Origin: Ruminiclostridium cellulolyticum H10
GTDB taxonomy: Bacteria > Bacillota > Clostridia > Acetivibrionales > DSM-1351
DNA: 64,000 nt
Direction of reading: 5' to 3'
Assembly: GCF_000022065.1 (NCBI RefSeq)
Contig: NC_011898.1
Coordinates: 2,917,501 to 2,981,500 of the forward strand
Positions 1 to 64,000 of this stretch are shown in pieces (position 1 is the first letter of the stretch; every line of letters begins with the position of its first letter). Made by a program: the position numbers and the translations under genes. The notes below the pieces were generated by a model. The model was not told the origin of the DNA, searched no databases, and was given only the letters and a program-made list of their open reading frames with translations.

Positions 1-156
1 TCCCCGCAAATCCTCCTGTTCTCCAGGTCCTTCTCCTATAAACATTATGGGTGCATTAGGATTTCCTCTTCCTATTACTATATTTGTTCTGGTTCCGGCG
101 AGGTCACAGTTCCGACAATTATTACATGTTGAATTTAGCTGTTCCCAGTTAAACAA
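1..156 (-). CDS. Family 4 uracil-DNA glycosylase, N-terminal part
   Basis: Only the first 52 codons are in the window; the gene runs off the left edge. The frame opens at a TTG at 154-156, preceded on the minus strand by a GAGG-containing ribosome site. The peptide has a closely spaced cysteine cluster (CNNCRNC, residues 11-17), then TRTNIVIGRGNPNAP and IGEGPGEQED. This is the hallmark start of iron-sulfur family 4 uracil-DNA glycosylases, where the first cysteines bind a 4Fe-4S cluster and the GEGPG loop belongs to the uracil pocket. The family removes uracil from DNA in base excision repair. The TTG start is an inference from the ribosome site; family membership is fairly sure even from this fragment. 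Confidence 0.85.
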   Translation of the reverse strand, partial: MFNWEQLNSTCNNCRNCDLAGTRTNIVIGRGNPNAPIMFIGEGPGEQEDLRG

Positions 157-414
157 ATTACCTCATCCTTTTATTATTTTATAGTACATCTATCTAATAT
201 TATAATCTATTAAATAAAAATAGTCAGCCGGCCTTTTGTAACCAGTATTCAGAATAATAACCTTTAAAGTCAGCCATTTACATGGATGCGACCCGATAAG
301 TTATACCACCAATTCAATGCTTATACACTTTCTAACTAATAATTGTATTGTTTTACATACTATAATATAATTATGGTAAAACTTTTCAAATATAACGTAA
401 TTGGAGGCATACTC

Positions 415-2391
415 TTGGAAACGTATTTAAAAAATATTTTGAACTTTTTTTCACATGTTAAAATGCCGGGCTTTGCAACAATGATGTCGAGTGTTATTAT
501 ACTATTTTTTATAGGCATAGGGATATGGGGTTTTTCAAGAATCCGCAACATCCAAAAGGGTAATTTGATAATTACTGAATATGGTCTACTAGACAACGAA
601 AAAGAAAAAAAGCCTTTGTTTAAGCTTGTTAAAAAAGATTATATTATTATGCTTGTTATGACTTTATTATACGCTATTCCTGCAATATATAACCTGGGCG
701 GTTTTAAGATACCTGAGACACCATGGGCTCCTGCTGAAAAGAATGACGGGTTTATTGTTGACCTTGGAAAAGAAGTTGATGTAACAAAAGTTATGATTTA
801 TCAAGGATATAATGAAGAAAAATATGACGGTGTCAAGTTCAATATTAAGTTTTTAAATTCAAACGATACATATTCGGACTCTGAGGCCCTTGAGAAATCA
901 GGTTTTTTTTCATGGAAGGTATCTACTAAGGAATTTAAAACCAGTAAAATCAAAATAATTGCCGATAAACCCGGTTCAGCAATTAATGAGCTTGCTATTT
1001 TCGAAAAAGGTTCAACAAAGCCATTTAAAGTCATGAGTATAACCTCTGTCGATCCATTAATAAAAAGTTCTATTAAAAGTCCTGACGGGAAGCCTTATAA
1101 ATTAAGCAACCTGATTGACGAGCAAGATAGAGTTGATTTGTATACTTTATCAGCTACCAATACCTATTTCGATGAAGTATTTTACCCAAGAACTGCTCTT
1201 GACTTCATTAATAAAATCCACCCTTTTGAAAGAACCCATCCACCCCTAGGCAAATACTTCGTTATGATAGGAATGCTTATTTTTGGTGTAAACCCATTCG
1301 GGTGGAGAATTATCGGTACATTATTCGGAGTAGCTATGATTCCTCTTATGTACTTGTTTGGTTATAAGATATTCAAAAAAAGGTTTCTTGCATTTTGTAC
1401 TGCTTTTTTGATGATGTTTGACTTTATGCACTTTGTTCAGACAAGAATATCGACAATTGATGTATATGTAACCTTCTTTGTTATTTTAATGTACTACTAC
1501 ATTTACGACTATTTTGTTAAAAAATCATACAAAGCTGGCCTTAAAAGATCCCTTGTGCCGCTTTTCCTCTGCGGCCTTGCTTTCGGTATAGGGATTGCTA
1601 CCAAATGGATAGCAATGTATGCCGCTGTGGGTATTTTTCTTATACTAGTCATTGCCAAGCTCGACGAAATCGTTTATTACACAGCATACAAAAAGAGCGG
1701 GCTTTCGTCTGACTTATTTAGTAAATTCTGGAGTAAGTACTTTTTTAAAACTGCATTATTTTGTATTTTGTTTTTTATATTAATACCCGGTATAATCTAT
1801 TTCGCTTCATATACATCCATAATGCAGGTTCCGGATAATGGGATTAAAGAGTTTTTCAACAATCAGTCTTTTATGTATAGTTTTCATAACGATTTGAATG
1901 CAAAACATTCATATTCTTCCCAGTGGTTTGAATGGCCGATAATGACTAAGCCTATATGGTTTTATGGTTCAAAAGCACTTGCTGCGGAAAAATTAACTTC
2001 CAGCATCATTTGTATGGGGAACCCGCTAATATGGTGGATAAGCATACCATCACTGATCACAGGAATTATTGTTGCAATCAAAAGAAAAGACAAATATATG
2101 CTCGTTCCTATTTTTGGTGCTCTATTCCAGTATATTCCTTGGATGGTGGTACGCAGAATGGCATTTATATATCATTACTTTTCGGTTATACCTTTTATTA
2201 TAATTATCATTGTATACTTAATTAAAGTATTCATGGAGCTTGGCGGGAATACAAAAAAGATTGTATGTACCTATCTTGTATTGACAGCAATAGTATTTAT
2301 AATGTATTATCCGATTTTATCCGGCATGATTGTACCCAGGTGGTATGCCAGCTTGCTGCAATTGTTCCCGGGCTGGAGTTTCAGATATTAA
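415..2391 (+). CDS. PMT-type membrane glycosyltransferase (GT39 family)
   Basis: Large polytopic membrane protein of about 658 residues related to protein O-mannosyltransferases, which move a sugar from a polyprenyl-phosphate donor to secreted proteins. The family signature is visible as FDEVFYPRTALDF, followed by HPPLGKYF and many hydrophobic helices. An unusual soluble stretch near residues 80-190 (DLGKEVDVTKVMIYQGYN) resembles a discoidin-like beta-sandwich placed before the catalytic core. The frame is open from 343, but the TTG at 415 has GGAGG seven bases upstream, so I take that start. It stands alone and ends just before a long hairpin. The bacterial acceptor is unknown; surface glycoproteins or cellulosomal proteins are plausible. 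Confidence 0.82.
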   Translation: METYLKNILNFFSHVKMPGFATMMSSVIILFFIGIGIWGFSRIRNIQKGNLIITEYGLLDNEKEKKPLFKLVKKDYIIMLVMTLLYAIPAIYNLGGFKIPETPWAPAEKNDGFIVDLGKEVDVTKVMIYQGYNEEKYDGVKFNIKFLNSNDTYSDSEALEKSGFFSWKVSTKEFKTSKIKIIADKPGSAINELAIFEKGSTKPFKVMSITSVDPLIKSSIKSPDGKPYKLSNLIDEQDRVDLYTLSATNTYFDEVFYPRTALDFINKIHPFERTHPPLGKYFVMIGMLIFGVNPFGWRIIGTLFGVAMIPLMYLFGYKIFKKRFLAFCTAFLMMFDFMHFVQTRISTIDVYVTFFVILMYYYIYDYFVKKSYKAGLKRSLVPLFLCGLAFGIGIATKWIAMYAAVGIFLILVIAKLDEIVYYTAYKKSGLSSDLFSKFWSKYFFKTALFCILFFILIPGIIYFASYTSIMQVPDNGIKEFFNNQSFMYSFHNDLNAKHSYSSQWFEWPIMTKPIWFYGSKALAAEKLTSSIICMGNPLIWWISIPSLITGIIVAIKRKDKYMLVPIFGALFQYIPWMVVRRMAFIYHYFSVIPFIIIIIVYLIKVFMELGGNTKKIVCTYLVLTAIVFIMYYPILSGMIVPRWYASLLQLFPGWSFRY

Positions 2392-2401
2392 CTTAAAAAA
2401 T

Positions 2402-2495
2402 AAAAAGTAGGAAGTGTTGTACCGACCCCCAATCGTTAGATTATGGCCTAACTTTTGGGGGTTGGTACATGTCTAAGTTATACTTCCTACTTTTT
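2402..2495. terminator. Long quasi-palindrome, probable terminator
   Basis: Outer 14-bp arms (2402-2415 with 2482-2495) start with A-runs and end in T-runs. Inner 14-bp arms (2419-2432 with 2455-2468, one G-U) enclose a further 5-bp GTTAG/CTAAC pair. It can end transcription from the upstream glycosyltransferase and perhaps from the opposite side. It is longer and more layered than a normal terminator, so a small palindromic repeat element is an alternative. Confidence 0.7.
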
Positions 2496-2525
2496 TAATA
2501 AATAATTTTATATTAATTTAACAAA

Positions 2526-2570
2526 ATAAAAAGCCCTGCACACAGCACCAATTGCGAATGCACAAGACTT
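2526..2570 (-). terminator. Terminator of the tRNA-Thr/Tyr unit
   Basis: On the minus strand, just after the tRNA-Tyr CCA, AAGTCT..TGCA (2559-2570) pairs with TGCAGGGCTT (2531-2540), with G-U pairs and a small bulge, followed by a T-rich run. Confidence 0.6.
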
Positions 2571-2572
2571 TG

Positions 2573-2657
2573 TGGTGGAGGGAGATGGATTCGAACCATC
2601 GAAGTCAGAGACAACAGATTTACAGTCTGCCCCCTTTGGCCACTCGGGAACCCCTCC
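2573..2657 (-). tRNA. tRNA-Tyr (anticodon GTA)
   Basis: Class II tRNA of 85 nt with encoded CCA (2573-2575). The acceptor GGAGGGG pairs with TCCCTCC, the anticodon loop reads CTGTAAA with GTA, a long variable arm follows, and the T-arm has GGTTCGAATCC. It lies 3 bp downstream of tRNA-Thr and is probably cotranscribed with it. Confidence 0.97.
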
Positions 2658-2660
2658 ATA

Positions 2661-2736
2661 TGGAGCTGGCGGACGGAATCGAACCCCCGACCTGCTGATT
2701 ACAAGTCAGCTGCTCTACCTGCTGAGCTACACCAGC
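2661..2736 (-). tRNA. tRNA-Thr (anticodon TGT)
   Basis: 76 nt including encoded CCA (2661-2663). The acceptor GCTGGTG pairs with CGCCAGC across a G-U-containing stem, the anticodon loop is CTTGTAA and the T-arm GGGGGTTCGATTCC. It is the first gene after the promoter at 2797-2825 and precedes tRNA-Tyr. Confidence 0.97.
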
Positions 2737-2796
2737 ACATTTATAGCAGATACTTCAAAATTTTGTCGAGCAAATGCTTTGCCCAACTGCTTAAAT

Positions 2797-2825
2797 ATAA
2801 TAACATGGGACTAAGTAACTGTCAA
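2797..2825 (-). promoter_or_regulatory. Promoter of tRNA-Thr/Tyr
   Basis: Minus-strand -35 TTGACA (2820-2825), 17-bp spacer, -10 TATTAT (2797-2802), about 60 bp before tRNA-Thr. It is a near-perfect vegetative sigma factor promoter. Confidence 0.8.
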
Positions 2826-2894
2826 CACTTTATTTTAAAATTTTTACTGTATTTTTTAGGAATATTTTAGCAATTATAAAAATCAATTCAGAAC

Positions 2895-2931
2895 GAAAAA
2901 AGCAACTTCCTATAAACGAAAGTTGCTTTTT
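2895..2931 (-). terminator. Terminator of the tRNA-Glu/Asp unit
   Basis: AAAAAGCAACTT pairs with AAGTTGCTTTTT around a short loop; on the minus strand it ends in a T-run, 13 bp after tRNA-Asp. It separates the Glu/Asp transcript from the Thr/Tyr promoter. Confidence 0.8.
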
Positions 2932-2943
2932 GTATAATTTAAA

Positions 2944-3020
2944 TGGCGACCCGGAACGGGCTCGAACCGTCGACCTCCAGCGTGACAGGCTGGCATTCTA
3001 ACCAACTGAACTACCGGGCC
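2944..3020 (-). tRNA. tRNA-Asp (anticodon GTC)
   Basis: 77 nt with encoded CCA (2944-2946). The acceptor GGCCCGG pairs with CCGGGTC, the anticodon loop is CTGTCAC and the T-arm ACGGTTCGAGCCCGT. It follows tRNA-Glu by about 20 bp in the same direction. Confidence 0.97.
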
Positions 3021-3039
3021 ATTTATTTAAAAATTATAA

Positions 3040-3114
3040 TGGTGACCCATAGGGGACTCGAACCCCTGTTACCGCCGTGAAAGGGCGGTGTCTTAACCGC
3101 TTGACCAATGGGCC
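3040..3114 (-). tRNA. tRNA-Glu (anticodon TTC)
   Basis: 75 nt with encoded CCA (3040-3042). The acceptor GGCCCAT pairs with ATGGGTC, the anticodon loop is CTTTCAC and the T-arm AGGGGTTCGAGTCCCCT. First gene of the Glu/Asp unit. Confidence 0.97.
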
Positions 3115-3155
3115 TTATGTTTATCCGCCGAACGTCTCGTCGACTGACAAGCTAT

Positions 3156-3184
3156 ATTGTAACGGGGTATAGCTAAAAAGTCAA
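3156..3184 (-). promoter_or_regulatory. Promoter of tRNA-Glu/Asp
   Basis: Minus-strand -35 TTGACT (3179-3184), 17-bp spacer, -10 TACAAT (3156-3161), about 40 bp before tRNA-Glu. Confidence 0.8.
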
Positions 3185-3377
3185 GCAATTTTTTATCTTT
3201 TTTTATTTCTACTTAGCTTAGCTAAAATAGATGCTGATAAAGCAGTTATATATAGGTATGGCTTTTGAAAAAGGAAATAAAAACTAATTATATATGATAT
3301 AATTTATCGCAAGAAGCCACTGCAATGGAATTATGGTTTACGATAGCAAATAATAATGAAAGGTTGGTAGAAACATA

Positions 3378-3806
3378 ATGTGGAGTGAACTTTACAACTC
3401 AAATAACAAACCTACCTTTGAAAATGTTAATGATTTTGTTAATAGTACGCTATGGGATGAGCTCTGTTTATTTGTGGAAAGTACTTATTCTATATTACCT
3501 AAATTAGAGTTCAGTAAATGTTCTATGCAGAAGGGCTGGAACATTAAGTATAAAAAGAGTAGCAAGTCACTATGTACTCTTTATCCGATGGATGGCTACT
3601 TTATTGTGCTTATTGTTATTGGTAAGAAGGAACTGACTGAGGCAGATATGGTTATTCCAACTTGCAGCCCCTATACACAAAACTTGTTTTTAGAGACACC
3701 CTCTTCTTACTGTGGCAGATGGCTCATGATTGAAGTAAAAGAGAAGTCTACACTTGAAGACGTGAAGAAACTAATACAATTACGTGTAAAGCCATTAAAT
3801 AAATGA
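3378..3806 (+). CDS. DUF3788 family protein
   Basis: Soluble protein of 142 residues that matches, from memory, the DUF3788 pattern: a short N-terminal segment (WSELYNSNNKPT), then LPKLEFSKCSMQKGWNIKYKKSSKSLCTLYPM and an aromatic-hydrophobic beta strand FIVLIVIG. Function is unknown; members are scattered singly in clostridial genomes. It is the only plus-strand gene inside a minus-strand tRNA array, which suggests later arrival. A GAAAGG about 13 bases before the ATG is a weak, distant ribosome site. A strong hairpin terminator follows it. The family call is moderately sure, and no role can be stated. Confidence 0.7.
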   Translation: MWSELYNSNNKPTFENVNDFVNSTLWDELCLFVESTYSILPKLEFSKCSMQKGWNIKYKKSSKSLCTLYPMDGYFIVLIVIGKKELTEADMVIPTCSPYTQNLFLETPSSYCGRWLMIEVKEKSTLEDVKKLIQLRVKPLNK

Positions 3807-3850
3807 AAGGGCTAAGTGTAATCTTAATTCGAAACGATACTATTAAAATA

Positions 3851-3892
3851 AAAAGCATGAATTTCATTTACTGAAATTCACGCTTTTTATTT
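3851..3892. terminator. Terminator between DUF3788 gene and tRNA-Lys
   Basis: Arms 3851-3866 and 3872-3887 (AAAAGC..GAATTTCA with TGAAATTC..GCTTTT) with T-rich flanks on both strands. It can serve both convergent genes. Confidence 0.8.
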
Positions 3893-3893
3893 T

Positions 3894-3969
3894 TGGTGAC
3901 CCATCCGCGACTCGAACGCGGGACACCTTGATTAAAAGTCAAGTGCTCTGCCAACTGAGCTAATGGGTC
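3894..3969 (-). tRNA. tRNA-Lys (anticodon TTT)
   Basis: 76 nt with encoded CCA (3894-3896). The acceptor GACCCAT pairs with ATGGGTC, the anticodon loop is CTTTTAA and the T-arm CGCGTTCGAGTCGCG. It has its own promoter at 3998-4026. Confidence 0.97.
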
Positions 3970-3997
3970 ATACAAGTTTTCCGAATCACAAGTATAA

Positions 3998-4026
3998 ATA
4001 ATACTTAATAAATTCCCTTTTGTCAA
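3998..4026 (-). promoter_or_regulatory. Promoter of tRNA-Lys
   Basis: Minus-strand consensus -35 TTGACA (4021-4026), 17-bp spacer, -10 TATTAT (3998-4003), ending 28 bp before the tRNA. Confidence 0.85.
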
Positions 4027-4061
4027 CTCATTTTTTTAAAATAATTAAATTTTTTCTAAAA

Positions 4062-4100
4062 AAATAAAATATAATGGCAAAATGCCATTATATTTTATTT
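4062..4100 (-). terminator. purA terminator
   Basis: An 18-bp hairpin (4062-4079 with 4083-4100) with a TTT loop and a T-run on the minus strand, 20 bp after the purA stop. Confidence 0.85.
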
Positions 4101-4120
4101 TTAGTTACATTATTCTATGG

Positions 4121-5407
<1,287 letters not shown>

Positions 5408-5427
5408 CTATCCATAAATATTCAAAC

Positions 5428-5461
5428 CATATCAAAAACGATGTTTCATTCTTTTGATATG
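5428..5461 (-). promoter_or_regulatory. Inverted repeat in the purA leader
   Basis: A perfect 10-bp inverted repeat (CATATCAAAA 5428-5437, TTTTGATATG 5452-5461) with a 14-nt centre lies between the purA promoter and its ribosome site. It could be an operator or an RNA hairpin. It does not look like a known purine riboswitch. Confidence 0.45.
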
Positions 5462-5486
5462 TGATATTTGCTAATTCAACTATTAA

Positions 5487-5515
5487 ATTATAACGTAGTA
5501 AAATTTATAATTCAA
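5487..5515 (-). promoter_or_regulatory. purA promoter
   Basis: Minus-strand -35 TTGAAT (5510-5515), 17-bp spacer, -10 TATAAT (5487-5492), leaving a leader of about 85 nt before purA. Confidence 0.75.
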
Positions 5516-5584
5516 CATAAAGAAATACAGTCTGCTAAATATGTATCCTTTCGGATTTTTAAATTAACTGTTTGCTCAAAACAA

Positions 5585-5614
5585 AAATACCTGGGAAAAG
5601 GGTTCCAGGTATTT
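5585..5614 (-). terminator. Terminator of the DUF1858 gene
   Basis: AAATACCTGG / CCAGGTATTT stem (5585-5594, 5605-5614) with a T-rich tail on the minus strand, just beyond the stop at 5626. Confidence 0.8.
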
Positions 5615-5625
5615 CTTATATTACA

Positions 5626-5829
5626 TTATTTGTTTTCAAGGTATTTATTTAAGTTATCAATTAATTGGTCTGCATCTATACCATGAATTGCACACGCATC
5701 TTCAATGCTTTCACCTGAAGATGACGGACACCCAAGGCAGTGCATTCCGCTTTCGAGAAATATGGGAACTGTGCCCTTATCCATGTTTAATACGTCAGAT
5801 ATAATCATGTCCTTAGTTACCTTAGCCAT
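5626..5829 (-). CDS. DUF1858 domain protein
   Basis: A 67-residue cytoplasmic protein that is essentially one DUF1858 domain: TKDMIISDVLNM..GTVPIFLESGMHCLGCPSSSGESIEDACAIHGID. The conserved HCLGC motif holds a CxxC pair that could bind metal or act in redox. Such domains occur alone or fused to hybrid-cluster and nitrogen-fixation-type proteins; the biochemical role is unknown. It lies 102 bp downstream of the fumarase genes in the same direction and may be cotranscribed with them, with its own terminator after it. Fumarase is an Fe-S enzyme, so a link to cluster or redox handling is possible but only inferred. Confidence 0.85.
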   Translation of the reverse strand: MAKVTKDMIISDVLNMDKGTVPIFLESGMHCLGCPSSSGESIEDACAIHGIDADQLIDNLNKYLENK

Positions 5830-5931
5830 TATGATAAACCTCCCTTATGATATTTTGCAATCAACAAATGCTGTCACTTTTGTATTATACACTATTCATT
5901 TTTAAAAATATACTACCTATTAACAGCTTGT

Positions 5932-6489
5932 TTATAGTTTTATTTTCCTATACTGTTTTCTCCCGCTTTCATACAAGTTATTTCCATGGCTGTCAATAAC
6001 TACAATTAATGGAAAGTTTATAATTTCAAGATGTCTTACAGCTTCGGCACCTAATTCCGGGAAAGCAATAATTTCCTGCCTTTTAATACATTCTGCCATT
6101 AAAGCACCTGCACCGCCTATTGCACCCAAATAAACCGCACCATACTCTTTCATTGCATTTATAACATTTTGGTCTCTCAGACCCTTACCTATCATGGCAG
6201 TTTCACCAAGCCTGATTAGTGTGGGAGCATAAGCATCCATTCTGTAACTAGAAGTTGGCCCTGCCGAACCAATAATTTCACCTTCCCTGGAAGGACATGG
6301 CCCTACATAATAAATAGTTTGATTTGACATGTCAAACGGAAGCTCCCTGTTCTCCTGTAACAATTCTATCATTTTTTTGTGTGCAGCATCTCTGGCAGTA
6401 TAAATAGTACCACTGAGTGAAACAGTATCGCCCGCTTTCAGCAGCCTGGCCTTGTCCCTGTCAAAAGGTGCCGTTAATATATGATGCAT
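5932..6489 (-). CDS. Class I fumarate hydratase, beta subunit
   Basis: C-terminal half of the two-subunit Fe-S fumarase / L(+)-tartrate dehydratase family, 185 residues. It hydrates fumarate to malate together with the alpha subunit encoded 13 bp upstream. Recognisable segments are LKAGDTVSLSGTIYTARDAAHK near the start, YVGPCPSREGEIIGSAGPTSSYRMD in the middle and YLGAIGGAGALM near the end. Fumarase and tartrate dehydratase cannot be separated by eye; in an anaerobe with an incomplete reductive TCA branch, fumarase is the likelier role. Confidence 0.9.
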   Translation of the reverse strand: MHHILTAPFDRDKARLLKAGDTVSLSGTIYTARDAAHKKMIELLQENRELPFDMSNQTIYYVGPCPSREGEIIGSAGPTSSYRMDAYAPTLIRLGETAMIGKGLRDQNVINAMKEYGAVYLGAIGGAGALMAECIKRQEIIAFPELGAEAVRHLEIINFPLIVVIDSHGNNLYESGRKQYRKIKL

Positions 6490-6502
6490 TCTTCTTCCCC
6501 CC

Positions 6503-7345
6503 CTATAATATTACATCTGCATGGCGTGTAACATGACAGCTTATGTTAACTGCAACAGGTAGCCCTGCTATATGTGTAGGATATGTTTCTACATTGACTG
6601 CGAGTGCTGTCGTATTCCCGCCCAACCCGGCCGGACCTATGCCCAAATGATTTATCTTATCCAGCATTTCATTTTCAAGGTTTCTAACATATTCTATGTT
6701 ACTACGTACATTTATCGGTCTAAACAATGCCCTTTTTGCCATGATAGATGCTTTTTCCATTGTTCCACCTACTCCTACTCCTACCACTATAGGGGGACAC
6801 GGATTCGGACCTGCCTTGTCAACTGTTTCAAGAATAAAATTCTTAACGCCCTCAATGCCATCAGAAGGCTTCAGCATTTTTAATGCACTCATATTCTCGC
6901 TGCCAAAGCCTTTAGGAGCCAATTCAATTTTAAGTATATCACCTTCTACAATATCATAATGAATAACAGCTGGTGTATTATCACCGGTGTTTACTCTTTC
7001 AATAGGGTCGCCAACAACTGATTTTCTTAAAAATCCTTCCTTGTACCCTCTCCTCACACCTTCATTTATTGCTTCTGTCAACCCTCCGCCTGCTATATGA
7101 ACCTCCTGACCAATTGTTACAAAAAGCACCGCCATACCTGTGTCCTGGCATATTGCTACTTTTTTATCGGCAGCCAGATTAGCATTTATCAGAAGTTTAT
7201 CAAGTATTTCCTTGCCAATCTCCGATTCCTCGCATTCCATACCTTTTTTCATGGCTGTTTTAATATCGTTGTTAAGGAAATAATTTGCTTGTATACATAG
7301 CCTGCTGACTTCTTCTATTATTGTGGTAACATTAATCTCTCTCAT
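6503..7345 (-). CDS. Class I fumarate hydratase, alpha subunit
   Basis: N-terminal half (280 residues) of the heterodimeric class I fumarase. Three cysteines expected to hold the catalytic 4Fe-4S cluster are at Cys66 (ICQDTG), Cys183 (GPNPCPP) and Cys270 (ISCHVTRHAD). GGTMEKASIMAK and LGIGPAGLGGNTTALAV are typical of the family. The ATG has a GGAGG ribosome site. It is first in the alpha-beta(-DUF1858) unit behind a promoter at 7388-7416. The split into two genes is usual in anaerobic Firmicutes and Archaea. Confidence 0.92.
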   Translation of the reverse strand: MREINVTTIIEEVSRLCIQANYFLNNDIKTAMKKGMECEESEIGKEILDKLLINANLAADKKVAICQDTGMAVLFVTIGQEVHIAGGGLTEAINEGVRRGYKEGFLRKSVVGDPIERVNTGDNTPAVIHYDIVEGDILKIELAPKGFGSENMSALKMLKPSDGIEGVKNFILETVDKAGPNPCPPIVVGVGVGGTMEKASIMAKRALFRPINVRSNIEYVRNLENEMLDKINHLGIGPAGLGGNTTALAVNVETYPTHIAGLPVAVNISCHVTRHADVIL

Positions 7346-7387
7346 GCTTCCTCCATTTAAACTGTTAAATTAAAGTAATACTTTCTT

Positions 7388-7416
7388 ATTATACATTTAC
7401 CAATTTGTCTCAACAA
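7388..7416 (-). promoter_or_regulatory. Promoter of the fumarase genes
   Basis: Minus-strand -35 TTGTTG (7411-7416), 17-bp spacer, -10 TATAAT (7388-7393), about 40 bp before the alpha-subunit ATG. Confidence 0.65.
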
Positions 7417-7472
7417 CTGTTATTAAATATTTATATCCATTATAATAGCTTTCAAAACCCGTAAAACTGCTA

Positions 7473-7501
7473 AAGACAAACCGCTGTTTTTTTAGTATAA
7501 T
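7473..7501 (+). promoter_or_regulatory. Promoter of the universal stress protein
   Basis: -35 AAGACA (7473-7478, weak), 17-bp spacer, -10 TATAAT (7496-7501), about 65 bp before the TTG start. Confidence 0.55.
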
Positions 7502-7568
7502 GTTGATATAGGAGTTTTACTATATTATCCCCGAAAACATTTTATTACGGGTATAAGGAGGCCATTTT

Positions 7569-7952
7569 TTGAAATCAACTGCCAGTAATATTTTGGTTTG
7601 CGTAACACAACAGAAGACTTGTGAAAGGCTTATAAAAAAAGCATTGGAGTTCTCAAATGATGAAGATTCGCTGTTTATAATACACGTAGCAAAAAACGAC
7701 TGGAGTTTTCTTGATAATGAAAAAGAAGGGGAAGCTCTGGAATATCTTTTCGGTATTGCAAAATCGGTCGGTGCAAATCTTACGGTTTTAAGATCAGACG
7801 ATATTGTAGATACTATTGTTTCCTATTCCCAGGATAACAACATAGATTTGTTAGTCATGGGTGATTCCAAGGGAGACCACAGTGAAAATTACTTTTATAA
7901 AGCTTTAAAATCCAGATTGGACAAGGCTAATATTCATGTTGTTCCTAACTAA
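7569..7952 (+). CDS. Universal stress protein (UspA family)
   Basis: A single-domain Usp of 127 residues, cytoplasmic. It opens with the beta strand ILVCVTQQKTCERLIKKALEFS and contains FIIHVAKNDW and IDLLVMGDSKGDHSENYFYKALKSRL, the usual core and glycine-rich loop. The loop lacks the full GxxGxxxxxxxxGS(S/T) ATP motif, so ATP binding is doubtful. The start is TTG with AAGGAGG seven bases upstream. Such proteins are induced in stress; some resemble the Usp domain of the KdpD sensor. It stands alone, divergent from the fumarase genes. Confidence 0.8.
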   Translation: MKSTASNILVCVTQQKTCERLIKKALEFSNDEDSLFIIHVAKNDWSFLDNEKEGEALEYLFGIAKSVGANLTVLRSDDIVDTIVSYSQDNNIDLLVMGDSKGDHSENYFYKALKSRLDKANIHVVPN

Positions 7953-8016
7953 AAACTAAAACGATTATATATTTCCTATTTTGATGGTACAAAATAACTA
8001 TTTTAGGCTGAAAGGC

Positions 8017-8045
8017 TTGACTTTAGCGAGCTTTCATTATAAAAT
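8017..8045 (+). promoter_or_regulatory. Promoter of the HU gene
   Basis: -35 TTGACT (8017-8022), 17-bp spacer, -10 TAAAAT (8040-8045), leaving a short leader of about 28 nt. Confidence 0.8.
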
Positions 8046-8079
8046 ATTGTCGAATTCCATTTTTAGGAGGTTGTATATA

Positions 8080-8355
8080 ATGAATAAATCAGATTTAATC
8101 AATTCCATCGCTACAAAGTCAGGCTTAAATAAGAAAAATAGTGAAGCTGCTTTGAATGCTTTTATTTCATCCGTAGAGGAAACTCTAAAAGCTGGCGATA
8201 AAGTTACATTAGTTGGATTTGGAACTTTCGAAGTTAGAGAAAGAGCTGCTAGAAAAGGCAGAAACCCTCAGACTAAGGAAGAAATCACTATTCCAGCTTC
8301 CAAGGCTCCAGTATTTAAGGCTGGAAAGGGTTTAAAGGATAACGTAAACGTATAA
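8080..8355 (+). CDS. hup: Nucleoid protein HU
   Basis: A 91-residue HU/IHF-family protein that bends and compacts DNA as a dimer. [28 protein letters not shown] forms the helical dimer body; [41 protein letters not shown] includes the DNA-inserting arm with the family-defining NPQT proline. The frame is open from 7981, but the ATG at 8080 has AGGAGG at the right distance and is the conserved start. It is a monocistronic gene with its own promoter and terminator. Confidence 0.97.
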
Positions 8356-8367
8356 TACTGACTACAT

Positions 8368-8420
8368 AAAGGGGGCTGTCCTAAGGCAGAATTAGTTTCT
8401 TTCTTACGACAGCCCCTTTT
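8368..8420 (+). terminator. HU gene terminator
   Basis: AAAGGGGGCTGTC (8368-8380) pairs with GACAGCCCCTTT (8408-8419), followed by TTTTGTATTT. It may also serve the convergent Spo0A-like gene. Confidence 0.85.
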
Positions 8421-8424
8421 GTAT

Positions 8425-9180
8425 TTAATTGTTTTTTCTTATTTTGTCTATAATCTGGCATAAAACTTGCGAGTTTGTTGGTTTCTTACCTTCTTCGCTC
8501 CCATCTATTCCTTTTTCAATGCAATTCCTTATTGCTCTTTCAACTTTCTGAACAGGGACACCGTTCTTTTCGGCAATTGTCCTATATACTCCTTTTGGCA
8601 AAGATCCTGTTTTACAATAGTAGTCAAATGCTGCAGTTATTATATCTCTTATGTAGGAATATCCTGTCATATGTGCTTTCAAGCCGCATTCCCTCATATA
8701 TTTTGTTGCGAGAAGTTTTAGTTCATTATCACTCTGATTCTTTTGCTTATAATTATTTCTAATTTTATATGTATATTGGCTTTTTCCAATTTGAGCTCTT
8801 TCGGAATCGGAATATAATTGCCTGACTCTGGTCGCAATGACACTTTCATCGAAGGGTTTTATTATATAATAATTTGCCCCCAGATTCATGGCTCTTGATA
8901 TATAAATCTCCTGACTTATAGCTGAAAAAACAATAAATACTGGCCTGCTTTCCTTTGTTAATGTTCCGGCATATTCAAGTACACCTATACCATCCAATTT
9001 CGGCATAATTATGTCCAATAAAACTACATCCGGAGAATCCTTTTCTATAAGCTCAATGGCTTCAAATCCGTCCTGAGCTATATTGGTTACCTCGAAGTCA
9101 TCATACTCATTTAAATTATCCCTTAATGTCTGTGCAGCCAACAGATTGTCGTCAGCAATTAAAATCCTTATCTTACTCAT
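8425..9180 (-). CDS. Spo0A-like response regulator (orphan paralogue)
   Basis: A 251-residue response regulator. The receiver domain (1-120) has Asp10/Asp11, phospho-acceptor Asp56 (LLDIIMP), Ser86 and Lys108 (IIKPF). The C-terminal part is the sporulation-type Spo0A DNA-binding domain: KAHMTGYSYIRDIITAAFDYY, then the recognition-helix segment VQKVERAIRNCIE and KKPTNSQVLCQIIDKI. It is shorter than canonical Spo0A between the recognition helix and KPTNS. It also lies at the end of the aroA-aroC-aroK run instead of next to spoIVB. I therefore read it as a paralogue or diverged form, not the master regulator itself. Target genes are unknown. The gap to aroK is only 34 bp. Confidence 0.82.
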   Translation of the reverse strand: MSKIRILIADDNLLAAQTLRDNLNEYDDFEVTNIAQDGFEAIELIEKDSPDVVLLDIIMPKLDGIGVLEYAGTLTKESRPVFIVFSAISQEIYISRAMNLGANYYIIKPFDESVIATRVRQLYSDSERAQIGKSQYTYKIRNNYKQKNQSDNELKLLATKYMRECGLKAHMTGYSYIRDIITAAFDYYCKTGSLPKGVYRTIAEKNGVPVQKVERAIRNCIEKGIDGSEEGKKPTNSQVLCQIIDKIRKNN

Positions 9181-9214
9181 TGTACCTCTTTTACCTTTTC
9201 TTTTAATTTACAGT

Positions 9215-9718
9215 TTATTTGGAAGATATGCTCCCAAGTATCGTCTCCGAAACGACATCAGGATCTACAGAATCACAATTTATTACTGTATCTGCATATT
9301 TTTTGTACAAAGGAACTCTATTATTATAAAGTTCAAGTAAAGTTCCCGTTGTTCTGACTAACTTTCTTGATGAATCCATTCTCTCTCTAATGATATCATA
9401 TTTTGTATCCAAATATATCATAATTCCAATGCTTTTTAAATATTTCATTGAAATTTCACTATGAACAAGACCTCCCCCTGTTGATATTATACAATTATTA
9501 TTGTTTATCGAAAGAACAGCTTCGTCCTGAATTTTCATAAAATTTTCAAGGCCGTCTTCTTCTACAAGCTGTCTGGGGGTCTTGTCCGTCAGTTCACAGA
9601 TGAGCTGGTCGGTATCGACAAAAGTGTATCCAAGCCTGTCAGACAATATTTTTCCAACCGTTGTCTTCCCACTTCCCGGCATACCTATCAATACTATATT
9701 TTTTTTAGGATTTGTCAT
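9215..9718 (-). CDS. aroK: Shikimate kinase
   Basis: Phosphorylates shikimate at the 3-position with ATP, in the cytoplasm, ahead of EPSP synthase. At 167 residues it is of normal length. The P-loop GMPGSGKT lies at residues 12-19, the shikimate-binding Asp in VDTDQ at 33-37, the GGG loop in STGGGLV, and an Arg-bearing lid around RKLVRTTG. Its start overlaps the aroC stop by 4 bp (ATGA), so translation is coupled. Confidence 0.95.
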   Translation of the reverse strand: MTNPKKNIVLIGMPGSGKTTVGKILSDRLGYTFVDTDQLICELTDKTPRQLVEEDGLENFMKIQDEAVLSINNNNCIISTGGGLVHSEISMKYLKSIGIMIYLDTKYDIIRERMDSSRKLVRTTGTLLELYNNRVPLYKKYADTVINCDSVDPDVVSETILGSISSK

Positions 9719-10893
9719 AGCTTATCCCACCTGTTATCCATATCTGTTATGCTCCTGCTACCTGAAGCCATTAGTATACTATCTACCAGTGCCATTCTAA
9801 CCATAGCTTCACAAATAGGGTATATTCTCGGTACAAGCGAAGGGTCGCTTCTGGACGCAAATTTATGGGTAACCGGTTCAAGAGTTGATACATTCACTGT
9901 CAGCTGATCCTTTAAAATAGTTGGTGTCGGTTTGACAGCAACACGAATTCTAATTTCTTCACCGTTTGATATTCCTCCAAGCATACCGCCCGCTCTGTTT
10001 GTTTTAAATCTGATACGTCTTGTTTCCTCATCGTAATAAGGCGTGTCATTACATTCTGAGCCCTTTTTGGATGTTACTCCAAAGCCATCTCCTATCTCAA
10101 TTCCTTTTACACCGCCTATAGACATAATTCCATGTGCAATTGTGGCACTTAACTTATCGAATACAGGCTCTCCAAGTCCCGCAGGTACTCCCTTTGCTAT
10201 TATCTCTATTGCACCTCCGCAGGAATCCCCCTCCTTTTTTACTTGAAGCAAGTCATCAATCATATGCTTTGCAATATCCAAATCGGGACAGTTTATATCA
10301 TTAGCTCTGTAATTCTGTTTGGCCGTTTCATATGAAAACGGTCCTGCTTTTATTCCATGAGACTCAATCGTAAACGCTATTACATCAATCCCCATACTAT
10401 CGAGAATTATTTTAGCAATTGCTCCTCCTGCCACCCTTGCAACTGTTTCACGCGCCGAGGCCCTTCCTGCTCCAAGATAGTCAGAATGTTCCCCATATTT
10501 TTTATAATAGGTATACGCTGCCTGTCCGGGTCTTAACAAGTCCTTATTACCCTTGTGCTGTTCTATATGATAATCCCCAATATCACTGCTGGGAATCAGC
10601 ATACATACAGGTGCTCCTGTTGTTCTGTCATCCTGCATTACACCTGAAAATATATAGACCTTATCCGCTTCAGTTCTGGGTGTGTGGAGCCGGGATTGTC
10701 CAGGTTTTCTTTTATCCAGTTCCTCCTGTATAATCTGTGAAGTTACTTTCAGTCCGGCGGGAACACCGTCAACTATTACTGCCAGTCCGCCCCACAATTC
10801 AGGCGGAATATCTGAATTCTTCCTAAAAGCTCCCGAATAGGATTCTCCGCATGTTGTAACCCTGAATAATCTGCCAAATGTATTTCCTAACAT
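9715..10893 (-). CDS. aroC: Chorismate synthase
   Basis: Converts EPSP to chorismate with reduced FMN, the last step of the shikimate pathway. GNTFGRLFRVTTCGESYSG at the start, GAGRASARETVARVAGG in the middle and SRSDPSLVPR near the end are family signatures. The frame can start at 10914, but the ATG at 10893 follows GGAGGTAAAT and matches the conserved MLGNTFG start, giving 392 residues. A short GC hairpin (GCCGC/GCGGC, 10908-10922) lies immediately before the ribosome site and may tune translation. Between aroA and aroK in one transcription unit. Confidence 0.96.
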   Translation of the reverse strand: MLGNTFGRLFRVTTCGESYSGAFRKNSDIPPELWGGLAVIVDGVPAGLKVTSQIIQEELDKRKPGQSRLHTPRTEADKVYIFSGVMQDDRTTGAPVCMLIPSSDIGDYHIEQHKGNKDLLRPGQAAYTYYKKYGEHSDYLGAGRASARETVARVAGGAIAKIILDSMGIDVIAFTIESHGIKAGPFSYETAKQNYRANDINCPDLDIAKHMIDDLLQVKKEGDSCGGAIEIIAKGVPAGLGEPVFDKLSATIAHGIMSIGGVKGIEIGDGFGVTSKKGSECNDTPYYDEETRRIRFKTNRAGGMLGGISNGEEIRIRVAVKPTPTILKDQLTVNVSTLEPVTHKFASRSDPSLVPRIYPICEAMVRMALVDSILMASGSRSITDMDNRWDKL

Positions 10894-10936
10894 ATTTACC
10901 TCCATAGGCCGCAAATTGCGGCTGTAATTATTAGCA

Positions 10937-12205
10937 TTAGATTAATTCAATTTTTCCACCGCAGCTTTTTACTGATTCTACAAAGCCGGGATATGTAACA
11001 TTCATTGCTTCGGCTGTATCAATTACAGTTTCTCCACTGCAATTCAAGCCTGCTATAGCCAGTGACATTACGATCCTGTGGTCATCATATCCCTTTACTG
11101 CAGCGCCGTGTAACTTGCTTTCACGTATAACCAATCCATCGGGAAGCTCGGATATGTCAGCACCCATTTTAGTAAGTTCAGAGCACATTACACTTATTCT
11201 GTCGGTCTCCTTTAGCCTTGCCTGTGGAACATTTACCAGTCTTGTTTCACCTTTTGCAAAACATGCTGCAACAGCCATGGCAGGAAGAGCATCAGGTATC
11301 GAATTCATATCTATTTCTCTTCCTTTAAGACTTTTTCCTTTTATTTTTATATTGTTATGATCGTATTTTATTTCAGCACCCATATCCGCAAGTATATCAA
11401 GAACAGCTTTATCTCCTTGTGGGTCAGACATGTCAAGGTTTGTCAGAACCAGCTCTCTTTCTGATATCGCCGCCTGTACCATAAAGAAGGTTGCCGATGA
11501 AAAATCTCCGGGAATGGTACACTCAAAAGGCCTGTACTGTTGGCCTCCCGGTATGAAGAATTCCTTCATTGAATTGTGTGAATATTTGATACCCAGCTTA
11601 TCAAGCCACCATAGTGTAATTTCTACGTAAGGTATTTCGTTTAGACGAGTAATTTCAACATGGGTATCCTTTTCTAGCAGAGGAGTATTCAATAAAATAG
11701 AGGACAAGTACTGTGACGTAACGCAATCAAGTTTTGTATATCCTCCGGTTGCCCTCCCTTTAATTACTACAGGTGCCGATTCATTTCCTCTGGTTGTAAA
11801 TGCCTTACCTCCCAGGTTGTTTATGGCTTCCACCAATGGCCCTATCTGCCTTTTACGAATTTGATAATCTCCTGTAAAAACAGTGTAGCCATCAACAAGG
11901 GCAGCAGTCATCAGCCCCAGCCTAAGACTTGTTCCGGAGTTGCCCACATCAATAACATTTTCAGGAACCTGCGGACATGCTCCCATTCCATTAACCACAT
12001 AACTTTCATTATTAAGATCATAAGTAGAGCCAAAAGCTCGGCATACATTGACTCCGGAAACTGCATCTGTAGAAAGCAAAGGATTTCTAATAACACTTGT
12101 ACCTTTTGCTAAACCTGCTAAAAACAATGATCTTATTGTGTGGGATTTTGATCCGGGGATACTTATACTACCCGAAATATCTGATTTTTGAACCTTTAAA
12201 AACAT
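10937..12205 (-). CDS. aroA: EPSP synthase (3-phosphoshikimate 1-carboxyvinyltransferase)
   Basis: Transfers enolpyruvyl from PEP to shikimate-3-phosphate. The chosen start (ATG at 12205, ribosome site TAGGTGA) gives 422 residues with Lys20-Ser21..Arg25 (GSKSHTIRS), NSGTSLRLG and LKETDRI, the substrate-binding motifs of the family. An in-frame ATG at 12220 is possible but lacks a good ribosome site. It is first in the aroA-aroC-aroK run. Two identical 17-bp repeats overlap and precede the start region and are good candidates for an operator. The motifs do not allow a class I/II sensitivity call by eye. Confidence 0.96.
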   Translation of the reverse strand: MFLKVQKSDISGSISIPGSKSHTIRSLFLAGLAKGTSVIRNPLLSTDAVSGVNVCRAFGSTYDLNNESYVVNGMGACPQVPENVIDVGNSGTSLRLGLMTAALVDGYTVFTGDYQIRKRQIGPLVEAINNLGGKAFTTRGNESAPVVIKGRATGGYTKLDCVTSQYLSSILLNTPLLEKDTHVEITRLNEIPYVEITLWWLDKLGIKYSHNSMKEFFIPGGQQYRPFECTIPGDFSSATFFMVQAAISERELVLTNLDMSDPQGDKAVLDILADMGAEIKYDHNNIKIKGKSLKGREIDMNSIPDALPAMAVAACFAKGETRLVNVPQARLKETDRISVMCSELTKMGADISELPDGLVIRESKLHGAAVKGYDDHRIVMSLAIAGLNCSGETVIDTAEAMNVTYPGFVESVKSCGGKIELI

Positions 12206-12214
12206 AAATTCACC

Positions 12215-12263
12215 TACCATACTACCGTATTTTTACTTCTAAATTTTACCATACTACCGTATT
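12215..12263 (-). promoter_or_regulatory. Two 17-bp direct repeats upstream of aroA
   Basis: The identical sequence TACCATACTACCGTATT occurs at 12215-12231 and 12247-12263, with starts 32 bp apart, three DNA turns. Position just upstream of the aroA start suggests binding of a dimeric regulator on one DNA face. Confidence 0.55.
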
Positions 12264-12339
12264 CCTACATTAATATGTTATCTAAAGAGGTTAAGTCACG
12301 TCAACTGTTACTTAGCTTATTTTATTTAAAATAAATAAA

Positions 12340-13494
12340 TTATTGCTGTAAATTGTTTATTTGTTTCGGCGGAGGCGGTCCAAAAAACTGATAATAGTTA
12401 CAAAGAAGTCTACCGTTATATAACTTACGTTTTTTATCTGCTCTTTTACCAAACAGTTTTTCAAATTCCATATTGGAGGTAATGACATAATATGACCACG
12501 TATCCAGCTTTTTAAACACTTTACCCATTTCTCTATAAAGGTTTTCTACGGCTTCCTTTTCACCTAGCCTCTCACCATAAGGGGGATTACATATAATAAT
12601 CCCGTATTTGTATCTGGAGCTTATATCGGCCATTGCTAGCCTCTGAAGATGTATTGCATCCTCGACACCTGCTTTTTTCGCATGGTATCTGGCTAAACTC
12701 ATGGCGTCTTCATCTATATCCGATCCGTGAATTCTAAGTTCCTGATCCTCAACCATCAAATCATATGCCTCGTCCCGTGCATCATCCCACAGGTTTTGGG
12801 GAATAAATGGCCACTTTTCTGCATCGAATTCACGTCCCAGACCTGGTGCAATATTCTTTCCTATCATGGCTGCTTCTATTGGAATAGTCCCGCTTCCGCA
12901 AAATGGATCGAGTAAAACTCTGTCCTTATTCCAATGACTTACCAGAATCATTGCACATGCAAGAGTCTCTTTCAAGGGAGCACCTCCTACTAGCCTTCTA
13001 TAGCCCCTTTTATGAAGTCCTGATCCGCTTGTATCTATGGTAAGAGTAACAATATCCTTTAGTAAGGCTACTTCTATTCTATATCGGGGGCCGTTTTCTT
13101 CAAACCATTCACATTTGTATTTTTGCTTTAGCTTTTCAACAACTGCTTTTTTTACTATAGCCTGGCAATCAGGAACACTAAAAAGCTTTGAATCGATTGA
13201 CTTACCTTCTACCGGGAATTCTGCATCAATAGGTATTATTTCGTCCCATGGCAAGGCTTTTGTTTGTTCAAAAAGTTCTTCAAAACTCAAGGCTTTGAAT
13301 TCACCCATTTTTAGTAATACACGGTCTGCCGTCCTCAGCCACAAATTGGTTCTGCAAACAGCCGATTCATCACCTGAAAAAGTCACCTTTCCGTTCTCGA
13401 CTTTTTGTTCGAAATATCCCAGCTTCTTTAATTCTCTTGCTGTTATAGCTTCTATACCAAATGCTGATGTAGCGATAAGTTGTAATTTGCTCAT
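12340..13494 (-). CDS. THUMP-domain methyltransferase (RlmL/YpsC family)
   Basis: A cytoplasmic SAM-dependent N2-guanine methylase of the COG0116 family, about 384 residues. An N-terminal THUMP-like RNA-binding region (1-150) is followed by a Rossmann methylase core with LLDPFCGSGTIPIEAA and the catalytic IICNPPYGERLGE. The family was once called putative DNA methylase; E. coli RlmL methylates 23S rRNA G2445. I start at the ATG at 13494, because GAAAGG lies six bases upstream; the TTG at 13509 is itself part of that ribosome site. It stands alone, upstream of aroA in the same direction. Confidence 0.9.
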   Translation of the reverse strand: MSKLQLIATSAFGIEAITARELKKLGYFEQKVENGKVTFSGDESAVCRTNLWLRTADRVLLKMGEFKALSFEELFEQTKALPWDEIIPIDAEFPVEGKSIDSKLFSVPDCQAIVKKAVVEKLKQKYKCEWFEENGPRYRIEVALLKDIVTLTIDTSGSGLHKRGYRRLVGGAPLKETLACAMILVSHWNKDRVLLDPFCGSGTIPIEAAMIGKNIAPGLGREFDAEKWPFIPQNLWDDARDEAYDLMVEDQELRIHGSDIDEDAMSLARYHAKKAGVEDAIHLQRLAMADISSRYKYGIIICNPPYGERLGEKEAVENLYREMGKVFKKLDTWSYYVITSNMEFEKLFGKRADKKRKLYNGRLLCNYYQFFGPPPPKQINNLQQ

Positions 13495-14014
13495 CTTTTT
13501 ACCTTTCAATATTTATATCTTGAGATTTTATTTACAAAAATAAGTAATATTATTATAACCTTACGGATGATTATTAACAACAGTATTTGCCATTGTACAT
13601 TACTCATAAAATAAATGACACCGTTTTTGAGGTCTCTTGCAATTATTTGATTTTTTCTTAATCACTACACCTCATGTGTTGTTTTTCATCTCCGCTTGAA
13701 AACCTTTGATTTCAAGGCTTTTAAAAGTAACTTGAATTTAACTGATTTAACCACTTAATAAAAATTGCAATTTTTGTTTTTTACTCTTGCATATTATAAG
13801 TCCTGATGATATAATATGAAGGTCGAAAAAGTTAATAATTGGTGTACAATGGAGTATGTAGTTTAACTCAACATATCCTTTTAATTGTATAACAGGGTAT
13901 GAAATGTTAGCTTTTGTGGTATCTCTTGCATATATGTAGATAATATGCCATGTTTATATAATCTCCTGTCACCAAATAATAATTATAATTAATACATAGC
14001 AGGAGGTTGTTTAG
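13495..14014 (+). promoter_or_regulatory. gdhA upstream region with distant promoter and long leader
   Basis: 520 bp without a gene. A strong promoter, TTGCAT (13787-13792), 17-bp spacer, TATAAT (13810-13815), lies about 200 bp before gdhA, implying a leader of roughly 190 nt. A 16-bp AT palindrome (13760-13775) lies just upstream. Nothing matching a known riboswitch was recognised in the leader; a second promoter nearer the gene cannot be excluded. Confidence 0.5.
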
Positions 14015-15352
<1,338 letters not shown>

Positions 15353-15374
15353 CCTAAACCCTCATATAAAATGG

Positions 15375-15410
15375 AAAAACCATGGCACGATTTATGTGCC
15401 ATGGTTTTTT
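15375..15410. terminator. gdhA terminator (bidirectional)
   Basis: AAAAACCATGGCAC (15375-15388) and GTGCCATGGTTTTT (15396-15409) form a 14-bp stem with A/T tails. It fits both convergent genes. Confidence 0.9.
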
Positions 15411-15423
15411 GCTTTAATACATA

Positions 15424-16095
15424 TTATACTAATTCAGTCCAGGGTTTTTTTTCCGGTGTTCCACAGCCAAATGTCATTTCTTCCTTTTTAGTGGGATGCT
15501 CCAACGTTAATGAGGACGCCCAAAGTGCTATTTGTTGTCCGGGCTTGTTTACATAAATTCCATACCGTTGATCCCCATAGAGGGGGTACCCTGAATGAGA
15601 AAGCTGAACCCTTATCTGGTGCGGTCTTCCCGTATGAAGCTGTATTTGCAATAAACTTAATTCACCATTTGATTTAAGTACCTCATAATCTAGAATAGCT
15701 TCCTTGGCGTCCCTTGTACCTTCCTTTACAACATGAACCATGTTCTCAGAGCTGTCTTTTAAAAGAAAATTCCTTAGTTCATCTTTCTGCTTTTGTGGAA
15801 CGCCTCTTACTATAGCAAGATATGTCTTTTTAAATGTTCTAGTACGTATTTGATCAGAAAGCCTTGACGCACATTTTGATGTTTTGGCAAATACCATTAC
15901 ACCACCTACAGGCCTGTCAAGTCTATGTACCAGACCAAGATAAACTTCACCGGGCTTATTGTATTTTTCTTTAAGATACTGTTTCAGTAACGTAAGCATG
16001 TCAATATCCTTTGAATTATCGGCCTGAACAGGGATATTTACAGGCTTTTCTACTACTAGTAGATGATTGTCCTCATATACAATTTTAGGAATCAT
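15424..16095 (-). CDS. RluA-family pseudouridine synthase
   Basis: Isomerises uridine to pseudouridine in rRNA or tRNA. 223 residues with no S4 RNA-binding domain; the catalytic core has HRLDRPVGGVMVFAKT with the essential Asp at residue 60, TFKKTYLA and LHTGRPHQIRVQLSHSGYPLYGDQRYG. The target base cannot be told from sequence. Its start overlaps the end of the upstream methyltransferase gene by 4 bp, so the two RNA-modification genes are translationally coupled. Confidence 0.92.
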   Translation of the reverse strand: MIPKIVYEDNHLLVVEKPVNIPVQADNSKDIDMLTLLKQYLKEKYNKPGEVYLGLVHRLDRPVGGVMVFAKTSKCASRLSDQIRTRTFKKTYLAIVRGVPQKQKDELRNFLLKDSSENMVHVVKEGTRDAKEAILDYEVLKSNGELSLLQIQLHTGRPHQIRVQLSHSGYPLYGDQRYGIYVNKPGQQIALWASSLTLEHPTKKEEMTFGCGTPEKKPWTELV

Positions 16096-16955
16096 CTATT
16101 CTCCCACCTTCCGTAAATGCCACATGGAAGTACCAGACCTGAATTGCTTACGGGTATTCCAACCTCGCCGCTGCTATATGTCCCTTTAAATCTCCTCCCA
16201 ATTGTCTTTTTTAAAATGTTACTTAGTACTGTAGGAGAAAAGCCTGTAGTATATGAGTTTACCAAGAAAAATAACGGTTTGTCCGATAAAAGGCCCATAC
16301 ATTGTTCAACAAACCCATACAGGGAATCTTCTATTTTCCATATTTCTCCTCCCGGCCCTCTCCCGTAGGAAGGTGGGTCCATTATTATTCCGTCATATTT
16401 TTTGCCTCTCCTAATCTCACGCTGTACAAATTTCATGCAATCGTCGGTTATAAACCTAACCGGCCTGTCAGCCAAGCCCGATAATGCAAGGTTTTCCTTT
16501 GCCCAATTTACCATTCCCTTTGCTGCATCAACGTGACAGACCTCAGCTCCCGCATATGCAGTTGCAACAGTAGCACCTCCTGTATAGGCAAAAAGATTTA
16601 GAACTCTGATAGGTCTGTTTGCCTTCTGAATACTGTTAATCATCCACTTCCAGTTAACTGCCTGTTCAGGAAATAAACCTGTATGTTTGAAACCTGTAGG
16701 TTCTATATAGAATTTCAAGTCATTAAACGATATCGTCCAGCGTTTCGGAACCTTTTTCTTAAATTCCCACTGCCCTCCTCCGCTTTGGCTTCTATGATAA
16801 TGTGCATCCGCCCTGTCCCATACCTTTTTATCCTTTATAGGCCATATTATCTGCGGGTCAGGTCTCCTGAGTATAATATTCCCCCAACGTTCAAGCTTTT
16901 CACCGTCTCCGGTCTCTATTAATTCATATTCCTTCCATTCGTCTGCCAGTAACAT
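16092..16955 (-). CDS. Class I SAM-dependent methyltransferase (RlmI-like)
   Basis: 287-residue cytoplasmic methylase. The SAM site is LNLFAYTGGATVATAYAGAEVCHVDAAKGM, and the catalytic-loop segment is IMDPPSYGRGPGGEIWKIED. This resembles the Rossmann core of the RlmI/RlmK family, which modifies 23S rRNA, but no PUA domain is evident at the N-terminus. Substrate is not known. It is the first gene of a two-gene unit with the pseudouridine synthase. Confidence 0.85.
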   Translation of the reverse strand: MLLADEWKEYELIETGDGEKLERWGNIILRRPDPQIIWPIKDKKVWDRADAHYHRSQSGGGQWEFKKKVPKRWTISFNDLKFYIEPTGFKHTGLFPEQAVNWKWMINSIQKANRPIRVLNLFAYTGGATVATAYAGAEVCHVDAAKGMVNWAKENLALSGLADRPVRFITDDCMKFVQREIRRGKKYDGIIMDPPSYGRGPGGEIWKIEDSLYGFVEQCMGLLSDKPLFFLVNSYTTGFSPTVLSNILKKTIGRRFKGTYSSGEVGIPVSNSGLVLPCGIYGRWENR

Positions 16956-17050
16956 TTATTTTCCTCCGTTTATTTTAACTTCGTTAAGTATATTCAAATT
17001 ATAATATTGCTCCGGGCCGGAAATTACATACTTTATTTTCAACCCACAGT

Positions 17051-17710
17051 CTATAATTCTGCTCTGTATTTATTCATTACATTTTTAAACAGCTCCGCAC
17101 TTGTAGGCGGTGTATAGGTTATTGTATTGGCACCTGCCTCAATTGTTTGCCTTATACTTTCAATTGTGGGGCCTCCCGTTGCAATTATGGGCACCTTCGG
17201 GAATCTCTGTCGGATTTCCCTCACAACACTCGGTGTTTTTCCGGCACATGATACATTGAGGATGGAACCACCTGCGTTCAGCCTGCTTTGTATATCCGTA
17301 TTTTCGGTAGCAACGGTAATTACGATAGGAATATCTATTTTCATATTTAATTGCCTGATAATTTCATTTGGTGTGGGAGCATTTACAACAACTCCTATGG
17401 CACCCTGAAATTCAGCATCCATTGCAATGTTTATAATTCTTTTACCGGTTGTGGTGCCGCCCCCTACTCCGCAAAACACAGGGATATCTGATGCCGCTAT
17501 TATGGCATGAGTAATTACCGGTTGCGGTGTAAAAGGGTAAACTGCAATAACTGCATGTGCATTGCAATTCTTAATTAAAGCAACATCGGTAGAAAACAGA
17601 AGAGATTTTATATTTTTCCCGAAAATATTTATTCCACTGGCCTGATTTATTATGTCAGGTATTTTTACCATGTGTTTGCGTAGATTACCTTCAATTTCCG
17701 GTATGAACAT
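17051..17710 (-). CDS. Uncharacterised TIM-barrel protein
   Basis: 219 residues; not assigned to a characterised enzyme. The pattern of strands and glycine loops fits a beta/alpha barrel: PVFCGVGGGTTTGKRI near residue 90, IPIVITVATENTDIQSRLNAGG, and the C-terminal phosphate-binding type loop PIIATGGPTIESIRQTIEAGANTI. The last motif is like those of ThiG- and aldolase-type barrels that hold a phosphorylated substrate. No neighbour explains its function. It stands alone, divergent from speB. Confidence 0.6.
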   Translation of the reverse strand: MFIPEIEGNLRKHMVKIPDIINQASGINIFGKNIKSLLFSTDVALIKNCNAHAVIAVYPFTPQPVITHAIIAASDIPVFCGVGGGTTTGKRIINIAMDAEFQGAIGVVVNAPTPNEIIRQLNMKIDIPIVITVATENTDIQSRLNAGGSILNVSCAGKTPSVVREIRQRFPKVPIIATGGPTIESIRQTIEAGANTITYTPPTSAELFKNVMNKYRAEL

Positions 17711-17897
17711 TTTAGTATTCCTCCGCTATTAATCTTGTACTATAATATCCTTTTTACATAAATTGCATACTTTATCTCTTTAATAGTATACTAAAAAAAT
17801 GTAGACATTCCTATATTCATTTTGGTATTGTAATTCGGACCATTCATGGTAGAATTATATTCGGCTGTAGATAAACAGATAATAAGGAGTTTGATTT

Positions 17898-18761
17898 ATG
17901 ATAAATAAGAATACCCTGCCAACAAATTTTCTTGGGTGCGAAAGCCGCTTTGAGGATTCTGATATTGTAATTTTCGGTGCTCCATACGACGGTACAACTA
18001 CCTTTAGACCCGGCACAAGATTTGCCCCTTCTGCCATGAGAATTGATTCTATAGGTCTTGAAACGTATAGTCCATACTTTGATGCTGATATTTCCGACTA
18101 TAAAATTCATGACTACGGCGACCTTGATCTGCCCTTCGGTTCACCAAATAAGGCTTTGCATATGATATCCGAAACGTCCGGATTTATTTTTAAACAAGGT
18201 AAGAAGCCTCTTATGATTGGCGGTGAGCATCTTGTTACACTACCTTCAATTGAACAGGCTGCAAAATTATATCCTGATCTCAGAATTATTCATTTTGATG
18301 CTCATACTGATTTAAGAGAAGAATACATCGGAGAACCTTTATCACACTCTACAGTTATAAGAAGAGCATGGGATATCCTGGGGGACAATCGCATCTATCA
18401 GTTTGGTATAAGAAGCGGAACAAGAGAGGAATTTTACTGGGCAAGGGATGGCCACACCAACCTTTGTCTCCATAATTTTGAAACACTTGCAAATGCTGTA
18501 TCCCAAATCAGTAATGCACCGGTTTACCTGACAATAGATCTGGATGTTCTTGATCCGTCTATATTTTCCGGAACAGGTACTCCTGAAGCTGGGGGAGTCA
18601 CCTTTCTTGAATTGATAAATGCACTTAAAACAGTATCTGCATTGAATATCATTGGTGCTGATATAGTTGAACTGTCTCCCCACTATGATCACAGCGGTGC
18701 ATCAACCGCTGTTGCATGCAAGGTTTTAAGAGAAGTAATTCTTGCCATGCAGAATTTCTAG
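17898..18761 (+). CDS. speB: Agmatinase / ureohydrolase
   Basis: Hydrolyses agmatine to putrescine and urea, with two Mn2+. 287 residues. Metal ligands are visible in GGEHLVTLP, IIHFDAHTDLR (DxHxD) and YLTIDLDVLDPSIFSGTGTPEAGG (DxD). Family members also include guanidinobutyrase, guanidinase and related enzymes, so substrate is not certain; note that a guanidine-responsive exporter is encoded at 33.8 kb. An AAGGAG ribosome site precedes the ATG; TTGTAA (17828) and TAGAAT (17850) with a 16-bp spacer form a possible promoter. gatC follows after 29 bp. Confidence 0.9.
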   Translation: MINKNTLPTNFLGCESRFEDSDIVIFGAPYDGTTTFRPGTRFAPSAMRIDSIGLETYSPYFDADISDYKIHDYGDLDLPFGSPNKALHMISETSGFIFKQGKKPLMIGGEHLVTLPSIEQAAKLYPDLRIIHFDAHTDLREEYIGEPLSHSTVIRRAWDILGDNRIYQFGIRSGTREEFYWARDGHTNLCLHNFETLANAVSQISNAPVYLTIDLDVLDPSIFSGTGTPEAGGVTFLELINALKTVSALNIIGADIVELSPHYDHSGASTAVACKVLREVILAMQNF

Positions 18762-18790
18762 TATGGGAAAAATGTTTAGGGAGGTACGTT

Positions 18791-19084
18791 ATGACTAATT
18801 CTGAATCTAACGATTACATTAAATATATGGCTGAACTTGCCAAGCTATCTCTCGATGACAGCGAAATACAGTCACTGGCTGAAGATATGCGAGATATTAT
18901 AGGTTTAATGGATACAATTAAGAATATTGATACAGAACAAATAGATGCAACTGAACACATATCCCGTGTTACTAATATTATGAGGGAAGATCATCCAGGG
19001 GATTCTCTAGATGCCAAACAAATTCTATCGAATTCAAAAAAGACTATGGAAAATTGTTTTGCTATTCCTAAGATGATTGAATAA
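18791..19084 (+). CDS. gatC: Asp-tRNA(Asn)/Glu-tRNA(Gln) amidotransferase subunit C
   Basis: 97-residue belt subunit that wraps GatA and GatB in the transamidosome. YIKYMAELAKLSLDDSEIQSLAEDMRDIIGLMDTIKNIDT and the TEHI..NIMREDHP segment are typical. The ATG at 18791 follows GGGAGG; the longer open frame from 18716 overlaps speB and has no ribosome site. First of gatC-gatA-gatB, 18 bp before gatA. Confidence 0.95.
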   Translation: MTNSESNDYIKYMAELAKLSLDDSEIQSLAEDMRDIIGLMDTIKNIDTEQIDATEHISRVTNIMREDHPGDSLDAKQILSNSKKTMENCFAIPKMIE

Positions 19085-19102
19085 GACTAAGGAGGTCCTC
19101 TC

Positions 19103-20563
19103 ATGGATATAACCAGATTAACCATTAAAGAGGCCCGAAAGCTTCTTGATAATAGAGAAATAAGTGCTTTAGAGCTGACCCGTACATATTTGGACAGGAT
19201 TAATACTCTGGACGGTAAAGTAGAGTCATATCTTTCGGTTACTGAAGATATGGCACTAAAGCAGGCTGAACAAGCACAGAATTTAATAGACTACGGCAAG
19301 GCCTCCTTGCTTACTGGTATTCCTCTAAGCATAAAAGATAACATATGTATTGAAGGAACAAAAACTACATGTGCTTCAAAAATGCTTGAGGATTTTGTTT
19401 CACCATATACAGCAACGGCAGTAGATAAGCTTTTTGCAGATAATGCAGTTATTCTTGGGAAAACAAATCTGGATGAGTTTGCCATGGGAGGCTCTACAGA
19501 GAATTCAGCGTTTAAGATAACAAAGAACCCTTTTGACTTAACAAGAGTCCCTGGTGGTTCTTCAGGCGGTTCCGCTGCTTGTGTATCTGCTTCTTTAGCC
19601 CTTGGTTCTCTTGGCTCTGATACAGGCGGATCAGTAAGGCAGCCTGCCTCATTTTGCGGTGTTGTCGGTATGAAACCTACTTATGGATTGGTCTCAAGAT
19701 ATGGTTTGGTTGCTTTTGCATCCTCCTTTGACCAGATAGGCCCCATCGCCAAAACCGTTGAGGATTGTGCAATAATTTTAGACAGTATCTGCGGAAATGA
19801 TCCTAAAGACGCTACTTCCTTAAAATACGAAAATGATTCCAGCTACAGTTCTTCTGTTTCAGGTGATATTAAGGGTTTTAAGTTTGGCTTGCCCAAGGAA
19901 TACCTGACAGAAGGCTTAAACGCCGAAGTAAAGGAGTCATTATATAAATCAATTGACAAATTGGAGAGTATGGGGGCAAAAATTGAGGAGTTCTCAATGC
20001 CGGTATTGAAACACGCCGTACCTGCTTACTATCTTATGTCCTCTGCCGAGGCAAGCTCCAATCTATCAAGATATGACGGAGTAAAATATGGCTACAGAGC
20101 CGACAACTGCAAATCCTTTAACGAACTAATCGGTAAATCAAGAGCTGAGGGCTTCGGAAAAGAGGTCAAGAGAAGAATTCTTCTTGGAACCTACTCTCTT
20201 GCATCAGGTTACTATGATGCCTATTACAAAAAAGCCCTAAAACTTAGAACATTAATAAGCAACGGCTTTAATGAGGCTTTTACGAAATATGATGTTGTTC
20301 TGCATCCTACTACTCCTGAAACTGCATTCAAAATAGGGCAAAATTCTAATAGTCCGCTTGCAATGTATCTTGCAGATATTTATACTGTTGCCGTAAATAT
20401 AGCAGGACTTCCTTCTATATCACTCCCATGTGGCTACGATTCAAACGGACTTCCTATAGGTCTTTCTTTTACGGGTAAGCCATTGGGAGAAAAAGATATA
20501 TTCAGAGCTGCTGCGAGTTTTGAGGCTGAGTTTTCCGATAAGTTCAGAGTTCCCGCTATATAG
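19103..20563 (+). CDS. gatA: Asp/Glu-tRNA amidotransferase subunit A (glutaminase)
   Basis: Amidase-signature protein of 486 residues that frees ammonia from glutamine for amidation of misacylated tRNA. The Ser-cisSer-Lys triad is visible: Lys in LSIKDNICI and serines in GGSSGGSAA and [23 protein letters not shown] precedes the ATG, and gatB follows after 18 bp. In most Firmicutes the enzyme is essential for Gln-tRNA(Gln), and for Asn-tRNA(Asn) if AspRS is non-discriminating. Confidence 0.97.
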
Positions 20564-20581
20564 CAAGAAAGGAGTATTACG

Positions 20582-22039
20582 ATGAAATATATACCTTCTA
20601 TAGGCTTGGAAATACATTCGGAGTTATCTACAAAATCAAAAATTTTCTGCGATTGTCCCGTAAGTTTCGGGGGCGAGCCAAATACAAGGTGTTGTCCCGT
20701 TTGCACAGGAATGCCCGGAACTTTGCCTGTTCTCAACAAGCAAGCCGTTGAGTATACCGTAATAGCAGGCTTGGCCTTAAACTGCAAGATAAATGAATTT
20801 TCGAAAATGGACAGGAAAAATTATTTTTATCCGGATTTACCCAAGGCTTACCAGATATCGCAATTTGACCTCCCCATCTGTAAGGACGGAGGATTGACTA
20901 TAAATACACCTGATGGCGAAAAATTCATCAGAATTGAAAGAATTCATTTGGAAGAAGACGCCGGAAAGCTTCTTCATGACAACTATGACAGATATAGTCT
21001 TGCAGACTATAATCGCTGCGGAGTTCCTCTGATAGAGATTGTAACTAAACCTGATTTGTCCTCTGCAGAAGAAGCGAAGGAATTCGTTGAAAAGGTTCGT
21101 TTGATGCTCCTATACTCCGGCGTTTCAGACTGTCGTATGGAGGAAGGCTCTTTGAGGGCTGATGTAAATGTGTCTATTAGACCGATTGGTACTGATGAAC
21201 TTGGCACAAGAACAGAAATGAAAAATATCAATTCCATAAAAGCTATTGCAAGAGCTATTGATTATGAAATCAACAGACAGTCAGAGCTTCTGAATGAAGG
21301 TAAAAAAATAATTCAGGAGACAAGACGCTGGGATGATAGCAAAGGCGAAAGCAAGGCACTAAGAAGCAAAGAAGATGCACATGACTACAGATATTTTCCA
21401 GAACCGGATATTGTGCCTGTAACCTTTAAAAGTGAGGATATTGAGAAGCTGAGAAAATCCCTTCCGGAGCTTCCCGACAAGAGATTTGAAAGGTACACGA
21501 AAACCTACTCTGTTAACCAAGCTGATGCCAATCTGCTGCTTACTTCGGTAAGTCTCTCGGATTTCTTTGAAGCTGCCGCAGCCGAATCGGGAAATCCTAA
21601 ACAGGCCGCTAATTTTATTGTGGTTGAAGTATTGAGAAGGCTCAAAGACAGCAACATGTCGCCCGAGGATATTCCCTTTGACGGAAAGCTGCTGGCAAGA
21701 CTCTTAAGATTGATGGACAGCGAAAAAATTACTCCCAACAATGCTAAGAAGGTTTTGTCAGAAATGTTTGAAACAGGTAAAGAACCTGATACCATTGTAG
21801 ATGAAAGAGGCTACAAAATAATAAATGATACTGCAGAAGTTGAAAGCATGGTTAAAGAAATAATCTCAAGTAATGAAAAAGCGGTTGGGGAATATCTTGA
21901 AGGTAAAGAAAAGACTTTTGGGTATTTGATGGGGCAATGTTCAAGGGCATTGGCCGGGAGAGGCAATCCTAAAGTAGTTCAGGAGATCCTGAGAAGCGAG
22001 CTTAACAAGCTTAGAGATATTGATATAAACGTTCATTAA
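20582..22039 (+). CDS. gatB: Asp/Glu-tRNA amidotransferase subunit B
   Basis: 485-residue tRNA-binding and kinase subunit that activates the carboxylate of misacylated tRNA with ATP. It has the GLEIHSELST start, a cysteine set (IFCDCPVSFGG..RCCPVCTGMPGTLP) that binds Zn in the family, RKNYFYPDLPKAYQISQ and the C-terminal GatB/Yqey helical tail. AAGGAG precedes the ATG. asnB starts 122 bp later on the same strand, so the run may continue as gatCAB-asnB. Confidence 0.97.
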   Translation: MKYIPSIGLEIHSELSTKSKIFCDCPVSFGGEPNTRCCPVCTGMPGTLPVLNKQAVEYTVIAGLALNCKINEFSKMDRKNYFYPDLPKAYQISQFDLPICKDGGLTINTPDGEKFIRIERIHLEEDAGKLLHDNYDRYSLADYNRCGVPLIEIVTKPDLSSAEEAKEFVEKVRLMLLYSGVSDCRMEEGSLRADVNVSIRPIGTDELGTRTEMKNINSIKAIARAIDYEINRQSELLNEGKKIIQETRRWDDSKGESKALRSKEDAHDYRYFPEPDIVPVTFKSEDIEKLRKSLPELPDKRFERYTKTYSVNQADANLLLTSVSLSDFFEAAAAESGNPKQAANFIVVEVLRRLKDSNMSPEDIPFDGKLLARLLRLMDSEKITPNNAKKVLSEMFETGKEPDTIVDERGYKIINDTAEVESMVKEIISSNEKAVGEYLEGKEKTFGYLMGQCSRALAGRGNPKVVQEILRSELNKLRDIDINVH

Positions 22040-22088
22040 CTTTTTAAAGCACATATTTTCTCTCTTTTTCATATACTGATAAGAGCGT

Positions 22089-22141
22089 TGGGACAATGAC
22101 GTCAGCGATGATAATTGTCCCATGTCTTGTTTTAAAACAAG
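22089..22141 (+). promoter_or_regulatory. Two hairpins in the asnB leader
   Basis: TGGGACAAT/ATTGTCCCA (22089-22097, 22114-22122) is followed at once by a perfect 16-bp palindrome CTTGTTTTAAAACAAG (22126-22141), 12 bp before the asnB ribosome site. There is no clear T-run, so translational control or an operator is more likely than a terminator. Confidence 0.45.
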
Positions 22142-22161
22142 TATTTTCCGGAGGATTAAAT

Positions 22162-23576
22162 ATGTGCTCAATTCTTGGTTTGGTAAATTTTAAAGATGGT
22201 ACAAATAGTGTCTCTCAGGAAACCCTTGAAAGCATGAGATTGACTACTGTTCATAGAGGTCCTGACGAGTACGGTTTTTTTAGAGATAAATATGTTTGTT
22301 TTGCCCATAACAGACTTGCTGTTATTGACGTTGTCAACGGTTTACAGCCCATGACTGCTGTTTTTGAGGGTAAATCCTATACTGTTGTTTATAATGGTGA
22401 GCTTTATAACGCAAATGAATTGCGGTCAGAACTTGAAAATCTGGGAGTAGAATTTAAAACCCGCTGTGACACGGAGGTTTTGCTTTATTCATATATACTA
22501 TGGGGTATGGGGTGTTCGGAAAAACTTAATGGTATTTTTGCCTTTGCAGTTTATGATGATGATAAAAAACAGGTTTACGTATCCAGAGACAGAATGGGCG
22601 TAAAACCGTTTTTTTACACTTTTATCGGAGATACTTTAATTTTCTCCTCGGAAGTAAAAGCTATTTTGAAACATCCACAGATTAAAGCAGAGGTGGACAG
22701 TGAAGGCATATGGCAGTTGTTATACCTTTCCCCCATGCGTCCGTCCAATAATGGAACTTTTAAAAATATATTTGAAATTTCACCCGGTTTTCATGGGGTT
22801 TTTAACCATAACGGACTGGAGTTAAGAAAATACTGGTCCCTGCACGCTTTTGATGTGGAAGATAACGAAAGTACTATAATTGAAAAAACAAGATTTTATC
22901 TCACAGATGCAATTCAGAGACAGCTTGTTTCAGATGTACCCTTATGTACTTTCTTATCCGGGGGACTAGACTCTTCTATAATAACAGCTGTTGCCCAAGC
23001 CGACAAAAAAAATGGGGATTTACTTAGCACCTACTCTTTTGAATATGAAGGTAACAAGCAGCACTTTTTATCAACAAATTTCCAACCAGAAAGTGATGAC
23101 AGCTATGCAGTCTGGCTTGCTGAATACCTTGGTACAGACCATACAGTTCTTAATGTCACCCAGAAAGCTATTGCAGACCTTCTTTATGATGCGGTAAAAT
23201 ACAGAGACTACCCTGGAATGGCGGATATTGACTCCTCTCTTCTGTATTATTGTAAGCAGATTAAAAAAAGGCATACTGTTGCTTTAAGCGGTGAGTGTGC
23301 TGATGAAATATTCGGAGGATACCCATGGTTCTATAGGCCTGATATGCTTCACAGGAATTTTTTTCCATGGATTCACGACCCTGAATCAAGAATTTTCCTG
23401 TTTGATGCTGACTTTGCAAAACCAAAACAAGGTTTAGATTTTGTAAAACAGATATATAATGACAGTTTAAATGCATGTCCTGTTACAGGAAATGAGACCG
23501 AGGAAATGAAAACTGCAAGGATTGCAAATTGGCTTTCTGTAAACTGGTTTATGGTATCTCTTTTGGAACGAAAGGA
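22162..23576 (+). pseudogene. asnB: Asparagine synthetase (glutamine-hydrolysing), 5' part, interrupted
   Basis: Encodes the glutamine amidotransferase domain (catalytic Cys right after the initiator Met, MCSILGLV) and most of the synthetase domain, including the ATP-pyrophosphatase loop FLSGGLDSSII. A GGAGG lies before the ATG at 22162. The native frame is intact to LLERKD (codon 471 ends at 23577); beyond that the frame reads foreign sequence to a stop at 23619. The missing C-terminus (RMSMASGLEVRVPF...) lies at 29229-29650 on the same strand. Joining at the shared GAAAGGA gives 610 codons, the normal length for clostridial AsnB. Likely inactive while split, unless the inserted element is excised. 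Confidence 0.9.
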
Positions 23577-23600
23577 TATAAAAGTAAAGCATCAAATCTT
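23575..23600 (+). repeat. Left-end repeat, copy 1
   Basis: A 26-bp sequence starting GATATAAAAGTAAAGC that begins at the asnB junction. It recurs at 24433-24458 with one mismatch, at the 3' end of the recombinase gene. Confidence 0.85.
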
Positions 23601-23614
23601 TTTTCATTTTTTGA

Positions 23615-23658
23615 TATAAAATATGGACTAAGTAATTTTACTCAGTTCATATTTTATA
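23615..23658. repeat. Inverted repeat inside the left arm
   Basis: Perfect 11-bp arms TATAAAATATG (23615-23625) and CATATTTTATA (23648-23658), with further partial pairing inside. No T-run follows on the plus strand. It could be a terminator relic, an operator or a recombinase-associated site. Confidence 0.5.
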
Positions 23659-23776
23659 CCTGATTAGATAAAGGAAATGAAACAGTAAACCTTTTGCTTA
23701 ATAAATTTAAAACTATCAGCATATTTATAATGGGTTTCAATTAAAACCCTACCGTAGATTAAGAAAATAAAAAATA

Positions 23777-23810
23777 AGTGCAATTGTTTTAATTACTTAA
23801 CAATTGCACT
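23777..23810 (-). terminator. Terminator of the 57-residue peptide gene
   Basis: 12-bp arms AGTGCAATTGTT (23777-23788) and AACAATTGCACT (23799-23810); on the minus strand a T-rich tail follows. Confidence 0.65.
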
Positions 23811-23844
23811 ATATGGTATAGATAATATTCTTTTAAGTTGACAT

Positions 23845-24018
23845 TTATTTTTTTTTAATAAATTTGCTTGGTCCGAATATTATGACAACAGCGGTAAGAA
23901 TTATTATTATTGAATATGCATTATCTGAGATAAAATGTACCCTTTTTAAAATAAGTGTCGTTATTAATAATACCGATAAAATAATTCTAATAATCAGAAG
24001 CTTTTTTCTATTTTCCAT
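23845..24018 (-). CDS. Small membrane protein, two predicted helices
   Basis: 57 residues: a short basic N-terminus (MENRKKLLIIR), two hydrophobic segments (IILSVLLITTLIL; IIIILTAVVIIFG) and a basic tail ending KFIKKK. Not recognised as a known family. The ATG at 24018 has AAGGAGGG 11 bases upstream, a good ribosome site, so I prefer it to the longer frame starting at 24069. It lies in the left arm of the asnB element between the two 26-bp repeats. A hairpin terminator follows. Roles such as immunity protein or holin-like peptide would be guesses. Confidence 0.6.
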   Translation of the reverse strand: MENRKKLLIIRIILSVLLITTLILKRVHFISDNAYSIIIILTAVVIIFGPSKFIKKK

Positions 24019-24124
24019 ATGTAATTCTTCCCTCCTTATAAATAACACATTTTTATTATATTTATGCATAGGTATATGTCAAGCTTGCAAATCTATTATA
24101 AGCTACAATAATGGTTATTTTATT

Positions 24125-24348
24125 GGGCTGTTGGAAAATTAATTTTTACCTTTTTTAACCTGTACTAAAGAGTATAAATTGTATCAATGGAAGCTTGGTT
24201 AAAGATATTTGCAGTTGTTTATCGGTAAAATATCCTAAGATGATCCGCTAGAAACTCTTGCAAATATCTTGGAATCAATCATTGATATAATTTTTATACG
24301 GGAGTACCAGTAATAAAACAGAAAAACTTTATGTTTTGCGACAGCCCC
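24125..24348. repeat. Possible MITE-like or IS remnant
   Basis: The left edge reads GGGCTGTTGGAAAAT (24125) and the right edge reads, in reverse complement, GGGGCTGTCGCAAAACAT (ends 24348). These are imperfect terminal inverted repeats like the ends of some clostridial IS elements. Inside is a perfect 12-bp inverted repeat (24202-24213, 24259-24270). No transposase is present. The stretch 24019-24449 otherwise holds no gene I can support. Confidence 0.35.
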
Positions 24349-24432
24349 ATTCAATACCGGGTATCAAAACTTAACAAGTGCTTTAGACTATACCTTATAA
24401 AATGTCTTTTATTAAAAATCGTTATGTGAGTC

Positions 24433-24458
24433 GATATAAAAGTAAAACATCAAATCTT
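24433..24458 (+). repeat. Left-end repeat, copy 2
   Basis: 25 of 26 bases match copy 1 at 23575-23600; starts are 858 bp apart. It overlaps the last codons and the stop of the recombinase gene. The sequence left of it (TGAGTC) does not match AsnB, so it is not an asnB junction. Confidence 0.85.
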
Positions 24459-25952
24459 GAATACTATTTCAATCTCTTCGTCGGTGATAACTACCTTTTC
24501 AATTAAGGCCTTTGCAACACTTTTCTTTTGCTCAAGGTTATAGTTGTCCCAGTTTTTCAGGTATTCTGAGAGGTCTTCCCTCTTTATTCTTTGTGAAGAT
24601 TTCTCGATAGAGATTTTGTTTATTTTGTTTTTTAATATTTTCTTTTTATTATCAAGTTCATTAATCCTTTCATTTACATAGCTTCCCGCTGTTTCATTTA
24701 AAGTCAACATCCTATCAATGAGTTTGTTTATGTTTTCTTCAACTTTTGCAAGTTTGATTTTTAAATCATTAACCTCTTTTGAATTAGAGCTTATCTCAAC
24801 GTAAAATTCATTTTTTAATGATTTTATCTTTTCCAAAAGTTTTACTTCAGCTATTTTTTCTATGTCTCTTAAGTAAATAACCCTTTTTCTTTCAAAACAA
24901 AAACCATTTTTCCTTCCTCCACAATTAATGTAAATCAGCCCACGACTATTTACAACAGTAGCGGCATACCCGCAGTATCCGCACTTCATCAGGCCGGATA
25001 GCCAACTATTTTTTCCTTTGCCGCTATTCTTTATAGCTCTGTTTTCATCGGCTCTATATTGGCATTTTAGCCATAGTTCCGAGCTTATTATACCCTTATG
25101 CGGTGCTATGGTTACAAAATTATTTGTCAGATCTGTAAATTTGCTTGTAGTTTTTGTTTTTCTTTCCCCGTATACATAGCAGCCATTTTCGCCAATAAAA
25201 TCATTTATATCACTGTTTATAATGGCTCCTTTATTTTTAAGGTAAACATAAACATCTGCATTTGCTTTAACAAATACAGGATTCCTGATTAACCTCCCTA
25301 CAGTTGTCGGCGTCCAATTATACCCTTTGTTAGTTTTCAATTTTTTTATATTCAAGTATCTTGCTATAACGCCTAAGGATTTGGACTTCTCTGCATACAT
25401 GCTGTAAATATGTCTCACAATCTCACATTTTTCTTTATCCACTCCAAACATATAAGTTTTTTTACCATTTAAAAATGTTTGAACCTTATTATACCCATAG
25501 GGAGCTATACCCCCAAGATATAGCCCCGCTTTACCTCTCTGATAATAGTTGTCCTTTACCCTTTGCTGTATAGTTTCTCTTTCCAGTTGGGCAAAAACCA
25601 TTACTATTGACAGCATTGCCCTGCCCATAGATGTACTGGTATCAAACTTTTCCGTCTGACTGATGAATTCCACCTTATATTTATCAAAACACTCAATAAT
25701 ATGTGCAAAATCAAGAAGTGATCTACTTATACGATCAAGCTTGTAGACCACTACTTTCTTGATAATGCCTATTTTGATGTCTCTTATCATTTCTTCGAAT
25801 GCCGGTCGGTTTATATTACTCCCACTGTAGCCCTTGTCGGTATATATCTTATAGTTTTCTGAAGATATCTCTTTCATACAAAACCCTATCTGGCTTTCTA
25901 TGGAAATACTATCTTTTTTATCTACGGATTGTCTTGTATATATGGCAATCAT
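24450..25952 (-). CDS. Large serine recombinase
   Basis: 500-residue site-specific recombinase. The resolvase/invertase domain (1-150) has the catalytic serine in YTRQSVDKK (Ser9) and the YKLDRISRSLLDF and LERETIQQRVKDNY signatures. It is followed by the recombinase domain (GIAPYGYNK..), a zinc ribbon (CGYCGY..CGGRKNGFCF) and a coiled coil (~380-460) typical of integrases such as SpoIVCA and phage serine integrases. Its stop lies 17 bp inside the repeat that marks the element end. It can be expected to catalyse integration, and possibly excision, at asnB. The reading frame is complete, so it may be active. Confidence 0.95.
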   Translation of the reverse strand: MIAIYTRQSVDKKDSISIESQIGFCMKEISSENYKIYTDKGYSGSNINRPAFEEMIRDIKIGIIKKVVVYKLDRISRSLLDFAHIIECFDKYKVEFISQTEKFDTSTSMGRAMLSIVMVFAQLERETIQQRVKDNYYQRGKAGLYLGGIAPYGYNKVQTFLNGKKTYMFGVDKEKCEIVRHIYSMYAEKSKSLGVIARYLNIKKLKTNKGYNWTPTTVGRLIRNPVFVKANADVYVYLKNKGAIINSDINDFIGENGCYVYGERKTKTTSKFTDLTNNFVTIAPHKGIISSELWLKCQYRADENRAIKNSGKGKNSWLSGLMKCGYCGYAATVVNSRGLIYINCGGRKNGFCFERKRVIYLRDIEKIAEVKLLEKIKSLKNEFYVEISSNSKEVNDLKIKLAKVEENINKLIDRMLTLNETAGSYVNERINELDNKKKILKNKINKISIEKSSQRIKREDLSEYLKNWDNYNLEQKKSVAKALIEKVVITDEEIEIVFKI

Positions 25953-25972
25953 AAGATATCCCCTTTTGTTGT

Positions 25973-26128
25973 TTAAGTTTCTGAATGCTCCATAAGGCTA
26001 TTGATAATGTTGTTAACAATAGTGTATTCCGCCATTTTGTACTCATTTTCTGTTAAATCCGGCCTTTTAGTAATAACCTTAAACCCATTTAAAACTTCTT
26101 CCTTTTCAGTTATTATTAATACCCTCAT
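25973..26128 (-). CDS. 51-residue ORF upstream of the recombinase
   Basis: Starts ATG at 26128 and ends 20 bp before the recombinase start: MRVLIITEKEEVLNGF...KRPDLTENEYKMAEYTIVNNIINSLMEHSET. It is charged and soluble, with a likely C-terminal helix. The ribosome site is weak (GGGGACGG). Not recognised. Size, place and cotranscription with the recombinase fit an accessory protein such as a directionality factor, but nothing in the sequence proves it. Confidence 0.5.
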   Translation of the reverse strand: MRVLIITEKEEVLNGFKVITKRPDLTENEYKMAEYTIVNNIINSLMEHSET

Positions 26129-26444
26129 ATATCCGTCCCCTTAAATTCTATTGTTTTATTTTATTAAGCATGATGGATGTCCTATTACATACTTAAAGTA
26201 AATGCTCAATAGGCCACTCCTTTTAATTCTGTTATGTGCCAAAGTGTGTTATTCCATAACAAGGCGATAAGAGAACAGTATGGAAACATATAAAGGAATT
26301 TAAGTATACTTTTTCCTAATGCTTGTAATTAAAAAAGTAGCCCCTTTAGTAGAGACTACTTTTTTGAAAATTCAGGTTAAGATAATATAAAATGTATCTA
26401 CAAATATTTTATATGAATTCTCTTTCGGTTTTAAATTTATTTCA
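26129..26444 (-). other. Spacer between protease terminator and recombinase unit
   Basis: 316 bp. It holds the protease terminator at 26331-26365. On the minus strand a strong ribosome site (AAAGGAGTGG) lies before a TTG that opens only a 17-codon frame (MSIYFKYVIGHPSCLIK), perhaps a leader peptide for the recombinase unit. No longer gene was seen. Confidence 0.4.
26331..26365 (-). terminator. Terminator of the dockerin protease gene
   Basis: AAAAAAGTAG (26331-26340) pairs with CTACTTTTTT (26356-26365); T-run on the minus strand, about 80 bp past the stop. Confidence 0.8.
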
Positions 26445-29057
26445 TTAATTTAGCTGCTGCTTAGGAAAAATATTTATCTGCCCAAGGATATACTTTCTAA
26501 TGAAAGCAGAATCAATCATATTTATGATACCGTCGCCATTAACATCTGCAGCCCACATGTCATCTTCAACTGGGAAATCATTAATATAGCCTAGACTATA
26601 ATCTACAATTAATAATTGATCAGCATCATCAATAATACCGTTTCCGTCTACATCCCCTACAAGTGCCCAGCTGTAATCTACACTGACATAGCTGTTGTCC
26701 CCGTCATTCTGAAGTTCAGGACCTCTGTAAGTTGAATATTTATTATTAATTTTGTCGTGAACCCTGAAGCTTTTTAATGTGACAGGAGAGCCATCTTCCT
26801 CATTGTCTCCCACCATTAAATACCACTTGTATCTTTTACTCTTGTCCAAATTGAACTTCGTGATGAAGTCCGTCATGTCAACCGCAAAGTTGCCATCACA
26901 GGCAGTGCCATCGACATTAAAGTCGAAAGGCTCTGTATGACTGAGATAATTTAAGCTACCGGGAAAGAAATATGCTTCAGGCATGTTTTTGTCCATATCA
27001 GAATAACCAACGGCAATTCTAAGCTGATCTGCTTTTGCATGGCTCACCGTAAACTCCGCAATAAGCTGGGGTACGTAATCTCTTCGTGGAGTCATCCACT
27101 CCAATACATCCTTAAAAATCGGCATTCTTGTGGAGCTGTTAAACTGGCTGAATTGAGAATTTCTATATATACTGTCATAGTTAACATACACAAAGCCATC
27201 ATAACCGTAATTTGATCCCCAACTGTTGGCTATTTTAAAAAGACCTTTCTCTTCAGGCTGAGGGATTCCATCACCATTTACATCACCCCACCAAATATTG
27301 TCATCGTACCCCACAAGGGTCATTTGATGTCCCGAGTTAACTCCGTCAACCATATAAAAGAAGTGCTTTCCAACGGCGTAATCATCATTTACCGCTGGGT
27401 CAGGGTTATCCAAAACTACATTCGGATATTGCATGAAATTGTATGTACCTGTATCAAAGGACATCACATAGCCATTGTTCAGTAGCTGTTTTATACGCTC
27501 TAAACTGTTTTCATTTGCATCTATATATCCGTACTTATCCATTCTGTAGTTTATTGCATTTTCCCATGAATCTAAATCGGTACTCAGTTTGAATCCGTCC
27601 ACACCATCATTTATATACGGTGCATCAGCCAATGTTGCACAGCCTGAATCCAAATACGTTTTATATACTCCGGTCATAAGTCCGGTGCTACTAGGTGCAT
27701 TACCTACGCTAAAAGCAAACTTAGGAGAAAAGACCTTGCTTCCTGTAGTATCGTTTTTGGCATCCCATTGTCCTCCCGCATTTACCTTGGCGAGCCCTAC
27801 CATATGTGTCATCGTATAATACCCAGTAGACCAGATAACGCAGTCGCCGTATATCTGATTGTCTATTCTGGGGAAACACTGCAGTGTACTGTTGTCCACA
27901 GAAGAAGGAAGCGACTCGGCGTATATTGTATTCAAATCTACCGAATTTCCCTGAACAATAACATTGTTAGGAGTACTGTCTGTCATAATTTCCTCTCCCA
28001 CTTGAACAGGATCAGCTTCCACCAATGGCTTGTTTTGCTGCTGGCGTTTAGTATTCATACGTTCTAAACCAATGGAATTCAATCGGATATTAGTAACATC
28101 AGCCGATGATATTAAGGCATTCTGAGACACTATTTTTATAGTGCTATTTTCCGGCGACCTATTTCCCTTGGCATCGACTGCAACCACACAGAGATCAACG
28201 GTATTTTTAAAATCAATATTCGGGCAGATGGATTTACAATCGTGTGTAATTCGTTTTAGACTACCATTTGAGTAAATCTCGTACAACACTGCTCCTGAAT
28301 CATCAGAGGCTTCATCCCAAGCTAGTTGGCAACTAGGCTGGGATTCATAAACCACCCTTAGATTGGTCGGTGCCAGCGGTGGGGTATTATCTGTATATTC
28401 AATATCGATATTTTCAAACCTGGCCGTACACAGCTTGTTGGGGTCTGTTGACGTTGAAGCAAAACCTAAATATACTTTTGAACCCATAGCTATTGTCTGA
28501 GTATTGCCTGTTTTTGTCCAATTGGTCCCATCTGTTGACATAAATGCTTCAAAACTGTCTCCCACCCTTGTTAACTTCAAATAAACCGGGGCATTGCCGG
28601 AGATACTGGCATCAGATGCGGTGGCACCTCCTGTCATAGCCCTGTACTGGTATTGGATCTGATTTGATTTAGATAATGCAATAAATGCATTCTTACTATC
28701 GGTATCCAGACTCTCTCTTATCATCAGTCCGGCTTTAGCCAAAGCATCCGTACTACTTTCTGAGACGATTCTTGCCTGAATTGTGCAGTCACCATTTACA
28801 GGTATGTATGAATAAGTGAAGGAGTCCTCAGTATTAAACACTCCAGACCCGCTGCCTGCAACAATTACTTTATCCGTAAAAACATCAGCGGTAGAGTATT
28901 CATTTGCATTACCTATATTCCTGTAATTCCAGTAATCTTTATTAATAATACCAACCGCTCCGGCTTGAATTGTTTCAAACCCAAGATTGAACATCATACA
29001 CTGGACTAGAACTGCAAGAGCCAGTACTATACTTGCTTTCTTTAGCCTTTTTTTCAT
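26445..29057 (-). CDS. Secreted papain-like cysteine protease with type I dockerin
   Basis: 870 residues. Signal peptide (1-33); beta-sandwich domain like DUF1349/laminin-G (about 36-222); fibronectin type III-like domain (228-312); C1-type peptidase domain with Cys406 (YGDCVIWS), His577 (GHQMTLVGY) and Asn611 (IANSWGSNYG); C-terminal dockerin with two calcium-loop repeats (DVDGNGIIDDAD.., DVNGDGIINMID..). The dockerin should dock the enzyme on a cohesin scaffold outside the cell. Positions 10-11 of the repeats are D-A and M-I, unlike the common pairs of this genus. It has its own promoter and AAGGAGG ribosome site. Substrate is unknown; cellulosome processing or defence is speculative. It is cargo of the asnB element. 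Confidence 0.92.
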   Translation of the reverse strand: MKKRLKKASIVLALAVLVQCMMFNLGFETIQAGAVGIINKDYWNYRNIGNANEYSTADVFTDKVIVAGSGSGVFNTEDSFTYSYIPVNGDCTIQARIVSESSTDALAKAGLMIRESLDTDSKNAFIALSKSNQIQYQYRAMTGGATASDASISGNAPVYLKLTRVGDSFEAFMSTDGTNWTKTGNTQTIAMGSKVYLGFASTSTDPNKLCTARFENIDIEYTDNTPPLAPTNLRVVYESQPSCQLAWDEASDDSGAVLYEIYSNGSLKRITHDCKSICPNIDFKNTVDLCVVAVDAKGNRSPENSTIKIVSQNALISSADVTNIRLNSIGLERMNTKRQQQNKPLVEADPVQVGEEIMTDSTPNNVIVQGNSVDLNTIYAESLPSSVDNSTLQCFPRIDNQIYGDCVIWSTGYYTMTHMVGLAKVNAGGQWDAKNDTTGSKVFSPKFAFSVGNAPSSTGLMTGVYKTYLDSGCATLADAPYINDGVDGFKLSTDLDSWENAINYRMDKYGYIDANENSLERIKQLLNNGYVMSFDTGTYNFMQYPNVVLDNPDPAVNDDYAVGKHFFYMVDGVNSGHQMTLVGYDDNIWWGDVNGDGIPQPEEKGLFKIANSWGSNYGYDGFVYVNYDSIYRNSQFSQFNSSTRMPIFKDVLEWMTPRRDYVPQLIAEFTVSHAKADQLRIAVGYSDMDKNMPEAYFFPGSLNYLSHTEPFDFNVDGTACDGNFAVDMTDFITKFNLDKSKRYKWYLMVGDNEEDGSPVTLKSFRVHDKINNKYSTYRGPELQNDGDNSYVSVDYSWALVGDVDGNGIIDDADQLLIVDYSLGYINDFPVEDDMWAADVNGDGIINMIDSAFIRKYILGQINIFPKQQLN

Positions 29058-29103
29058 GTAGCCTCCTTGAAAATGTAATAGAATATATTAGAATAACATA
29101 TTA

Positions 29104-29133
29104 TATATACCATTTTTAGTATATTAATGTCAA
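29104..29133 (-). promoter_or_regulatory. Promoter of the dockerin protease
   Basis: Minus-strand consensus -35 TTGACA (29128-29133), 18-bp spacer, -10 TATATA (29104-29109), about 47 bp before the ATG. Confidence 0.7.
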
Positions 29134-29228
29134 ATATATGCTTTTTTACAACTTCTTGGCTTAAATCGCAAAATTAAAACTTTTTTCAAACCTTTAAAAT
29201 TGTTTTTCTTTTATGGCTTTACGTGAAA

Positions 29229-29650
29229 GAAAGGACCGTATGTCAATGGCAAGCGGTCTTGAAGTAAGAGTTCCCTTCGCAGACCACCGGATTCTGGAAT
29301 ACGTGTACAATGTACCATGGAAGCTTAAATTCAAAAATAAAGTTGAGAAATCACTTTTAAGGGAAGCCATGAGTGATTATCTGCCTGCCAAGATTTTGCA
29401 CAGGAAAAAGAGCCCTTATCCTAAAACCCATAACCCTGAATATGAAGCAATTATTTCAGAAATGTTCGAGGAGGTTATGTCTACCCCAGATTCCATACTC
29501 AAGGATATACTTCACCCGGATACACTGCCTCTCCTGCGTTCCGGCAGTAACATAACATGGTATGGGCAGCTTATGGGAAGACCACAACTTATTGCCTGGC
29601 TTATACAGTTGGATTACTGGTTTAAGGAGTATAAAGTAAAAATAGTCTAA
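29229..29650 (+). pseudogene. asnB: Asparagine synthetase, 3' part, cut off by the element
   Basis: The last 138-140 codons of AsnB: RKDRMSMASGLEVRVPFADHRILEYVYNVPW through the C-terminus, with the usual KSPYPKTHNPEY segment. An ATG at 29213 opens the frame but has no ribosome site, so independent translation is unlikely. The frame continues exactly from the 5' part when the 7-bp cores are fused. A normal terminator follows, showing that this was the native 3' end. Confidence 0.9.
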
Positions 29651-29653
29651 AAT

Positions 29654-29702
29654 AAAGAAGGTACAGGAATTATATAAACATTCCTGCGTACCTTCTTTTT
29701 TT
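29654..29702 (+). terminator. asnB terminator
   Basis: AAAGAAGGTAC (29654-29664) and GTACCTTCTTT (29688-29698) with an inner GGAAT/ATTCC pair and a T-run. It may also serve the convergent MFS gene. Confidence 0.85.
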
Positions 29703-29708
29703 ATGAAC

Positions 29709-31025
29709 TTAAATATTAGAATTGCTAAATTTGAATTTGGATATGCCAAACATACTTACTATTAAAACAATCACCGCTGCTAAAAAGAGCATCTGCATAT
29801 TACCGATTGAAAACCCTCCAAGAGAAACTCCTCTGGTATCCATAACCTTAATGAAGAGTGAACCTGCTAGAGTTCCTAGAAATCCAATTATACCATTTAC
29901 CGCCGACGAAAAACCCATGTATACCGTTTTATTATCGGCAGGTGAATAACTGTACTGCAAATTATTCACAGAGATATTTACTCCTGAAATTGCAGCTCCA
30001 CCAAGTATATGAGCTACAGGCATTAAAATGTATACCGTATCTGGATTTATAAAAAACCATGTAAGAAAGCTTAAAATCTGTAGAACAATCATAAGCTTCA
30101 TAATATACAGCCACGATTTTTTATCTGCAATTTTTCCCCAGAACCTAACGGATACTACACTTGTGATTGATGCCAGAACAGCCATTACCGTAACAAGTCC
30201 ATATCTCAAATGAAGGATTGATACCATATAAACCGAAGTAAATGGGAAAGCTATCTGATAACCTAAATTCCAAAATAGAGTTATGAAAGTTATTTTCATG
30301 AAATTCTTGTTTTTAACAGGTAGCGAAAATAAATTTTTAAATGAAACCCCTGGTTTTAAAACAGGATTAACGGGTTCTTTAATTTTTGAAAACAAAACAG
30401 TGTTTATAATGGCGGTAACAATAACAAAAGCATATAATACAATAAACCCGGTAAATTGTTGTCCCATTCGTTCAAATTTATCGAGAACCTGTCCCATAAT
30501 AAGGGTAACAACAGTAACGGTACCCAGAACTATTGACTCCCGTTTTCCATAATAATCACCTCTTATTCTTTTCGGGGTTATATTCAGCAACCACGTCTGT
30601 GCATAAGGAGTTGTAAAAGCCAGGATTAAGTTTGCAATGAAGAATACCCATATCAACAATTGAACCCTTACTGTTTTGTATGGACTTATGAAAGGTATAA
30701 GTATCATAAGCCCCATCATTAATCTTCCAATAAAGCATAGCATACAGGTCAGTAATTTCCTGCTCTCCAGCTTCTCAATTACTATAGGGGAAAAAACCGT
30801 TACTATTCCTGCTAATACAGGAATTGCAGCTATAATTCCAGCTTTTTCATCGCTAGCACCAAGATACTTGGCGAATCCGACTAAAAAAGCTCCGCTGGTT
30901 AGGGTAAGAATACTTCTGGCGGTACAGCCCTCAAAAATAGATAAATTCCTTGACACCCTCATATCTTCTTCTGAAAGACTTTCTTTATTAAAATATATTT
31001 CCTTGAACTTCGTCAATAAATTCAC
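29709..31025 (-). CDS. MFS transporter
   Basis: Integral membrane protein of about 438 residues with roughly 12 hydrophobic segments and the major facilitator layout: PVLAGIVTVFSPIVIEKLESRK between early helices and RFWGKIADKKSWLYIM, an RxxGxxADxxxxR-like loop, in the second half. Substrate not predictable. The open frame reaches 31082, but GAGGTG lies nine bases before a GTG at 31025, which I prefer as start. It stands alone, convergent with asnB. Confidence 0.82.
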   Translation of the reverse strand: MNLLTKFKEIYFNKESLSEEDMRVSRNLSIFEGCTARSILTLTSGAFLVGFAKYLGASDEKAGIIAAIPVLAGIVTVFSPIVIEKLESRKLLTCMLCFIGRLMMGLMILIPFISPYKTVRVQLLIWVFFIANLILAFTTPYAQTWLLNITPKRIRGDYYGKRESIVLGTVTVVTLIMGQVLDKFERMGQQFTGFIVLYAFVIVTAIINTVLFSKIKEPVNPVLKPGVSFKNLFSLPVKNKNFMKITFITLFWNLGYQIAFPFTSVYMVSILHLRYGLVTVMAVLASITSVVSVRFWGKIADKKSWLYIMKLMIVLQILSFLTWFFINPDTVYILMPVAHILGGAAISGVNISVNNLQYSYSPADNKTVYMGFSSAVNGIIGFLGTLAGSLFIKVMDTRGVSLGGFSIGNMQMLFLAAVIVLIVSMFGISKFKFSNSNI

Positions 31026-31165
31026 TGCTATGTACACCTCGGTTTTTTTAAGAAAATCTAACTTGCCCAAACATGTTGACATAAATATTATATATCATAA
31101 GTAAGCAGTTGTGAAAAATTTTTAGTAAAAATGCCATTTTTATTGATTTTCTAAATTAAAGGGAC

Positions 31166-31195
31166 TTGTTGAGATTTAGTCTAGCATGATACAAT
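31166..31195 (+). promoter_or_regulatory. Promoter of the antiporter leader
   Basis: -35 TTGTTG (31166-31171), 18-bp spacer, -10 TACAAT (31190-31195). A transcript from here meets the hairpin at 31237-31265 before reaching the antiporter gene. Confidence 0.45.
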
Positions 31196-31236
31196 AATAA
31201 ATGTGAGATTTCTGTTTGATAATAATCTACCATTGT

Positions 31237-31265
31237 AGGAAGTCCGTTTTAGGATTTCCTTTTTA
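31237..31265 (+). terminator. Attenuator-like terminator before the antiporter gene
   Basis: AGGAAGTCC (31237-31245) pairs fully with GGATTTCCT (31252-31260), one G-U, followed by TTTTTATTG. It lies about 70 bp before the start codon, inside the leader. Confidence 0.6.
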
Positions 31266-31335
31266 TTGTTTTAATGGAAAATCCACACATACATAATATT
31301 GACCGTGCATCAAAAAGAGAAAAGAAGGTGTAAAT

Positions 31336-32526
31336 TTGGAAAAGGTTCTTATTGATATTGCCCTTATTCTTATTTTTACAAAAATAGGAGGACTTGTAAG
31401 CAGAAAATTTAAAATGCCGGAAGTACTAGGAGCATTAATTGCAGGTGTTATTCTCGGCCCTGCGGTTTTGAAGCTAGTTGACTATACTGAACATATTAGG
31501 CTGCTCTCGGATTTAGGCGTTATCATGCTTATGTTTCTAGCCGGTCTCGAGACTAATGTGGATGAGCTGAAAAAAGCAGGAAAAACCTCCTTTGTTATTG
31601 CTATCGGAGGAGTAATCGTACCTTTGATACTGGGAACAGCTGCCGCATACCTGTTTTTTACAAACTTCTGGGAAAACCTGTTTGTGGGTGTTATTCTTAC
31701 GGCTACCAGTGTCAGTATATCGGTTGAAACACTTAACGAGCTTGGTAAACTGAATACAAAAGCGGGAGTAAATATTCTTGGTGCAGCTGTTATCGACGAT
31801 GTTCTGGGCCTGATTCTTATATCAATTGTTCTTGCTGTATCTAAAACCGTCGGTAGCGGTGCATCTGGTTCAGATGCTGTATTAAGCCTTGTTCTAACCT
31901 TTGTCAAAATAATTGTATTCTGTGTAATTGCAGTAATTATGATTGCAATAGTGCCTAAATTTATTAATAAAATCAAAGCAGACGGTAACCACAAACGTGA
32001 CCTATTAACCTATGCCATAGCTATGGCACTTATTCTGGCATGTGTATCCGAATTGCTTGGCATTGCTGCAATAACAGGTGCTTATATATGCGGTCTGACA
32101 CTTTCACAGTTCATACACAGAGATTATATTGAAAAAAATGTTAAAGCTATATCATCGGGGTTTTTGTCACTGATATTCTTTGCAAGCGTTGGTATTGCAG
32201 CAGACATCAAAGGGTTAAACTTCGAGGTTGTACTTATTACCCTTGTTATGTTTGCCATAGCTGTTGCGGGCAAGCTCTTTGGCTGCGGAGGAGCAGCAAA
32301 GCTATTCAAAATGAGCAAGCAGGAATGTATTCAGATAGGTGTAGGTATGATTTCAAGAGGCGAGGTTGCTATTATTACTGCAAACATTGGAATGCAAAGC
32401 AAGATTATCTCCGAGGAGATATATATTCCAACACTTATTGTAGTTATTCTTACCACAGTAATAACTCCGGCACTGCTAAAGGTTGTATTCAGCTCAAAGC
32501 ATGGTTTGAATGATTCTGCTGCGTAA
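31336..32526 (+). CDS. Cation:proton antiporter (CPA2, NapA type)
   Basis: 396-residue polytopic membrane protein exchanging Na+ or K+ for protons. It opens with two helices around FKMPEVLGALIAGVILGPAVL. The paired aspartates of the ion site are Asp154-Asp155 (AAVIDDVLGLI), a mark of electrogenic NapA-type Na+/H+ exchange. No C-terminal TrkA-N nucleotide-binding domain is attached, unlike KefB/KefC. Start is TTG with GAAGGTG upstream. It is a single gene, preceded by a possible attenuator and followed by a bidirectional terminator. Confidence 0.9.
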   Translation: MEKVLIDIALILIFTKIGGLVSRKFKMPEVLGALIAGVILGPAVLKLVDYTEHIRLLSDLGVIMLMFLAGLETNVDELKKAGKTSFVIAIGGVIVPLILGTAAAYLFFTNFWENLFVGVILTATSVSISVETLNELGKLNTKAGVNILGAAVIDDVLGLILISIVLAVSKTVGSGASGSDAVLSLVLTFVKIIVFCVIAVIMIAIVPKFINKIKADGNHKRDLLTYAIAMALILACVSELLGIAAITGAYICGLTLSQFIHRDYIEKNVKAISSGFLSLIFFASVGIAADIKGLNFEVVLITLVMFAIAVAGKLFGCGGAAKLFKMSKQECIQIGVGMISRGEVAIITANIGMQSKIISEEIYIPTLIVVILTTVITPALLKVVFSSKHGLNDSAA

Positions 32527-32540
32527 GACTGGTACAAAAT

Positions 32541-32580
32541 AATCCTGCCCTTATTTCATAAGGTAAGCAGGATTATTTTT
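32541..32580. terminator. Bidirectional terminator
   Basis: AATCCTGC (32541-32548) pairs with GCAGGATT (32567-32574), with T-runs outside on both strands, between the antiporter and the SurA-like gene. Confidence 0.8.
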
Positions 32581-32601
32581 ACATTTACATATAGTACAAC
32601 T

Positions 32602-33297
32602 CTAATTGCCGCTTTCAACTTCTGCTTTCAATTTTGAATCATTAAATTCTATCTTTGCATTATTGTATAGATTTTTTTTGTAATCCTCAAAATATTTCTT
32701 TTTTGCTTTCGTTAACTCTGCTGGTTTTACATTCTGAACCAATATTTTTTGATCATTTATAGCATCTTTTGTAAATTTTTCATACAGTGCATTTATCGTC
32801 AAATATTCTTTGAGTTCCTGCGCATGGAAGTCATTCCAGTATTCATCTTCACTTAGTCCCAGTGCCTCTTTATACGCTAAAAAAGCCTCCAGGTTTTCTT
32901 TTCCGATGTTTCCGCTGTTTATGATTTCTTTTTCCTCTAGCGAAGCTTTCCTTGCCTCTTCATCACTTATCTTAATACCCTGCTTTTTTGCTTTATCAAG
33001 TAATAGTATTTTTACTGCAATAGCTTTTACATTTTCACTGTCTGTTATATCCAAATTACCCAGTGACTGTTCCAATTCTTTTCTCTTATTTACTTGATCT
33101 ACAGTTACCTCAAGACCATTAATTGTGAAAGCTACTTTATTATCCTTGCTGGCTAAATGCTTTTTAGTGATGTCTCCGAATTTGGTAACTTTCTCTTTTT
33201 GCGTTGGGCTGGGTTCTCCACTTGCCATTAAAATAGACGAAAATACTGCTATACCTACCAATAGAACTGCTATAATCACAATTCTAATTTTTTTCAT
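32602..33297 (-). CDS. Membrane-anchored SurA_N-like protein
   Basis: 231 residues. A signal or anchor helix (IRIVIIAVLLVGIAVFSSILM) is followed by an extracellular helical region that fits the SurA/PrsA N-terminal chaperone fold: VAFTINGLEVTVDQVNKRKELEQS.., DKAKKQGIKISDEEARKAS.., and ALGLSEDEYWNDFHAQELKEYLTINAL. No peptidyl-prolyl isomerase domain is present. The role is inferred as extracytoplasmic folding or binding of secreted proteins. It stands alone. Confidence 0.75.
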   Translation of the reverse strand: MKKIRIVIIAVLLVGIAVFSSILMASGEPSPTQKEKVTKFGDITKKHLASKDNKVAFTINGLEVTVDQVNKRKELEQSLGNLDITDSENVKAIAVKILLLDKAKKQGIKISDEEARKASLEEKEIINSGNIGKENLEAFLAYKEALGLSEDEYWNDFHAQELKEYLTINALYEKFTKDAINDQKILVQNVKPAELTKAKKKYFEDYKKNLYNNAKIEFNDSKLKAEVESGN

Positions 33298-33570
33298 ATT
33301 AACAACCTTCTCCTTTTATTTAGGTTAATTACAAATAGTAAATGTATCAGTAATTGAAGGTTAACCATATTTTTTTTTGTATAAGGCCTGTATGTATAGA
33401 TTATATCGTATATTACATATTTTGTAAATAATGTCATATACTTATAATATTATGTGTAGGTCACCTGTTTTTGGAAATCAATATTAACTCCAAAACTCCA
33501 ACTATAAGTACTCCTACTGCTATGAACTGGGCAACCAACTGTGATACATCTCCCTAATTTATGTCACCTA
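33298..33570. other. Intergenic stretch upstream of the riboswitch promoter
   Basis: No supported gene. A 25-codon hydrophobic frame on the minus strand (33461-33538, VAQFIAVGVLIVGVLELILI core) resembles short holin-like peptides but lacks a convincing start codon; it may be a relic. Confidence 0.3.
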
Positions 33571-33599
33571 TTGACTAGCAATACACCCTTTGATATTAT
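33571..33599 (+). promoter_or_regulatory. Promoter of the guanidine riboswitch unit
   Basis: -35 TTGACT (33571-33576), 17-bp spacer, -10 TATTAT (33594-33599), just before the riboswitch. Confidence 0.8.
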
Positions 33600-33621
33600 C
33601 TATTTAAACAAAATAGCATAT

Positions 33622-33756
33622 AGTTTTATAGGGTTCCGCAGTTTAATTTAAACAACTGGTCTGGTCCGAGATAAAACGCACAGTTTAATGTGTTCACGGA
33701 AGGATAAAAGCCTGGGAGATATTTATATTAATATCACTCAGGCTTTTTTATTTTTT
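33622..33756 (+). ncRNA. Guanidine-I (ykkC) riboswitch with terminator
   Basis: The leader carries the conserved blocks of the class I guanidine riboswitch in order: AGGGTTCCGC (33630-), CTGGTCCGAGA (33661-), ACGGAAGGATAAAAGCC (33696-) and TGGGAGA. The 3' end of the aptamer, AAAAGCCTG (33707-33715), can instead pair with CAGGCTTTT (33739-33747) followed by a T-run, forming the terminator at 33707-33756. Bound guanidinium is known to stabilise the aptamer and prevent this terminator, turning the gene on. The exporter gene begins 24 bp after the terminator. Confidence 0.93.
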
Positions 33757-33778
33757 AATTAAAAGGAGAGTGTAGCAA

Positions 33779-34096
33779 ATGAAATGGATAATGCTTATAA
33801 TTGCGGGTCTTCTGGAAACTGGCTGGGCTGTGGGGTTAAAGTATTCCTATGGATTTACAAAGCCTATTCCGAGTATTTTTACTATAGCGGGTATGATAGC
33901 AAGTTTTTTCTTTCTATCATTGGCACTAAAGAATCTTCCTTTGGGTACGGCATACGCAATTTGGACGGGAATTGGTACAGTTGGTACTGTAATTTTAGGA
34001 ATAATTTTATTTAAAGAGCCTATTGATATAATCAGACTAATTTGTATTGGGTTCATAGTAGTTGGGATAGTAGGACTAAAGGTTGTTTCTCATTAA
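33779..34096 (+). CDS. gdx: SMR-family guanidinium exporter
   Basis: 105-residue, four-helix small multidrug resistance protein of the SugE/Gdx branch. The essential glutamate is in AGLLETGWAVGLKYS (Glu13), and GTAYAIWTGIG is the subgroup signature. Members export guanidinium in exchange for protons as dual-topology dimers. The upstream guanidine riboswitch makes this assignment firm. AAGGAGAG precedes the ATG. Only one SMR gene is present, so it should act as a homodimer. Confidence 0.93.
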   Translation: MKWIMLIIAGLLETGWAVGLKYSYGFTKPIPSIFTIAGMIASFFFLSLALKNLPLGTAYAIWTGIGTVGTVILGIILFKEPIDIIRLICIGFIVVGIVGLKVVSH

Positions 34097-34103
34097 TACA
34101 TGC

Positions 34104-34153
34104 TAAAAAAACCCCCCTGTTCCTAACCTTTGTGGTTGTGGAATCGGGGGGGT
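34104..34153 (-). terminator. Terminator of the M16 peptidase gene
   Basis: CCCCCC (34112-34117) and GGGGGG (34146-34151) with inner pairing; the A-run on the left is a T-run on the minus strand, just after the peptidase stop. Confidence 0.8.
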
Positions 34154-34169
34154 GTACTTCGTACAGGAA

Positions 34170-37100
34170 TTATTTTCCTGAAAGTTTCTGATTTAAGTTA
34201 TTAAAAAGATCAGTGACATAGGCATCTGTTACTTCACCTTTCGGATTGAAATTGCCCTTGTCATCCAGCTTGATTACATCAAATCCCACCAAAGCTTTGA
34301 TAGCATTCCTAGACCATGTTGCTGAGGAATTAATATCTGCGATTTCAGGGTTTGCAGTCGGAAGCTGTACGCCGCTCAGAGTTGCTATTTTGTATACAAA
34401 AACTGCAAGCTCTTCTCTTGTCAACTTTCTGTTCTCATGGTAGTTTCCCTTTTTATCGGCGGTTATCAGGCCTTGTTGTTTGGCTATTTCAAGAGGCTCT
34501 GGAGCACCAGCCAAGACCAATTTAAAGAACTCACCTCTTGTAATTGAACTATCTGACTTAGAATCCTCTTCCTGACCTACTGAAACTATACCATCATAAA
34601 GCTCCTTGTTTTCAGTAAGTTTTTCCTTACTGCCTGCTGTTGAATATGCTCCGTTTTTAAGCATATTTTCAAGCATTGAAGCCGTATCCTTAACATCCTG
34701 CACCGTAACGGATTTAATTTCTTTCAATATCTTTAAAATATCCTCTGATTTAAAATCCATCAAATAGTAGGAAAGTGCTGTGCCGGCTCCCGATAATTCG
34801 CCCGCAGACACGGTGTAATCGCTGAACGACTTCAAAATGTAACTATCCAGCTGTTCCTGAGTAAGATCAACATTTTTAACGAACTCCGGAAGTCCATTAT
34901 AAACCTCAAAGGTTTCTTTTACATTAGGGTCACGGAATGATGCAAGCATAAAGCCTTCTTCTCCAAAATTGACAATATTATCATACGCACCATAGCCGAA
35001 TCTTATCTTAGGAGTGATATAGTTTTCGTTTATAACTGAACCTATTGGAATATATTTTCCGCTAAATACAGTCCCCATCTTTTCATATGTTGAATAAAGC
35101 ATATTATACTGTATAGTACCGTCTACTGATATACCCTCTCTTTTTACAGGCTTTGGAAGTTTTGAATAATCCTGCTTCACAATATCCTTTGATGACATCC
35201 CGTCGGTTAAATTCTTGATTGTAGACTCAAACCTGCTGATACTCTTTTTATTACCTGCGAATGTTATTATCAAATTCTTTTTATTTGTAACCAATGTTTT
35301 GATATTATTCAGCTCTTTTAATACACCTTGGGGATTATTGGAAATTTCTTTTTCCAATTCTGTAAGGAAATTGTAATAATCTAATCCTGTACTATAATTA
35401 AGATAGTTATATACCTCACTAAAATAGGATCTGCTTCTCATTGCTTGTATACTTATAGGACTGTTTGTAAATTGCATTTTAAGTTCCGATATTCTGGACT
35501 TGATTATATTTAAAATATCAGTGTTTTTATTAAATTGAGTATTGAGCAGAATGTCTTTTACAACCTCAATCTGCTTATCATAGTCCCCCATTATTCCAGT
35601 CCATGAAGCACTTAGGACAGGAGAATAATTTTTATAATTTTTATCAGTCAAGGCGGATAAATTAAATGCGACTCCGCTGATATACCTTGTCTTAAGATTT
35701 CCTAATTCATCCTTTGTATGGGACTTGGTATCAAGGTTTCCCAATAAATCAGTATAAAGCTTCAAGTAATGAAGCTTATCAGCAGGAACAGCTGAAGTGT
35801 CCAAATAGAGACGTGTGGATTCGATTTCACCAACATTAGCTTCCGCTGATATCAATCTTACTCCATCAGATTTAACTTCTTTAACGTTATAATTTTTTAC
35901 TTCCTCCGGCAAATCAGAAATCTTCACTGCCTGAATACTCTTAACTACATCTTTATTATCTTCTCTGCTGTTCCACTCGTTGTAGGTTTTTGTTTCTTTG
36001 ACAATCGCATCTATTTGCTGTTGGCTCATTGATGCCTTTAAATCAGAAAGATACTTTTTCTGTTCTGCTGCCTGCTTTTCAGCAAGTCCTGCCTCAGGAA
36101 CAGTAGTAACCAGTGCTGTGTTTTTATTGTTTATAAGAAATCTCTCGGTAAGGCCTTCAAAATATTTTTTGCCTGATTTAGCAGCCATAGACTTTATATT
36201 TTTAAGCATATCGTTATAAAAATCAGGACTGCCTAAATTAGCCCAGAAGCTGCCCATTTGTGTAGACAAATTTACTCCAAGGTTAGGCGTTTCGGTAATG
36301 CTCGATAATCCCCTTAATTCTCCGGCAATTACTGAATCTACGTCATCCGTCTTAAAGCCAGATTTTACAACATTACTCAGATATTTATCAACAAGTGCTT
36401 TAAAATCAGCTTTTTTACTTTCATCAGTATTTTGTGCGGAGAAAGTCAAAACAGGTATTGATAATCCTGTATTAAAAGTAACTGCTATATCTCCTCCAAG
36501 CTTTTTATCCCTGAATTCCTGTTTCAATGCAGAAGTATTACTTCCAATTAACTCATTCAAAATAGCTACACCCAGTAATTCTTCGTTGGAGATACTTTCC
36601 AGTGCAAAGCAATAATCGATCTGAGATGCATTTTTAGTATTTGTACCGGCAGCAACAGGATATTTATAGGTTTTTTCTACTGTTTTCTTAAATGGCTCCA
36701 GCTTTAGTTTTTCAATCTTTATGTCTTTCTTTTCATATTTTGAAAGATAATCAGTATCAATCATTTTAAGAAACTTTTCATAATCCACATTTCCATAGAG
36801 AACCATCAGTGAATTGGATGGATGGTAGTATGTTTGATGAGTCTTTATTACGTCCTCATATTTCAGGTCTTTTACCTTCTCAGGATCTCCTCCCGAAATG
36901 GTAGATTGAGTACTGTTAGGAAATAGGGTTTTTAAATCATTGTATGCCGCCGCAGTTGTTATATTTCCCAAGGCACCCTTCATTTCATTATATACTGTAC
37001 CGCTGATATTAAGATCAGCCTTGCTGTCCGTCATTTCATATCTCCAGGCTTCTCTTTTAAAGATATTTTTGTCATTATATACCGACGGATGATATACACA

Positions 37101-37583
37101 GTCCAGATAAACCTCTGCTAGCTTCAAGAGCTGATCCTCACTCAGTGATGAGACAGGATATGTAGTAAAGTTTTGGGCTGTAAATGCATTTATAAAAGTA
37201 GAATATGTCTGATTCAGAATTGTAAATAATACATTTTTCATTGGATACTTCTGTGAGCCGGATACGGTTATATGCTCTAGTATATGATTAACCCCCGTAT
37301 CATTAAAAGCAGGTGTTTTGAATGAAATGTCAAATGTCCTGTTAGTATCCTTATTCTGTATAAAAATAAACTTTGCACCTGTTTTTTCATGCTCAAATAA
37401 AACAGTTTTACTGTCAATAATATCCATATTTCCAATTTCCATAACCTTGAAACCGGAAACTACCTGACCTGCCTCCGGCAATGCCTTGAGTTCCGTTTGA
37501 GCAGCATTTACACTCGGTGCTGCATTAAGACAGAGGCTTAAAATTAAAACAAATGTCATCATGTACGAAACAACTTTTTTCAT
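34170..37583 (-). CDS. Secreted M16C metallopeptidase with SLH repeats
   Basis: 1137 residues. Signal peptide (1-28); peptidase M16C (presequence protease-like) body with inverted zinc motif His100-x-x-Glu103-His104 (NHILEHITVSGS) and the further glutamate in TVYNEMKGALG; the inactive second half follows. The C-terminus (about 1015-1135) has S-layer homology segments: ITRGEFFKLVL.., KLTREELAVFVYKIATLSG.., and WSRNAIKALVGFDVIKLDDKGNFNPKGEVTDAYV. So the enzyme is predicted to be anchored in the cell wall layer and to cut peptides outside the cell. Most M16C enzymes are intracellular or organellar, which makes this form notable. AGGAGA precedes the ATG; monocistronic. Confidence 0.88.
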   Translation of the reverse strand: MKKVVSYMMTFVLILSLCLNAAPSVNAAQTELKALPEAGQVVSGFKVMEIGNMDIIDSKTVLFEHEKTGAKFIFIQNKDTNRTFDISFKTPAFNDTGVNHILEHITVSGSQKYPMKNVLFTILNQTYSTFINAFTAQNFTTYPVSSLSEDQLLKLAEVYLDCVYHPSVYNDKNIFKREAWRYEMTDSKADLNISGTVYNEMKGALGNITTAAAYNDLKTLFPNSTQSTISGGDPEKVKDLKYEDVIKTHQTYYHPSNSLMVLYGNVDYEKFLKMIDTDYLSKYEKKDIKIEKLKLEPFKKTVEKTYKYPVAAGTNTKNASQIDYCFALESISNEELLGVAILNELIGSNTSALKQEFRDKKLGGDIAVTFNTGLSIPVLTFSAQNTDESKKADFKALVDKYLSNVVKSGFKTDDVDSVIAGELRGLSSITETPNLGVNLSTQMGSFWANLGSPDFYNDMLKNIKSMAAKSGKKYFEGLTERFLINNKNTALVTTVPEAGLAEKQAAEQKKYLSDLKASMSQQQIDAIVKETKTYNEWNSREDNKDVVKSIQAVKISDLPEEVKNYNVKEVKSDGVRLISAEANVGEIESTRLYLDTSAVPADKLHYLKLYTDLLGNLDTKSHTKDELGNLKTRYISGVAFNLSALTDKNYKNYSPVLSASWTGIMGDYDKQIEVVKDILLNTQFNKNTDILNIIKSRISELKMQFTNSPISIQAMRSRSYFSEVYNYLNYSTGLDYYNFLTELEKEISNNPQGVLKELNNIKTLVTNKKNLIITFAGNKKSISRFESTIKNLTDGMSSKDIVKQDYSKLPKPVKREGISVDGTIQYNMLYSTYEKMGTVFSGKYIPIGSVINENYITPKIRFGYGAYDNIVNFGEEGFMLASFRDPNVKETFEVYNGLPEFVKNVDLTQEQLDSYILKSFSDYTVSAGELSGAGTALSYYLMDFKSEDILKILKEIKSVTVQDVKDTASMLENMLKNGAYSTAGSKEKLTENKELYDGIVSVGQEEDSKSDSSITRGEFFKLVLAGAPEPLEIAKQQGLITADKKGNYHENRKLTREELAVFVYKIATLSGVQLPTANPEIADINSSATWSRNAIKALVGFDVIKLDDKGNFNPKGEVTDAYVTDLFNNLNQKLSGK

Positions 37584-37893
37584 TACTCTTGTCTCCTTTT
37601 ATTATTTTTACTATTAATTTTGTAAAACTATACGATAATATCAACTAACAAGTCTTACAAAGTTTTCTAAATATTTAGTTGTAAGACTAGTTTACATTAA
37701 CAGAAATGGTAAGTCCATTCTTTTACATAAAATGATTTTAAAATATTCACAAAATATATTATTCCAAACTGTCTGCTAATTACCCCTAATAAGCGGCTAT
37801 AAAATTCCATTTCTTTTTATCTGAATTTCTTTAATAAAAGTGGTTATTCTAACAATGTAAATTAATTGAAAAACTAAAACCAAGGAGAACATT
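37584..37893. promoter_or_regulatory. Divergent intergenic region with inverted repeat
   Basis: 310 bp between the M16 peptidase and the oxidoreductase. A perfect 10-bp inverted repeat AGTCTTACAA (37651-37660) / TTGTAAGACT (37679-37688), 18-bp centre, is a candidate operator or a leader hairpin for the peptidase. No gene or clear promoter pair was resolved. Confidence 0.4.
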
Positions 37894-39426
37894 ATGCCAC
37901 AAAATCTTATTGAAAAAGCGTTTTCAAGGCCGGTAGAATCTTATTGGATTGGGTCAACACCTAAAACAGATTACCCGGAGTTGAATGAAAATATTAAAAC
38001 CGATATTCTGGTTGTAGGAGGCGGAATAACCGGGATAGCAACAGCCTATTTGCTTCAAAAGGAAGGCTTTGATGTTGTTATAATAGATGCAAATAGAATC
38101 GTCCACTCAACTTCGGGACACACCACAGCAAAAATAACTTCTCTCCACAGCATAAAATATGCAAAACTGATAAAGCAGTTGGGGGAAGAAGGTGCCGGCA
38201 AATACGGAGAAGTTAACGAAAAAGCCATCTCAACAATAGAAGATATAATTAAAGAAAGCAGTATACAATGTGATTTCAGCCGACAACCAAACTTTGTTTA
38301 CACAAAGGAAGAACAATATATAAACGTTATTGAGGAGGAGGTAAATGCAGCTAAATCTATTGGCCTTCCTGCAAGGTATGAAGCCTCTTTGCCTCTTCCC
38401 TTTCCTGTTCAGGGTGCAGTTTGTTTTGATAATCAGGCACAGTTTCATCCTCGTAAATATCTTCTGTCCCTTGCAGATATATTTGTAAAAAACGGCGGGC
38501 ATATTTTTGAGAACACGGTAGCACTTGACATCCATGAAGACCGTGAATGTACAACATCTACCCGAAACGGTTTCAGAATAAAATCAGACAAGGTAATAAT
38601 AGCCAGTCACTTCCCCTTTTATGACGGATGGGGGTTCTATTCCGCCAGAATGTTTGCAGAACGCTCCTATGCACTTGCTGTAAAATCACCTATAAATGTC
38701 CCATACGGTATGTACATCTCCTATGAAGAGCCCACAAGGTCTATAAGGACCCAGCCGGGAGAGGATGGCAGTCAGCTCCTGATTTTGAGTGGGGAACACC
38801 ACAAAACGGGAGAGGACAAAAATGAAAAGGAAAATTATATAAATTTGATTAAATTTGCAGAAACGGATTTTAAGGCCACAGAAGTACCATATCGCTGGTC
38901 TGCCCAGGATTATACCGTCATGAACGAAATACCTTTTATTGGTCATATTACAGGTAATAAAATGAATATCTTTGTAGCCACAGGATTCCAGAAATGGGGT
39001 ATGACAACCAGTCATGTATCAGCGATGATAATACGTGATATAATTACCAACGGAAAAAGTGAAGCTGAAAATATTTTTATGCCCTCAAGGTTTACTCCGG
39101 CAAGCTCGGCAAAGAACTTTATAAAAGAAAACCTTGATGTTGTTGACAACCTTATTTCAGGTAAGCTGGAGTCACCACCCCAAGAGCTTACAATAGAACC
39201 GGGAGAAGGTAAGGCTATAAAGTACGACGGTAAAAAAGCCGGAGCCTACATGGATAATGACGGTAATATCTTTATAGTTGATACAACATGTAAACATCTC
39301 GGTTGTGAAGTTCATTGGAATTCAGCAGAAAAAACCTGGGATTGTCCCTGCCATGCTTCCAGATACAACTATGACGGAACGGTAATCGAAGGCCCTGCAC
39401 TAAAACCTCTTGACAGACTAAAGTAG
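37894..39426 (+). CDS. FAD-dependent oxidoreductase with C-terminal Rieske domain
   Basis: 510 residues. The N-terminal DAO-type fold has the dinucleotide motif VVGGGITGIATAYLLQKEGFDVVIID (38-64). The C-terminal ~90 residues are a Rieske domain with C-x-H (TCKHLGC) and C-x2-H (CPCHASR) ligands for a 2Fe-2S cluster. Related proteins are annotated as glycine/D-amino acid oxidases with Rieske tails; substrates are not established. No signal peptide, so cytoplasmic. AAGGAGA precedes the ATG. It is convergent with the YwaF-type gene, with no room for a long terminator. Confidence 0.88.
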   Translation: MPQNLIEKAFSRPVESYWIGSTPKTDYPELNENIKTDILVVGGGITGIATAYLLQKEGFDVVIIDANRIVHSTSGHTTAKITSLHSIKYAKLIKQLGEEGAGKYGEVNEKAISTIEDIIKESSIQCDFSRQPNFVYTKEEQYINVIEEEVNAAKSIGLPARYEASLPLPFPVQGAVCFDNQAQFHPRKYLLSLADIFVKNGGHIFENTVALDIHEDRECTTSTRNGFRIKSDKVIIASHFPFYDGWGFYSARMFAERSYALAVKSPINVPYGMYISYEEPTRSIRTQPGEDGSQLLILSGEHHKTGEDKNEKENYINLIKFAETDFKATEVPYRWSAQDYTVMNEIPFIGHITGNKMNIFVATGFQKWGMTTSHVSAMIIRDIITNGKSEAENIFMPSRFTPASSAKNFIKENLDVVDNLISGKLESPPQELTIEPGEGKAIKYDGKKAGAYMDNDGNIFIVDTTCKHLGCEVHWNSAEKTWDCPCHASRYNYDGTVIEGPALKPLDRLK

Positions 39427-39440
39427 ACGGGTTATAGGCA

Positions 39441-40223
39441 TCACCTGTCAGCAAGAACTTTTTTGCTTTTTGTGGCTTTCAGACAGCGTGTTTTACGTCT
39501 TTCCATTACCAAGAACGGAACATATAAAACCGCCCACAATACGCATCCCAGTATAAATGTAGGTATAAGATACCACTGATTTCCAACATGCCCTGCAAAA
39601 ACTTCCATAAGCGAACCGGGGGCCGGAAAACGCAAGAAAAAGTAATTTCCGTTGGTAATTATGTTTACAGGAGTAATCATCAGTGCAAAAGCAATGAGTA
39701 TTGCAATTGTCTTTGGAAGGCTTCTTATATCGGGTCTGAAACCCATGCCAAATACCATGAATACAGGGATAAAACAAATAATTCCATGAACAAGGATGGT
39801 TTGTATATATATGAATGAAAAGGTTGGATAATAAAAGACATCAGGTGTTAAAAGTGCCATAAAAGCCGGAGCCAGACCCATTGCATACGAATATTCCATA
39901 AGTAATCTGCTTCTGGTAATAGTCATTATAGGAAGTATAATAAACATAAGGCTGCACAAGTGAAGGGGCAGCGTATACCCCCATGAAAACTTCCCCACAG
40001 CGTTGTACCATAGCACCTGTGCACCTTCTGTCAAGGGCAGCAGCAAGCTGGTCAGTATAAGCATCCTCCACTTTTTTACCTCACTCTTATCCTTAAACAG
40101 TATAGTCATAATACACCACATGCACACCACCATAGCCACAGCCAGAATATGCTGTATAGAAAACAAAGAATTGTGAAGTCTCTGTGGAATATCGTCTATG
40201 TACGTAAAAAAATATCTGAACAT
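39441..40223 (-). CDS. YwaF-type integral membrane protein
   Basis: 260 residues with six to seven hydrophobic helices: ILAVAMVVCMWCIMTILF, LPLHLCSLMFIILPIMTI, FIYIQTILVHGIICFIPVFMV, and others. HxCS and QTILVHG are conserved in the TIGR02206/YwaF family (also related to eukaryotic TMEM164). Function of the bacterial family is unknown. It lies alone between two plus-strand genes. Confidence 0.75.
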   Translation of the reverse strand: MFRYFFTYIDDIPQRLHNSLFSIQHILAVAMVVCMWCIMTILFKDKSEVKKWRMLILTSLLLPLTEGAQVLWYNAVGKFSWGYTLPLHLCSLMFIILPIMTITRSRLLMEYSYAMGLAPAFMALLTPDVFYYPTFSFIYIQTILVHGIICFIPVFMVFGMGFRPDIRSLPKTIAILIAFALMITPVNIITNGNYFFLRFPAPGSLMEVFAGHVGNQWYLIPTFILGCVLWAVLYVPFLVMERRKTRCLKATKSKKVLADR

Positions 40224-40391
40224 TTCAAATCCTTCCTTGTCCGACCCTTTATATAATAATTTATATTCCTCGGACTGAATTTTAATCCTTTAGTATGAAA
40301 ATTATTTTATTGACTTATGTTCCAATCTAAGTAAAATATTATATAGACTAGTTAAGAAATTCTTTACAGTGTAAAGAATATGGAGGTTAAG

Positions 40392-41756
40392 ATGAGAAGA
40401 GATGAGATCAGCAAGGTAATTCTGTCCGAAAAGGATATTCCCAAGCAGTGGTATAACATTGTAGCAGATATGCCCAATAAACCCGCTCCCTATCACAATC
40501 CCGCAACACTGGATATCATTAAGCCCGACGATATGAAAGCCATTTTCCCCGACGAAGTAATCAGACAGGAAATGTCTACCGAACGTTACATAGACATACC
40601 TGATGAAGTTCGCCAAAGGTATTGCCAGTTCAGGCCAAGTCCTCTATATAGAGCAAGGGCTCTTGAAAAGCAGCTTGATACTACTGCAAGAATTTATTAT
40701 AAATATGAAGGGACGAATGCTACCGGGAGCCACAAGCTTAATTCTGCAATACCCCAGGTATATTACAATAAGCTGGCAGGTATTAAAAGACTTGCAACTG
40801 AAACAGGGGCTGGTCAATGGGGCAGTGCTTTAAGTCTTGCAACAAGCCAATTTGGGTTGGAATGTTCTGTTTATATGGTTAATGTAAGCTATCAGCAGAA
40901 GCCTTATAGGCGTTCTTTTATGAAAACCTTTGGTGCAAATGTTGTAGCAAGTCCCAGCACACTAACAAACAGTGGACGGAGTATTTTAGAGATAGACCCT
41001 GATTGTTCGGGCAGTCTTGGAATCGCAATAAGTGAGGCGGTTGAGGATGCAGCAACACACGCAGATACCAATTATGCATTGGGAAGTGTTTTAAACCACG
41101 TCTGCCTGCATCAGACTATAATCGGTATTGAAGCAAAAAAGCAAATGGAATATTTAGATGAATATCCCGATGTAATTTTTGCTTGCTGCGGAGGCGGAAG
41201 CAATTTTGCAGGTATAGCCTTCCCGTTTTTACAGGATAAGCTGAACGGACATAATTTAAGAGCTGTTGCTGTTGAACCGTCAGCATGTCCTACTTTGACA
41301 AAGGGTGTGTTTGCATACGATTACGGAGATACTGCAAAAGCAGCTCCAATAACAAAAATGTATACTTTAGGACATGACTTTATTCCCTCCGGTATACATG
41401 CAGGCGGCTTGAGGTACCACGGAGGCTCCGCAATTGTCAGCCAGCTGTACCATGATGGAATCATTGAAGCAAAAGCGTACGGTCAGAAGTCTGTTTTTGA
41501 AGCGGCAGTAGCCTTTGCACGTGCAGAGGGAATTGTTCCTGCTCCTGAATCGGCACATGCTATAAGGGCTGCAATGGATGAAGCTATCCTGGCAAAGGAA
41601 TCTGGCGAGGAAAAGGTTATTCTGTTCTGTCTCAGCGGACACGGGTACTTTGATTTTGCGGCGTATGAAAACTACTTTAGCGGACTGATTGATGATATAG
41701 AATTTTCCCCTGAATCTACTAAAAAGAGTTTACAGGATTTACCAAACATAAAATAG
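40392..41756 (+). CDS. Tryptophan synthase beta-like enzyme (TrpB2)
   Basis: 454-residue PLP enzyme. The cofactor lysine is in TGSHKLNSA; ETGAGQWGSALSLA and CCGGGSNFAGIAFP bind substrate and the PLP phosphate. The long N-terminal extension and the PYRRSFMKTFGA insert identify the TrpB2 subgroup, which makes tryptophan from indole and serine without a TrpA partner, or salvages indole. There is no trpA or other trp gene beside it. ATG at 40392 has GGAGG upstream; the frame from 40380 does not. Confidence 0.9.
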   Translation: MRRDEISKVILSEKDIPKQWYNIVADMPNKPAPYHNPATLDIIKPDDMKAIFPDEVIRQEMSTERYIDIPDEVRQRYCQFRPSPLYRARALEKQLDTTARIYYKYEGTNATGSHKLNSAIPQVYYNKLAGIKRLATETGAGQWGSALSLATSQFGLECSVYMVNVSYQQKPYRRSFMKTFGANVVASPSTLTNSGRSILEIDPDCSGSLGIAISEAVEDAATHADTNYALGSVLNHVCLHQTIIGIEAKKQMEYLDEYPDVIFACCGGGSNFAGIAFPFLQDKLNGHNLRAVAVEPSACPTLTKGVFAYDYGDTAKAAPITKMYTLGHDFIPSGIHAGGLRYHGGSAIVSQLYHDGIIEAKAYGQKSVFEAAVAFARAEGIVPAPESAHAIRAAMDEAILAKESGEEKVILFCLSGHGYFDFAAYENYFSGLIDDIEFSPESTKKSLQDLPNIK

Positions 41757-41780
41757 TTTTTCAATATAACATTATACAAT

Positions 41781-41820
41781 AAAGCGTACTTCACTGATTT
41801 AATTGGTGAGTACGCTTTTT
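41781..41820. terminator. Bidirectional terminator between trpB2 and GH42 gene
   Basis: AAAGCGTAC (41781-41789) pairs with GTACGCTTT (41810-41818), extended by TCAC/GTGA, with T-rich tails on both sides. Confidence 0.85.
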
Positions 41821-41822
41821 AC

Positions 41823-43883
41823 CTATATTTTAGCTTTTAGCACTTTTACGTCAAAAGGAGCAAGTTCCAGCATCCCCTGCCTGATTTCTCCAGTGAACAT
41901 ATCCGTTAAACCTTTAGTAAGCTGAATATCTTGTTTTTCGTGATTGAAGTTCATAAGAAATATGTAGCGGTTTTGCCCATCTGTACGAAGCTGGCTTGTC
42001 ACTCCGCATGGTAGTTCAACGTCCAGTGTACGTGATAGTGTTAGTTTTTTCATAAGGGCATTATAAAAATCCTCAAGGAAATCTTCTCCTGTACGGGCTG
42101 CCATATAGTAGGCATTCCCCTTTCCAAAACGGTTAACTGTCAGTGCAGGCCTACCCGCATAAAACTCCTCTCCATACCGAGCCAGAACCTCTGCGGATTC
42201 GGCATGAACCAGATCACAGAAATCTTGTACCCTATAAGTCCCTGAGAGACCCAGAGAGTTATCACTCAGTATGAGACTATTGTTTTCATCCGGGTGCATA
42301 GTATCTATTTCCTCACTCCAAATACCTGTAACTGCACGCAGCGGACCCGGAAATCCGCCCAAATGACATAGGTCATTTTCATTTACAATTCCACTCCAAT
42401 AGGTGGCAACAAAGGTACCTCCCTCATTTACAAATGTCTCTATACGCTCTCCGACACCGGGATGGGTCAGATAGAGCATTGGTGCAATAACTAGTTTATA
42501 CTGTGATAAATTATCTCTTGCACCTATAATGTCTACAGATACACCTCGTTTCCAGAAGGCTGTATAATGTGCGACACAGGTTTCCTCGTACTTTATCCTG
42601 TCACGTGCAAGAGCCTGTGCCTCCTCCATAGCCCACCGATTTTCCCAGTCGAATATGATAGCAACCTTTGGATGAACCGTTGTTCCCACCACCTCATCCA
42701 GCTTTTCAAGAACTTGCCCTACTTGTGCAACCTCCCGGAAAACACGGGTATTCTCGTGACCAACATGATCTACCACCGCACCATGAAATTTTTCAAAACT
42801 TCCTCTTGATTTTCTCCACTGAAAATACTGAACTGTATCGCTGCCATGAGCAACTGCCTGAAGTGAAGATAACATATGCATACCGGGACGTTTGAGTTTG
42901 TTTACTTTTTGCCAGTTAACCGTACTGGGTGTACTTTCCATCATCATAAACGGCTTGCCCTGCTTAAGAGACCTGTTGATATCATGGACAAAGGAGGTTC
43001 GTATGCCTATTTTCCAATCCGGCTGCTCCGAGGTATGCCAAGTCGGGTAATTATCCCATGAAACTACGTCAATCTCTTTTGAAAGTTCCCGGTATTCTAA
43101 ACCCGGAAAGGTTCCCATCAGGTTGGTAGTGACGGAAATTTCCGGTGTCAGCTCCCGCAGAGGTTTAATCTCGTTTTTTAAAAAATCAATTGTCTGGTGT
43201 GAGACAAACCTCTTCCAGTCCAGAATAAGTCCATGAGTCTCATGCTCACCCCGGGGAGATGGTGACTCTATTTGTGACCAATCTGTATATCGGTGTGCCC
43301 AGAAACCCGTCCACCACTCATGGTTAAGCCGCTCGAGGTCACCCTCGTACTTTTTCATAAGAAAACTGCGGAACGCTTCCTGACATAATGGACAATGACA
43401 TTCCCCGCTGTACTCATTTGAGATATGCCATAAAATTAGTGCAGGATGCCTTGCATACCGCTCTGCCAGCAAACGGTTGATTTGGCTTACCTTTTTACGG
43501 TAAATGGGGGATGTAAGGCAATGGTTATGACGTCCGCCATGGAAATCCTTTAGCCTGTCCGCCTGAGTACGCAATATTTCCGGGTACTTTTGCGACATCC
43601 ACGAGGGTTTTGCACCGCTTGGGGTAGCCAGAATGGCGGTCATTTCGTTTTTAGAAAGTTTATCCATAATTTCGTCCAGCCAACTAAAATCAAACTTCCC
43701 CTCTTCCGGCTCCAATGCCATCCACGAAAAAATTCCTATAGTCATTACATTACAATGTGCAAGCTTCATAAGACGAAAATCTTCATCCAATATCTTTGGC
43801 GCCTTCAACCACTGATCCGGATTATAGTCTCCACCATGCAGAATATGTGGAAAATTCATACCAATAGGCATATATTTATCCAT
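41823..43883 (-). CDS. GH42 beta-galactosidase
   Basis: 686 residues, no signal peptide, so cytoplasmic. N-terminal TIM barrel (HGGDYNPDQW start), acid/base glutamate in WHISNEYSGECHC, nucleophile in MMMESTPSTVNW, and a CHCPLC cysteine group that binds zinc in the family; then the trimerisation and C-terminal domains. It removes terminal beta-galactose, here probably from xyloglucan oligosaccharides. The ATG at 43883 has AAGGAGAG at good distance; the GTG at 43886 is less likely. Last gene of the run GH31-GH3-kinase-regulator-GH42, overlapping the regulator gene by 8 bp. Confidence 0.93.
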   Translation of the reverse strand: MDKYMPIGMNFPHILHGGDYNPDQWLKAPKILDEDFRLMKLAHCNVMTIGIFSWMALEPEEGKFDFSWLDEIMDKLSKNEMTAILATPSGAKPSWMSQKYPEILRTQADRLKDFHGGRHNHCLTSPIYRKKVSQINRLLAERYARHPALILWHISNEYSGECHCPLCQEAFRSFLMKKYEGDLERLNHEWWTGFWAHRYTDWSQIESPSPRGEHETHGLILDWKRFVSHQTIDFLKNEIKPLRELTPEISVTTNLMGTFPGLEYRELSKEIDVVSWDNYPTWHTSEQPDWKIGIRTSFVHDINRSLKQGKPFMMMESTPSTVNWQKVNKLKRPGMHMLSSLQAVAHGSDTVQYFQWRKSRGSFEKFHGAVVDHVGHENTRVFREVAQVGQVLEKLDEVVGTTVHPKVAIIFDWENRWAMEEAQALARDRIKYEETCVAHYTAFWKRGVSVDIIGARDNLSQYKLVIAPMLYLTHPGVGERIETFVNEGGTFVATYWSGIVNENDLCHLGGFPGPLRAVTGIWSEEIDTMHPDENNSLILSDNSLGLSGTYRVQDFCDLVHAESAEVLARYGEEFYAGRPALTVNRFGKGNAYYMAARTGEDFLEDFYNALMKKLTLSRTLDVELPCGVTSQLRTDGQNRYIFLMNFNHEKQDIQLTKGLTDMFTGEIRQGMLELAPFDVKVLKAKI

Positions 43884-45405
43884 CACTTAACTCTCCTTTT
43901 TCAATCCTTGTAGTCATGTTGGACATTTCACCCCAATAGTCTCTTGGTTTTCGCCCCACATAGTATTTAAACTTCCGATAAAAATAATCTATATTTTTGT
44001 AGCCTACCATATAAGAAATTTCATAAACCTTGTACTTACCCTCGGCAAGCATTTCTTTTGCTTTACGGATGCGGACATGGTCAAGATATGAATTGAAGCT
44101 TTCGCCTGTTCCACTTCTGAAAATTCTTCCAAGGTAAGAGCTGTTATAGCAAAAAATCTTAGCTAGTGATTCCAGCTTTAAGTCCTTGGCATAATTGGCT
44201 TCAATGTAAATGCAAAGTCTCTTTACAATATTGTCCCTTGAGTTGTTGCCAATTTGCTTCATAAAGCTCAGAAACTCGGACAATATGTAATCAGTAATCT
44301 CATGTAAGCTTTGTTTTGTATATATATCGTGTATTATTCTTGCATCATCAGGTATTATAAGATTGTGATAGTTTTGAGACAGGATATCACGAACCCGTAT
44401 AAAAATATTCGAAAGTACTCCGGCAAATCTGTCAGGATGGAGGTTAAGCCTGCGGTATTCTGACTCAAAGCAGTGTATTTTCTTCTGTAGTAACTCCTCC
44501 TGCCCGATTTCTATATAATTGTAAAAGACCTCTATGTATTCTTTTATGTCAATAGAATTAAGGCTAACTCCTGATGAAAAATCCTCCTGTATATCATCCC
44601 ATAGGACAAGGCTATCGGACTGTTGGTAGTAAAAACTTTGCTGTTGTATTTTTTTTGCATCTGTATAAGAAAGGTGGATTTCATCAGCTGTACTGCACTG
44701 GCGTCCCACAGAAGCAAACAAGCCGGGCATCTTGCGGAAAATATCCGGCATTATGACTGAGAAACGTGTAATTCCACTTCCCCATATTAGCACAACCCAT
44801 AAATCATCGATGCATATACAGTGCATCTCTTGTTCATTAGCAAAAAGTTCCGGGATTTTGCCATCAGACTGTATTGCTTTTATTACGGCAACACGGTATA
44901 TACCGTCACATAGTTTTAGCTGTTCAAGATTTACCGAGCTTGCCGGCAGCTTGCCGCAAATAAAATCCGTAAGCTGCTTTTCATAAATGAGATTCATGCT
45001 GGAGCGAATACTTTCAAGCTTTTCTTTTTCAGAAAGAATAGTCTTGCGTACCTTAATAATAGCCTCCAGCAGATCGTCTTCCTCTATAGGTTTTAGCTGA
45101 AAGGAGGAAACTCCTGATTTGATGGCACTGCGGGCATATTCAAAATCTGAATAACCCGTAAGAATAATAACCTTGCCGCCGAAACCTCCTTCTCTTGCCT
45201 TTTCAAGCATTTCAGTCCCGTATAGTCCCGGCATCTTGATATCTGTAATACATAGGTCAGGGTTAAGCTCAATCAGTAAACGAAGACCCTCATGCCCGTC
45301 CGCTGCTTCACCGATTATCTCATATCCAAGGCTGTCCCAATCAATGATAGCCTTTAGTCCAGCCCTTACTGCCGGCTCGTCGTCAATGATTAAAACCTTG
45401 AGCAT
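43876..45405 (-). CDS. AraC-type response regulator (YesN family)
   Basis: 509 residues. Receiver domain with Asp8/Asp9, phospho-acceptor Asp55 (CITDIKMPG) and a lysine in FQLKPIEED; a variable middle; and two AraC helix-turn-helix motifs at the C-terminus (LESLAKIFCYNSSYLGRIFRSGTGESFNSYL and VYEISYMVGYKNIDYFYRKFKYYVGRKPRDY). It is the partner of the kinase encoded just upstream; their genes overlap. The likely targets are this run and the divergent ABC operon. The start chosen is ATG at 45405, the conserved LKVLIIDDE start; an ATG at 45417 lies too close to the ribosome site. Confidence 0.92.
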   Translation of the reverse strand: MLKVLIIDDEPAVRAGLKAIIDWDSLGYEIIGEAADGHEGLRLLIELNPDLCITDIKMPGLYGTEMLEKAREGGFGGKVIILTGYSDFEYARSAIKSGVSSFQLKPIEEDDLLEAIIKVRKTILSEKEKLESIRSSMNLIYEKQLTDFICGKLPASSVNLEQLKLCDGIYRVAVIKAIQSDGKIPELFANEQEMHCICIDDLWVVLIWGSGITRFSVIMPDIFRKMPGLFASVGRQCSTADEIHLSYTDAKKIQQQSFYYQQSDSLVLWDDIQEDFSSGVSLNSIDIKEYIEVFYNYIEIGQEELLQKKIHCFESEYRRLNLHPDRFAGVLSNIFIRVRDILSQNYHNLIIPDDARIIHDIYTKQSLHEITDYILSEFLSFMKQIGNNSRDNIVKRLCIYIEANYAKDLKLESLAKIFCYNSSYLGRIFRSGTGESFNSYLDHVRIRKAKEMLAEGKYKVYEISYMVGYKNIDYFYRKFKYYVGRKPRDYWGEMSNMTTRIEKGELSDG

Positions 45406-47221
45406 TCTGATTATCATTCCTTCCGTAGATTTTTAAGCACTGTTCCGGAAAAGAAATCCATACGGTTGTACCTGTTCCGGGACTGCTGTCTACCCTGATA
45501 CCGTATGATTCACCGTAATAGAGCTTAATACGCTGATTCACATTTGAAAGTCCTATACTTTTACCTGTCTTACCACCCGATTCCTTAATCTTGCAGTGAA
45601 CCTCCTCTAGCTTTTCAGCCTCCATTCCGAGACCATCGTCTTTGACAATTACCATTATATTTTCATTATATCTGTTAACTATAATGTCAATTCTCCCATG
45701 CCCCTCTTTTTGCTCAAGTCCGTGTACGAAAGCATTTTCAACAATGGGCTGTATTAATAGTGGTAATACCTTGAGAATTTTTTCATCTATACCGTCCTGA
45801 ACGTCAATGGTATAATCCACTCGTTCGGCAAAACGGAACTTCTGTATTTCCAGATAATTACGGACAAAATCAAGTTCACTTTTCAGCGGCTGCGGATTGT
45901 CATCAAGCTCCAGAAGACTACGCATGGATTTTCCCAAAAGCTTTATTACAGTGGCAATTTCACGCTGTCCGCAGACAAAAGCCTTCATCCGTATACTTTC
46001 AAGGGTATTGAACAAAAAATGCGGATTAATCTGACTTGCCAACATCTTGAACTGTGCCTCATTCTGTTTTGTCAGAAGCTTCTGCTGCTGCAGCTTGTGT
46101 TCATAATTTTCCTGCAAAAGCTTTTTCATATCACCAATCATCTTAATGAGATCCTTATATAGCTCTGCTATTTCATCACTTCCACTGATACCGGGTGAAA
46201 TATCAAGATCCCCCGATGCCGCTCTGTGAATTTGGGTCCGAATAAACAAAATACGCTTTGAAAAGTTTCCGGTAAAAAGCACCATAAGCATTACTGGTGC
46301 CACAAGACTGATGAGTGCGATTAAAATTCCTGTGGTGTATGTATCAATCACCTGCCGAGTGATATCACTGGTTGGTGTGATGTTGATAATCTGAATGGTA
46401 CTGCGGGTTTTCTGAGGTAAAAAGGAGTCATGTACAATAAATACCTTCCTGTTTTCATAGGAAACATCCTTTAAAAATTGCTCACTGTCACCTGAAACGG
46501 CGGTAAGCCCCTTTAAATCTATTTTTGTACCCAGCTTCTTACGATCATCTGCCAGCACAATACGGTCATTGTCAACAGTCATAAGCATTGTTGTTTTCTC
46601 ATTCTGAATAACAGACGTTAGATAACTATAACTTACCCTCATGACCATAACGGCATAATTCCCGTTGTCATCAATACGTATACGGCGTACCAAAGCAAGA
46701 TAATAAGAATTATTATCGTTATTATAAAAACACTGCCATATCATATTGCCACCGCTTCGAACAGCAGCCTTGTACCAGTCTTCTTTTCTGACAGTATCGG
46801 TGGTTTTCACAAAGAAACCGTTATCCCACATGGTGCTGTTATCTACATATAGGGTAATAGCCTCTATCTGGCTGTAATACTGTATGTATTCCTTTAATGC
46901 AGGATAACTCTTACAGGCGTTATTAAATTCCAAAAAACTGCTATATTTAGTTGAAATAATGTTTTTGAGCTGCTTATCAAAATAGATTTTGTCCGAGATG
47001 TTCGTCATAAGATATAACAGCTCGTTGACACGGTCCCGCACCCGAACGGTATCTGTTTTGGCCTCGTTAACCATACGCGAGTAGACAGCATTAGACATGC
47101 TGTAGGTTAAATACAAGCTCACGAAAAATACCGGCAACAGCACGGAAATTGCGTAGATACCGATCATTTTTTTACGTATCCGAATATTGTTCCAACCTTC
47201 TTTCAAGCCCTTGACGAACAC
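45383..47221 (-). CDS. Sensor histidine kinase (YesM family)
   Basis: About 612 residues. One membrane helix near the N-terminus (IYAISVLLPVFFVSLYLTY), a large extracellular sensor region, a second helix (TGILIALISLVAPVMLMVLF), HAMP, then the HisKA-type core with phospho-accepting His in ASQINPHFLFNTLESIRM, N-box PIVENAFVHGLE and G-box DDGLGM. The ligand is probably a sugar, directly or through the binding protein. The start used is GTG at 47221 with GAGGGTGG upstream; 47248 is an alternative. Confidence 0.9.
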   Translation of the reverse strand: MFVKGLKEGWNNIRIRKKMIGIYAISVLLPVFFVSLYLTYSMSNAVYSRMVNEAKTDTVRVRDRVNELLYLMTNISDKIYFDKQLKNIISTKYSSFLEFNNACKSYPALKEYIQYYSQIEAITLYVDNSTMWDNGFFVKTTDTVRKEDWYKAAVRSGGNMIWQCFYNNDNNSYYLALVRRIRIDDNGNYAVMVMRVSYSYLTSVIQNEKTTMLMTVDNDRIVLADDRKKLGTKIDLKGLTAVSGDSEQFLKDVSYENRKVFIVHDSFLPQKTRSTIQIINITPTSDITRQVIDTYTTGILIALISLVAPVMLMVLFTGNFSKRILFIRTQIHRAASGDLDISPGISGSDEIAELYKDLIKMIGDMKKLLQENYEHKLQQQKLLTKQNEAQFKMLASQINPHFLFNTLESIRMKAFVCGQREIATVIKLLGKSMRSLLELDDNPQPLKSELDFVRNYLEIQKFRFAERVDYTIDVQDGIDEKILKVLPLLIQPIVENAFVHGLEQKEGHGRIDIIVNRYNENIMVIVKDDGLGMEAEKLEEVHCKIKESGGKTGKSIGLSNVNQRIKLYYGESYGIRVDSSPGTGTTVWISFPEQCLKIYGRNDNQNAQGFNH

Positions 47222-47320
47222 GATACTGATTCCACCCTCGCACCACACTGATAATTCTGTATAACAGGTTTATTATAACAATATTGTAAATTGTGTACAA
47301 ACCTATTTTTCCCAGATAAA

Positions 47321-49456
47321 TCACAGAGCAAGAGCTATAGCTATCGGAAGTTCACGGGACGAAGTACCAATATGTATGGTATAGTTTCCCGGTACAAAAA
47401 CCCAGCCTTCATGGGGGCGGAATTCCGAGAATGTACGTTCATCAAGTTTAAATGTAATGGTTTTGGTTTCATCGGGATTGAGATATGTCTTTTCAAACCC
47501 TTTCAAAGTACGTATCGGAGAGCCGTCCTTTTTTTCCGGCTCTACATATAACTGAACTGACTGTGCACCCGGCCTATTCCCGGAATTTGTTATATCAACA
47601 TGGATTTCATACTCTGTACCGACACAAGGTAGCCGCCTAAAGGATTCATTCGCCAATGAAAAAGTGGTATACGACAGTCCATATCCAAACGGGAAAAGCG
47701 GAGGTATGTTGAATGCATCATGATAGCGGTATCCCACAAACAAGCCCTCGCTGTAACAAACCGTTTCACCGCCCGGGTATTCCCCCAGAGCACTCGCTCC
47801 TGTTTCCTCCTCTTTTAAGGGAATAGTAAAGGGAAGATGTCCGCTTGGATTTTCGTCTCCGAATAAAACCGCCGCAAGAGCCGTTCCGCCGTGCATACCA
47901 GAAAAAAATCCCTGCATTACGGTAGGTGCCTTGTCAATCCAGCCGCTCATATTAACAGGTGAGCCGCTTATAATAACTACTACTGTATTGGGATTTGCGT
48001 CAAGTACACGCGACAGCAGCTTATCCTGTTCGTAAGGCAAAGCCATATCCGGGCGATCACGACCTTCGGATTCCTGCTCATGTCCGTTCCCTCCAATGAA
48101 AATAACAGCATCGGCAGTTTTAGCCGCCTGAATCGCCTCATCCTCAAGTCGCATTTGGATTTTTCTGTAGTCTTCATCAGCGGCTCTGGCCTTTTCCTCT
48201 ATATCAGCACGTGTTTTCTCATCAGCATTAGACGGAATATGAAATTCCTCCTTATAATGTGTTTCATCAGGACAACCCGGATAATAAGTCACCTTCGCTC
48301 CGCTTGCCAGCCTCATAACTATGCCGGATAGCGGTGTTACCTCGTAAAGTGCCTTGACTGCCGCACTATCTCCCCCGGAAGAGTGCTTTTTATCGGCATT
48401 ACTGCCGATAACAGCAACTGTTTTAATACCGTCCGCATTAAGTGGCAGAACTTCCCTGTCATTTTTTAAAAGAACAAAACTTTCCTTAGCGGCATCAAGA
48501 ACCGCCTGCTGGTGTTGCGGTAAGTTGAAGCCGCCACGCTTACGGTCCTTTGAAAACATGTTAAGTCTGAACATCAGCCTCAGAATTCGACGAACCTTAT
48601 CATCGAGCATCCTTTCAGGAATTTTTCCGTCTTTGATTGCGTTTATAAGTGGTTTTGCAAAGAAATACTCATTAAAATTACTGGTTACATTCATTTCAAT
48701 GTCAAGTCCGGCAATTGCAGGGGATTCTGTATCGTGTACTGCACCCCAGTCCGATACTACAACTCCGTTAAACCCCCATTCCTCACGCAGGATCTCCGTA
48801 ATCAACTGACGGCTATGGCTGCAAAAAGTTCCATTGAGCCTGTTATATGCAGTCATAACTGTAAGTACTCCTGCCCGAACTGATGCTTCAAATGCGGGAA
48901 AGTACAATTCACGCAGTGTAAGTTCATCCACCTCCGCACTGACGGCAAGACGTTCTGTCTCCTGGTTATTGGCAGCAAAATGCTTGACACAGGCTGCCAC
49001 ATCAAAACGCTGTACACCTTTTATAAAAGAAGCAGCAAGCTCAGCTGTCAGTATCGGGTCCTCACTGAAGTATTCATAATTTCTACCGCATAAAGGTGTA
49101 CGTATAATGTTAACTCCGGGAGCAAGGATGACGTCCTTACCCCGACCTCGTGCTTCGCAGCCCAGTACTTCTCCGAGACTCTCAGCAAGAGTCCGGTTAA
49201 AGGTTGCAGCAAGTGCGGTATTGGCGGGAAGGTATGTAACAAAATCTGTATTTCCTCCCACTGTGTTCCAATTATCGTCAGCAAACTCATTTCGGATCCC
49301 CATAGGGCCGTCGGAAAAAACCAGAGGAGGAATGCCCAATCTGGGTACTCCTGCGGTTCTGAAAAGTCCCGCTCCGTGACACATGCCGGCCTTTTCCTCT
49401 AAAGTCATCATAGAGAGCAGTTCATCAATTTTTTTATCTATCTGATCGTATTGCAT
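47321..49456 (-). CDS. GH3 beta-glucosidase
   Basis: 711 residues, no signal peptide. TIM-barrel domain with nucleophile Asp in GVVVSDWGAVHDT and the KHFAANNQE metal/substrate loop, a second alpha/beta sandwich domain, and a C-terminal fibronectin III-like domain (ITNSGNRPGAQSVQLYVEP..). It would release glucose from the non-reducing end of oligosaccharides after alpha-xylosidase action. ATG at 49456 has GGAGTG six bases upstream. It is between the GH31 and kinase genes, 29 bp from GH31. Confidence 0.93.
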   Translation of the reverse strand: MQYDQIDKKIDELLSMMTLEEKAGMCHGAGLFRTAGVPRLGIPPLVFSDGPMGIRNEFADDNWNTVGGNTDFVTYLPANTALAATFNRTLAESLGEVLGCEARGRGKDVILAPGVNIIRTPLCGRNYEYFSEDPILTAELAASFIKGVQRFDVAACVKHFAANNQETERLAVSAEVDELTLRELYFPAFEASVRAGVLTVMTAYNRLNGTFCSHSRQLITEILREEWGFNGVVVSDWGAVHDTESPAIAGLDIEMNVTSNFNEYFFAKPLINAIKDGKIPERMLDDKVRRILRLMFRLNMFSKDRKRGGFNLPQHQQAVLDAAKESFVLLKNDREVLPLNADGIKTVAVIGSNADKKHSSGGDSAAVKALYEVTPLSGIVMRLASGAKVTYYPGCPDETHYKEEFHIPSNADEKTRADIEEKARAADEDYRKIQMRLEDEAIQAAKTADAVIFIGGNGHEQESEGRDRPDMALPYEQDKLLSRVLDANPNTVVVIISGSPVNMSGWIDKAPTVMQGFFSGMHGGTALAAVLFGDENPSGHLPFTIPLKEEETGASALGEYPGGETVCYSEGLFVGYRYHDAFNIPPLFPFGYGLSYTTFSLANESFRRLPCVGTEYEIHVDITNSGNRPGAQSVQLYVEPEKKDGSPIRTLKGFEKTYLNPDETKTITFKLDERTFSEFRPHEGWVFVPGNYTIHIGTSSRELPIAIALAL

Positions 49457-49485
49457 TATATTCACTCCAAAAATTGTAGTCTTAT

Positions 49486-51798
49486 CTATAGAATTCTTAC
49501 TGTATAACTGCCAGTAGAATTCCCCGGCATAAATACAATACCATCCTGTTCCTTCTCAATAGTTCCGCCTGTACATCCTTTTGCTGTGATACCACACAGT
49601 TTTATACTCCACGGTTTTCCGTCTCCCTCGGCAATCACAGTGATATCACTTTCTTTACGGTTAACCGTAACATTTAGTGCCTCATGTCCGTCTTTCTCGT
49701 AGACAGATGTGCTTGCCTCGTAACCGTCAGCCAGGGGCGTCAATAATAGGCGAACCCCTTGTGCGTATTCATAGACTGTTTCTTCCTCGTTGTCTCCTAT
49801 GGCCAGAAGGCTGCCGGGACGGACAAATAACGGCAGACTCATGTAATTGTGCTTTTCTTTGCGATAACTGCCACCCGTAACAATTTCCCCCGTCAGAAGG
49901 TTATACCACTCACCCAACGGCAAATAATACTCTACCAGCCCTGATTTTGAAAACACAGGTGCAACCAGCAGGGAATCGCCCAGCATGTATTGACGGTCAA
50001 GGGTTGTACAGGCAGGATCCTCCGGGAACTCAACAAACATTGCACGCGCTGAGGGCAGACCCTGCTGCGAGGCCTGAATCGCAGTTTTATATATATATGG
50101 CATCAAGCGGCATTTAAGATTTGCAAAGAAACGCAGTACATCAACTGCTTCTTCATCATATAGCCAAGGTACACGATAGCCGGTACTGCCATGTAGACGT
50201 GAGTGGGATGAAAGCATACCGAAAGCCAGCCAGCGTTTATACACATCAGCTGTAGCGGTTTGCTCAAAACCTCCAATATCATGACTCCAGAAACCGAAAC
50301 CACACAATCCCAGTGACAGTCCTCCCCGCAGGCTTTCAGCCATTGATGAAAAGTCAGCAGTACAATCTCCGCCCCAGTGAACCGGGAACTTTTGGCTCCC
50401 GGCCGTCGCAGAACGAGCAAAAACTACTGCCTCTTTACCGACTTGTTTCAAAGTATCAAATACAGTCCTGTTGTATAGATAAGTGTAAAAATTATGCATC
50501 TTCACGGGGTCTGAACCATCGTAATAAACAACATCCTCCGTAGGGATACGCTCACCGAAATCAGTTTTGAAGCAATCTACACCCATATCTACAAGGTTAA
50601 GGAGCTTTTGAGAGAACCAATTACACGCATCGGGATTTGTAAAATCAACGATGGCCATTCCCGGCTGCCACATATCCCACTGCCAAACACTGCCGTTCTT
50701 TTTGTGTATGAAGTATCCTTTTTGCATCCCTTCATCAAACAGAACAGACTCCTGTGAGACATATGAGTTAATCCAAACACAGATATGCAGGCCCTTTTCC
50801 TTTAGCTTGGATAGCATCTTTTTGGGGTCAGGAAAAACATCTTTGTCCCAAATAAAATCACACCAGTTGAACTCTTTCATCCAAAAGCAGTCAAAGTGGA
50901 ATACTGATAGTGGTATACGCCGCTTACTCATTCCATTGATAAAGCTTGTGACGGTTTTTTCATCGTAATTAGTGGTAAATGAAGTTGAAAGCCATAGACC
51001 GAAAGACCATGCAGGAGGTATAGCAGGCCGTCCTGTAAGAGCAGTATAGTTTGAAATCACTTCCTTACAGTCTGAACCTCCTATTATAAAATAGTCCAAC
51101 GATTCGCCTTCAACTGAGAATTGTGAACGTGACACCACTTCACTGCATATCTCAAAAGACACGAGACCCGGATCGTTTACAAAAACTCCATACCCTCTGT
51201 TTGTTATGTAAAATGGAATATTTTTGTAGGATTGTTCTGTACAAGTACCTCCATCCTGATTCCAAATATCAACTGTCTGACCATTCTTTACAAAGGGTGT
51301 AAATCGCTCTCCCAAACCGTATACACACTCCCCCACGTCCAGATCAAGCTGTTCTCTCATATAGGTTTGACCGCTTTCATGCTTTATGTAGGCCAGATGC
51401 CTCCAACCGCTCCCGGTCAGACGTTCATCGCCGCGATAATAGTCTATATTATAGGTCTTTTTATCAATACGAGCCTTTATCTGACCGCTGCCAAACCACA
51501 CAGCATCTTCATCTTCACTGATTGACGGAGAAATTCCGGGAGTATTAAGTTCAAAATACGGTCCCGCTTTTTTGACCCCTTTATAGTGGTATACACTTAT
51601 GCGAATTACATCCTCCGCCGGGGAACTCAGCTCAATAGTCAGTGCAGGGCCACCTAAAGTATCACCCCTGTGATTTATCTGATTGCATGGTGCAAAAATA
51701 CGTAATACGTCTCCGCTTTTTTCAATACGGTATGCCTCGGACGGGTAATACAGAGAGTAACCTTCCTTACTCATCCAGTATCCATTTAGAAATTTCAT
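49486..51798 (-). CDS. GH31 alpha-xylosidase (YicI type)
   Basis: 770 residues, cytoplasmic. N-terminal beta-sandwich (galactose mutarotase-like), then the catalytic barrel with nucleophile Asp in CFKTDFGERIPTEDVVYYDG and acid/base Asp in FWSHDIGGFE. The KTDFGE nucleophile motif is typical of YicI-type alpha-xylosidases rather than alpha-glucosidases (WxDMNE). It removes alpha-1,6 xylose from xyloglucan oligosaccharides. First gene of the minus-strand run, with AGGAGG before the ATG, divergent from the ABC importer. Confidence 0.92.
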   Translation of the reverse strand: MKFLNGYWMSKEGYSLYYPSEAYRIEKSGDVLRIFAPCNQINHRGDTLGGPALTIELSSPAEDVIRISVYHYKGVKKAGPYFELNTPGISPSISEDEDAVWFGSGQIKARIDKKTYNIDYYRGDERLTGSGWRHLAYIKHESGQTYMREQLDLDVGECVYGLGERFTPFVKNGQTVDIWNQDGGTCTEQSYKNIPFYITNRGYGVFVNDPGLVSFEICSEVVSRSQFSVEGESLDYFIIGGSDCKEVISNYTALTGRPAIPPAWSFGLWLSTSFTTNYDEKTVTSFINGMSKRRIPLSVFHFDCFWMKEFNWCDFIWDKDVFPDPKKMLSKLKEKGLHICVWINSYVSQESVLFDEGMQKGYFIHKKNGSVWQWDMWQPGMAIVDFTNPDACNWFSQKLLNLVDMGVDCFKTDFGERIPTEDVVYYDGSDPVKMHNFYTYLYNRTVFDTLKQVGKEAVVFARSATAGSQKFPVHWGGDCTADFSSMAESLRGGLSLGLCGFGFWSHDIGGFEQTATADVYKRWLAFGMLSSHSRLHGSTGYRVPWLYDEEAVDVLRFFANLKCRLMPYIYKTAIQASQQGLPSARAMFVEFPEDPACTTLDRQYMLGDSLLVAPVFSKSGLVEYYLPLGEWYNLLTGEIVTGGSYRKEKHNYMSLPLFVRPGSLLAIGDNEEETVYEYAQGVRLLLTPLADGYEASTSVYEKDGHEALNVTVNRKESDITVIAEGDGKPWSIKLCGITAKGCTGGTIEKEQDGIVFMPGNSTGSYTVRIL

Positions 51799-52092
51799 GG
51801 TATAAAGTCCTCCTGATAAGTTTATCCCGCTATTTTTATTTCCTTATTCTCAATTATACAGTCACATTTATATATTTAAAACGTAAAAAATCACAGTAAA
51901 AACACTGTAATAATTCTAGAAGTTATTGAAAAGTAAAAGACACCTATAAATTTTACAGTGTTTTTGACCATTTTTTTAGGATATACAAATTTTATAGGGC
52001 AAGTTACAATATTTTTGTAAAATATTACTAATAGTGTTAAACAAACTTCGAGATTCCTTTGAATCCCAAAATAATATTTGGAGGATAACTTA
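51799..52092. promoter_or_regulatory. Divergent control region of the xyloglucan-type locus
   Basis: 294 bp. A perfect 13-bp inverted repeat AAAAACACTGTAA (51898-51910) / TTACAGTGTTTTT (51953-51965), 42-bp centre, lies near the middle; next to the left arm is ACAGT-N6-ACTGT (51893-51908). A second dyad TTACAA/TTGTAA spans 52004-52020. They are candidate sites for the AraC-type regulator encoded nearby. No consensus cre site was seen. Confidence 0.5.
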
Positions 52093-53043
52093 ATGTCCAG
52101 TCCGGCTAACAGCACCACCTGCGTAAAACTTAAAAAAAATAAGCACAGGGATCGGTTCAAGCTGTTTTTTATGGCTTTACCTTTTCTAATTCTTTGCTTT
52201 ATATTTTCATATTTACCTTTATATGGGTGGATTTATTCACTGTTTGATTACCGACCGCCGTTCAAGCTTTATCAGTGCGATTTTGTGGGGCTTAAATGGA
52301 TTACCTCCATTATCACAAATCCTGCTTACAGAAATGCCATCGGCGATGTTCTTCGCAATACATTTGCCATCAGCGGGCTCAATCTGTTGACCTCCGTTCT
52401 GCCACTAGCCTTTGCTGTTTTTCTAAACGAAGTCAAGCGTGGTTGGTTCAAACGCTCGGTACAGATTTTGACTACCCTGCCTAATTTTATCAGTTGGGTA
52501 TTGGTTTACTCCGTTGCCTTTGTATTCTTTTCCACCGGCGACGGTGTAGTAAATAAGATTCTGATTAATATGGACATTATTTCTTCTCCTATTAATTTCC
52601 TCGCAAGCGATGACCATACATGGCTTGCAATGACGCTTTGGAGTTTGTGGAAAACCCTCGGCTGGAGTGCTATTATGTACCTTGCTGCCATAGCGGGAAT
52701 TGACCAGGAACTGTATGAAGCCGCCAAAGTCGATGGAGCAGGTCGTTTTCGTATGATGTGGAATATCACCATACCGTCGCTCTTGCCAACCTTCTTTGTT
52801 CTTCTTATGCTGTCGGTTGCAAATTTTCTTAATAATGGCCTCGACCAGTATTACGTATTCCAGAATGCAATGAACAAAGCACATATTCAGGTTCTTGACC
52901 TTTATGTTTATAACATAGGCGTGGGCAGCATGAATTTCCCTCTTGCAACTGCTGTCAGTATGCTCAAATCTATCGTAAGCATAGTACTGCTGTTTACGGT
53001 CAACGGAGTATCAAAGCTTTTGCGTGGCGAAACTATTGTCTGA
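52093..53043 (+). CDS. ABC sugar importer, permease 1 (LplB-like)
   Basis: 316 residues, six predicted membrane helices and the ATPase-coupling EAA loop (YEAAKVDGAGRFRMMWNITIPSL). It resembles LplB/YtcP-type permeases for oligosaccharides. ATG at 52093 follows GGAGGATAAC. First gene of permease-permease-binding protein, 25 bp before the second. No ATP-binding subunit is encoded here, so a shared MsmK-like ATPase elsewhere is expected. Confidence 0.92.
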   Translation: MSSPANSTTCVKLKKNKHRDRFKLFFMALPFLILCFIFSYLPLYGWIYSLFDYRPPFKLYQCDFVGLKWITSIITNPAYRNAIGDVLRNTFAISGLNLLTSVLPLAFAVFLNEVKRGWFKRSVQILTTLPNFISWVLVYSVAFVFFSTGDGVVNKILINMDIISSPINFLASDDHTWLAMTLWSLWKTLGWSAIMYLAAIAGIDQELYEAAKVDGAGRFRMMWNITIPSLLPTFFVLLMLSVANFLNNGLDQYYVFQNAMNKAHIQVLDLYVYNIGVGSMNFPLATAVSMLKSIVSIVLLFTVNGVSKLLRGETIV

Positions 53044-53068
53044 CAGGTTAAAAAGGAGGAAAATAACC

Positions 53069-53992
53069 ATGTTACCTATTCTTGAAAAGAAACAACGTTA
53101 CTCTTTGGGAGATATTCTGTTTTTTATAATTATATACGTCGTATTTACGGTTTTAACAATTGCCTGTATTTATCCCTTTTATTTCTTGATAATCAACACT
53201 CTTACAGCTAATGATATCAGTTCAAAGGCAGCAGTTTTACTTCTTCCCCAAAAAATCCATTTTGATAACTACCTGAAAATTCTGAATCTCAATGGTTTGA
53301 CTGATGCTTTAATTGTCTCGGTAGCACGTACAATCATTGGTGCAGCACTAACAGTTTTTGCCTCTGCCTTTTTAGGCTATCTGTTCACCAAAAAAGAAAT
53401 GTGGGGTCGTAAATTCTGGTACCGTTTTGTTATTGTGACTATGTACTTCAATGCAGGGCTCATTCCATGGTATATCACAATGCTTAATCTGGGGCTTCGT
53501 AATAATTTCCTTGCTTATATTTTACCGGCTATTGTAGCACCGTTTAATATCATACTTGTTAAGACTTATATTGAAAATACTCCTCAGGCCCTTCAGGAAG
53601 CCGCTCAAATAGATGGTGCAGGTTATTTTACAATATTTATTAAAGTTGTCTGGCCCCTCTGCGTTCCCATTCTTGCAACAGTTACAATTTTTGCGGCAGT
53701 CGGTCAATGGAACTCCTTTACCGATACCCTGCTGCTGATGACAGACAGTCATCTGTATACCTTGCAGTTCATTCTGTACCGCTACCTTAATCAGGCAAGC
53801 TCACTAGCAAGTATAATGAGAAACAGCGGTGCAGGAATTGGTCAACAAGTATCAAGCCTTGCAGGGTCACAAACGGCCCAGTCTGTCAGAATGACAGTTT
53901 CGGTTGTAGTTATACTTCCCATTTTGTTTGTCTATCCCTTTTTCCAGCGGTTTTTTGTAGGCGGTATCATTATAGGTGCCGTCAAAGGATAG
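53069..53992 (+). CDS. ABC sugar importer, permease 2 (LplC-like)
   Basis: 307 residues with six helices and the EAA loop QEAAQIDGAGYFTIFIKVVWPLC. It is of the CUT1-type permease family and should pair with permease 1. ATG at 53069 follows AGGAGG; the upstream frame from 53024 overlaps permease 1 and lacks a ribosome site. Confidence 0.92.
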   Translation: MLPILEKKQRYSLGDILFFIIIYVVFTVLTIACIYPFYFLIINTLTANDISSKAAVLLLPQKIHFDNYLKILNLNGLTDALIVSVARTIIGAALTVFASAFLGYLFTKKEMWGRKFWYRFVIVTMYFNAGLIPWYITMLNLGLRNNFLAYILPAIVAPFNIILVKTYIENTPQALQEAAQIDGAGYFTIFIKVVWPLCVPILATVTIFAAVGQWNSFTDTLLLMTDSHLYTLQFILYRYLNQASSLASIMRNSGAGIGQQVSSLAGSQTAQSVRMTVSVVVILPILFVYPFFQRFFVGGIIIGAVKG

Positions 53993-54089
53993 TTCTTTTA
54001 TTTTGTTCAGTGGTGCCATGCACGTAAAGTGTAGCGTCACATAAAAAGAAATTGCTTTACTAATATAATAATTTAATGGAGGTTTATGT

Positions 54090-55856
54090 ATGAAAAAGTG
54101 GCTTATCAAATCCCTAAGTGCTGCCATTATCCTCAGTTTTACCGTAAGTATGGCAGCTTGTACCAAACCGGGTACCGACAGCAGCTCGTCATCCGGTTCC
54201 GGCAGTTCTACATCCGGCAGTAACCCTTATAAGGACACTGTGACTTTAGATGTTTACACAATGACAGGCAATTTTCAGGGTGAACAGATAGGATGGTTCG
54301 GAAAGGTAATCAAGGACAAATTTAATCTGAAACTAAACATTATTTCTGCTCAGACAGACGGGAATGCCGATCAGTCCTTTCAGACACGTTCTGCTTCCGG
54401 AGACCTCGGTGATATCGTGGTATATGGTGCCATAGATACAAAATTCACCGATTCTTTAAAGGCGGGTCTTTTAATGAAGCTGTCTGATAATGATTTGCTG
54501 GCAAAGCACGGAGATAACATTGTAAAGAATTTTTCAGGTGCTATTAAGCGTATTTCCGCTAAATACGGCGATTATGCAATTCCCAATAATGTATCTAACG
54601 AGTCTCCCATTACTCCTTCCGAGGATTCTGACCTTACATTTGGTGTATACACCCGTTACGATTACTATCAGGAAATCGGTTCTCCTAAGCTTAATAGCTT
54701 CGATGATGTATATCCGATGTTAAAAGCAATGGCAAAAAAGCATCCTACCAACTCAAATGGTCAGAAGCAGTATGCTTTTTCACTGTTTAAAGATTGGGAC
54801 GGCTGCATGATGATGTTCGGTAAAATGATTGCAGAGCTTTACGGCTATGAGGAAGCTCCCTTCGGCGGTTTCCTGCTGACAAACAATATGGCTACCGAGT
54901 ATCAGAGTATTATTGATCCGGACGGTTACTATGTCAAGGCTCTTAAAGTTTATAATCAAGCATACCGTGACGGTTTGCTTGACCCAGATTCAATCAATCA
55001 GACCTGGGATGATATTACCAAAAAGTATGCAAACGGTCAGGTTCTGTATTCCCAATTCAGCTGGCTTGGCCCTAACAATTTTAACAATGCTGACAACATA
55101 TCAAAGGGTGTAGGCTTTGCCCTTGTTCCTATAGCTGATGAGAAAATCTGGTCAAATGGATTTACTCCAAACGGCAGCACCTACCTTGTAGCTCTTGGTA
55201 AATCCTGTAAGAACCCCGAACGTGCCATGGATTTCTTAAATTGGTACTATTCATCTGAAGGTGAAATGATAATAAAGAACGGCCCTGAAGGTCTTGCATG
55301 GAGAATAGAAAATGGCAAACCAACATTAACTGATTTTGGTAGAAAATGTATGCCATCCATTGCAGTTGAAGTATCTAGTGAGTTTGGTGGCAGTGATTGG
55401 CAGACAGGGGAGTGTAAAGTCGGCTTTGACGGCTTAGCAGCAAACTCTATAAATCCAAATACCAAAGAGCCATACTATTACAAGCTTTGGTCGTCGACCC
55501 TGTCATCCAACACAAGTACCCTTCAGAAAAACTGGAGTGCAGCGATGGACGATGCTCTGTCCACCAAAGACTGGCTTATGAAGAATAACCATGTTTCAGT
55601 TTCTCCCGGCACTGATTATGTTGGACCTACCCTTCCTTCCGATATTCAATCAACTCAGGATGTTGTTAAAATGGATATTCGTGATTATTCCTGGAAAATG
55701 GTTTATGCCAAGAACGATAGTGAATTTAATTCTCTTCTTAAGCAAATGACTGAGAAGGTAAAAGGCGAAGGTTATGACACCGTTGTTGAATGGAATAAAC
55801 AGCAGTTGGCTGAACTTTCTGCGGCCCGCAAGCAGGCTGCAGAAAACAGCAAATAA
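54090..55856 (+). CDS. ABC sugar importer, solute-binding lipoprotein
   Basis: 588 residues. Lipoprotein signal with lipidated Cys24 (VSMAACTKP), a Ser/Gly-rich linker, then a large substrate-binding domain of the LplA/YtcQ type (TLDVYTMTGNFQGEQIGWFGKVIKDKFNLKLNII..). It sits on the outer face of the membrane and captures the oligosaccharide. A GGAGGT ribosome site precedes the ATG, about 97 bp after permease 2. Substrate is inferred from the neighbouring GH31, GH3 and GH42 enzymes. Confidence 0.92.
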   Translation: MKKWLIKSLSAAIILSFTVSMAACTKPGTDSSSSSGSGSSTSGSNPYKDTVTLDVYTMTGNFQGEQIGWFGKVIKDKFNLKLNIISAQTDGNADQSFQTRSASGDLGDIVVYGAIDTKFTDSLKAGLLMKLSDNDLLAKHGDNIVKNFSGAIKRISAKYGDYAIPNNVSNESPITPSEDSDLTFGVYTRYDYYQEIGSPKLNSFDDVYPMLKAMAKKHPTNSNGQKQYAFSLFKDWDGCMMMFGKMIAELYGYEEAPFGGFLLTNNMATEYQSIIDPDGYYVKALKVYNQAYRDGLLDPDSINQTWDDITKKYANGQVLYSQFSWLGPNNFNNADNISKGVGFALVPIADEKIWSNGFTPNGSTYLVALGKSCKNPERAMDFLNWYYSSEGEMIIKNGPEGLAWRIENGKPTLTDFGRKCMPSIAVEVSSEFGGSDWQTGECKVGFDGLAANSINPNTKEPYYYKLWSSTLSSNTSTLQKNWSAAMDDALSTKDWLMKNNHVSVSPGTDYVGPTLPSDIQSTQDVVKMDIRDYSWKMVYAKNDSEFNSLLKQMTEKVKGEGYDTVVEWNKQQLAELSAARKQAAENSK

Positions 55857-55886
55857 ATTTAAATGAAAGTATAGTGAAATCCTGTT

Positions 55887-56657
55887 TTACCTGTCTAACA
55901 ACAGAGACTTGAATAAAGCAAAGTATTCACGCAAACAAACATTTGGGTATAAATACCATGGGGTGCCGGAACTGATTCCATAAGGTTTCAGTCCGGCTCT
56001 TTTTGCAAGTATCTTTGCTCTGAACATGTGAAAATCATTAGTTATGATCATTACCTTGCCAAGGGGCTTGCCCATGGTATTTTCATATAAATTTTTTGAA
56101 TACTGCATATTTTCATATGTGCTGGTAGATCGTTCTTCTTTTAAAATAATATTTTCATGTATATTATGCTTCACCAGATACCTTTTCATTGCCTCGGCTT
56201 CCGTTATAGTTTCACCTTTACCCTGACCTCCAGAAACTATAATCCTCACATCAGGGTTAAGTTTATAGTATTCCAAGGTATAATCAAGCCGTTTCTTCAA
56301 AACCAGCGTCGGCGTTTCACCTTTCAGACCTGCCCCCAATACTATTACACTGTCAACCTGCTGCTCCTTATCTGGAATTGCAGAGGTTATTATGATAGCG
56401 GTAATAATAATAAAAGAAACAAGCCAAACCAGAAACAGACCTGTAAATACTTTTATCAGCTTGCCGAATAAATTTTGTTTTTTCCTGTATAATCCAGTTT
56501 TCTTAAACAATGCCCAAAGTATTATGCAAGCTCCGCCTACTGCTGGAAGCAAGATGCCTAGATCCATACCGCCACTTCTTTTGGCAATAATAATAGTGTC
56601 CGTTATACCTGCGACAGCCAATAGATACAAAAATATCCTTAGAAGTCCTTTTTTCAT
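55887..56657 (-). CDS. YdcF/SanA-type DUF218 protein
   Basis: 256 residues. Three N-terminal hydrophobic helices (LRIFLYLLAVAGITDTIII; ILLPAVGGACIILWALF; IKVFTGLFLVWLVSFIIITAIII), then an extracytoplasmic DUF218 domain: VDSVIVLGAGLKGETPTLVLKKRLDYTLEYY, IIVSGGQGKGETITEAEAMKRYLV and ERSTSTYENMQYSKNLYE. The family includes SanA/YdcF/ElyC, linked to envelope integrity; chemistry unknown. It is convergent with the ABC operon and 25 bp downstream of the GerMN gene. Confidence 0.85.
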   Translation of the reverse strand: MKKGLLRIFLYLLAVAGITDTIIIAKRSGGMDLGILLPAVGGACIILWALFKKTGLYRKKQNLFGKLIKVFTGLFLVWLVSFIIITAIIITSAIPDKEQQVDSVIVLGAGLKGETPTLVLKKRLDYTLEYYKLNPDVRIIVSGGQGKGETITEAEAMKRYLVKHNIHENIILKEERSTSTYENMQYSKNLYENTMGKPLGKVMIITNDFHMFRAKILAKRAGLKPYGISSGTPWYLYPNVCLREYFALFKSLLLDR

Positions 56658-56682
56658 ACCTCACCTGCCGTGTAAAATTTAT

Positions 56683-57330
56683 TTAATTAAACTCAAGAGT
56701 TTTTCCCGGATTATCTGACGGACTAAAAGTGTACTTTTTACCCTCTTCAGGTTTAATAAAAGTACCGTTAAAGCTAAAATGGTCAGACTCAATACCTGCT
56801 TCTCCGTCCACAGTTACCTGCATTTGTTCAACCCCCGGTAGGTTCAGTACTGTCATTGCAAGTATGTTGGTATGGGTTATACCCCCTGCACTGCCTGAAT
56901 TAAACTTTTTTACAGTCTCTTTGGGCAAATCAATTGTAATTTTCTTTCCATCCAAAACCGCCTTGTTGATTTTGATATCGGTAGAAGACAAAACATTGTT
57001 TATTGCAGAAGTCATATCTGTTTCGTATAATTTTTTATCAAGAGTGATATTACGGATTTCCTTTGGTTTTTCATAATCGTCAGCATCGTAATAGTAAAGC
57101 TTAAGTTCCAATGTTTCATTAACTGAAGTTGTTTTTGCTGCTGTTGTCTGTGATGCTGTTTTTTGTGACTCTGTAGTTTGTGATGCTGTCATTGATGAGT
57201 TCGAAGGAGTACTTGAAGATTCAGAGGGTTCCTTCGACCGACCTACAGCATATACAAGCAATGCTACCAAAATTACAATAAAGCAAAAAAGAACAGCCAC
57301 GATAGTTTTTAATTTCTTTGAATTATTCAT
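56683..57330 (-). CDS. GerMN-domain protein
   Basis: 215 residues: an N-terminal membrane segment (TIVAVLFCFIVILVALLVYAVG), a Ser/Thr-rich low-complexity linker (repeats of SQTT/SQKT, residues 35-70) and a C-terminal GerMN domain (LELKLYYYDADDYEKPKEIRNI..., TSAINNVLSSTDIKINKAVLDGKKITIDLPKE). GerM of Bacillus acts in spore germination and cortex; similar domains occur in LpqB-type lipoproteins. Probably surface-anchored. The linker repeats are locally repetitive and could vary between strains. Confidence 0.8.
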   Translation of the reverse strand: MNNSKKLKTIVAVLFCFIVILVALLVYAVGRSKEPSESSSTPSNSSMTASQTTESQKTASQTTAAKTTSVNETLELKLYYYDADDYEKPKEIRNITLDKKLYETDMTSAINNVLSSTDIKINKAVLDGKKITIDLPKETVKKFNSGSAGGITHTNILAMTVLNLPGVEQMQVTVDGEAGIESDHFSFNGTFIKPEEGKKYTFSPSDNPGKTLEFN

Positions 57331-57363
57331 ACAAAATCCCTCCCCGGATTAAAATTAAATGAT

Positions 57364-58122
57364 TTATTGCACCCTGATGTGTGATTCAAAATTAACCTTC
57401 CCGTCAACCTCATTTATTCCTGTAATATATACAGCCTTGTCACTGCCATCCATATCAACAGTATCCTTGTATAATGAAATAATATCTCCCGCAACTGCTT
57501 CGTTTACATAATTTATTTGGATAGATTTAACACGATACTCTCCATGTTTTTCTACCGTAAAGCAGTCTAATATATAGTCAATATATTTTGCATTATTAAC
57601 GTGACCGTTGATATCTATGTCACTAAATCCTACAAGCTTTTTATAAGCCGGCTGCAACTGCCCCGAAGGCTTTAGCTTATCAAATTTTCTGTCTATCGCC
57701 TTTGATTTAAGAAATTCAGGATACTGGGGCGGAATAACGGAATCGATTCTGACCATCTCACGTTTCTCCATATCCAGTATAACCCAGGTAGAGATTGCAC
57801 TGGCAAGAATACTTCCATCCATGTCCCGTACAATAAAGTTTCTATCAATCATCTTTTTTTTAGGCTCAACAGGCCATGTTTCAATTGAAATTTCTTCATT
57901 GCATTCCGGCATCCTGTTTATGTCCATTAACATGCGAGTCATGACCCACGCAGCACCGTAATCATTTTGTAATTTCCTTATACCAACATTTGTATTCTCT
58001 GAATGGAGACCTGCAATATTCTGAAAGTAATTAAAAAGATAACTGAGTTTTAATCTTTTATAAAAATCTGCGTCACCGTAATCTACATGATAGTTCTTTT
58101 TGTATATCGAAAGTGGTTCCAT
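57364..58122 (-). CDS. Acyl-ACP thioesterase
   Basis: 252 residues, cytoplasmic, with the double hotdog fold of the FatA/FatB family. The first half has the long hotdog helix region (YLFNYFQNIAGLHSENTNVG); the catalytic Asn/His helix is DINGHVNNAKYIDYILDC in the second half. It hydrolyses acyl-ACP to free fatty acids. It shares direction with lepB, 26 bp upstream, and the GerMN gene downstream. Confidence 0.9.
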   Translation of the reverse strand: MEPLSIYKKNYHVDYGDADFYKRLKLSYLFNYFQNIAGLHSENTNVGIRKLQNDYGAAWVMTRMLMDINRMPECNEEISIETWPVEPKKKMIDRNFIVRDMDGSILASAISTWVILDMEKREMVRIDSVIPPQYPEFLKSKAIDRKFDKLKPSGQLQPAYKKLVGFSDIDINGHVNNAKYIDYILDCFTVEKHGEYRVKSIQINYVNEAVAGDIISLYKDTVDMDGSDKAVYITGINEVDGKVNFESHIRVQ

Positions 58123-58148
58123 AAGTCCTCCAACTAAACTGTAGCGTA

Positions 58149-58724
58149 TTATCCAAGCTTGAATAAATATTTACCTACTATGTGATCCTGTGGTATAGGA
58201 CCTATCATTCGGCTATCCTTACTTTCATTTCTATTGTCTCCCATAACAAATACTGAATCCTCGGGAACCTTTATTGTATCTTCTGATTGATACAACATTG
58301 GCTCTCTTATGTATGGTTCTTCAAGAGGAGTACCGTTACGGATAACTTTTCCGTCTTTAAACTGCAACTCATCTCCGGCCTTACCTATCACTCTCTTAAC
58401 CCAGAACACCTGCTGATTATTATCAGAAAATCTGGATACAAGTATGTTATATTTCAGGGGATCTATTACATTGTCCCAAAAGGTTCTTTTTCTGTCTACT
58501 CTGCTGTCAATTATAACTATATCTCCGTAATTTGGTTTACTGCGGAATATATTCTGTGTTTTATTTATGATTATTTTGTCTTTATCGTGCAAAGTATTAT
58601 CCATCGAATGCCCATCCACACTGGTTGGCTGGAATATAAAAATTATAACTATTAATGCCAAAATAACAGACCCCAGTATTGTTCCCGCCCAGCTTAATAA
58701 TTCTTTCAAAATCTTCATTTCCAA
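58149..58724 (-). CDS. lepB: Signal peptidase I
   Basis: 191 residues. One N-terminal membrane anchor (ILGSVILALIVIIFIFQ), catalytic Ser40 in DGHSMDNTL, catalytic lysine in FWVKRVIGKAGDEL, and MGDNRNESKDSR near the end. It cleaves signal peptides of Sec-exported proteins outside the membrane. A TTG (58724) with GAGGAG upstream and an ATG six bases later are both possible starts. A fitting neighbour for several secreted proteins nearby, but one of probably several LepB copies. Confidence 0.95.
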   Translation of the reverse strand: MEMKILKELLSWAGTILGSVILALIVIIFIFQPTSVDGHSMDNTLHDKDKIIINKTQNIFRSKPNYGDIVIIDSRVDRKRTFWDNVIDPLKYNILVSRFSDNNQQVFWVKRVIGKAGDELQFKDGKVIRNGTPLEEPYIREPMLYQSEDTIKVPEDSVFVMGDNRNESKDSRMIGPIPQDHIVGKYLFKLG

Positions 58725-58975
58725 AATATCTCCTCACTTGTTTCTTTTAAGTTTTTGTAGTCCCTTGTTTTACCATATTTGCCTAATTATAATATATTTA
58801 TTTAACATTTTATAGACAAAATTTATTAACTTTTTCTTAATAATTATACGGGAGCAACGGGATATAAGTCTGAAAAAAGCGGTCTGGCACTGCATATACC
58901 CAATTGCCATAATTGCCTGGATCAGCACCTAATCTCTATATGCTAAAATCCAAGCAACTATTTTATTACTGTTTA
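58725..58975. other. Intergenic stretch upstream of lepB
   Basis: 251 bp, AT-rich, separating lepB from the upstream beta-propeller genes. No gene, strong hairpin or clear promoter was resolved. Confidence 0.4.
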
Positions 58976-60790
58976 TTATTTTACTTTTATTCCAAATATT
59001 TTTTTTGCATAACTCCCTACTACGATAGTATCGTTGTAAATGGCTGGCGAGGATTCAACATTTCCCTCCAAAGATACTGAGTCAAGGGTTTTTCCGTCCA
59101 TTGGATCAACCAGTCGCATATACCCGGCATAGTCGGTATAGACCAAATAGGTTTTGCCATCAGAGCTTTTGAAATCAACCGGTGAGCACCAACTGTATGC
59201 AGTCAGTTTTTTGTTCCATATTTCTTCACCAGTGTTTTTATCCAGAGCAACCATGTTTCCATCAGTATTTGAACCTGTAAAGCAAATATTGAATATTACC
59301 ATATTACTTATATCATCTTTGCCAAGTACAGGAGTTCCCAGTGCCCCACCGTTTATATAGTAATTATATAGGCACTTGTAGTCCTTCTGCCACACAAGTT
59401 CTCCAGTTTTTGCATTTATTTTTCTTATATTACAATCTGCAAACTTATTTTTGCCATTTTCTCCACGCTTGTCAACCTGATTTGCAGTGTAGAGGAATAC
59501 TCCGTCCTTTGTTTCCTCTATTACTATTGAGCTGTCGGTATCATCTCCGGTATCATATATCCATACTGGCTTCATGGTATTCAGGTCTAGGCATTGGAGT
59601 GTACCTCCGTTGTCGCAGAAGTACATATAATTTTTGTAAACTGCGGGAGAATTTTCTATTCCCTGTTCATCGTTATACGGACTTCTATAACGATATTTTG
59701 TTATCTGCGGTGCTACTGAAAGAGTTCCCGCTGTCTTGTCAAATTTTGTATTCATTTTGACTTTGTATACAAGTCCGTTTTCGCCACAGTCAAGGAGTGT
59801 ATCAGTCTTTTTGTCCAGAAGTGCGGAAGAATCGTTTGCTCCCCAGCCTCTGAATGCAACCTGATCCCTTCCGAAAATGGAGTACATTTCTTTCTGGTTA
59901 AGAAGATTTATGATTCTGTATTTGTATTCACTTAACTTTCCGCCATTATCGTTTATCCCCATCCCGGTATAAAGTATCGGATAGCCTCTTGGGTCAATCA
60001 TAGCTGTTCCTTTTATCGGGTAACCGATTTTAATTGGGTTTCTGGTAGGCTTGCCTGTATCCATATCAAGAAAATAAATATTCCCGTCCAATGTAGGGTA
60101 TATAACCTCTACAAGATCCTTTGACTTCATATCACTGTTAATATTCATCATTTTTCTGATGTCCTCAGGCCAGTGAACAAGAAGCGGTTGTCCTGTCCAT
60201 CCTGTACCGGGCCAATAGCTTCCTTCACTTGAAATAGCTCCGAGTCCTGTCTTTTTCCAAACAATCTCAAGCTTTTTCTGTGTTACGGTACGTGTTCCAA
60301 ATGACGCATTATCTCTGTAATTGTTTCCTCTGAATGCAGTTACCCCTTCAAGGTCTGAATATGTATCAGACGAACCAAAACTGATTTTGTTCTTGTCTTT
60401 TACTGTATATTCCTTCAAGGGGGTATTGTTTGTGAATACCCAGCTTTTCATTTTAGTCCCGTTATTAAAAACGTTATCAAATGCATAGTCAGTAAATGCC
60501 TTTGCACCGTCAAAAGTTGACTCTGTAGTCCAAGATGTTTTTAATTTAGTTTGGTCTGTTATTTCTGCAGGCATTGGGTCTGCTACAGGCTCCGGTTCAA
60601 GCTCCTCTTCCTCGTCCTGTCCGTTACCTGCCGTAGTATCTGTAACAATTGGATTCCTGATATTCCCCAATTTCCCTGAATCACTCAATTTGCTTAATCC
60701 TATCATTACTCCTGTAGTTATCAGTGACAGTATCAAAATAGTTAATATTATTTTAAGTTTATTGGTTGCCCTTCTTCTATGTCTCCTCAT
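58976..60790 (-). CDS. Membrane-anchored PQQ-like beta-propeller protein 2
   Basis: About 604 residues. A basic N-terminus and one membrane helix (LKIILTILILSLITTGVMIGL), an acidic linker (GQDEEEELEPEP), then a globular region with PQQ-type blades: repeated W-x-x motifs such as YMYFCDNGGTLQCLDLNTMKPVWIYDTGD, MVALDKNTGEEIWNKKL and YMRLVDPMDGKTLDSVSL. Outside the cell by topology. It is a close paralogue of the protein encoded 23 bp upstream. Enzymatic function is not implied; the blades may bind glycans or proteins. ATG at 60790 is preferred over a TTG at 60796. Confidence 0.8.
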   Translation of the reverse strand: MRRHRRRATNKLKIILTILILSLITTGVMIGLSKLSDSGKLGNIRNPIVTDTTAGNGQDEEEELEPEPVADPMPAEITDQTKLKTSWTTESTFDGAKAFTDYAFDNVFNNGTKMKSWVFTNNTPLKEYTVKDKNKISFGSSDTYSDLEGVTAFRGNNYRDNASFGTRTVTQKKLEIVWKKTGLGAISSEGSYWPGTGWTGQPLLVHWPEDIRKMMNINSDMKSKDLVEVIYPTLDGNIYFLDMDTGKPTRNPIKIGYPIKGTAMIDPRGYPILYTGMGINDNGGKLSEYKYRIINLLNQKEMYSIFGRDQVAFRGWGANDSSALLDKKTDTLLDCGENGLVYKVKMNTKFDKTAGTLSVAPQITKYRYRSPYNDEQGIENSPAVYKNYMYFCDNGGTLQCLDLNTMKPVWIYDTGDDTDSSIVIEETKDGVFLYTANQVDKRGENGKNKFADCNIRKINAKTGELVWQKDYKCLYNYYINGGALGTPVLGKDDISNMVIFNICFTGSNTDGNMVALDKNTGEEIWNKKLTAYSWCSPVDFKSSDGKTYLVYTDYAGYMRLVDPMDGKTLDSVSLEGNVESSPAIYNDTIVVGSYAKKIFGIKVK

Positions 60791-60813
60791 TTTCAATTTA
60801 CTCCCCGGTCATT

Positions 60814-62631
60814 TTACTTGATTTTTACACCGTATATTTTCTTTGCATAAGTACCTACTACCGCCATATTATTATACACTGACGGTGATGCCTCTACATT
60901 CCCTCCAACAGAGATTTTATCCAAGTCTTCTCCCGTTTTTGGGTCTATCAAATGCATATATCCTTTAAAATCACAAAATAACATATATGTCTTCCCGTCT
61001 TCCGACAAGAAATCTACAGGTGAACTCCAGCTGTATGCATCCAACTGTCTCTTCCAAACCTCTTCACCGGTTTTCTTGTCCAGTGCCACAAGAGTTCCGT
61101 TACTTGTGGAGCCAGTCAGTGCTACATTGAATATGACTATATCGCTTATGTCATTTTTGCCTAGTACAGGAGTTGCCAAAGCTCCTCCGTTAATATAGTT
61201 CTGGTAGACACATGAATAGTCCTTCTGCCATACGAGTTCTCCCGTCAAGGCATTTATCTTTCTTATGTTGCAGTTTGCCTTTGCACCTGATTTTCCGCGT
61301 TTATCAATCTCGTTTGCTGTATAGAGGAATACACCCTCGTCAGTTTCTTCAAGAGTAATTGAACTGTCAGTGTCATCACCCGACCTGTAAATCCACACAG
61401 GTTCAAGTTTATTGATGTCCAGACACTGTATTGTTCCTCCGTTATCGGCAAAGTACATAAGGTTTCTGTAGACTGCAGGTGAGTTTTCTATTCCCTGATC
61501 GGAGCTGTAGCTGCTCTTGTAACGATATTTTGTTACTGTAGGGTTTATTGAAATTGTTCCGGCTTCCTTATTAAACTTTGTATTAAGCTTCGCCTTATAA
61601 ATAAGACCGTTTTCACCGCAGTTTATAAGTGTATCGGTATATCTGTTCAGCAATGCAGAAGAATCGTTTGCCCCCCACTGTCTGAAGGCAACCGGGTCAT
61701 TTCCCGGCAGTGAAAATATCTCTTTTTGCTGTATTAGGTCAAAAATCCTGTACTTGAAAGTACCCTTCCTGCCGTCATTCTCATTTAGTCCCTGCCCTGT
61801 ATAGAATAACGGGTAACCTCTGGGGTCCACCATACCGGTTCCTTTAACGGAAAAGCCTATGTTCATTCTGGGTCTTGATTCCTTACCTGTCTCCATATCA
61901 AGAAAATAGACATGTCCGTCAAACACCGGATATATTACTTCAACAAGATCCTTTTCCTTTAAATCATTGTTGATGTTCATAACTTTTCTTACATCCGGCG
62001 ACCAGTGTGCAAGAAGCGGTTGTCCTGTCCATCCTGCTCCCGGCCAATAGCTTCCCACTCCTGAAACAGCTCCTATATCATGGGTCCATACTATCTCAAG
62101 CTTTTTTTCCTTAACATCTGCCTTTCCCCACGAAGGAGCTGTCCTATAGTTATTTCCTCTGAACGTAGTTACACCTTCAAGTTCCGAGTACATTTCAGGA
62201 GAACCGAAAGCAAGGTTATAAGAAGGTTTGTAGCCTGACGTTACTTTGTTGCTGACCAGTCTCCAATATCTTATATTTCCGTCCTTGAATGTTTTCTTTA
62301 TGGAACCGTCCCCCATAGCAGCCTTAGATATGAAGCTTGCCGGGTTCTTCCAAGAAACAAGAAGTTCATCAGGATTAGTACTTTCAGCCGGTTGCTTGGC
62401 CTTATGGGTTTCCTCCGCCGGAACGTTTTCAGTCACGGTACCTGTAGTATCAGACACAGTGGCAGTTGCAGAGGGTGTCGAAGCTGTCTGCGGCGTTTTA
62501 TTTAAATCTTTTTGGGGAAACTTCCCTATATATATCAGGTATATTGCTGTCATAGCTACTAATAAAGCAAGTAAACCAACAACTAATGCGGGAAGCAGCT
62601 TATTAACATTTTTTCTTTTTTTTCTGCTCAT
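60814..62631 (-). CDS. Membrane-anchored PQQ-like beta-propeller protein 1
   Basis: 605 residues. N-terminal basic stretch and helix (LLPALVVGLLALLVAMTAIYLIYIG), a Thr/Ser/Pro-rich linker, then the same core as its paralogue: VTTFRGNNYRTAPSWGKADVKEKKLEIVWTHDIGAVSG.., GSYWPGAGWTGQPLLAHW, and blades such as MYFADNGGTIQCLDINKLEPVWIYRSGDDTDSSI. Long stretches are identical in both proteins, a recent tandem duplication. GGAGAT precedes the ATG. Probably one transcript with the second copy. Family role unknown. Confidence 0.8.
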   Translation of the reverse strand: MSRKKRKNVNKLLPALVVGLLALLVAMTAIYLIYIGKFPQKDLNKTPQTASTPSATATVSDTTGTVTENVPAEETHKAKQPAESTNPDELLVSWKNPASFISKAAMGDGSIKKTFKDGNIRYWRLVSNKVTSGYKPSYNLAFGSPEMYSELEGVTTFRGNNYRTAPSWGKADVKEKKLEIVWTHDIGAVSGVGSYWPGAGWTGQPLLAHWSPDVRKVMNINNDLKEKDLVEVIYPVFDGHVYFLDMETGKESRPRMNIGFSVKGTGMVDPRGYPLFYTGQGLNENDGRKGTFKYRIFDLIQQKEIFSLPGNDPVAFRQWGANDSSALLNRYTDTLINCGENGLIYKAKLNTKFNKEAGTISINPTVTKYRYKSSYSSDQGIENSPAVYRNLMYFADNGGTIQCLDINKLEPVWIYRSGDDTDSSITLEETDEGVFLYTANEIDKRGKSGAKANCNIRKINALTGELVWQKDYSCVYQNYINGGALATPVLGKNDISDIVIFNVALTGSTSNGTLVALDKKTGEEVWKRQLDAYSWSSPVDFLSEDGKTYMLFCDFKGYMHLIDPKTGEDLDKISVGGNVEASPSVYNNMAVVGTYAKKIYGVKIK

Positions 62632-62735
62632 TTTCTATCTCCGTTTAAATTTACCATTTTGGCCACATTTGGCATATCCTTATCTTACTTATTATATCAG
62701 ACTGGTAAAGATAATTATATTTCTTTTTGTTAAAA

Positions 62736-62756
62736 ATGTTGTAACCTTTACAACAT
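62736..62756. promoter_or_regulatory. Palindrome in the divergent region, possible operator
   Basis: ATGTTGTAA-CCT-TTACAACAT: perfect 9-bp arms with a 3-bp centre, between the propeller genes and the P-type ATPase gene. Typical size for a dimeric repressor site; regulator unknown. Confidence 0.5.
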
Positions 62757-62851
62757 ATATTTGTTAATTTTTTACATACATCCTATATCTTAAACTTTCC
62801 CAATTTCTTTCGAATACAATCTATTTAAATAGTAAAAATTAATTATGTATC

Positions 62852-62880
62852 TGGACAATTCTTCTTAACCTAATTATAAT
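62852..62880 (+). promoter_or_regulatory. Promoter of the P-type ATPase
   Basis: -35 TGGACA (62852-62857), 17-bp spacer, -10 TATAAT (62875-62880), about 27 bp before the ATG. Confidence 0.8.
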
Positions 62881-62907
62881 TAGTAGAAATAATAAAGGGG
62901 GAAGTAA

Positions 62908-64000
62908 ATGAATAACTACTACAACCTGTCAACCGAAGAAGTTTTAAAAAAGCTCACCACCGGTATGGAAGGTATTCCTGATAAAGAAATAGACCGTCTA
63001 AGGACGAAATACGGATTTAATGAACTGAAAGCTGAGAATAAGGCAGGATTCTTTAAAGTATTTTTCAGTCAGTTTAAAGACTTCCTGGTAATAATTCTTC
63101 TTATAGCGGGTGTTATCTCACTGTTTCTCAAGGATTATGAAAGTGCAACAGTAATTTTTGCAGTAACTATACTTAATTCTATTTTAGGCACCGTACAACA
63201 CTTTAAGGCTGAAAAGTCCCTTGATAGCTTAAAAACTCTGTCATCTCCCGTAGCAAAAGTTATAAGAAATAATGAAAAACTTGAAATACCCTCCCGTGAG
63301 GTGTTAGTTGGTGATATACTTTTGCTTGAAGCAGGCGATTTTGTAAGTGCTGACGGAAGAATTCTTGAAAACTACAGCCTGCAGGTCAACGAAAGCTCTC
63401 TTACAGGAGAATCTGAAAGTGTACTCAAAGATACCGACGTAATTAAAGATACTGATATAGCTATTGGTGACAGGAAGAATATGGTGTTTACCGGCAGCCT
63501 TATTACCTACGGAAGGGCTGTAGTTGCCGTTACTGATATAGGAATGTCAACAGAGCTTGGCAGAATCGCACATTTAATGGAGTCTGCACAAAGTAAGCAA
63601 ACCCCTCTGCAGGTAAGTCTTGACAAGTTTGGTAAAAAATTGGCTGTTGCCATACTTTTTCTTTGCGGATTAATATTTGCAGCAACTGTTTTTAGAGGTT
63701 ACTCGCTTATTGACTCTTTTATGTTCGCAATAGCACTGGCTGTTGCCGCCATTCCTGAAGCACTAAGTTCCATTGTTACGATTGTCCTTGCCATAGGCAC
63801 CCAGAAAATGGCAAGTGAAAATGCAATAGTCAGAAAACTTCACTCTGTAGAGAGCCTTGGAAGTGTTTCTGTAATTTGCTCTGATAAGACTGGTACTTTG
63901 ACACAAAACAAAATGGTTGCTGAAAAGGTATTTGTTGATTCAAAGGTTCTGGAACCCGGCGGACTTTCCATGGAGGATAAACTCCAGAGGACTATTGTGA
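62908..64000 (+). CDS. Ca2+-type P-type ATPase, N-terminal part
   Basis: Runs off the right edge; 364 codons are visible with no stop. ATG at 62908 has AAGGGGGAAG upstream. N-terminal cation-ATPase domain (YYNLSTEEVLKKLTTGMEG), first helices, actuator domain with VNESSLTGES, the ion-binding M4 motif VAAIPEAL, and the phosphorylation motif SDKTGTLTQNKM. PEAL in M4 places it with P2A-type (SERCA/PMR1-like) calcium pumps, though related bacterial pumps move other cations. Membrane-bound, ATP-driven export is expected. Confidence 0.93.
   Translation, partial: MNNYYNLSTEEVLKKLTTGMEGIPDKEIDRLRTKYGFNELKAENKAGFFKVFFSQFKDFLVIILLIAGVISLFLKDYESATVIFAVTILNSILGTVQHFKAEKSLDSLKTLSSPVAKVIRNNEKLEIPSREVLVGDILLLEAGDFVSADGRILENYSLQVNESSLTGESESVLKDTDVIKDTDIAIGDRKNMVFTGSLITYGRAVVAVTDIGMSTELGRIAHLMESAQSKQTPLQVSLDKFGKKLAVAILFLCGLIFAATVFRGYSLIDSFMFAIALAVAAIPEALSSIVTIVLAIGTQKMASENAIVRKLHSVESLGSVSVICSDKTGTLTQNKMVAEKVFVDSKVLEPGGLSMEDKLQRTIV

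Follow-up and report, generated by a model that had tools for sequence, protein, structure and literature searches.

The nifD and hupL excision elements of cyanobacteria interrupt a gene of nitrogen metabolism and are excised in a particular cell type, in other hosts and by other recombinases than those of the element described below. Closer systems have been described in spore-forming bacteria. According to the accessible portions of the reports, the skin element of Clostridioides difficile (sigK; with CD1231 as recombinase and CD1234 as directionality factor) splits a sigma-factor gene, with excision under the control of sigmaE and SpoIIID (PMC5025042); excision restores the split gene, and CD1234 is a protein of 53 amino acids (PMC10747680). 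The gin element, located in gerE of Bacillus cereus ATCC10987, is described in the available text as free of phage genes, and its serine recombinase GirC, together with GirX, restores the gene (PMC5595907). A third element, yin, is a serine-recombinase element in yabG of C. botulinum V73, and the available account reports its circular form (PMC10747680).

An element splitting the asparagine synthetase gene asnB was found in Ruminiclostridium cellulolyticum H10, in a stretch of 64,000 nucleotides that was analysed as a whole (the window) and that comes from a genome of one contig of 4,068,724 bases. This asnB-splitting element is found in several related cellulose-degrading bacteria. It seems to have persisted there over a long period in which asnB remained useful, as though it were excised exactly whenever asnB is required.

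The split asnB gene

The split asnB begins at 22162 with its 5′ part and closes at 29650 with its 3′ part, both on one strand (Table 1). The 5′ part comprises the glutaminase domain and an N-terminal piece of the synthetase domain, the 3′ part the remaining synthetase domain. A sequence-only reading of this DNA had proposed that asnB is cut by an element whose exact removal would give back a whole frame. This was borne out on joining: the two parts make 1,830 bases without a frameshift. The 610 codons given in that reading counted the stop, and the protein is 609 aa long. With four other genus genomes broken at the identical codon, the split is, on this sequence comparison, far beyond chance.

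Table 1. Features of the split asnB locus (window coordinates).
Feature	Position	Strand	Basis
asnB leader: −10-like TATACT (by eye) and hairpin	22072–22122	+	leader motif, fold
asnB 5′ part to predicted crossover	22162–23565	+	Pfam GATase_7 and Asn_synthase (PF00733 profile positions 5–227 of 354); dyad centre
Intervening element, 5,659 bp, G to G	23566–29224	.	end-dyad centre
attL side: GA, 7-nt half-spacer, right dyad arm (23575–23592)	23566–23592	+	arm complementarity
74-aa ORF of extra left cassette	23845–24069	−	no Pfam or PHROG match
Inner copy of left-end repeat, at recombinase 3′ end, marking the extra left cassette	24433–24458	+	25/26 identical to 23575–23600
Large serine recombinase, 500 aa	24450–25952	−	Pfam; phrog_95 integrase, E 1.6e-100; TP901-1 integrase 3bvp, E 6e-21
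51-aa ORF, candidate recombination directionality factor	25973–26128	−	adjoins recombinase upstream in 5/5 genus elements
Conserved box GTAATAGGACATCC upstream of 51-aa ORF	26175–26188	−	exact in 4 genomes, 1 mismatch in G009
Cargo, 870-aa protein: papain-type protease, dockerin, DUF1349-like stretch	26445–29057	−	Pfam
attR side: left dyad arm (29200–29217), half-spacer, GA	29200–29226	+	arm complementarity
asnB 3′ part from predicted crossover	29225–29650	+	Asn_synthase (PF00733 profile positions 223–324 of 354); join gives 609 aa

Element ends and crossover

Together, the two ends of the element make up an inverted repeat with arms of 18 bp and a 16-bp spacer, at the centre of which lies a GA dinucleotide (23566–23567 and 29225–29226). 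The dyad centre was GA in 7/7 elements, from five genus genomes and two MAGs. The arms pair at 17/18 positions in G004, G006, G007 and an Oscillospiraceae contig, at 16/18 in the second MAG, where the ends lie on separate contigs, and at 13/18 in the window genome and G009. Joining at GA produced a stop-free asnB in all five genus genomes (609, 609, 609, 609 and 626 aa) and a stop-free frame of 612 aa in the Oscillospiraceae MAG; in G006, the stop-making bases next to the core sit on the element side of GA. The heptamer GAAAGGA, earlier used as the joining point, is indeed common to both junctions (at 23570 and 29229, with four copies across the window), but it was rejected as the best reading of the crossover because the dyad is centred on GA and joining at GAAAGGA leaves the stop in G006. 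It is likely from these alignments that the crossover occurs at the GA dinucleotide, a few bases before GAAAGGA.

Among G004, G006 and G007 the left arm agrees at 18/18 positions, and that of the window genome matches theirs at 14/18, while the 18 nt just outside the arm match at 5–6/18 among the same three. A conserved left arm amid unlike surroundings looks like a recombinase-binding site under selection. As the arms in the window are just 13/18 complementary, excision could be weaker or lost there.

Recombinase, candidate directionality factor and cargo

The ORFs of the window element, encoding products of 74, 500, 51 and 870 aa, all lie on the minus strand. The recombinase, called intact in the sequence-only reading, is indeed a complete large serine recombinase with Resolvase, Recombinase and Zn-ribbon domains. 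It is encoded near one element end; in the window genome and G004, an extra left cassette, with a second copy of the end repeat or of the recombinase 3′ end, lies between that end and the recombinase. PHROG searches of the window element matched the recombinase alone, with none for the 870-, 74- and 51-aa ORFs. A prophage or phage-derived element was rejected on these grounds, together with the distance of phage recombinases.

The cargo of the asnB elements is unlike from species to species, and the elements measure 5,659 bp in the window genome, 5,746 in G004, 4,239 in G006, 4,251 in G007 and 12,142 in G009. The window genome carries the dockerin protease, in which the DUF1349 stretch scored just under the Pfam cut-off; neither this 870-aa cargo protein nor the 74-aa ORF of the extra cassette was matched by tblastn in any of the remaining ten genus regions. 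In G006 and G007 the cargo is a MarR-type regulator together with an MFS exporter (the exporter tested on the G006 copy), and in G004 a MarR-type regulator (the copy tested) with an eCIS_core/DUF4474 protein and a DUF5104 protein. Polysaccharide genes make up cargo of the Oscillospiraceae MAG element: five of six ORFs tested from it matched GLF, epimerase, Polysacc_synt, PS_pyruv_trans and Wzy_C, and the sixth matched FrhB_FdhB.

A 51-aa ORF lies 15–40 nt upstream of the recombinase start in all five genus elements. In the six pairs formed by four close species, its dN was well under dS (dS 0.23–1.22). Beyond the genus its similarity is weak (E 0.015 to 3e-5). Matches were found upstream of the recombinase relatives at loci L071 (E 3e-5), L074 (8e-4) and L079 (0.015), and the L074 protein as query matched L075 (E 2e-5). 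Other relatives of the recombinase are listed with short upstream ORFs, and in the two MAGs an ORF of the 51-aa type is read in frame with the 5′ half of asnB. Searches of Pfam gave no match to the 51-aa ORF, and those of PHROG no convincing one. By analogy with CD1234, this conserved 51-aa protein is a candidate directionality factor.

The 14-nt box upstream of this ORF, GTAATAGGACATCC, has one exact match in the genome. It was rejected as a general regulon box because the 28 genome matches with up to two mismatches were close to the 25 obtained with a reversed control. Its likeness to what we take to be the SpoIIID site serves as a lead only; a literature search for the string was empty.

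Occurrence in the genus and beyond

With the joined protein as query, asnB was found split at one codon in five of 11 genus genomes (the window genome, G004, G006, G007 and G009) and intact in five (G001, G002, G003, G005 and G010). The contig of G008 stops at the split site and the search found no 3′ half, so this genome was counted as neither. A recombinase orthologue (70–100% identity) was present in exactly the five split genomes of the 11, each time inside asnB and in the same orientation. Empty sites in relatives had been proposed as a check on the sequence-only reading, and the five intact genes provide them, for instance that of G005, which is without the element. The precise absence of the element in G005 is compatible with excision.

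Relatives of the recombinase were found in, among others, Ruminiclostridium papyrosolvens C7 and R. sufflavum DSM 19573. In the contig database, 4/4 relatives lay inside asnB, two of them being G006 and G009 again. An order-level search at E 1e-80 found the recombinase in 7/58 genomes and a class-level search at E 1e-90, with at most three candidates per genome scored, in 22/391, both including the five split genomes. In two Oscillospiraceae rumen MAGs the recombinase stands directly behind the same asnB break; in one, a single contig holds both asnB halves and the 14,133-bp element between them, and in the other the 3′ half sits on another contig.

Twenty further recombinase loci (L082–L101, flanks of up to 1.5 kb) had no asnB half nearby. 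In five of these 20, a C-terminal fragment of a polysaccharide deacetylase lies no more than about 0.3 kb from the recombinase; such a fragment is within 0.7 kb in L080 and L081 and 5.6 kb away in L071. The deacetylase at these loci is known from 3′ fragments alone, and its best family was the sporulation protein PdaB, with a score far under the cut-off. At L071 (8817–16400, in G009:C11), a 47% identical paralogous recombinase and nitrogenase-type genes precede the deacetylase 3′ fragment; the nifH-like gene scored over and the NifE/D-like gene under the cut-off, and the deacetylase junction has a similar dyad arm, CTTTTGTATC, followed by CAACAGTG-A.

At a separate locus of the window genome (L072 4929–6966; G000:C1 about 503,930–505,970), there is a further large serine recombinase, with 35% identity, and a sigK 3′ half (NF004471, E 3.6e-53, under the whole-protein cut-off) comes immediately after it. 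By its gene content this is a skin-type element in the window genome too. Recombinases of this sigK type (33–40% identical, E 1e-50 or better) occur in 9/11 genus genomes, a count that leaves out the 47% paralogue of G009 and for which the sigK half was examined in the window genome alone.

Age, inheritance and selection

Among the four close split species, recombinase dS was 0.40–1.08 against a mean host dS of 0.29–0.80, calculated from the asnB parts, gatB, a CODH-like gene, the sigK-type recombinase and a tauA-like gene (names by reading). The ratio of the two was 1.18–1.39 over six non-independent pairs (r = 0.975); in two pairs the recombinase value was under that of the short asnB 3′ part alone. 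Omega in the six close pairs was 0.057–0.089 for the asnB 5′ part, 0.026–0.042 for the 3′ part, 0.09–0.12 for the recombinase and 0.065–0.14 for gatB. Both halves had earlier been called undecayed, and the strong purifying selection measured on each agrees with this.

Distances to more remote genomes gave a similar picture. The dN of the asnB 5′ part to G001, G010, G003, G002 and G009 was at most 0.001 higher in the split species than in the intact G005. For the 3′ part dN was slightly raised in the window genome (0.154, 0.153 and 0.158 to G001, G010 and G003, compared with 0.132–0.155 in the other four close species) and also in G004 to G002 and G009; gatB, used as a control, likewise showed higher dN in the window genome than in G005. 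Under a neutral simulation with a branch length of 0.05, an average of 4.2 stops arose, and 1.6% of 500 runs were stop-free. On these comparisons asnB has stayed useful while split. Recombinase dS that tracks host dS, together with purifying selection on the asnB halves, fits an element inherited vertically, with asnB kept functional over that time.

Branching order, a point against this reading, is poorly resolved. Four-taxon trees paired G006 with G007 for the host (bootstrap 59) and G004 with G006 for the recombinase (77). Supports among the close species were 22–80 and the place of G005 is not fixed, so that loss of the element in G005 is read from distances alone, and this genome was dropped as proof of loss. 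A recent insertion, one of two possibilities raised in the sequence-only reading, is contradicted by the recurrence at the same codon, the low omega of the halves and the host-tracking dS of the recombinase; neither a young element nor a decaying gene was seen.

Asparagine supply and control of asnB

A GACAATG leader motif precedes asnB in 10/11 genus genomes. The window leader folds at −15.5 kcal/mol (z −2.33; 5/200 shuffles equally good), with the hairpin GGGACAATG..GTCCC (22089–22122) between promoter and asnB. An Rfam search of the leader returned five matches up to E 10, none near the gathering score. An ANTAR-type leader is not claimed: the loop pattern is like that in the accessible text of the description (PMC3369931), yet a single hairpin was seen. 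The conserved, attenuator-like leader points to metabolic control. In Bacillus subtilis, by the accessible part of the report, asnO, which encodes an asparagine synthetase, belongs to the mother-cell genes and is under positive control of sigmaE, sigmaK and SpoIIID, and its mutant was one of three that did not sporulate like the wild type (PMC517825), which makes excision in the mother cell reasonable. For the interrupted gene, then, the asnO parallel suggests sporulation and the leader suggests metabolism.

The gene had been noted as standing directly after gatCAB, which is true of the window but not a conserved contact: in G004, G006 and G007, asnB is immediately preceded by a 509-aa gene, and the end of gatB is about 4 kb away. 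At 22000–22039 of the window, gatB ends with the apparent last codons of this 509-aa gene, and a local deletion in the window genome is probable.

It had also been suggested that the state of the element could decide whether free asparagine is made. AsnRS scored over the cut-off in 11/11 genus genomes, so tRNA can be charged with free asparagine, for which a need is plausible. In the window genome, PF00733 had four matches, namely the two asnB halves, a partial match of 23.9 bits (cut-off 21) and another of 20.1, and thus this search brought up no other complete asparagine synthase there. Elsewhere, among homologues at E 1e-60 or better, G007 has a second full-length asparagine synthase (L036 1501–3129; G007:C1:650767–652395), 33% identical to AsnB and over the TIGR01536 cut-off. 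AsnB is therefore not the sole source of asparagine in every split species, and the element need not decide alone.

Proposed excision and alternatives

The split, the in-frame restoration, the end dyads, the vertical signal and the selection on both halves and the recombinase can all be read from the DNA itself, and they are best explained if asnB carries a long-established gene-intervening element whose precise excision would restore the gene in some cells or conditions. We give this reading a probability of about 0.73. In the mechanism proposed, the large serine recombinase would cut at GA in attL and attR, joining the flanks into an intact asnB and releasing the element as a circle, with the 51-aa protein as the likely directionality factor that permits excision. 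The element would be kept in the chromosome of most cells and asnB restored in a subset or under some condition. Two triggers are candidates: the sporulating mother cell, as for skin, or nitrogen status. No sporulation promoter was identified, which was counted against this reading. A regulated element of the skin kind has thus proved the better of the two possibilities raised at the outset; restoration of asnB by excision is likely, and we infer that excision takes place, what the 51-aa protein would do and what may trigger the event.

Excision might instead be a matter of chance, with a selfish element leaving and re-entering asnB randomly, free of host control, and enough restored cells arising to keep asnB selected. 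The exchange of cargo and the precise absence of the element in G005 would fit such a cycle of loss and gain, the second synthase of G007 could make the break tolerable, and gatCAB might supply Asn-tRNA. The vertical signal opposes frequent exchange between species, a point that bears on exchange and not on random excision itself, and the AsnRS genes found throughout the genus indicate that free asparagine probably matters. On balance this account is unlikely.

Less probable still are recent, independent arrivals of a mobile element, for which asnB would be a preferred site, newly broken in the sequenced strains. The recombinase belongs to a phrog integrase family, cargo differs between species, and G005 and four other genomes are intact. 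The recombinase class is also found on mobile elements, two Campylobacter records with 43% identity being among eight matched plasmid records. These C. jejuni plasmids (AP025982.1 16967–18457 and NZ_CP028186.1 60771–62261) encode a full-length recombinase, so the family also rides on mobile elements. Transfer, however, would give recombinase divergences under the host mean, whereas those observed scale with the host at ratios above one; the 51-aa ORF has diverged as well; and phage records gave two matches, of 31–34%, with a scan of viral contigs confirming no close relative.

That split asnB works unexcised, its two polypeptides assembling into an active asparagine synthetase, is very improbable: both halves are conserved, and in 4/5 split genomes an in-frame ATG of the 3′ half follows 4 nt after an in-coding AAAGGA, but the break falls inside the synthetase domain, and the retention of the recombinase, end dyads and 51-aa ORF would go unexplained.

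If excision does restore asnB, a broader and tentative picture, which we hold to be somewhat doubtful, is that serine recombinases of one clade have become the source of stable, vertically inherited DNA switches within metabolic genes. In the window genome, where no other full synthetase was found, asnB would be off in the germ line and turned on by excision, either in a terminal cell type or in some nitrogen state. The element would also act as a slot for the exchange of cargo between species (a cellulosomal protease, an exporter, surface polysaccharide genes), and a sister branch may treat polysaccharide deacetylase likewise, judging from 3′ fragments only.

Comparison with known intervening elements

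In the literature searched, with most subscription papers outside its scope, there was no report of an intervening element or serine-recombinase split in asnB, nothing on asparagine synthetase excision in C. cellulolyticum and nothing on an intervening element in polysaccharide deacetylase with sporulation. The described intervening elements of the skin and gin type split sporulation-related genes, as far as the accessible portions of the reports go (PMC5595907, PMC5025042, PMC10747680). If the reading proposed here is true, a long-kept element in an amino-acid synthesis gene would mean that programmed DNA excision can control clostridial metabolism. The system is ready for testing, with definitions at hand for the joined asnB site, the circular form, the recombinase, the 51-aa candidate factor and a relative naturally free of the element, and the GA-centred dyad with a similar arm at a second target gene may give insight into how a recombinase changes its target.

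Like skin and gin, the asnB element lies within a coding sequence whose frame is restored on its removal, in 5/5 genus genomes and one from the Oscillospiraceae, and it has a large serine recombinase beside one end. We class it with the gene-intervening elements of the skin/gin type, as one that has been kept for long and interrupts a metabolic gene. With skin it shares the large serine recombinase and the precise splitting of a host gene, and its 51-aa candidate factor is similar in size to CD1234 as given in the accessible text. Unlike in skin, the gene is metabolic and the candidate factor is encoded directly upstream of the recombinase. Both gin, by the available account, and the asnB element are gene-intervening, use a serine recombinase and are without phage genes; gin is 28.6 kb long, has three serine recombinases and interrupts a sporulation gene, whereas the asnB elements are 4.2–14 kb long, and each of those examined matched this recombinase once. 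The yin and asnB elements are both serine-recombinase elements that split a clostridial gene. As described in the portion of the report available, yin is prophage-like and occupies a sporulation gene in one strain, while the asnB element is found in five genomes of its genus and two MAGs of another family.
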